Translations under genes and position numbers: made by a program | DNA from: Phytohabitans houttuyneae | Lineage (GTDB): Bacteria; Actinomycetota; Actinomycetes; Mycobacteriales; Micromonosporaceae | Direction: 5' to 3' | DNA: 64,000 nucleotides | Assembly: GCF_011764425.1 (NCBI RefSeq) | Contig: NZ_BLPF01000004.1 | Coordinates: 756,001-820,000 of the forward strand | The notes under the pieces: generated by a model | Database searches by the model: none | The model's input: only the letters and a program-made list of their open reading frames with translations | Told to the model about the DNA's origin: nothing | Part shown: positions 1 through 64,000 of the stretch, one piece after another | Position numbering within the stretch: position 1 is the first letter of the stretch | How the letters are laid out: every line of letters starts with the position of its first letter

Positions 1-3000
1 AACCCGCACGTCGACTGGACGGCCGGTGGGGTACGGCTGCTGCACGAGGAGCGGGAGTGGCCGGCCACCGAGGCGCCCCGGCGCTGTGCGGTCTCGTCGT
101 TCGGCTTCAGCGGCACCAACGCGCACGCGATCCTCGAGGCACCGCCGCCGGCGGCCGAGCTTCCGGCGGACCGTGTCGAGGGTCCGGCGCCGCTGGTCCT
201 CTCCGCCCGTACGGCCGACGCGCTGCGGGCGCAGGCGCTGCTCTTCCGCGACGTCGTGGGGTCCGGTGTGGACCCGCTGGACGTCGCGTACTCAGCCGCC
301 ACCGGCCGGGCCGCGCTGGAGCACCGCGCGGTCGTGGTCGGCGAGGCCGCGGGCCTGGCCGCCGGGCTCGACCGGCTGGCCGCGGGCGAAAGCTCGCCGG
401 GCCTGGTGACCGGTGCCGTGCAGCACGGTGGCCTCGCGTTCGTCTTTCCCGGCCAGGGAGCGCAGCGGGCCGGCATGGGGCGCGGCCTCCACGCCCGGTA
501 CCCCGCCTTCGCCAAGGCCTTCGACGCCGCCTGCGCGGAACTCGACCTGCACCTTGACCGGCCGCTCAGCTCGGTCGTCTTCGCCGAGGACGGCTCGCCC
601 GAGGCGGCGCTGCTGGAGCAGACGGCGTACACCCAGCCGGCCCTGTTCGCGTTCCAGGTCGCGCTGTACCGCCTGCTGGAGTCGTGGGGGCTGCGCCCCG
701 ACGCGGTGGCCGGCCACTCGATCGGCGAGGTCGCCGCCGTACACGTCGCTGGGCTCTGGTCCCTCGCGGACGCCGCCGCGTTCGCCGCGCACCGGGGCCG
801 GCTTATGCAGCAGCTGCCGGATGGCGGGGCGATGGTTGCCGTACAGGCTGCGGAGGCCGACGTGCTGCCGATGCTCGCCGACGGGGTCTCGATCGCGGCG
901 GTCAACGCGCCTGGTTCGGTCGTGCTGTCCGGGGCCGAGGCGGCCGTGCTGGCGGTCGCGTCCCGTTTTGAGAAGAGCACCCGGCTGAAGGTGTCGCACG
1001 CGTTCCACTCGCCGCTGATGGAGCCGGCGCTGGACGAGCTGCGCTGGGTGGCGGACGTGCTGGCGTACCGCACACCCGGCCTGCCCCTGGTCTCGACCGT
1101 GACCGGCAAGCGGGCCGCGGCCGCCGACCTGGGGCCGGATTACTGGGTGCGCCAGGCCCGGGAGCCGGTGCGCTTCGCCGCCGCGGTGGACGCGCTGCGC
1201 GCGGACGGAATCACGTCGGTGCTGGAGCTCGGTGCCGACGCCGTGCTGTCGGCGATGGTGGCCGAGGGGGCGCCGGACGGAGTGGCGCTGCCGGCCCTGC
1301 GCGCCGGGCAGGACGAGGCGGTGGCGCTGGCCGAGGCACTCGCCGCCCTGCACGTCCGCGGCTCCGGGCCGGACTGGGCCGCCTACTTCGCCGGCCGAGG
1401 TGCCCGCCGCGTGGACCTGCCGACGTATCCCTTCCAGCGCACGGCGTACTGGCTGCGCAGCGCCGCCGCACCGTCCACGCTGGACCACTCGATCCTCAGC
1501 GGTTCGGTCGAGGTGGCCGGTGCGGGCGGCGCGGTATTCACCGGGGCGGTCTCCCGCCTCAGCCACCCGTGGCTCGCCGACCACCGCATCCTCGGAGCCA
1601 CACTGGTGCCCGGCACCGCCTTCCTGGAGCTCGCGATCCGCGCCGGCGACGAGGCCGGCGGCGACCGGGTGGCGGAACTCGTGCTCGAGGCGCCGCTGGT
1701 ACTGCCGGAAAGCGGCGAGGTCGCCCTGCAGGTGGCGGTGGACGGCGCGGACAGCGGCGGCAGCCGCACGGTGACCATCCACTCGCGACGCTCCGGTGAC
1801 CGGGAGTGGACCCGCCACGCCAGCGGTACCCTCGCGCCCGGCTCGCCGCACGCGGCCGCGACCTCCTGCGAACCGCCCGCCGCCGCCGGGCCGGTCGACC
1901 TGGAGGGCGGCTACGAGCGCCTGGCCGAGGCCGGATACGAGTACGGGCCGGCGTTCCGGTGCCTGGCCGCCGCGTGGCGCGACGGCGACGACGTGTACGC
2001 CGAAGTCCGCCTGCCCGACACCGACCGAGCCGGCGCCTTCGGGATCCATCCGGCGCTGCTCGACGGCGCCCTGCACGCCTACGCCCTCGCCGGTGACGCG
2101 GAAGCCGCGGCCACCCTCCCGTTCTCCTGGACCAACGTGACGCTGCACGCGGCCGGGGCCGCGGCGCTGCGCGTACGCCTCAGCCGGACGGACACCGACT
2201 CGGTACGGCTGGACGCCACGGACCTGAGTGGACAGCCGGTGCTCTCGGCCGAGTCGCTCGTGCAGCGCCCCGCGCCGAGTGGCCTCGGTGCCGGCTCCGC
2301 CCTGGACCACCTGTGGCACCTGGATTGGGTGCCGGTACCCCACGCCGTACCGGCACCCGGCAATATCGCGGTCCTCGGCAGCCTTCCCGGCGTCGACGCG
2401 CGGACCGCCGCCGACCTCGGCGACGCCCTGCCGGCCGACATGGTGCTCGTGCCGCTCACCGGCGACCTCGCCGCCTACCGCCCGGCGGCCGCACACGACG
2501 AGACCGCACGCGTGCTCGGCCTGCTCCAGGCGTGGCTTGCCGACGAGCGGTCGGCCGACGCGCGGCTCGTCTTCGTGGGGCGGGGCGCGACCGACGGCAC
2601 CGACGTGGCAGCGGCCGCCGTGTGGGGCCTCGTGCGGGCCGCCGAAGCGGAAAACCCCGGCTCCTTCGGCCTTGTGGACCTGGACGATGCCAGCGCCGGC
2701 GCCGTGCTGCTCGCCGGGCTCGCCACCGGTGAACCCGAGGTGCGGATCGTCGCCGGCGAGGTGCGGGCACCCCGGCTGGCCCGGATCCGTGCGACCGGGC
2801 AGGCCGTCGAGTGGCGCGGCCCGGTGCTCGTGACCGGCGGCACAGGCGGGCTCGGCGCCGCCGTGGCGCGGCATCTCGTGGCGACCCAGGGGGTACGCGA
2901 CGTGGTGCTCGCCAGCCGCCGCGGCCCGGCCGCCGCCGGAGCCGGCGCGCTCGCCGCCGACCTCACCGCACTGGGCGCCACCGTCGCCGTCGAGGCCTGC

Positions 3001-3840
3001 GACGTGACCGACCGGGACGCGGTGGCCGCGCTGCTGAGCAGGCACTCAGTCGGCGCGGTCGTGCACACCGCGGGCGTGCTGGACGACGGCCTCGTCGGCT
3101 CCCTCACCCCGGAGCGGCTCGCGACCGTGCTGCGCCCCAAGGTGGACGCCGCCTGGCACCTGCACGAGCTGACCCGGGACCGCGACCTCTCGGCCTTCGT
3201 GGTCTTCTCCTCCCTCGCCGGTACGTTCGGCGGCGCCGGCCAGGGCAACTACGCGGCCGGCAACGCGTTTCTGGACGGGCTCGCCGCCCACCGCCGCGCG
3301 CTCGGCCTGCCGGCGGTGTCGCTGGCGTGGGGCCGTGGGACGCCGGAGTGGGCATGATGGCCGGGCTCGGCGCCGCGGAGGTGGAGCGGATGGCCCGCGC
3401 CGGGCTGCCGCCGATACCGGTCGCGCAGGGCCTCGCGCTCCTGGACGCCGCGCTGGCCGCAGGTGAGCCCGTCGTGCTGCCCGCCCGCCTGGACCTCGCG
3501 GCCGTGCGTGCCGCCGGTGACGTACCGCCCGTGCTGCGCGGGCTGGTCCGCGCCCCGGCCCGCCGCCCGACCGCCCGGGACGCCGGGGAGCTGGCGCGGC
3601 AGCTGTCCCAGGTGGACATGGCAGATCTCGTACGCGGGCAGGTCGCCCAGGTGCTGGGACACGCGGACGCCGCCGCGGTGGAGCCGGACCGCACCTTCAA
3701 CGACCTCGGCTTCGACTCGCTCACCTCGGTCGAGCTGCGCAACCGCCTGCACGCGACGACAGGACTGAGGCTGCCGGCCACGCTCGTCTTCGACTACCCC
3801 ACGGTGGAGGCACTCGCGGCGTACCTGCACGGCGAGCTGT
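1..3840 (+). other. PKS module 1 (partial): [KS C-term]-AT(malonyl)-DH-KR(B)-ACP
   Basis: KS tail 1-~150. AT 433-~1320: GHSIGE at 712-729 with Ser 718, HAFH 997-1008, malonyl signature. Its AT belongs to a different lineage ([21 protein letters not shown]) from most others here ([20 protein letters not shown]). DH 1480-2270: HxxxGxxxxP as [10 protein letters not shown] (His 1582) and LLDGALH (Asp 2062), both catalytic residues present. KR from ~2305, Rossmann TGGTGGLG near 2833, LDD at 3079-3087 (B-type, D-hydroxyl), then [13 protein letters not shown] ~3621-3840 in frame 3 with LGFDSL, phosphopantetheine Ser 3717. Expected product of this extension: a trans alpha,beta-alkene. The frameshift at 3328-3335 lies between KR and ACP. 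Confidence 0.93.
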
Positions 3841-6800
3841 CCGGTGTGGACGCCGCCGTACGCGTGCCGGTGGCGGCGCGTACCGACGTGGTGGACGACC
3901 CGGTCGTGGTCGTCGGGATGGCCTGCCGCTTTCCCGGCGGGGTCGCCTCGCCGGAGGACCTGTGGCGGCTGGTCAGCGACGGCGTCGACGCGATCAGCGA
4001 GTTTCCCACCGACCGCGGCTGGGACCTGGACACGCTCTACAACCCGGACCCCGACCAGCCCGGCACCTCGTACACGCGCGAGGGCGGGTTCCTGCACGAC
4101 GCCGCCGAGTTCGACCCGGCATTCTTCGGGATGAGCCCGCGCGAGGCGACCGCGACGGACACGCAGCAACGCCTTCTGCTGGAGGTCTCCTGGGAGGCGA
4201 TGGAGCGCGCCGGCATCGACCCGGTGGCGCTGCGCGGCAGCCAGACGGGCGTGTTCGCCGGCGTCATGTACAACGACTACCGGCTGCTGGGCAGCAAGGA
4301 CCTGGAAGGGTTCCTCGGCAACGGCAGCGCGGCGAGTGTGGCGTCCGGCCGGGTGTCGTACACGTTCGGCTTCGAGGGGCCAGCGGTCACCGTCGACACC
4401 GCGTGCTCGTCGTCGCTCGTCGCGATGCACCTTGCCGCCCAGGCGTTGCGCGGCGGCGAGTGCGACCTGGCGCTGGCCGGCGGCGTGACGGTGATGTCCA
4501 CACCGGAGACGTTCATCGACTTCTCCCGGCAGCGCGGCCTGTCCGCCGATGGCCGGTGCAAGGCGTTCTCCGACGACGCGAGCGGGGTCGGCTGGTCCGA
4601 GGGGATCGGCATGCTCGTGCTGGAGCGGGAGTCCGACGCGCTCCGCAACGGGCACCGGATCCTGGCGGTGCTCCGCGGGTCGGCGGTCAACCAGGACGGC
4701 GCCTCCAACGGGCTCACCGCGCCGAACGGCCTCGCCCAGCAGCGCGTCATCCTCCAGGCGCTGGGCAGCGGCGGCCTGTCCACGGCGGACGTGGATGTGG
4801 TGGAGGCGCACGGCACGGGCACCGCGCTCGGCGACCCGATCGAGGCACAGGCACTGCTCGCCACGTACGGCCGGGACCGGGAGCGGCCGCTGCTGCTCGG
4901 CTCGGTCAAGTCAAACCTCGGCCACACGCAGGCCGCGGCCGGCGCCGCCGGCGTGATCAAGATGATCATGGCGATGGAGCACGGGACCGCGCCGAAGACT
5001 CTCTACGCCGAGCGGCCCTCGTCCCATGTGGACTGGAGCGCGGGCGACGTACGGCTCATCGCCGAGGCGGAGGCATGGCCGGAGAGCGGCCGGCCGCGAC
5101 GGGCGGCCGTCTCGTCGTTCGGCGTGAGCGGTACCAACGCGCACGTCATCCTGGAGCAGCCGCCGACCCGAAACGGTGTCACCGAGCCCGCGACCGTCAC
5201 CGCGTCCGTGGCCCCGTGGCCGGTCTCCGCCAAGACGCCGGCCGGGCTGGACGCGCAGGTGCAGCGGCTCCGGGCGTTCGCGGCCACGACCAGCGCCACG
5301 GCGGCCGACGTCGGCATCTCACTGACCGGCCGGTCGGTCTTCGCGCACAGGGCCGTGCTGCTGGCCGGATCGGGCGGGCCCACCGAGGTCGCCCGCGGCA
5401 CCGCCCGCTCCGGCGGCCTGGCGATCCTCTTCACCGGGCAGGGTTCGCAGCGGCTCGGCATGGGACGCGAGCTGTACGACCGGTTCCCGGCCTTCGCACA
5501 GGCGCTGGACGAGGCACTGTCCCACCTGGACGACGGGTTGCGCGACGTGATGTGGGGGACGACGCCGACCTGCTCAACCAGACGGGTTGGGCCCAGCCGG
5601 CCATCTTCGCCGTCGAGGTGGCCCTCTTCCGCCTGGTGGAGTCGCTCGGGATACGGCCCGGCCACGTAGCCGGCCACTCGATCGGTGAGGTGGCCGCCGC
5701 GTGCGCGTCCGGCGTCCTCCCGCTGGCGGACGCCGCCCGGCTCGTGTCCGCCCGGGCGGCGTTGATGCAAGCGCTGCCGCGCGGCGGTGCGATGGTGGCC
5801 GTCCAGGCCACCGAGGACGAGGTCGTGCCGCTGCTCACCGGCGCCGTCTCGATCGCCGCGGTGAACGGGCCGTCGTCGCTCGTCATCGCCGGTGAGGAGG
5901 AGGCGGTCCTCGCGGTCGCCGCCGGCTTCGCCAAGACAAGCCGGCTGCGGGTCTCGCACGCGTTCCACTCGCCGCTGATGGAGCCGATGCTGGCCGGCTT
6001 CCGTGAGGTCGTCCGCGAGCTGTCGTTCGCCCCGCCGCGCATCCCGTTCGTGGCGAGCGGTGACGTGACGTACCCCGAGTACTGGGTGCGGCACGTCCGC
6101 GAGGCGGTGCGTTTCGCCGACGGGATCAGCGCCCTGCACAGCGCCGGCGTCGCCACGTACCTGGAGCTCGGCCCGGACGCCGTGCTCTCCGGGATGGCCG
6201 CCGACTCGCTGCCGGACGAGGCCACCGTCGTACCGTTCCTGCGCCGCGACCGCGGCGAGGAGGCCAGCGCGGCCACCGCGCTCGCCAAGCTGCATGCGAT
6301 CGGGGTACCGGTCGACTGGGCCGCCTACTACGCGGGTACCGGCGCGCGGCGCGTGGACGTGCCGACGCACGCGTTCCTGCGCCAGCGGTACTGGCCGGTG
6401 ACCTCGGCCGGCCCGGTCGACGCCTCCGCTCTCGGCCTGGCTCCCGCCGGCCATCCGCTGCTCGGCGGTGCGGTCGACCTCGCGGGTGGCGAAGGGCTCG
6501 TGCTTACCGGGCGGCTCTCGGCGCAGGCCCACCCGTGGCTGCGCGACCACGCCGTGCTCGGTTCGGTGCTCGTGCCCGGTACCGCCCTGCTCGACCTCGC
6601 TGTCCGCGCCGCCGACGAGGCCGGCTGCGACCGGGTGGAGGAGCTGACCGTCGCCGCGCCACTGGTGCTGCCCGACCAGGGCGCGGTGGTCGTGCAGGTG
6701 CGGGTCGGTGCCGAGGAGGGTGGCCGGCGTCCGGTCGGCATCCACTCCCGCCCGGCCGGCGTCTCCGGTACCGGCTGGACCCAGCACGCCTCGGGCACGC

Positions 6801-9800
6801 TCGGCTCGGGCGCGGCACCGTCCACGTTCGACGCTACGGCCTGGCCGCCCGCGGGCGCGGAAGCGGTGGACGTCAGCGGCTGCTACGACGCCTTCGCCGA
6901 GTCGGGCTTCCGGTACGGGCCCGCGTTCCAAGGGCTGCGCGCCGTGTGGCGGCGCGGCGACGAGGTCTTCGCCGAGATCGAGCTGCCCGCCGCTGCCGGT
7001 GACGCAAGCGCGTACGGGCTTCATCCCGCACTCCTCGACGCCGCTCTGCACGCGGCCGGCGTGGTCGACCTCGGGGTGGCGGCTGGGGCACTGCCGTTCG
7101 CGTGGGAGGGCGTGACCCTGCTCGCCTCCGGCGCCGCCGCGCTGCGGGTGCGGCTCACCGGGGCCGGGGAGAACGCGATATCCCTCGCCGTGGCCGACGC
7201 GTCGGGTCAGGCGGTGGCCACCGTCGATCGGCTCGCGCTGCGGGTCATGCGCGCCGAGGAACTGCACCGGGTGCCGGACGGCGGCGACTCGCTGTACCGC
7301 CTGGACTGGACCGCGCTGCCGATCGAGCCGGCGGTCGAGCCGCGCTGGGCGGCGCTGACCGGCTCGCCCGCCGACCTCACCGATCCGGTACCGGAAGTGG
7401 TGCTCTACCCGGTCGGAAGCGACCCCGACGGCTCCCCTGAGTCGGTGCGGCGACTGACCACCACGGTGCTCGGCGTCCTGCAGGAGTGGCTGGAGGGCGA
7501 CCGGTACGGCGACGCGCGGCTCGCGGTGGTGACCAGCGGCGCCACGACCGGTGCCGACCCGGCCGCGGCCGCTGTGTGGGGCCTGGTCCGCGCCGCGCAG
7601 GAAGAGCAGCCCGGCCGCCTCCTGCTCGTCGACGTCACCGACGCAAGCGGCCCCGACGCGGTGGCCGCCCTCGTCCCCGCCCTGTTCGCGGCCGGCGAGA
7701 CACAGGCAGTGGTCCGCGACGGTGCGGTGCTCGCCGGGCGCCTCGTCCGCGCGGCCTCCGGCAACGCGTTCGCCCCGCCGCCGCACGGGCCGTGGCGGCT
7801 CGACTGCCTGCCCGCAGGCAGCCTGGACGCACTGGCGCTCGTACCGTCGCCGGAGTCGACCCGGCCGCTGTCCGGGCACGAGGTGCGCCTCGCCGTCAGC
7901 GCTACCGGCCTGAACTTCAGGGACGTGCTCACCGCTCTCGGCATGTACCCGGGCGATGTGCGGGTCTTCGGCGCCGAGGCGGCCGGCACCGTCGTGGAGG
8001 TCGGGCCCGAGGTGACCGGTCTACGGGTCGGTGACCGCGTCCTGGGGCTCGTCGACGACGGATTTGGCCCACTGGCGATTGCGGACGGCCGGCAGCTCGG
8101 CCTCGTGCCACCACAGTGGACCGACACCACGGCCGCCTCGGCACCGCTTGTCTTTCTCACCGCGTACTACGGGTTGGTGGATCTGGCGGGTTTGGTGGCG
8201 GGTGAGCGGGTGTTGATCCATGCCGGTGCTGGTGGTGTGGGGATGGCGGCGGTTCAGCTTGCGCGGTATTTGGGTGCGGAGGTCTTTGCGACGGCGAGTG
8301 AGGGTAAGTGGGAGGTGTTGCGGTCGCTGGGGTTGGATGAGGCGCATATTGCGTCGTCGCGTTCGCTTGGTTTTGCTTCGCGTTTTCCGTCGGTGGATGT
8401 GGTGTTGAACTCGCTGGCGGGTGAGTTTGTGGACGCGTCGGTGGGTTTGCTTCGGGCTGGTGGCCGGTTCGTCGAGATGGGCAAGACGGATATCCGCCGT
8501 GCTGAGGATCTGCCGGGTGTGGTGTACCGGCCTTTCGATCTGGCCGACGCGGGTCCTGAGCGGATCGGGTCGATGCTGGGCGAGCTGCTGGACCTCTTCG
8601 CGATTGACGCCCTGCGGCCGTTGCCGGTGACGTCGTGGGATGTGCGTCGGGCTGGTGAGGCGTTCCGGTTCATGAGCATGGCGAAGCATGTCGGCAAGAT
8701 CGTGTTGACGATGCCGCGGGTGTGGGATCCGGGCGGGACGGTGCTGGTCACTGGCGGTACGGGTGGTTTGGGTGGTGAGTTGGCCCGGCATCTGGTGTCT
8801 GTGCGTGGGATGCGGCGGTTGTTGTTGACGAGTCGGCGTGGGTTGGCTGCGCCGGGTGCGGTGGCGTTGCGGGACGAGTTGGCGAGTCTGGGTGCCGAGG
8901 TCGAGGTCGTGGCGTGTGATGTCGCGGATCGGGAGGCGGTGGCCGGCCTGCTCAGTGGGCGGCGGTTGACGGCGGTGGTGCACACCGCGGGTGTTTTGGA
9001 TGACGGGTTGGTCGGGTCGTTGACGGCGGAGCGGTTGTCCGCTGTGCTGCGGCCGAAGGTGGACGCGGCGTGGCATCTGCACGAGCTGACCCGCGACTTA
9101 GACCTCGCCGCGTTCGTCCTCTACTCCTCGTCGGCCGGTGTGCTGGGCAGTCCCGGCCAGGGCAACTACGCCGCCGGCAACGCCTACCTCGACGCCCTCG
9201 CCGCGCACCGCCGAAGCCTCGGCCTGCCCGCCATCTCACTCGCCTGGGGCGCCTGGGCGCAGGGCAACGGGATGACAAGCGGCTTGACCGACGCCGACAT
9301 GGCACGCATGGCTCGCGCCGGACTCCCGCCACTGAGCGTCGAGGACGGCCTGGCGATGTTCGACGCCGCGCTCGGCCTGGACGAGGCGAACGTCGTGCCG
9401 ATGGCGCTGGACCTGCCCAGGCTGCGCGCGCTCCCCGAAGTGGCGCCGCCGCTGCGGGCGCTGGTGAAGACCGGTCGGCGGGCGGCCGCCAACGGCCACG
9501 CCGCCACCGCTGTCTCGCTGGCACAGCGGCTGTCCAGCCTCCGCAAGACCGAACGGAGCCGGGCCGCGCTCGACGTCGTCCGGGGCGAGGCGGCCGCCGT
9601 GCTGGGACACAGTGGCATCGAGGCGGTCGGCTCCGACGTGGAGTTCCGGGCGCTGGGCTTCGACTCCCTCACCTCCGTCGAGCTCCGCAACCGCCTCAAC
9701 GGCATCTCCGGCCTGCGACTGCCGACCACGCTCGTCTTCGACTACCCGACACCGCTCGCCGTCGCCGACTACCTGCTGACCAACCTCGTGGTGGATGAGG

Positions 9801-10030
9801 CACCGGCTGTCTCCCTCGCGGACGAGGTGGACCGCCTTGAGGCGGCGCTGCTGTCGTCCGCTGTGGACGAGGGCGATCCGCAGCACCTCGCCGACCGGCT
9901 GGAGCGGATGGCCGCGAAGCTGCGCCAGGCGGTGCCGGTACCGGCCGGCAAGTCGTCCGAAGAGGACATCAAGTCGGCATCCCTTGGCGAACTGCTCGAC
10001 ATCATCGACGACGAGCTCACCCTCTCGTGA
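1..10030 (+). CDS. Modular type I PKS, gene A (5'-partial): [KS]-AT-DH-KR-ACP / KS-AT-DH-ER-KR-ACP
   Basis: Cytosolic assembly-line polyketide synthase making two chain extensions; the 5' end lies upstream of the window. Reading is open from base 1 in frame 1 to about 3330, then frame 3 to about 5555, then frame 2 to the TGA at 10028-10030. The two frame changes each need one extra base (near 3328-3335 and 5554-5558), and with both restored the in-window product is 3,343 residues. It starts inside a KS ([15 protein letters not shown] end motif). Module 1 has AT, DH, KR and ACP; module 2 has KS, AT, DH, ER, KR and ACP. Both ATs carry GHSIGE and HAFH, the malonyl-CoA signature. The C-terminus is an acidic/helical docking tail ending [10 protein letters not shown], and no thioesterase follows, so the chain should pass to gene B. 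Family assignment is secure; only the frameshift interpretation is inferred. Confidence 0.96.
3328..3335 (+). other. Apparent single-base loss 1 (KR-ACP linker, module 1)
   Basis: Frame 1 reads SLAWG then nonsense to TGA 3355-3357; frame 3 resumes at once with PWDAGVGMM. One base is missing at the GGGG run; the same site in modules 9-13 reads in frame as AWGPW. Confidence 0.85.
5552..5560 (+). other. Apparent single-base loss 2 (AT, module 2)
   Basis: RDVMWG is followed by [15 protein letters not shown] only after moving from frame 3 to frame 2 at the GGGGG run 5554-5558. Confidence 0.85.
8165..9249 (+). repeat. Perfect 1,085-bp repeat, copy 1 (module 2 ER-KR)
   Basis: Runs from the second half of the ER ([11 protein letters not shown]) to the end of the KR (ISLAWG) and matches 14401-15485 base for base as far as I can read (offset 6,236). 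It begins and ends in conserved codons. Its first ~1,000 bases use T-ending and TTG codons far more than the flanks. Confidence 0.93.
9815..10027 (+). other. C-terminal docking domain of gene A protein
   Basis: After the last ACP the protein has an amphipathic, heptad-like helix ([30 protein letters not shown]), a flexible Pro/Ser stretch and a final acidic helix ([16 protein letters not shown]). This is the layout of class 1 C-terminal docking domains, which dimerise and bind the N-terminal coiled coil of the next PKS. The expected partner is the N-terminus of gene B. Partner choice is inferred from gene order. Confidence 0.8.
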
Positions 10031-10060
10031 GGAGCCGCAGCATTTCCACCGCGCGTGACG

Positions 10061-10065
10061 AGGAC
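10061..10065 (+). promoter_or_regulatory. Ribosome binding site deciding the gene B start
   Basis: AGGAC lies 6-7 nt before GTG 10072. The alternative GTG 10027 overlaps the gene A stop codon and lacks a purine-rich upstream site, although translational coupling through the GTGA overlap cannot be excluded. Confidence 0.6.
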
Positions 10066-10071
10066 GGACCA

Positions 10072-10176
10072 GTGCCCGAAGACCAGCAGGACAGAGTCGT
10101 CGAGTACCTGAGGCGGGTCACCGTCGACCTCAAGCGCGCCCGCCAGCGGGTGGACGAGTTGGAGTCGCGCAACCGG
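10072..10176 (+). other. N-terminal docking domain of gene B protein
   Basis: A short charged coiled coil ([22 protein letters not shown]) sits directly before KS3. It is the YLRRVTxDLxxxRxR subtype, like the N-terminus of gene C and unlike gene D. It should receive the gene A C-terminal docking helix. Confidence 0.82.
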
Positions 10177-13100
10177 GAGCCGATCGCGATCACCGGGATG
10201 GCCTGCCGCCTGCCCGGCGGGGTGCGGTCACCGGAAGATCTGTGGCGGCTCGTCGCCGAGGGGCGGGACGGCATCGGCGGGTTCCCCACCGACCGCGGCT
10301 TCGACCTCGACCGGCTCTTCGGCGCGGACGGCACGTCACGCTCCGCCACGCGCGAGGGCGGCTTTCTCGACGACGTGGCGGGGTTCGACGCCGGCTTCTT
10401 CGGCCTGTCGCCGCGCGAAGCCCTTGCCATGGAACCGCAGCAGCGGCTGCTGCTGGAGACCTCGTGGGAGGCGATCGAGCGCGCCGGCATCGACGCGACC
10501 CGGCTGCGCGGAAGCCGCACCGGCGTGTTCGTCGGCGCCTGCGGCACCGGCTACGACTCGCTGCTTTCCGAAGAGTCCGAGGGTTTCGTGCTGACCGGCA
10601 CGACCGGCAGCGTGATGTCCGGTCGGGTCTCCTACACGTTCGGGCTCGAAGGCCCCGCCGTCACCATCGACACCGCCTGCTCCTCCTCACTCGTCGCACT
10701 CCACCTCGCCGTGCAGGCGCTGCGAAACGACGAGTGCTCACTCGCCCTCGTCGGCGGCGCGATGGTCTTCGCCGACCTGTTCGTCTTCGTCGAGTTTTCC
10801 AAGCAGGGCGGGCTGGCGCCGGACGGGCGGTGCAAGGCATTCGCCGAGGCGGCCGACGGCACCGGCTGGTCCGAAGGCGTCGGGGTCCTGGTCGTGGAGC
10901 GGCTCTCCGACGCGCGCCGGCTCGGGCATCCCGTGCTCGCGGTGGTGCGCGGCTCGGCGGTCAACCAGGACGGCGCCTCCAACGGTCTCTCCGCGCCGAA
11001 CGGCCCCTCGCAGCAGCGGGTGATCCGGGCCGCGCTCGCCAACGCCGGCCTGTCGGCGGCGGACATCGACGCGGTAGAGGCGCACGGCACCGGTACCACG
11101 CTGGGCGATCCGATCGAGGCGCAGGCGCTCCTGGCGACGTACGGGCAGGAGCGGGAGCGGCCGCTGCTGCTCGGCTCGGTGAAGTCGAACATCGGCCACA
11201 CGCAGGCGGCCGCGGGAGTCGCCGGCGTGATGAAGATGGTGCTCGCGCTGCGGCACGGGCTCGTACCCAAGACCCTCCACGTCGACTCTCCGTCGTCCCA
11301 TGTGGACTGGGAAGCCGGCGGCGTAACGCTGCTGACCGAGCCGGCGCCGTGGCCCGCCGTCGACCGGCCGTGGCGGGCCGGCGTCTCGTCGTTCGGCATC
11401 AGCGGCACCAACGCACACGTGATCCTCGAACAGGCCACGGCTTCCGAGGCCGAGACCCAGTCCGCTCCCGTGCCGGCCGCCGTACCGTGGCTCGTCGCGG
11501 CCAAGAGTGAGGCGGCGCTCGATGCGCAGCTCGCGCGGCTCCGCGCACTGCCGGCACCCGCGCTCGTCGACATCGGACGGTCACTCGCCACCGGCCGGGC
11601 CCAGCTGCCGCACCGCGCCGTGCTCATGGCCTGCGAAGACGGCATGCCGGAGATCGCACGCGGCGTCGCGAGCCAGCCGCTGCTGGCGATGCTCTTCTCC
11701 GGTGGCGGCGGGCAGCGGCTCGGCATGGGGCGCGAGCTGTACCAGCGCTTCCCCGTCTTCGCCCGGGCCTTCGACGAGGTGGTCGCCGAGCTCGACCCGC
11801 ACCTCGCCCGGCCCTTGCGCGAGGTGGTCTGGGGCAGCAACAAGGATCTGCTCGACCAGATGGGGCTGGCACTGCCCGCGCTGTTTGCGCTCCAGGTGTC
11901 GCTGTACCGGCTGATGGAGTCGTTCGGCGTCAGCGCCGGCTACCTCGGCGGGCACTCCAACGGCGAGGTCGTCGCCGCCCACCTGGCCGGCGTCTTCTCG
12001 CTGCCGGACGCGTGCCGGCTGGTCGCCGCCCGATCCCGTTTGATGCAGGCGTTGCCGCCGGGCGGGGCCATGGTGGCGGTACAGGCGACCGAGGCGGAGG
12101 TCCTCCCACGCCTGGCCGGCCACGAGACGCGGGCCTCCATCGCCGCCATCAACAGCCCGGCGTCCGTGGTGGTCTCCGGCGACGAGGCGACGGTACTGGA
12201 GGTGGCCGGCCACTTCGCCGCCGAAGGCCGCAAGACGTCCCGCCTCGCGATCACCCACGCCTCGCACTCACCGCTGATGGAGCCGATGCTGGAGGAGTTC
12301 CGCGCGGTCCTCGACGGACTGTCCTTTGCGGAGCCGGAGATACCGCTGCTGTCCAACCTCTCGGGCCGGATCGCCGCGCCCGACGAGGTGTGCACGCCCG
12401 ACTACTGGGTGCGGCACGTACGCGGCGGGGTGCGCTTCGCCGACGGGATCGGAGCCCTCCGCGAGGCCGGCGTCTCCGCGCTGCTGGAGGTCGGGCCGAG
12501 CGGCGCGCTGTCCAGCATGGTCCAGGAGTGCCTCGGCGAGGACCCGGCAACGGTGACGCCGGTACTGCGCAAGGACCGGCCCGAGGAGGTCGCCGCCGTC
12601 ACGGCCCTCGCGCGCCTGCACGTGGCCGGCGTCGCGGTCGACTGGGCCACGCTCTTCGCCGGCACCGGGTCCCGCCACGTCGACCTGCCCACGTATCCGT
12701 TCCAGCGCGAGCGGTTCTGGCCCAGCGGCGGCTCGGCGGCCGGCGATGTGCGCGCCGCCGGACTGGACGCGACCCGGCACCCGCTCGTCGGCGCGGCCGC
12801 CGAACTCGCCGACGGCTCCGGGCTCCTCTTCACCGGACGGCTGTCACTGCGCACCCACGCCTGGCTCGCCGACCATTCGGTTGGTGGGGCGGTGCTGCTG
12901 CCCGGTACGGCGTTCGTCGAGCTGGCGATCCGCGCCGCGGACGAGGTCGGCTGCGGCCGGCTCGACGGGCTGACGCTCGTGGCACCGCTGGTGCTGCCGG
13001 AGCGCGGCGCCGTACAGGTACAGGTGCGGGTCGGCCCGCAGGAGGGCGGCCGCCGCGAGCTGTCCGTGTACGGCCGGACCGAGGAGTCGGCCGACGCGGC

Positions 13101-16100
13101 CTGGACGCTGCACGCCACCGGCGCGCTCACCGATGATCTCGCCGCCGCCGAGGGCTTCGACACGACGGTGTGGCCGCCAGCCGGTGCCGAGCCGGCCGAC
13201 CTCGCCGGCTTCTACCCGCGGATGGCCGGCAGCGGCCTCGCGTACGGGCCGGTCTTCCAGGGCCTGCGCGGCGTGTGGCGGCGCGGCGACGAGGTCTTCG
13301 CCGAGGTGGCGCTCCCGGACGGTGCGCCCGATCCGCAGGCGTACGGGCTGCACCCAGCGCTGCTGGACGCCGCGCTGCACGCGGTCGCGTTCGTGGACGG
13401 CGCCGGGGAGGGCCTGCTGCCGTTCGACTGGACGGGCGTGTCACTGCACGCGTCCGGTGCCGCGACCCTCCGCGTGCGGCTCGCCGCGACCGGCACCGGT
13501 GCCGTGTCGCTGGCCGCCGTCGACGGCTCGGGTGCCGGCGTGTTGAGCGTCGAGTCAGTCGCTTTCCGGCCGCCCGCGACGCCTCACGCCGGTACCGAAT
13601 CGTTGTTTGCCATGACTTGGACCCCCACGGCCGTGGAGCCTTCGCCGCGGGCGCCGGACACCGTCCGGATCGATGCCGTCGGAGACGGAGAAGGCCCTGA
13701 CGCGGTGCACGCGCTGACCGCGCGTGTGCTCGCCGTCCTCCAAGCGGCCGAGTCGGACGACCGCCGGCATGTCTTCGTCACGCGCGGCGCGGTCAGCGTG
13801 GCCGGCGAGCCCGTGCGCGACCTCGCCGGTGCCGCCGTGTCGGGCCTGGTGCGGTCCGCGCAGGCCGAGCAGCCCGGCCGGTTTCTGCTCGTCGACCTGG
13901 ACGGCACCGACCTGCCCGACCTGCCGTCCGGTGGCGAGCAGGAGTACGCGGTGCGCGGTGGCACCTTCTTCGTGCCGCGGCTCGCGCGGATGTCCGATGT
14001 GGAGCTCGTGCCGCCGGTCGGCTGTCCCTGGCGGCTCGGCAGCACCCGCGGCGGAAGCCTTGACGGGCTGGCACTCGTACCGGCTCCGGAGGCGAGCCGA
14101 CCATTGGCCGAGCGCGAGGTGCGCGTGGCGATCGGCGCGGCCGGCCTGAACTTCAGGGACGTGCTCACGGCTCTCGGCATGTACCCGGGCGACGTGCGGG
14201 TCTCCGGCTCGGAGGCGGCGGGCACCGTCGTGGAGATCGGGCCCGAGGTGACCGACCTGCGGGTCGGCGAGCGGGTCACCGGCATGGTGGCCGAGAGCTT
14301 CGGCCCGCTCGGCATCGCCGACGAGCGCTTTCTCGCCAGGACGCCGGCGCGGTGGTCGGACGAGACCGCCGCCTCGGTCCCGGTCGTCTTCCTCACCGCC
14401 TACTACGGGTTGGTGGATCTGGCGGGTTTGGTGGCGGGTGAGCGGGTGTTGATCCATGCCGGTGCTGGTGGTGTGGGGATGGCGGCGGTTCAGCTTGCGC
14501 GGTATTTGGGTGCGGAGGTCTTTGCGACGGCGAGTGAGGGTAAGTGGGAGGTGTTGCGGTCGCTGGGGTTGGATGAGGCGCATATTGCGTCGTCGCGTTC
14601 GCTTGGTTTTGCTTCGCGTTTTCCGTCGGTGGATGTGGTGTTGAACTCGCTGGCGGGTGAGTTTGTGGACGCGTCGGTGGGTTTGCTTCGGGCTGGTGGC
14701 CGGTTCGTCGAGATGGGCAAGACGGATATCCGCCGTGCTGAGGATCTGCCGGGTGTGGTGTACCGGCCTTTCGATCTGGCCGACGCGGGTCCTGAGCGGA
14801 TCGGGTCGATGCTGGGCGAGCTGCTGGACCTCTTCGCGATTGACGCCCTGCGGCCGTTGCCGGTGACGTCGTGGGATGTGCGTCGGGCTGGTGAGGCGTT
14901 CCGGTTCATGAGCATGGCGAAGCATGTCGGCAAGATCGTGTTGACGATGCCGCGGGTGTGGGATCCGGGCGGGACGGTGCTGGTCACTGGCGGTACGGGT
15001 GGTTTGGGTGGTGAGTTGGCCCGGCATCTGGTGTCTGTGCGTGGGATGCGGCGGTTGTTGTTGACGAGTCGGCGTGGGTTGGCTGCGCCGGGTGCGGTGG
15101 CGTTGCGGGACGAGTTGGCGAGTCTGGGTGCCGAGGTCGAGGTCGTGGCGTGTGATGTCGCGGATCGGGAGGCGGTGGCCGGCCTGCTCAGTGGGCGGCG
15201 GTTGACGGCGGTGGTGCACACCGCGGGTGTTTTGGATGACGGGTTGGTCGGGTCGTTGACGGCGGAGCGGTTGTCCGCTGTGCTGCGGCCGAAGGTGGAC
15301 GCGGCGTGGCATCTGCACGAGCTGACCCGCGACTTAGACCTCGCCGCGTTCGTCCTCTACTCCTCGTCGGCCGGTGTGCTGGGCAGTCCCGGCCAGGGCA
15401 ACTACGCCGCCGGCAACGCCTACCTCGACGCCCTCGCCGCGCACCGCCGAAGCCTCGGCCTGCCCGCCATCTCACTCGCCTGGGGTGCGTTCACCCAGGA
15501 CACCGGCATGACGGCGACCCTGACCGAGGCCGACCGCGACCGCATCACCCGCTCCGGCATGCCACTGCTGACCGTCGAGCAGGGACTGGCGCTCTTCGAG
15601 ACCGCGACGTCGGTGGACGCCGCGGCGGCGGTGCCCATGCGGCTGGACCTGCGGGCGCTGCGCGGCCGGGACGCGGTGCCCGACCTGCTCCGCGGGCTGG
15701 TCCGGGCCCCGATCCGCCGCGCCGCCACGGCGGCCGGAGCGGGCGCGGAGACCTCGCTCGCCGCGACGCTGCGCGGCCTGCCCGCCGCCGAGCGGGAGCG
15801 GATGGTCGTCGACCTGCTCCGTCGCGAGGTGGCCGCCGTCCTGGGGCACGCCAGCGGCGCATCCATCGAGGTGGAGCGCCCGTTCAAGGATCTCGGGTTC
15901 GACTCGCTCACCGCCGTCGAGCTGCGCAACCGGCTCAACGCGGCGACCGGACTGCGGCTCAGCGCCACGCTCGTCTTCGACCACCCGACGATCCGGCACC
16001 TGACTGACCACACGGTCAGCGAGCTGCTCGGGGCCACGGCGGGAGACAGCGGCCCGGTCGCGGCCACCGCCTCGGGCGACGACCCGATCGTCATCGTCGG

Positions 16101-19100
16101 GATGGGCTGCCGGCTCCCCGGCGACGTGCGGTCACCGGACGACCTGTGGCGGCTTGTCGTCGACGAGCGGGACGCGATGGGCGGCATTCCGGCCGACCGC
16201 GGCTGGGACCTGGCCACCCTGCTCGGTCCGGACACGCCGGCCACCGCGCTCGTGGGCGGGTTCGTCGCCGACGCGATGGACTTCGACGCCGACTTCTTCG
16301 GCATCTCGCCGCGCGAGGCGCTCGCGATGGACCCGCAGCAGCGCCTGCTGCTGGAGACCGCGTGGGAAGCCCTGGAGCGGGCCGGCATCGCGCCGAGGTC
16401 GCTCGCCGGCTCGGACACCGGGGTCTTCGTCGGCGCGGGCAGCTCGGACTACGGCGCCGCGCTCCAGGACGACGAGGACTCGCAGGGTTTCGTGCTCACG
16501 GGTACGGCACTGAGCGTCATCTCCGGCCGCGTGTCGTACACGCTCGGCCTCGAAGGGCCCGCGCTCACCGTCGACACCGCCTGCTCCTCGTCGCTCGTCG
16601 CCATGCACCTCGCCGCCCAGGCGCTGCGCACCGGCGAGTGCTCGCTGGCGCTCGTCGGCGGCGTGACAGTGATGGTGGACCCGCTCATCTACACCGAGTT
16701 TCACCGGCAGGGCGGCTCGGCGGCGGACGGGCGGTGCAAGGCGTTCGCCGACGCGGCCGACGGGCCGGGCTGGTCGGAGGGGGCCGGGGTTCTCGTGCTG
16801 GAGCGCCTGTCCGACGCCCGGCGAAAGGGTCACCCGGTGCTCGCGCTGATCCGCGGCTCAGCCGTCAACCAGGACGGCGGCAGCAACGGCCTCACCGCGC
16901 CGAACGGTCCCGCCCAGCGCCGCGTCATCCGCCAGGCGCTCGCCAACGCCGGCCTCGCACCGTCCGACGTGGACGTCGTCGAGGGGCACGGCACCGGCAC
17001 CGCGCTCGGCGACCCGATCGAGGCGCAGGCGGTGCTGGCCACGTACGGGCAGGACCGCGAGCGGCCGCTGCTGCTCGGCGCCGTCAAGTCGAACATCGGT
17101 CACCTCCAGGCCGCATCCGGTACCGCGGGCGTCATCAAGATGGTCGAGGCGCTGCGGCACGGCATCGCGCCGAGGACACTGCACGTGGACGCCCCTCGAC
17201 GCACGTGGACTGGTCCGCCGGAGCGGTCTCGCTGCTGACGGCCAGCCAGCCGTGGCCCGAGGTGGGGCGGCCGAGGCGGGCGGCGGTGTCGTCGTTCGGC
17301 ATCAGCGGCACCAACGCGCACGTCATCCTCGAAGAGCCACCCGCCGCCGAGCCGGTAGGGGAGCCGGCCGCCACGCCCGCCCTCGTCGCATGGCCGGTGT
17401 CGGCGCGCTCCGCCGCCGCGCTCGACGCGCAGATCGAGCGGCTCAACGCGCTCCCGGAGGACGCTCGGCTCGACACCGGCTACTCCCTCGCGACCGGCCG
17501 TTCCCTCTTCGAGCACCGGGCGGTCCTGCTGGCCGGTGCCGAGGGCGTGGTCGAGACCGCCCGCGGCACCGCCCGGGAGCGGACGCTCGCGCTGCTCTTC
17601 ACCGGCCAGGGCGCGCAGCGGCTGGGCATGGGACGCGGGCTGTACGACCGCTTTCCCACCTTCGCCGCCGCACTCGACGAGGTGCTGTCCCACCTGGACC
17701 CCGGCCTGCGGGACGTCATGTGGGGTACGGACCGTGACCGCCTCGACCACACCGGGTGGGCGCAGCCCGCACTATTCGCCATCGAGGTCGCGCTCTACCG
17801 GCTCGTCGAGTCGCTCGGCATCCGGGCCGACCAGCTGACCGGCCACTCAATCGGCGAGGTCGCCGCCGCACATGTCGCGGGCGTCCTCACCCTCACCGAC
17901 GCCGCGACGCTTGTCTCGGCCCGGGCCTCGCTGATGGGCGCCCTGCCGGCCGGTGGCGCGATGGTGGCGGTACGCGCCACGGAGGACGAGGTGAGGCCGC
18001 TGCTCACCGGCGGCGTGTCGATCGCCGCCGTCAACGGGCCCGCCTCGGTCGTCATCGCCGGCGAGGAGGAAGCCGTCCTGGCGCTGGCCGGGCGTTGGCG
18101 GGCGAAGCGGCTCGCGGTGTCGCACGCTTTCCACTCGCCGCTGATGGACCCGATGCTCGACGACTTTCACACGGTCGTGAAGGGACTGTCGTTCTCCCCA
18201 CCCCGCATACCCCTCGTCGCCGGCGGCGACGTCACCTCGCCCGAGTACTGGGTGCGGCAGGTGCGCGAGCCGGTCCGCTTCGCCGACGCGGTCGCGACCC
18301 TGCGCGAGCGGGGCGTGGACGCGATGCTGGAGGTCGGCCCGGACGGTGTGCTGTCGGCGATGGTCGCCGGCGCGGCGCCCGGGGATGCGGTCGTGGTGCC
18401 GCTGCTGCGCGCCGACACCGGCGAGGAACTGGCCGCCACCACCGCCCTTGCCCGCCTGCACGTCGTAGGCGTCGACGTCGACTGGGCGGCCGCGTACGCC
18501 GGCACGGGTGCCCGCCGGATCGACCTGCCCACGTACCCGTTCCAGCGCAGCCGCTACTGGCCGGCCCGCCCCGCCGGCGATGACGGGCTCTTCCGGCCGC
18601 TGTGGACGCCGCTCGCGACCCCGGCCGGCGAACCGGCCCCGGACACCGTGCTGCTCGACATCACGCCGGACACCGGTGGTGACCTGGCCGGCACGGCGCA
18701 AGGCGCGGTGCGGGGCGCGCTCGCCGCCGTACAGTCCTGGCTCGCCGAGGAAGGCCGCACGGACTCACACCTTGTCGTGGTGACCCGCAACGCGACGGCC
18801 GTCGCGCCGGGCGACACAGTGGACGGTATCGCCGCCGCGGGCGTGTGGGGACTGGTCCGCTCGGCGCAGTCCGAGCATCCCGGCCGGATCACGCTCGTCG
18901 ACGTGGACGGCACCGCCGGATCCGAGGCCGCGCTCCCGGCTGCCGTGGCCTCCGCCCGCGCGGCCGGCGAGCCCCAGGTGGCCATCCGGAGCGGCACCGC
19001 GTCCGTGCTCCGCCTCTCCCCGGTCGAAGGGCGGCCCGCGCCCACCACCCGGTGGGAGGCGGCCCGCGAGGGCACCGTGCTCATCACCGGCGGCACCGGC

Positions 19101-20353
19101 GCGCTCGGCGCGGCCGTCGCCCGGCACCTCGCCGGGCAGCACGGCATCCGGCACCTGCTGCTGGTCAGCCGGCGCGGTCCGGACGCCCCGGGCGCCGACG
19201 CGCTCGTCGCTGAACTGTCCGCGCTCGGCGCCACCGCGGAGGTCGCCGCCTGCGACACCGCCAACCGCGACGACCTGGCCAGCCTCCTCAGCGGACGGGC
19301 GATCAGCGCGGTCGTGCACACCGCGGCCGTCCTCGACGACGGCATGCTGCGCTCGCTGTCCGGCGAGCGGTTCGAGCGCGTGCTCCGGCCCAAGCTTGAC
19401 GCCGCCGTACACCTGCACGAGCTGACCCGGGACGCCAACCTCGCCGCTTTCGTGCTCTTCTCCTCGGCGGCCGGCATCACCGGCGCACCCGGCCAGGCCA
19501 ACTACGCCGCCGCGAACACCTTCCTCGACGCACTGGCCCAGCACCGCCGGGCGATCGGCCTGCCCGGCATCTCGCTCGCCTGGGGGCTGTGGGAGGAGCG
19601 GGGCGGCATCACCCGCGCCCTCGCCGAGGCGGACATCGCCCTGCTGCGCGGGCAGGGCATCGTCCCGATCACCACCGACCGGGGGCTGGAGCTGTTCGAC
19701 CGCGCGTCCGATGTGGACGAGCCGCTTCTCGTCCCCGCCCGCTCGACCTGCGCGCGTTCACCGGGCGCGAGGCGCCCGCCATCCTGCGCGACCTGCCCGG
19801 CCTGCCGCCGGCACCGGCGACCGGCACCGCCGCGGCCCGCACCGACCTCGCCGCCCGTCTGCGCGGCAGCGCGCCGGGCGAGCGGGAAGGACTGCTGCTG
19901 GAGCTGGTGGTCCGGCACGTCGCCGCGGTGCTCGGTCACGAGTCGGCCCGCACGATCGACCGGGAGCGCGGCTTCGTCGACCTCGGCATGAACTCGCTGA
20001 CCGCCGTCGAGCTGCGCAACCGCTTCGCCGCCGAGGCGGGCGTGCGGCTGCCGGAGACCACCCTCTACGACTACCCCACCCCGCTCGCGCTCGCCCGGCA
20101 TCTCGGCACCGCCCTCGGCGTCGACGGCGACCGCGCGCCGGAGGGCATCTTCGCCGAGCTCGAACGGCTGGAGGCCGCCGTAGCCGCCGCCGAGCTCGAC
20201 CAAGCCGCCCGCACCCGGCTGGCCAAACGGCTCGCCGCCGTGCAGTGGCGGCTTGAGAGCGGCGGCACCGCCGGCACCACCACGGCGGCGCTCACCCAGG
20301 CCACCGACGACGAAATGTTCGCCCTGATCGACCAGGAACTCGGAATCAACTAG
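10072..20353 (+). CDS. Modular type I PKS, gene B: KS-AT-DH-ER-KR-ACP / KS-AT-KR-ACP
   Basis: Bimodular polyketide synthase. I chose GTG 10072 because AGGA at 10061-10064 sits 7 nt upstream and the protein then begins directly with the docking helix ([20 protein letters not shown]). An alternative GTG at 10027 overlaps the stop of gene A (GTGA) but has no clear ribosome site. The gene is read in frame 1 to about 17194, frame 3 to about 19740 and frame 2 to TAG 20351-20353. Restoring one base at a CCCC run (17192-17195) and one near 19736-19744 gives 3,427 residues. Module 3 is fully reducing, with an AT whose motifs (GHSNGE, HASH, and GGGGQ for GQGSQ) match neither the malonyl nor the methylmalonyl consensus. 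Module 4 is a malonyl, KR-only module. A C-terminal docking tail (ends IDQELGIN) should hand the chain to gene C. Confidence 0.96.
10177..16026 (+). other. PKS module 3: KS-AT(atypical)-DH-ER-KR(B)-ACP, fully reducing
   Basis: KS 10177-11433 with TACSSSL (Cys 10678). AT 11680-~12640 is unusual. The oxyanion loop reads SGGGGQRLG (11698-11724) where GQGSQ is normal, the nucleophile motif is GHSNGE (Ser 11956), and the specificity motif is HASH (12256-12267). The active Ser, the second-motif His and the substrate Arg (LVAARSRLM) remain, so it is probably active. DH 12778-13575: [10 protein letters not shown] (His 12874) and LLDAALH. ER ~14026-14958 with [16 protein letters not shown]; the Tyr of this motif is reported to favour a 2S methyl branch, relevant only if the unit is branched. 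KR catalytic ~14971-15490, VLDD, B-type. ACP 15799-16026, Ser 15904. Expected: a saturated step with an uncertain alpha substituent. Confidence 0.92.
14401..15485 (+). repeat. Perfect 1,085-bp repeat, copy 2 (module 3 ER-KR)
   Basis: Second copy of the block at 8165-9249. The flanking ER halves differ clearly (VFLTA precedes both, with different codons) and the sequences diverge at once after the WG codon, at the KR-ACP linker. Confidence 0.93.
17191..17196 (+). other. Apparent single-base loss 3 (KS, module 4)
   Basis: HVDAP must be followed by STHVDWSAG, which is in frame 3. One C is missing from the CCCC run. Confidence 0.85.
19736..19744 (+). other. Apparent single-base loss 4 (KR-ACP linker, module 4)
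   Basis: LLVPAR is followed by LDLRAF only in frame 2. One C is missing near CCC 19738-19740. Confidence 0.83.
20147..20350 (+). other. C-terminal docking domain of gene B protein
   Basis: Helical tail ([18 protein letters not shown], then [16 protein letters not shown]), a Gly/Thr-rich linker and a terminal acidic helix ending [12 protein letters not shown]. It is the same general class as the gene A tail and is expected to pair with the gene C N-terminus. Confidence 0.8.
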
Positions 20354-20376
20354 AGAAGCGCCACCCCGCGCGACTC

Positions 20377-20388
20377 GAGGCGAGGAAG
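20377..20388 (+). promoter_or_regulatory. Ribosome binding site of gene C
   Basis: Two purine blocks, GAGG (20377-20380) and GAGGAAG (20382-20388), precede ATG 20390 within the 36-bp gap after gene B. No promoter or terminator is visible in the gap, consistent with a single operon. Confidence 0.65.
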
Positions 20389-20389
20389 C

Positions 20390-20491
20390 ATGACGAGCAC
20401 CGAAGACAAGCTCCGCGACTACCTCAAGCGGGTCACGAACGACCTTCAGCTGACCCGCCAGCGGTTGAAGGCGGTCGAAGAAAGGGACGGC
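20390..20491 (+). other. N-terminal docking domain of gene C protein
   Basis: Coiled-coil segment ([20 protein letters not shown]) directly ahead of KS5, of the same subtype as the gene B N-terminus. Specificity between the A/B and B/C junctions must rest on individual charged residues. Confidence 0.82.
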
Positions 20492-23400
20492 GAGCCGATC
20501 GCCGTCATCGGCATGGCCTGCCACTACCCCGGCGGTGTCCGCTCGCCCGAGGACCTGTGGCGGCTCGTCGTCGAGGGCGTCGACGCCGTCTCGGACCTTC
20601 CCGCCGACCGCGGGTGGGACGTGGACGCCATCTACGACCCGGACCCCGACCGGCCCGGCACCACCTACGCGCGCGAAGGCGGCTTCCTCGCCGGCGTCGC
20701 CGACTTCGACGCGGCTTTCTTCGGCATCTCGCCGCGCGAGGCGCTCGCCATGGACCCGCAGCAGCGGCTGCTGCTGGAGGCCGCGTGGGAGGCCGTGGAG
20801 AGCGCGGGCATCGACCCGACGGCGCTGCGCGGCACCGACACCGGCGCGTTCGTCGGTGCCGGCAACTCCAGCTACGTCACGCTGGTCGGCTCCGACGAGT
20901 CCGCCGAGGGGTACACGGTCACCGGCGCATCGGCCAGCGTCATCTCCGGCCGAGTCTCGTACCTGCTCGGCCTCGAAGGTCCCGCGGTCACAGTGGACAC
21001 CGCCTGCTCGGCGTCGCTCGTCGCGCTCCACCTCGCCGCGCAGGCGCTGCGCTCCGGGGAGTGCTCGCTCGCCTTCGCCGGCGGGATCGCGGTCATGGCG
21101 ACGCCCGCCGAGTTCGTCGAGTTTTCACGGCAGCGAGGGCTCGCGCCGGACGGGCGGTGCAAGCCGTTCGCCGACGCCGCGGACGGGGTCGGGTGGGGCG
21201 AGGGCGCCGGCGTGCTCCTGCTGGAGCGGCTCTCCGACGCCGAGCGCAACGGCCACCCGGTGCTCGCGCTGATCCGCGGCTCAGCCGTCAACCAGGACGG
21301 CGCGTCCAGCGGCCTCACCGCGCCGAACGGGCCCTCCCAGCAGCGGGTCATCCGCGCCGCCCTGGACAGCGCCCGCCTGACCGCCGACCAGGTCGACGTC
21401 GTCGAGGGGCACGGCACGGGTACCACGCTCGGCGACCCCATCGAGGCGCAGGCGCTGCTGGAGACGTACGGGCAGGGCCGCCAGCGTCCACTGTGGCTCG
21501 GCTCGGTCAAGTCGAACATCGGCCACACCCAAGCCGCCGCCGGCGCCGCCGGGGTCATCAAGATGATCCAGGCCATCCGGTACGGGCTGGTGCCGAAGAC
21601 CCTCCACGTCGACGCCCCTTCGGCACGGGTGGACTGGTCGGCCGGCGCCATCGCGCTCGCCACCGAGGCCGTCGCGTGGCCGGAGGTGGACCGGCCGCGG
21701 CGGGCTGGCGTGTCCTCGTTCGGCATCAGCGGCACGAACGCCCACGTGATCGTCGAGCAGGCACCAGCCTTGGCCGCGCCCGCCGAGCCAACGGCCCCGC
21801 CGGCCCTTGTGCCGTGGATCGTCTCGGCGCGGTCCGAGGCGGCGCTCGACGCCCAGGTCGCGCGGCTCGCCGGCCAGTCACCGGCCGACCGGTTGGACAT
21901 CGGCCACTCGCTCGCCACCGGCCGCGCGCTCATGCCGTACCGGGCCGTGCTGATCGCGTCCGAAGGCGGGGTGACCGAGGCGGCGCGCGGTGAGGCGATG
22001 CACGCACCGCTGGCGATGCTCTTTTCCGGCCAGGGCTCCCAGCGGCTCGGTATGGGCCGCGACCTGTACGGCCGGTTCCCCGCCTTCGCCGCCGCGCTGG
22101 ACGAGGTCCTGTCCCACCTCGACCCGGGCGTACGCGACGTGATGTGGGGCGCGGACCCCGGCGCGCTGGACGACACGGGGTGGGCGCAGCCGGCGCTGTT
22201 CGCCGTCGAGGTGGCGCTCTTCCGGCTCGTGTCCTCGTTCGGCGTCACACCGGACCACGTGGCGGGGCACTCGATCGGCGAGATCGCCGCCGCGCACGCC
22301 GCCGGTGTGCTGTCGCTCCCGGACGCCTGCCGGCTCGTATCGGCGCGGGCCTCGCTGATGCGGGCGCTGCCGGCCGGTGGCGCGATGGTCGCGCTGCAGG
22401 CCGCGGAGGCCGACGTGCTCCCGGTACTCACCGACGGTGTGTCGATCGCCGCCGTCAACGGCCCGGCCGCCGTGGTGATCGCCGGCGAGGAGGAGGCGGT
22501 ACTGGCGGTCGCCGGCCGGTTTGGCAAGTCGACCCGGCTGCGTGTTTCGCACGCCTTCCACTCGCCACTGATGGAGCCGATGCTGGCCCACTTCCGTGCG
22601 GCCATCGACGGGCTGGCCTTCGCGGCGCCGACGATCCCCGTGGTGGCGGCCGGCGACGTCACCGACCCTGAGTACTGGGTCAGGCACGTGCGCGACACCG
22701 TCCGGTTCGCCGACGCGCTCGCCGCGCTCGACGGCGCCACGTTCCTCGAGATCGGTCCGGACGCCGTGCTCTGCGCCCTCGCCGGCGGCGGCGTGCCCAC
22801 GCTGCGCAAGGACCACGACGAAGAGGCCAGCCTGCTCACCGCGCTGGCCCACCTGCACACCCGCGGCGTCGGCGTCGACTGGAGCCCGCTGGTGGCCGGC
22901 GGGCGGCGGGTGGAGCTGCCGACGTACCCGTTCCAGCGGCAGCGCTTCTGGCCCGAGGCGGAGCCGGTGCGGGAAGCGCAGGCGGACGGGGAGTTCTGGA
23001 GCCTTGTCGAGGAAACGCCGGACGCCGTCGCCTCGACGCTGGGCCTCGAACCCGGCACGGTCGCGCAGCTGCTGCCCGCGCTGCGCGCGTGGCGGAGCCG
23101 GCGCGGCCTCCACTCCGAAGTGGACGAGCGCCGCTACCGGGTCACGTGGACCCGGCTGCGCGAGCCGGCTCCGGCGGCGCTGGGCGGGACCTGGCTCGCT
23201 GTGGTACCGGCCGAGGAGCGGGAGTGGGCCGACACGGTCACCGCCGCGCTCGCCGGCCATGGCGCCGCGATTGTGGGCCTGACCGTCGACGCGGCGACCG
23301 ACCGCGCGTCCCTCGCCGAGTGGCTCACCACGCTCGCGGTCGAACACGGCCCGTTCGCCGGCGTCGTCTCCCTCCTCGGTGTCGAAGCGGACGGCCCTCT

Positions 23401-26400
23401 CGGCACGCTCGCCCTCGTACAGGCACTCGGCGACGCCGGGCTCGACGTTCCACTGTGGTGCCTCACGCGCGGGGCGGTCTCGACCGGTCGCGGTGACCGG
23501 CTGACCCGTCCGGCCCACGCGGCGGTATGGGGCCTGGGACGCACGGTCGCGCTCGAGCAGCCGGGCCGCTGGGGTGGTCTCGTCGACCTGCCGGACGCCG
23601 TCGACCGTCGCGTGGCGCAGCGGCTCGCCGCCGTCCTGTCCGGTGGGCACGACGACGAGGACCAGGTGGCCGTGCGGGCGTCGGGGACGTTCGGCCGGCG
23701 CCTCGTCCGGGCCGCGAAGGCCAGGCGGCCCGGCGGCACCTGGCGGGCGCGCGGGACGGTGCTGATCACCGGCGGCACCGGCGGCCTCGGCATGAGCGTG
23801 GCGCGCTGGGCGGCTGCGAACGGCGCCGCGCACCTGATCCTCGCCAGCCGGCGCGGTCCGACCGCACCGGGCGTCACCGAGCTGCGGGACGAGCTGGAGA
23901 CGGCCGGCGTCCGGGTCACGGCCGTGGCGTGCGACGTGGCGGACCGGGACGCGCTGGCCACGATCCTCAGTGGACACGAGATCAGCGCGGTCTTCCACGC
24001 GGCCGGGTACGCCGAGGCCGGTGCCGGGGTGGGCGAGCTGCCGCCGGACGACCTCGTGGCGATGATGCGTACCAAGGCCGCCTCTGCCTTGCACCTCCAC
24101 GAGCTCACGCGTGGCGCGGACCTGGACGCGTTCGTGCTCTTCTCATCCGTCGCCGCCGTCTGGGGCAGCGGCGGCCAGCCCGCCTACTCGGCCGCCAACG
24201 CCGTCCTCGACGCGCTGGCCGAGCACCGGCGGGCCGAAGGGCTGCCCGCGACGTCGGTGGCGTGGGGCGCGTGGGGCGAGGTCGGCATGACCGCCGAACG
24301 CTCGGAGAGCGACGCGCAGCTGCGCCGCCGCGGCGTGCTGCCGCTGCGGCCCGAGGTCGGCATCGCGGCCCTGCAGCGGGCACTCGAAGACGGCGAAGGC
24401 GTGCTGACCGTCGCCGACGTGGACTGGCACCGGTTCCTCCCGGTCTTCACCGCCGGCCGGCCCAGCCCGCTGCTGTCCGACCTCGCCGAGGCGCGCGCCC
24501 TGGCCGGCAGCGGCACGGTCACCGGTCCGGAGGCCGAGCGCCTCACCCGGCTCACCGGCGCCGAGCGGGAGCGGGTGCTGCTCGACCTGGTCCGCACCGA
24601 GGCGGCCGCGGTCCTCAAGCACGAGAGCGCCGACGATGTCCGTCCCGACCACGCGTTCCGCGAGCTGGGTTTCGACTCGCTCGCCGCGGTCGAGCTGCGC
24701 AACCGGCTGACCGCCGCGACAGGGCTGGAGCTGCCGACCACCCTCGTGTTCGACTACCCGACGCCGACCGTCCTTTCCGGACTGCTTTCCGCCCGGTTGT
24801 CCGGTGTGGACAGCGTGACGCAGACCTTGGTCAGCACATCCGGTGACGCCTCCGATCCGATCGCCATCGTGGGCATGAGCTGCCGCTTCCCGGGCGGTGC
24901 CGACTCCGTCGAAGAGCTGTGGCGGCTGGTGGTCGAAGGCCGCGACGGCATCTCACCGTTTCCGGCGGACCGGGGCTGGGATCTCAGCGCACTCTCCGGC
25001 GGCCGCAGCCACACCCGGCACGGCGGGTTTCTCGCCGACGCGAGCGGCTTCGACGCCGGGTTCTTCAAGATCTCACCGCGCGAGGCGGTGGCGATGGACC
25101 CGCAGCAGCGGCTGCTGCTCGAAGTCTCCTGGGAAGCGGTGGAGCGGGCCGGCATCGACCCTCTGTCGCTCAAGGGCAGCCCGACCGGCGTCTTCGTCGG
25201 CGCCTCCGCGCAGGGGTACGACACCGCGCTGGACGACGCGGCCGGCGACGCCGAAGGGTACGTCGTCACCGGCAGTGCGCAGTCCGTGACGTCCGGCCGG
25301 CTGTCGTACGTCATGGGGCTCGAAGGCCCCGCCGTCACCGTCGACACCGCATGCTCGTCGTCGCTGGTCGCGCTGCACCTGGCCGCGCAGTCGCTCCGCC
25401 ACGGGGAGTGCGACCTCGCGCTGGTCGGCGGCGTGACGGTGATGGCGACGCCGGCGGCCTTCGTGGAGTTCAGCAAGCAGGGCGGGGTCGCGGCGGACGG
25501 GCGCTGCAAGGCATTCTCGGACTCCGCGGACGGCACCGGCTGGTCCGAGGGGGTCGGTGTGCTCGTCGTCGAGCGCCTCTCCGACGCGGTCCGGCGCGGG
25601 CACCAGGTGCTCGCGGTGGTGCGCGGCTCGGCGGTCAACCAGGACGGCGCCTCCAACGGCCTCACCGCCCCGAACGGTCCGTCCCAGCAGCGGGTGATCC
25701 GCCAGGCGCTCGCCAACGCCGGACTTACGGCGTCCGATGTGGACCTTCTGGAGGCGCATGGCACCGGCACCGCGCTCGGCGACCCGATCGAGGCGCAGGC
25801 GGTGCTCGCGACGTACGGGCAGGGACGCGAGCGGCCGCTGCTGCTCGGCTCGATCAAGTCGAACATCGGGCACGCCCAGGCGGCCGCCGGGGTCGCCGGG
25901 GTCATCAAGGCGGTGGAGGCGGTCCGGGCCGGCGTGGCGCCGATGACCCTGCACGTGGCGGCGCCCTCGTCGCATGTGGACTGGTCGGCCGGTGCCGTCT
26001 CGCTCCTGACCTCGACCGTGCCGTGGCCGGACGTGGAGCGGCCCCGGCGGGCGGCGGTCTCGTCGTTCGGCATCAGCGGTACCAACGCGCACGTGATCCT
26101 GGAGCAGGCCTCGGCGCCCGAGCGGGTGGGCGAGCCCCCCGCCCCGCCGAGCGTGGCGGCGTGGCCGGTCGCGGCCGCTTCGGAGGCGGCGCTTGACGCC
26201 CAGGTCGCGCTGATCGGTGACCTGCCGCTCGCCGAGCGGCTGCACGTCGGGTACGCGCTCGCGACCGGCCGAGCGGCCCTGGAACGGCGGGCCGTGCTGC
26301 TCGCCACCGACGAGAGCGTGACCGAGGTCGCGCGCGGCGTTGCCCGCCCCGGCACGCTCGCGATGCTCTTCTCCGGGCAGGGCTCGCAGCGACTGGGTAT

Positions 26401-29400
26401 GGGCCGCGAGCTGTACGACAGGTACCCCGTCTTCGCGGCCGCCCTCGACGGCGCTTTCGCCCATCTCGACCCCGACCTCCGCGACGTGATGTGGGGCGGT
26501 GACGCCGCAAAACTCGACTCGACCGGCTGGGCCCAGCCCGCCCTGTTCGCCGTCGAGGTTGCCCTGTACCGGCTTGTCGAGTCGTGGGGCCTGCACGCCG
26601 ACCACCTGGCCGGCCACTCGATCGGCGAGGTGGCGGCCGCACACGTGGCCGGCGTGCTCTCGCTCGAAGACGCGGCCACGCTCGTCTCCGCGCGCGCCCG
26701 GCTCATGCAGGCGCTGCCGGCCGGCGGCGCGATGGTGGCCGTGCAGGCCGCCGAGGCGGACGTGCTGCCTCTTCTCACGGACGGCGTCTCGATCGCCGCC
26801 GTCAACTCGCCGACTTCGCTGGTGCTCGCCGGCGACGAAGACGCGGTGCTGGCGCTCGCCGGACGCTTCGACCGGACCACGCGGTTGCGGGTGTCGCATG
26901 CCTTCCACTCGCACCTGATGGATCCGATGCTCGCCAGTTTCCGCGCGGTGGTGTCGGCCCTCACCTTCGCGCCGCCGCGCATCCCGCTCGCCGCCTCCGG
27001 TGACGTCACGGACCCTGAGCACTGGGTCAGGCATGTCCGGGAGGCCGTCCGCTTCGGTGACGCGGTCGCCGCTCTCCGCGACGCCGGGGTCTCCGCATTC
27101 CTGGAGGTGGGGCCGGACGGGCCGCTCGCGGCGATGGCGCGCGAACAGCTGCCGGAAGGCGTGACCGTCGTCCCGCTGCTGCGCAAGGACCGGCCGGACG
27201 AGGTGTCCACGCTCACCGCCGCCGCGCGCCTGCACGTGGCCGGCCTCGACGTCGACTGGGCCGAGACGCTTTCCGGCCTCGGCGCCCACCGCTTCGACCT
27301 GCCCACCTACCCGTTCCAGCACGAGCGCTACTGGGCCGCCCCGTACCGGCCGCGACCGGGGTGGACCCGGTCGACGCCGAGTTCTGGTCCGCGGTCGAGC
27401 GCGCGGACATCGACTCGCTGGCGTCCACGCTGGAGCTGGACGGCGACACCGTCACGGCGATGGTGCCGGCGCTCTCGTCCTGGCGGCGCCGCCGGACCGC
27501 CGAGTCCACGCTGGACTCGTGGCGCTACGCCGAATCCTGGGCGCCCTTGACCGGCACCCCGTCGGGGAAGCCGGCCGGACGGTGGCTCGCCGTCGTTCCC
27601 GACGTGGCGGACGAGTGGGTATCCACGGTCGCCGCCGCTTTGGGCGCGACGGCCGTCACCGAGGCCGCCCTCGAAGTGGGTGAGTACGACGGCGTCGTCT
27701 CCCTGCTCGCTCCGGGCGCCGGTGGCGGGACGCAGGCCGCCGCTGCCACCACCGCCCGCCTGCTGCGCGCCCTGGGTGAGGCCGGCATCGAGGCTCCCCT
27801 GTGGGTGGTCACCCGCGGCGCGGTCGCCGTGGACGGCACAGACCCGGCGCTGAGCCCGGCGCAGGCGGCGGTCTGGGGCTCGGCCGGGTCGCGGCGATGG
27901 AGCAGCCCCGCCGCTGGGGCGGCCTGCTCGACCTGCCGGAAGCGCTTGACGACCTGGTGCTGAGCCACGCCGCGGGCGTCCTGTCCCGCCGTGACGGCGA
28001 GGACCAGGTCGCCGTCCGGGGTGGAGAGGCGTACGGCAGGCGACTCGTCCCGGCGCCGGCAGGCTCGGGTGGATGGACACCCTCCGGCACCGTGCTCGTC
28101 ACCGGCGGCACCGGGGCGCTGGGCCGCCAGGTGGCCCGGTGGCTCGCCGCCAACGGTGCCGAGCGGCTGCTGCTCACGAGCCGTCGTGGCCCCGAAGCGC
28201 CGGGAGCCTCCGACCTGCGCGACGAGCTTGCCGCCGCTGGTGTCGAGGTCACCGTCGCCGCGTGCGACGCCGCCGACCGGGACGCCATGGCGGCGCTCGT
28301 CGACGGCCACCGGCTGAGCGCGGTCGTACACACCGCCGGCAGCCTCGACGACGGCGTGCTCGACTCGCTCACGCCGGACCGGTTCGACGACGTGTTCCGG
28401 TCCAAGGTGGACAGCGCGCTCGTGCTGGACGAGCTGGCGCCGGACGCGGACGCGTTCATCCTGTTCTCCTCGACGGCGCACGCGATCGGCAACCCGGGCA
28501 GGCCAACTACGCGGCCGCCAACGCCGCCCTCGACGCCATAGCCGCCCGCCGCCGGGCCGCGGGCCGTGCCGCCACCGCCATCGCCTGGGGTGCCTGGGCC
28601 GGCGACGGCATGGCGAGCCGGGACGGCGTGGTCGAGTGGACCCGTTCCGGTGTCGCGCCGATGGATCCCGAGATGGCGCTCAGCGCGCTCGCCCGCGCAG
28701 CCGGGCAGCCCGAACCGGCGGTCGTGGTGGCCGACATCCGGCGCCCCTACCTGGTGGAGGCTCTCAACGCCGGCAGGCCGAGCCCACTGGTGGCAGAGCT
28801 GCCGGGCGCGGCAGCCGTCATCGCCGCCGCGCGGGACGCGTGGGCGGCCGCCGGGTCGGCGGGCGCGGAACTCCGCCAGCGGCTGTCGGGCCTGTCCGAG
28901 CAGGAGCGGACGGACGCCCTCATCGACCTGGTACGCGAGCGCGCCGCGGCCGTGCTCGGGTACGGCTCCGCCGCCGCACTCGACGTGGACAAGGCGTTCC
29001 GGGACCTGGGGTTCGACTCGCTCACCGCGGTCGAGCTGCGCAACCAGCTCGGCGCCGTCACGGCACTGACCCTGCCGCCCGCGCTGGTCTTCGACTTCCC
29101 GACGCCCCGCGCGCTCGCCGCGCACCTGCTCGGCGAGCTGACCGGCGAGTCAGGCGACCTGGTCGTCCCACGGGTCCGCACCATGGGCGAGACGGACGAG
29201 CCGATCGCGATCGTCGGCATGGCCTGCCGCTTTCCGGGCGGCGTCCGCTCACCGGAGGACCTGTGGCGCCTCGTCGACGAGGGCCGGGACGCCATCACCG
29301 GGTTTCCGACCGACCGCGGCTGGGACCTCGCCATCCAGAGCGACACCCACGAGGGCGGCTTCCTCGATGGCGTCGCCGACTTCGACGCCGCGTTCTTCGG

Positions 29401-32400
29401 CATCTCCCCGCGCGAAGCGGTCTCCATGGACCCGCAGCAGCGGCTGCTGCTGGAGACCGCGTGGGAGGCGTTCGAGTCGGCCGGCCTGGACCCGGCCACA
29501 CTGCGGGCCAGCCAGACCGGCGTCTTCGTCGGCACGAACGGGCAGGACTACGCGGGGCTGCTCATCAACTCGAAGGAGGGTGACAGCGGCCACGCGGCGA
29601 CAGGTCTCGCGGCGAGCGTGATCGCTGGGCGGCTGGCGTACACGTACGGTCTCGAAGGACCGGCGATGACCGTCGACACCGCCTGCTCGTCCTCGCTCGT
29701 CGCGCTGCACCTGGCCGCCGAGTCGCTGCGGCGGGGCGAGTGCGACCTGGCGCTGGCCGGCGGCGTGACAGTGATGACGACCTCGGACGCCTTCGTGGAG
29801 CTGAGCCGGCAGGGTGCGCTGTCACCGGACGGCCGGTGCAAGGCCTTCGGCGCGGGCGCGGACGGCACCGGCTTCGCCGAGGGCGCGGGGTTGCTGCTGG
29901 TGGAGCGGCTCGCGGACGCCGAGCGGCACGGCCACCGGGTGCTCGCGGTGCTGCGCGGCTCGGCGGTCAACCAGGACGGTGCCTCCAACGGCCTCTCCGC
30001 ACCCAACGGCCGCGCGCAGCAGCGGGTCACCCGGCAGGCATTGGCCAACGCCGGCCTGTCGCCGTCCGATGTGGACGCTGTCGAGGCGCACGGCACGGGT
30101 ACCAAGCTCGGCGACCCGATCGAGGCCCAGGCGCTGCTCGCCTCGTACGGGCAGGAGCGCGAGCGCCCGCTGTGGCTCGGCTCGGTCAAGTCGAACATCG
30201 GCCACACCCAGGCAGCGGCCGGCGTCGCCAGCGTCATCAAAATGGTCGAGGCGATGCGGCACGGTGTACTGCCGAGAACGCTGCACGCGGAAACACCCAC
30301 GTCGCATGTGGACTGGGCGACCGGAGCGGTCCGGCCACTCGTCGAGCGGATCGACTGGCCCGAGACGGGACGGCCACGCCGGGTGGGCGTGTCGTCGTTC
30401 GGGATCAGCGGCACCAACGTGCACGCGATCCTGGAGCAGGCGCCGTCGCGCCCCGAAAAGCCGGTCATCGCCGAGCCGACGCCAGCCGTCCTTCCGTACC
30501 TCCTGGCCGGCAGGACCCCGGCGGCCCTCCGGGGACAGGCGGCGGCCCTGGCCGACCACCTGGATGGCCACCCCGAGCTGCCGCCGGCGGCGGTCGGGCA
30601 CGCGCTGGCGACCACCCGTGCCGCCTTCGACCACCGCGCGGTCGTCGTCGGCACCGGCACCGACCAGCTGCGCGAACGACTGCGCGCGCTGGCCGCCGGT
30701 GAACGGCCGGCGGGCGTGGCGACCGGCGTGGCCCGGCCCCTCGGCAAGGTGGCGTTCGTCTTCCCCGGCCAGGGTTCGCAATGGGCCGGCATGGCCGTGG
30801 ACCTGCTGGACAGCGCCCCGACCTTCCGGGAGCACGTCGCGCGCTGCGAGCGGGCGCTCGCGCCACACCTGGACTGGAAGGTCACCGACGTGCTGCGCGG
30901 CGTGCCGGGCGCCCCGTCGATCGACGAGGTCGACATCGTGCAGCCGGTGCTCTTCACCGTCATGGTCTCGCTCGCCGCACTGTGGCAGAGCTACGGCGTA
31001 CGGCCGGACGCGGTCGTCGGCACGAGCCAGGGCGAGATCGCCGCCGCGTACGTGGCCGGCGCGCTGTCTCTTGAGGACGCCGCGCTCGTCGTCGCCCGCC
31101 GCAGCCGCGTGCTCGGCGCCGAGCTTGTCGGCATGGGTGCGCTCGCGTCGCTGGCGCTGCCGGTCGAGGCGGCGCGGGAACGGATCAGCCGGTGGAACGG
31201 CCGGCTCAGCATCGGCGGCGTGAACGCGCCCGCGCTCGTCACCGTCGCCGGCGACCACGAGGCGCTGGCCGAGCTGGGTGCCGAGTGCGAGGCGGAGGGC
31301 ATCCGCATGCGGGTCGTCGCCGCCTCGGTCGCCACGCACTGCGCCGACGTCGACGCGCTCCGGCCGCGGCTGCTGGAGGTGCTCGCCGGCCTCAACCCGC
31401 GCGAGCCAGAGGTGCCGATCTTCTCGACGGTCACCGGCGAGCGCCTGGCACCTGGCGAGCTTGTCGACACCGAGTACTGGTACGTCAACACGCGCAAGCC
31501 CGTCCTCTTCGGACAGGTCACGGAACGGCTGCTGGAGTACGGCTGCGACACGTTCCTGGAGATAAGCCCGCACCCGGTGCTCTCGCTCGCCATCGACGGC
31601 ACCGCCGCGGCCGCCGGCACCGAGGCGGCCGTGCTCGGTACGCTGCGGCGTGGTGAGGGCGGCCTCGAACGATTCCTCACCTCGGTGGGCGAGGCATACA
31701 CGCGCGGCATCCCCATCGACTGGTCGGTGGCGCTGCCCGCCACGGTGCCGGTGAGCCTTCCCACCTACGCCTTCCAGCGTGAGCGGTACTGGCCGGTGCC
31801 GAACCCCGTCGCGCCGGGCGGTGACCCGCTGGACCAGGAGTTCTGGGGAGCCGTCGAGAGCGAGGACGTGGAGACGCTCGCCCCCCGGCTCGACGTGCCG
31901 GTCGAGTCGCTGGCCGCCGTGGTACCCGCGCTGCTTTCCTGGCGCCGCCACCGCCGCGACGAGTCCACCGTGGAGTCGTGGCGCTACCGGGTCGCCTGGC
32001 GGCCGATCCCGGCACTGGGAGCGGGCGCGCTCACCGGCACGTGGCTGCTCGTCACCGCCGCCGGCCACCTCGCCGCCGATGTGGCGGAGGCGCTGGAGTC
32101 GGCGGGCGCGGACGTACACCACCTGGTCCTGGACGAGTCCTGCGTGGACCGTGCGGTGCTGGCGGACCGGCTCAGCGACCTCGGCCCGGTCGCCGGCATC
32201 GTCTCGGCCGCCGCGGCCGCCGAGGAGCCGTGTGCTGCCCACCCGGCACTCGCGCTCGGCCTCGCTCTCAACCTGGCGCTCCTGCAGGCCCTGGGCGACG
32301 CGGGCGTGGACGCACCACTGTGGTTCGTCACCCGGGGCGCGGTCGCCGCCGGTCCCGCCGACCGCGTGCCGCACCCGCTGCAGGCGCAGGTGCTCGGGCT

Positions 32401-35400
32401 CGGCTGGAGCGCCGCGCTGGAGCACCCGCACCGCTGGGGCGGCGTGGTCGACGTACCCGAAATCCTGGATGGCGCCGGCGGGCGGCGGCTTGCCGCGGTG
32501 CTGGCCGGCTGCGGCGAAGACCAGGTCGCGCTCCGCGCGTCCGGCGCCCTGGCTCGCCGCGTCGTCCGCGCGCCGTCGACACCCGTACCGGCGGGGGCCT
32601 GGAGCCCGCGCGGCACGGTGCTCGTCACCGGCGGCACCGGCACGATCGGACCGGACCTGGTGCGCTGGCTGGCGGGGCAGGGCGCGAAGCACATCGTGCT
32701 GCCGACCCGCCGAGGGCTCGGCGCGCCGGGCATGGCCGACCTCGCCGCCGAGCTCGGCGCCACCGGCACGCGGGTCGACGTCGTCGCCTGCGACGTGGCC
32801 GACCGGGACGCCGTGGCCGCGCTGCTCGCCGGCATCAGGGCCGAGGGGCACACGATCCGCACCGCTGTCCACGCCGCCGCGGTGATCGAGCTCGCCATGC
32901 TCGCGGAGACCAGCATGGCGGACTTCGAACGGGTCATCGCCGCGAAGGTGCGCGGCGCGCAGCACCTCGACGAGCTGCTGGACGGCGACGAGCTCGACGC
33001 GTTCGTGCTCTACTCCTCCAACGCCGGCATGTGGGGCAGCGGCGACCACGGCGCGTACGTGGCGGGTAACGCGTACCTCGGCGCGCTCGCGCACAGCCGC
33101 CGCGCCCGCGGTCTCGTCGCGACGTCCATCCACTGGGGAAAGTGGCCGGACGACGTGGAGCTGTTCGGCCAGGAGGACCCGTTCGGCATTCGCCGTGGCG
33201 GCCTGGAGTACATCGACCCGCAGCTCGCACTCACCGGCCTCAAGCGTGCCCTCGACGACGACGAGACCGCGCTCGCGCTCACCAACGTGCGGTGGGAGCG
33301 GTACTTCCCGGTCTTCACCAGCGGCCGCACCACGACGCTGTTCGACGAGGTGCCCGAGGTGCGGGCGCTGTCGGAGGCCGGCAAGCCGGTCGCGACGGAG
33401 GACAACGACGATGGCGAGCTCGCCGCGCGGCTGCGCGGGCTGCTCCCGGCCGAGCAGGAGCGGGCGCTGCTGACCCTGGTGCGCGGTGAGGCCGCCAAGG
33501 TGCTCGGGCACCCGTCGCCCGAGGCCGTGGGGGAGCGGCGCGCGTTCCGGGAGGTGGGCTTCGACTCGGTCACCGCGGTCGACCTGCGCAACCGGCTCGC
33601 CGCCGCGACAGGCCTGACGCTGCCGGCGACGATGGTCTTCGACCACCCGAACCCGGCGGCGCTCGCCGAGTTTCTGCGCGGCCAGGTGCTCGGCACCACC
33701 GGCGCCGCGGCCGTACCTGTCACGGCCGCACACGTCTCGGACGACGAACCGATCGCGATCGTCGGCATGGCCTGCCGCTATCCCGGCGGTGTCCGGTCCC
33801 CGGAGGACCTGTGGCGGGTGGTCTTCGACGGCGTGGACGCCATCACCGGCTGGCCCACCGACCGCGGCTGGGACGCTGCCGGCCTCTACGACCCCGACCG
33901 CGACCGGGAAGGCAAGACGTACTCCCTCCACGGTGGATTCCTTGACGACCCGGCCGGCTTCGACCCGGGCTTCTTCGGAGTCTCACCGCGCGAGGCGCTC
34001 GCGATGGACCCGCAGCAGCGGCTGCTGCTGGAGACCGCGTGGGAGGCCATCGAGCGGGCCGGCATCGACCCTGTGTCGCTGCGCGGCAGCCAGACCGGCA
34101 CGTTCGTCGGCGCCACGTACCAGGACTACGCGGTCGGCGCGTCCACGGAGGAGGCGGCCGAGACGCACATGGTCACCGGCTCGGCCTCGTGTGTGGTCTC
34201 CGGGCGCGTGTCCTACCTGCTCGGGCTTGAAGGCCCGGCCGTCTCGCTGGACACCGGCTGCTCCTCGTCTCTCGTGGCGCTGCATCTCGCGGCCCAGTCG
34301 CTGCGCAGCGGGGAGAGCACGCTCGCGCTCGCCGGCGGCGTGACGGTGATGCCGAACCCGACCGAGTTCGTCGCGTTCAGCCGGCTCGGCGCGCTCTCCA
34401 TGGATGGGCGGTGCAGGGCGTTCGGCGAGGGCGCCGACGGCATGTCGCTCGCCGAGGGTGTTGGCGTCGTGCTGGTGGAACGCCTCTCCGACGCGGTGCG
34501 CAACGGTCACCCGGTGCTGGCGGTCCTGCGGGGCAGCGCGATGAACCAGGACGGCGCCTCCAACGGCCTCACCGCACCCAACGGACCGTCCCAGCAGCGG
34601 GTGATCCGGCAGGCACTCGCCAACGCCGGCCTGCGGGCATCCGAAGTGGACGTGGTGGAGGCGCACGGCACGGGTACCGCGCTCGGCGACCCGATCGAGG
34701 CACAGGCGCTCCTGGCCACGTACGGGCAGGACCGGGAGCGGCCGCTCTGGCTCGGCTCGGTCAAGTCGAACATTGGCCACACCCAGATGGCCTCCGGCGT
34801 CGCGGGAATCATCAAGATGGTGATGGCGCTGCGTCAGGGCCACCTCCCGCGCACTCTGCACGCGGACGACCGCACCTCCCACGTGGACTGGACGGCGGGC
34901 GCGATCGACCTGCTCACCGAGCCGGCTGAGTGGCCGGTCAACGGTCACCCGAGGCGGGCCGGGGTGTCGTCGTTCGGCATCAGCGGCACGAACGTGCACG
35001 CGATCCTGGAGGAGGCGCCCCCGCCGGCACAGCGCCCGGAGCCGGCGACGCCCGCCGGGCCGGTGCCGTGGCTCGTCTCCGGACGCGGCGCCGACGCGCT
35101 CCGCGGGCAGGCTGCCCAGCTGCTGTCCTACCTGGACGCCGAGCCGGACCCGGCGGACCTCGGCTGGTCGCTGGCCACCGCCCGCTCGACGTTCGAACAC
35201 CGCGCGGTCATCGTCGGGGAGAGCCTGGAGGACGCCCGCGACGGGCTGGCGGCGCTCGCGTCCGGCGCCGAGTCGGCGGCCGTGGTGTCCGGCGTCGCGG
35301 TCGAGGGCGCCGGCCGTGGCGGCGTGTTCGTCTTCCCCGGCCAAGGGTCGCAGTGGTGGGGGATGGGCCGGGAGCTGATGGCCACATCCGACGTGTTCCG

Positions 35401-38299
35401 CGAGGCGGTGCACGAGTGCGCCGCCGCGCTCGCGCCGCACGTGGACTGGTCGGTCGCCGATGTCGTGGCCGGCACCGGCGATCCGGACCTGATGGAGCGG
35501 GTCGACGTGGTACAGCCGGCCCTCTTCACCGTCATGGTGGCGCTCGCCGAGGTGTGGCGCTCGTACGGGGTCACGCCCGCCGCGGTCGTCGGCCACTCGC
35601 AGGGGGAGATCGCCGCCGCGTACGTGGCGGGCGCGCTCTCGCTCGACGACGCCGCCGCCGTGGTCGCCCTGCGCAGCCGCGCGCTGGTGGGCCTCTGTGG
35701 ACACGGCGGGATGATGTCGGTCGCGGCACCGGTGGAGCGGGTGACCGAGCTGATCGCGCCGTGGGTCGGCGACGTCTCGGTGGCCGCCGTCAACGGCCCG
35801 GCGTCGGTCGTCGTCTCCGGCACGCCCGGCGCGCTCGACGCGCTGGCCGCCGAGTGCGAGCGGGCGCAGGTACGGACCCGCCGGGTCTCGGTCGACTACG
35901 CCTCGCACGGCCCGCAGGTCGAGTCGGTGCGGGACGAGCTGCTGCGGGTGCTCGCCGGCGTGCGGCCACGCCCGTCGCAGGTGCCGTTCTACTCGACGGT
36001 GACCGGTGGCCAGATCGACGCGTCCACGCTGGACGCCGGGTACTGGTACACGAATTTGCGCCAGACGGTACGGATGGACGAGGCGACCCGCGGGCTGATG
36101 GCGGACGGTTACCGCGTCTTCGTCGAGTCGAGCCCGCATCCCGTGCTCGTGCCCGGCCTGCCGGACGAGGTGGCCGCGGTCGGCTCGCTTCGCCGCGACG
36201 ACGGCGGCCGGACCCGCCTGCTCACCTCGCTGGCGGAGGCGCACGTGCTCGGTGTGCCTGTGGACTGGCGGGTGGCGTTCCCCGGCACCGGGTACCGCGT
36301 CCTCGACCTGCCGACGTACGCCTTCCAGCGGCGGCGGTTCTGGATCTCCAGTGCGAGCGGCCGGGCACGGTCCACGGTGGACTCCTGGCGCTACCGCGTG
36401 GAATGGAGCCGCCTGCCCGACCCGCCCGCCGCCAACGGCCACCACGCCGGCCCATGGCTCGCCGTCGTGCCCGCCGTACCCGACCCGTGGGTGGATGAGG
36501 TCGTCGCCGCCCTCGGGCCGGACACGGTCCGCGCGGAGGCCGCGAAGCTCCCGGTCGGGGAGAGCTTCGCCGGGGTGGTGTCGCTGCTGGCCGCGGTGGA
36601 CGAGCGCGGCGCCGAAGACGTACCCGCCGGGCTCACCGCCACCGTCGAGCTCGTGCGGGCGCTCGGTGACAGCGGCATCACCGCCCCGCTGTGGTGCGTG
36701 ACCCGCGGCGCCGTCTCGACCGGGCCGCAGGACCCGGTGACCAGCCCGGCGCAGGCCGCCGTCTGGGGGCTGGGCCGGGTCGCCGCGCTCGAACACCCGG
36801 ACCGGTGGGGCGGGCTCGTCGACCTGCCTGAGCGCACAGACAGCCGGACGGCGGCCGTGCTGCTCGGCGTGCTCCGGGGTGAGGGCGGCGAGGACCAGGT
36901 CGCGGTGCGCGCTTCCGGCGTACACGGGCGGCGCCTGCGGCGTGCCCCCGCGCGGCCGGCGACCGTCGCGCGGCCCTGGCGTGCCGGCGGCACGGTGCTT
37001 GTCACCGGCGGCACGGGCGGAGTCGGTGGCCAGGTGGCCCTCTGGGCGGCCCGGTCCGGCGCGGCGCACCTGTTGCTGACCAGCCGGCGGGGTATGGCCG
37101 CACCGGGTGCCGAAGCGCTCGTGGCTGAGCTGGAGAGCCTGGGAGCCAGGGTGACGGTCGCTTCCTGCGACGTCTCCGACCGTGACGCCCTGGCCGCCCT
37201 GCTCGCCGGCATCCCCGCCGACGCGCCGCTCACCGCTGTCATGCACGCGGCCGGCGCGGTCGACGGCGAAGGGCCGCTCGCCACGCTGGACAGCGACCAG
37301 GTCGCCCTCATGTTCGGCTCGAAGGCCACCTCGGCGTGGCACCTGCACCAGCTCACGGCACATCTGGATCTAAGTGATTTCGTCTTGTTCTCCTCCGGTG
37401 CCGGGGTGTGGGGTAGTGGTGGCCAGCCCGCGTACGCGGCGGCGAACGCCTACCTGGACGCGCTGGCCGAGTACCGCAGGAGTGAAGGTCTTGCGGCGAC
37501 GTCGGTTGCCTGGGGTGCCTGGGGCGAGGCCGGACTCGCCGCGCGGTCGGAGGTGAACGAGCAGTTGCGGCGCCGTGGGGTGTTGCCGATGGAACCGCCG
37601 CTCGCGCTGGCGGCGCTCCAGGGTGCGCTCGAGGACGGTACGACCGTGCTCACGGTGACCAACATGGACTGGGAGCGCTTCGCGCCGACGTTCACCGCTG
37701 CCCGACCCAGCCCGCTGCTGTCCGACCTGGCCGAGGTGCGGCGGCTCGACGCGCCCGCGGACGACGCACCACAGTCCAATGGGGACGTATCGGTGCTGAA
37801 GCGCCGGCTTGACGCGCTGCCGGCCGGCGAGCGGAGCCGCGAAATCCTCGATCTGGTGCGCGCGGCGGCCGGCGCGGTCCTCGGGTACGACGCCGGCGAG
37901 GCGATCCCGGCCGGTCGCGCCTTCCGTGACCTCGGCTTCGACTCGGTGTCCGCAGTGGAGCTGCGCAACCGCCTCAAGGCGTCCACCGGGCTGACGCTGC
38001 CCGGCGCGCTGGCCTTCGACTACCCGACACCGAACGCGCTCGCCCAGAACCTGCTGTCCCGCCTGTACCCGGAAGACGCACCGGCCGAGACGGCGGACGA
38101 CCCGGACGCGGAGATCCGGCGGGTGCTCGCGTCCATCCCGGTCGGCCGGCTCCGCAAGGCAGGGCTGCTGGACATGGTGCTCCAGCTCGCGAAGGAGGAC
38201 GGCGACGTGCCGCCGCCGGCGCCCATCACGGGTACCTCCATCGACGACATGGACGCCGAAAGCCTCCTTCAGCTGGCGATCGACAACACGACGACCTGA
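20390..38299 (+). CDS. Modular type I PKS, gene C: four KS-AT-KR-ACP modules
   Basis: Tetramodular polyketide synthase, 5,970 residues once three single-base losses are restored (CCCC 27339-27342, GGGG 27875-27878, GGG 28496-28498, all around the module 6 KR). ATG 20390 is preceded by GAGGAAG (20382-20388) and starts a docking helix ([20 protein letters not shown]). All four modules lack DH and ER, so each should leave a hydroxyl: a polyol-forming enzyme. Modules 5 and 6 have malonyl-type ATs (GHSIGE/HAFH). Module 7 has an aberrant AT (GTSQGE/VATH). Module 8 has a textbook methylmalonyl AT (GHSQGE/YASH). KR types by motif are A1, B, A2 and A1. The C-terminal tail ([19 protein letters not shown], then [13 protein letters not shown]) belongs to a different docking subtype from those of genes A and B and matches the N-terminus of gene D. 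Confidence 0.96.
20492..24790 (+). other. PKS module 5: KS-AT(malonyl)-KR(A1)-ACP
   Basis: KS 20492-21760 with TACSASL (Cys 21005; the usual motif is TACSSSL). AT ~22010-22930: GHSIGEI (His 22268) and HAFHSPLM, malonyl. The KR structural half begins [18 protein letters not shown]; catalytic part ~23753-24290 with TGGTGGLG. It lacks LDD (HAAGYAEAG instead) and has a Trp eight residues before the catalytic Tyr ([10 protein letters not shown]) with no His after it, the A1 pattern, so an L-hydroxyl is expected. ACP ~24563-24790 with LGFDSL. Confidence 0.93.
27338..27344 (+). other. Apparent single-base loss 5 (AT-KR linker, module 6)
   Basis: YWAAP in frame 2 continues as [15 protein letters not shown] in frame 1. 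One C is missing from CCCC 27339-27342. Confidence 0.8.
27874..27880 (+). other. Apparent single-base loss 6 (KR structural half, module 6)
   Basis: QAAVWG in frame 1 continues as [15 protein letters not shown] in frame 3, as in modules 5, 7 and 8. The change falls on GGGG 27875-27878. Confidence 0.85.
28494..28500 (+). other. Apparent single-base loss 7 (KR active site, module 6)
   Basis: HAIGNPG in frame 3 continues as [12 protein letters not shown], the catalytic Tyr motif, in frame 2. One G is missing from GGG 28496-28498. Confidence 0.85.
29198..33690 (+). other. PKS module 7: KS-AT(atypical)-KR(A2)-ACP
   Basis: KS 29198-30441 with TACSSSL. AT 30749-~31790 belongs by sequence ([23 protein letters not shown]) to the methylmalonyl-like clade. 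Its nucleophile motif is GTSQGE (31019-31036, Ser 31025), with Thr replacing the near-invariant His, and its specificity motif is VATH (31328-31339) where module 8 has YASH. KR catalytic ~32615-33150 has no LDD and carries [10 protein letters not shown]: Trp plus a His three residues before Tyr, the A2 pattern (L-hydroxyl, epimerised alpha carbon). ACP ~33467-33690 with VGFDSV. Extender unit uncertain; an A2 KR suggests a branched unit. Confidence 0.9.
33746..38070 (+). other. PKS module 8: KS-AT(methylmalonyl)-KR(A1)-ACP
   Basis: KS 33746-35010 with LDTGCSSSL (Cys 34259; Gly replaces the usual Ala before Cys). AT 35321-~36300: GHSQGEI (Ser 35597) and YASH (35897-35908), the classical methylmalonyl-CoA signature and the only such AT in the window. 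KR catalytic ~36983-37530 lacks LDD (AAGAVDGEG) and has [11 protein letters not shown]1 pattern, L-hydroxyl expected. ACP ~37835-38070 with LGFDSV. Expected: alpha-methyl, beta-hydroxyl, directly before the polyene. Confidence 0.94.
38096..38296 (+). other. C-terminal docking domain of gene C protein (different subtype)
   Basis: The tail reads [31 protein letters not shown], a Pro-rich linker, then [15 protein letters not shown]. This IP..RLR.AGLLD..L.LA / IDDMD..SLL.LA form differs from the gene A and B tails and commonly pairs with N-termini of the EALRxSLKExERLR form, which gene D has. Confidence 0.82.
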
Positions 38300-38308
38300 C
38301 GCGCGACC

Positions 38309-38312
38309 GGAG
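38309..38312 (+). promoter_or_regulatory. Ribosome binding site deciding the gene D start
   Basis: GGAG with 8 nt to ATG 38321. It overlaps the alternative GTG 38312, which makes that upstream start unlikely. The gap to gene C is only about 20 bp. Confidence 0.65.
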
Positions 38313-38320
38313 TGAGCCCT

Positions 38321-64000
<25,680 letters not shown>

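Follow-up and report, generated by a model that had tools for sequence, protein, structure and literature searches.

Acyltransferase (AT) motifs serve the prediction of polyketide structures from genomes, and several described systems bear on the two positions considered here. In EryAT6, the substitution H643S at the position of the GHSxG His was reported to keep 57.6% of activity while raising the use of ethyl and butyl units 1.6-fold and 4.1-fold, respectively, and H643F to make the domain stricter for methylmalonyl (PMC8044089). With more than half of the activity retained in H643S, the GHSxG His is therefore not essential. According to another report, Tyr744 and Ser746 of YASH also govern size (PMC13351777). 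The related motif VASH has been described as ethylmalonyl-specific (PMC6090053), is carried by epothilone AT7, where it is discussed with methylmalonyl specificity (PMC8058987), and was introduced into FkbB AT4 in place of CPTH with no reported change (PMC6090053). On the supply side, a crotonyl-CoA carboxylase/reductase (CCR), a KSIII and an HBDH have been described as one operon for isobutylmalonyl-CoA (PMC3943440). Here, these systems are compared with one AT of a large Phytohabitans houttuyneae cluster, which corresponds to the pks/nrps-3 of Komaki and Tamura (2020, PMC7692728), with agreement in the module order as published.

Location and motifs of the module 7 acyltransferase

The window (the whole 64,000-nucleotide stretch of contig C4 under analysis) contains on its forward strand a PKS ORF of 3408 aa (28073..38299) that encodes the end of module 6, module 7 and module 8. 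Domain mapping gave module 7 the architecture KS-AT-KR-ACP, all on the same strand, with the KS at 29198..30418 (identified with a profile built in this analysis), a noncanonical AT, hereafter designated AT7, at 30755..31711, the KR at 32612..33145 and the ACP at 33476..33676. The AT of module 8 (AT8; 35327..36256, forward strand) was used as a comparison neighbour of the methylmalonyl type. With 291.6 bits for AT7 and 320.4 bits for AT8 against a cut-off of 32.7, both matched Pfam PF00698, and AT7 thus qualifies as a type I PKS acyltransferase domain.

As stated in the preliminary description, AT7 reads GTSQGE in its active-site loop (31019..31036) and VATH in place of YASH at its specificity motif (31328..31339), and the neighbouring AT8 has GHSQGE and YASH; both AT7 motifs were found in the translation and in the DNA, within a single ORF. 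The same description spoke of a lost active-site GHSxG His. This residue is indeed replaced by Thr, but it adjoins the catalytic Ser, which is present, and is distinct from the catalytic His, which is the last residue of VATH and is also present. In a 20-row alignment, S93, R118 (25 residues past the Ser), Asn159 and H197 of AT7 were invariant. AT7 conforms neither to the methylmalonyl-CoA signature (GHSQG with YASH) nor to the malonyl-CoA signature (GHS[VILM]G with HAFH) seen in other ATs of the cluster, and its VATH is one residue apart from VASH, one of the small-residue motifs looked for in ethyl-/alkylmalonyl-CoA ATs. Among the 19 cluster ATs with motifs read, it is the sole one of neither HAFH nor YASH type. 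The A2-type KR ascribed to module 7 was also recovered: relative to its active Tyr it has a Trp at -8 and a His at -3, which we take to be the A2 fingerprint. Of the 25 KRs listed, 23 could be read at the Tyr motif, and two of these, in modules 7 and 17, show this combination; the AT of module 17 is likewise non-malonyl (YASH).

GTSQG is kept in the AT7 orthologues of P. flavus and of a third Phytohabitans genome, both with VSTH, at 87-88% overall identity; a sequencing error as its source was rejected because these two same-genus orthologues retain it. No AT7 match at the cut-off was obtained in three of the other Phytohabitans genomes searched. In the Phytohabitans pairings, dN/dS was 0.13 and 0.19 for AT7, 0.10 and 0.12 for AT8, and 0.13 and 0.16 for AT6, the rows for AT4, AT5 and AT9 being left out because at least some of them hit one shared location in the relatives, and hence were not orthologues. 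With its catalytic Ser, His and Arg retained and its sequence constrained by purifying selection, AT7 is probably an active enzyme.

The GTSQG loop is rare. The pattern VGTSQGE[VILM]AA was found in 15 stretches in a DNA search of 84,980 species genomes, from which near copies of the window genome were possibly omitted. GTSQGE occurred in 2 of 397 genomes, and 150 genomes of the order yielded 144 GHSQGE matches against a single GTSQGE, namely that of the window. These 144 GHSQG ATs (among which four rows were blank at the motif column and a misaligned one read PAST) included 111 with YASH, and Thr preceded the catalytic His in none of the rows readable there. Among 18 GTSQG ATs, consisting of the 15 stretches, the window, the third Phytohabitans genome and L072 (which duplicates L024), 10 had Thr before the catalytic His and 2 had YASH. 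The latter two, from Kutzneria (L028) and Pseudosporangium (L030), grouped in the tree with ordinary YASH ATs, and GTSQG alone was rejected as a diagnostic motif because of these two pairings with YASH in ordinary methylmalonyl-like ATs.

Cluster setting and extender supply

The P. houttuyneae genome comprises 11,342,817 bases in 5 contigs, and the cluster spans approximately C4:690448-823938. According to domain mapping, the loading ACP at C4:754591 is followed by modules 1-14, while modules 15-25 occupy 690448-744415 and terminate in a thioesterase-like sequence. Nearby genes identified by Pfam encode an amine oxidase, a carbon-nitrogen hydrolase, an acyl ligase and a discrete VinK-like AT (C4:747389-748342, about -8611 to -7658 relative to the window; VinK_C match; 90% conserved in two relatives), and a guanidinoacetate N-methyltransferase-like protein is also encoded. 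The discrete AT reads GPCFG and therefore apparently has Cys for the usual Ser. Amine oxidase, amidohydrolase, acyl ligase, discrete AT and loading ACP together are the set of a guanidino-started (marginolactone-like) cluster and, by analogy with primycin, suggest a 4-guanidinobutyryl-type starter with a putative guanidine group. A literature search for the product of the cluster found none.

Several irregularities were seen along the assembly line. Reading-frame switches occur inside single PKS modules, in an ACP, an AT, a KS, a KR and an ACP (window 3357-3830, 5531-5609, 17169-17315, 28481-28514 and about 62580-62780), and are consistent with indel assembly errors or real gene breaks; the frames were read separately, with no correction of the sequence. 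Two further domains may be inactive: the KR of module 19 (C4:711675), which is without the active Tyr motif, and the DH of module 23 (C4:730303-730920), which is incomplete and in separate pieces.

A cassette of three overlapping genes at C4:748351-751885 (about -7649 to -4115, or 4-8 kb upstream of the window) provides the cluster with the CCR-type supply genes expected for an alkylmalonyl AT. The CCR (C4:748351-749694; about 588.7-588.9 bits against a curated cut-off of 378.55) is directly followed by an overlapping 3-hydroxyacyl-CoA dehydrogenase gene (C4:749691-750887), itself overlapped by a FabH-type KASIII gene (C4:750887-751885). P. flavus and the third species also carry all three genes, with identities of 81-96%. 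Phylogeny grouped the cluster CCR with crotonyl-CoA-type CCRs, apart from CinF; PDB searches gave about 750-762 bits for crotonyl-type chains versus 541 for the octenoyl-CoA enzyme, and the cluster CCR reads TCAS where CinF reads TCGS. Being of crotonyl type and not CinF-like, the enzyme points to a short chain, ethylmalonyl-CoA, although a comparable KSIII-HBDH-CCR set has been described for isobutylmalonyl-CoA (PMC3943440). In the predicted order of the pathway, KASIII would make a 3-oxoacyl thioester, the 3-hydroxyacyl-CoA dehydrogenase would reduce it, an enoyl hydratase encoded elsewhere in the genome would carry out the dehydration, and CCR would perform the reductive carboxylation to the alkylmalonyl unit. 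A second CCR is encoded on C1. A special kinship of the cluster CCR with those of Kutzneria and Pseudosporangium was considered and rejected, the identity of 72-74% being no higher than with other crotonyl-type CCRs.

Relatives without the GHSxG His

Phylogeny was computed on 191 rows, excluding L072, rows shorter than 250 aa and repeats, with both motif regions masked. Fourteen ATs whose motif reads xTH, including AT7, formed a single clade (support 0.96), all of them without the GHSxG His and with Thr before the catalytic His; this clade is nested in a 21-member clade containing the VASH-type 6iyt (support 0.97). In the whole set, xTH was seen in 14 of the 24 ATs without the GHSxG His, versus none of the 167 that have it. 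Apart from its orthologues, AT7 stood closest to the ATs of Actinoalloteichus and Actinoplanes that read APTH and GPTH (support 0.90). A similarity search without motif requirement, covering 394 genomes of the class with at most five candidates scored per genome, revealed at least 29 new loci, some from genomes that repeat named Parafrankia genomes, and four further rows without a locus; among the loci listed, the six with VATH comprised five GTSQG and one GNSQG, none being GHSQG. The coupling of His loss and Thr gain is not universal, FkbB AT4 being an exception with its reported GHSQGE and CPTH (PMC6090053).

Linkage to supply genes was compared between GTSQG and GHSQG ATs. A CCR lay within 40 kb on the same contig for 5 of 16 GTSQG ATs versus 6 of 144 GHSQG ATs (Fisher p = 0.0017; p = 0.008 without the P. 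flavus orthologue), a limit that narrowly leaves out two GHSQG ATs of the Phytohabitans cluster, at 43 and 47 kb; with a limit of 50 kb the counts were 5/16 and 8/144 (p = 0.004, or 0.016 without this orthologue). The six control ATs come from three genomes and the five GTSQG cases include two orthologues. These p values serve as a guide only, given the dependence between ATs that share a cluster and the shortness of many draft contigs. FkbH was near 3 of 16 GTSQG and 24 of 144 GHSQG ATs, and FkbH linkage was accordingly rejected as a general property of GTSQG ATs.

The Pseudosporangium cluster contains an extra AT with GSSQG and VATH about 6 kb from its CCR, and GHSQG relatives with VASH (G469) or VAGH (G658, G672) also have a CCR at a distance of some 20-23 kb. 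Speaking against such a link, the genomes of Amycolatopsis, Actinoplanes, Actinoalloteichus and P. colletiae yielded no CCR, and neither did the AT contigs of the Parafrankia-type genomes G483 and G468, several contigs being short. Amycolatopsis sp. MtRt-6 (L195) has two GTSQG/VATH ATs in one cluster, and no CCR was found in its genome. GTSQG combined with YASH lies 4-11 kb from a CCR in Kutzneria sp. CA-103260 (L207) and Pseudosporangium ferrugineum (L206/L205). The stretches examined in this Kutzneria strain showed no second odd AT, so GTS alone may matter there. Streptomyces and Actinacidiphila (L026, L027, L032 and L034) have a related group of GTSQG ATs in which the second motif is FASH or RASH and the N-terminal one FPGHGIQW or similar; in this group, the surroundings of the MZ04 AT include two CCRs, two KASIII and a dehydrogenase.

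A broader reading, which we hold tentatively and at somewhat less than even odds, is that replacement of the GHSxG His by Thr, Ser or Asn is coupled to the acquisition of Thr just ahead of the catalytic His, the two changes acting as one switch for larger or otherwise noncanonical extenders. AT7 would then belong to a separate, unnamed actinomycete lineage, a natural counterpart of EryAT6 H643S, using alkyl units in Phytohabitans and Pseudosporangium and oxygenated ones where FkbH is present. This coupled lineage is the part that seems new: the literature searched gave no account of it, and none on GTSQG in an AT, bare-string matches not being about ATs by title.

Predicted extender unit and known systems

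It is probable that AT7 is an active AT that loads an alkylmalonyl-CoA larger than methylmalonyl, drawn from the CCR cassette, onto the module 7 ACP, because the cluster carries this cassette, AT7 has the only odd AT motif seen, and its clade is shared with a VASH AT. The likeliest unit would be ethylmalonyl-CoA, followed by isobutylmalonyl or a similar C4-C6 unit. As a predicted pocket geometry, Val for Tyr at the YASH position would open the AT7 pocket, the smaller Thr that substitutes for the GHSxG His would leave room near the thioester, and Thr before the catalytic His would accompany this loss. The unusual branched extender proposed at first is partly supported, as a larger alpha-branched unit, by the cassette, the odd motif and the VASH-AT clade; it may be ethylmalonyl, uncommon rather than exotic, and the GHSxG His is dispensable.

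Loading of ordinary methylmalonyl-CoA, with GTSQG and VATH as near-neutral variants, would agree with the two GTSQG ATs that carry YASH among ordinary YASH ATs, with the VASH of epothilone AT7 and with the frequently small effect of isolated motif swaps. This reading appears unlikely, as it would leave the dedicated CCR cassette without a user, no second odd AT having been seen in the cluster. The coupled His loss and Thr gain of the 14 xTH ATs, absent from all 167 GHS ATs, and the retention of GTSQG in the orthologues also speak against it, and even the two GTSQG/YASH ATs are close to a CCR (4 and 11 kb). A methoxymalonyl-ACP, hydroxymalonyl-ACP or aminomalonyl-ACP substrate is brought to mind by the APTH and GPTH relatives, whose distances to FkbH genes are 33 and 28 kb, with a 3-hydroxyacyl-CoA dehydrogenase-like gene adjoining FkbH. 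For AT7 such a substrate is quite improbable: contig C4 is without FkbH, the three FkbH genes of the genome being on C3 and far off on C2, P. flavus yielded a single one, some 4.7 Mb distant, and GTSQG ATs at large lack FkbH enrichment.

The preliminary description had also offered an inactive AT7, with module 7 charged in trans, and a conserved discrete AT gene is indeed present in the cluster. Its only Pfam match is VinK_C, however, and it has GPCFG instead of GHSxG; VinK is reported to shuttle starter-type acyl chains between ACPs (PMC6164871), and the discrete transferase described for primycin loads the guanidino starter (PMC7522111). Together with the four invariant residues of AT7 (Ser93, Arg118, Asn159 and His197) and a purifying selection like that of AT8, this makes loading in trans scarcely credible. 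Judged from sequence, the best fit is an AT that is active and takes a larger unit, whereas inactivity fits poorly.

An active AT7 lineage would show that the GHSxG His can be replaced in nature without apparent loss of constraint, in parallel with the engineered H643S, and the GTSQG/VATH change offers a two-residue pair to try in altering extender choice. The best PDB sequence match of AT7 is 6iyt, an AT of the salinomycin PKS (56% identity, compared with only 52% between AT7 and AT8), which we take to be that of module 14, with ethylmalonyl as its unit. It shares with AT7 the masked-tree clade of 21 and a Val-Ala opening of the motif but reads GHSQG/VASH instead of GTSQG/VATH. FkbB AT4 of FK506, described for allylmalonyl/ethylmalonyl (PMC6090053), resembles AT7 in the Thr that precedes the catalytic His and in its larger extender, yet retains the GHSxG His and has Cys-Pro where AT7 has Val-Ala. 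Divergolide, like the Phytohabitans cluster, has a CCR-KSIII-HBDH set beside its PKS (PMC3943440), and its AT4, of isobutyl type, is listed with VASH, resembling the VATH of AT7 (PMC6490886); unlike this isobutylmalonyl operon, the Phytohabitans cluster has a CCR of crotonyl type. The primycin PKS likewise combines a guanidino starter set with one larger-extender AT, but there this is AT18 of the last module, reported with GHSQG/GAGH and butyl- to hexylmalonyl (PMC7522111), and here AT7 belongs to module 7 of 25. In the published table for pks/nrps-3, module 7 (the third KS/AT/KR/ACP of the matching gene) is entered as a bare 'AT' with no substrate, the blank position that an unlisted motif leaves in structure prediction, and the entry between those for the discrete AT and the loading-ACP gene is an 'ER' gene, at the position of the CCR, which the 2020 annotation thus appears to list as 'ER'. 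The product termed there a 'large polyene' (PMC7692728) could now be given a sharper prediction, as the product of 25 modules that begins with a guanidino-type starter and bears a single larger alkyl branch, introduced by module 7.
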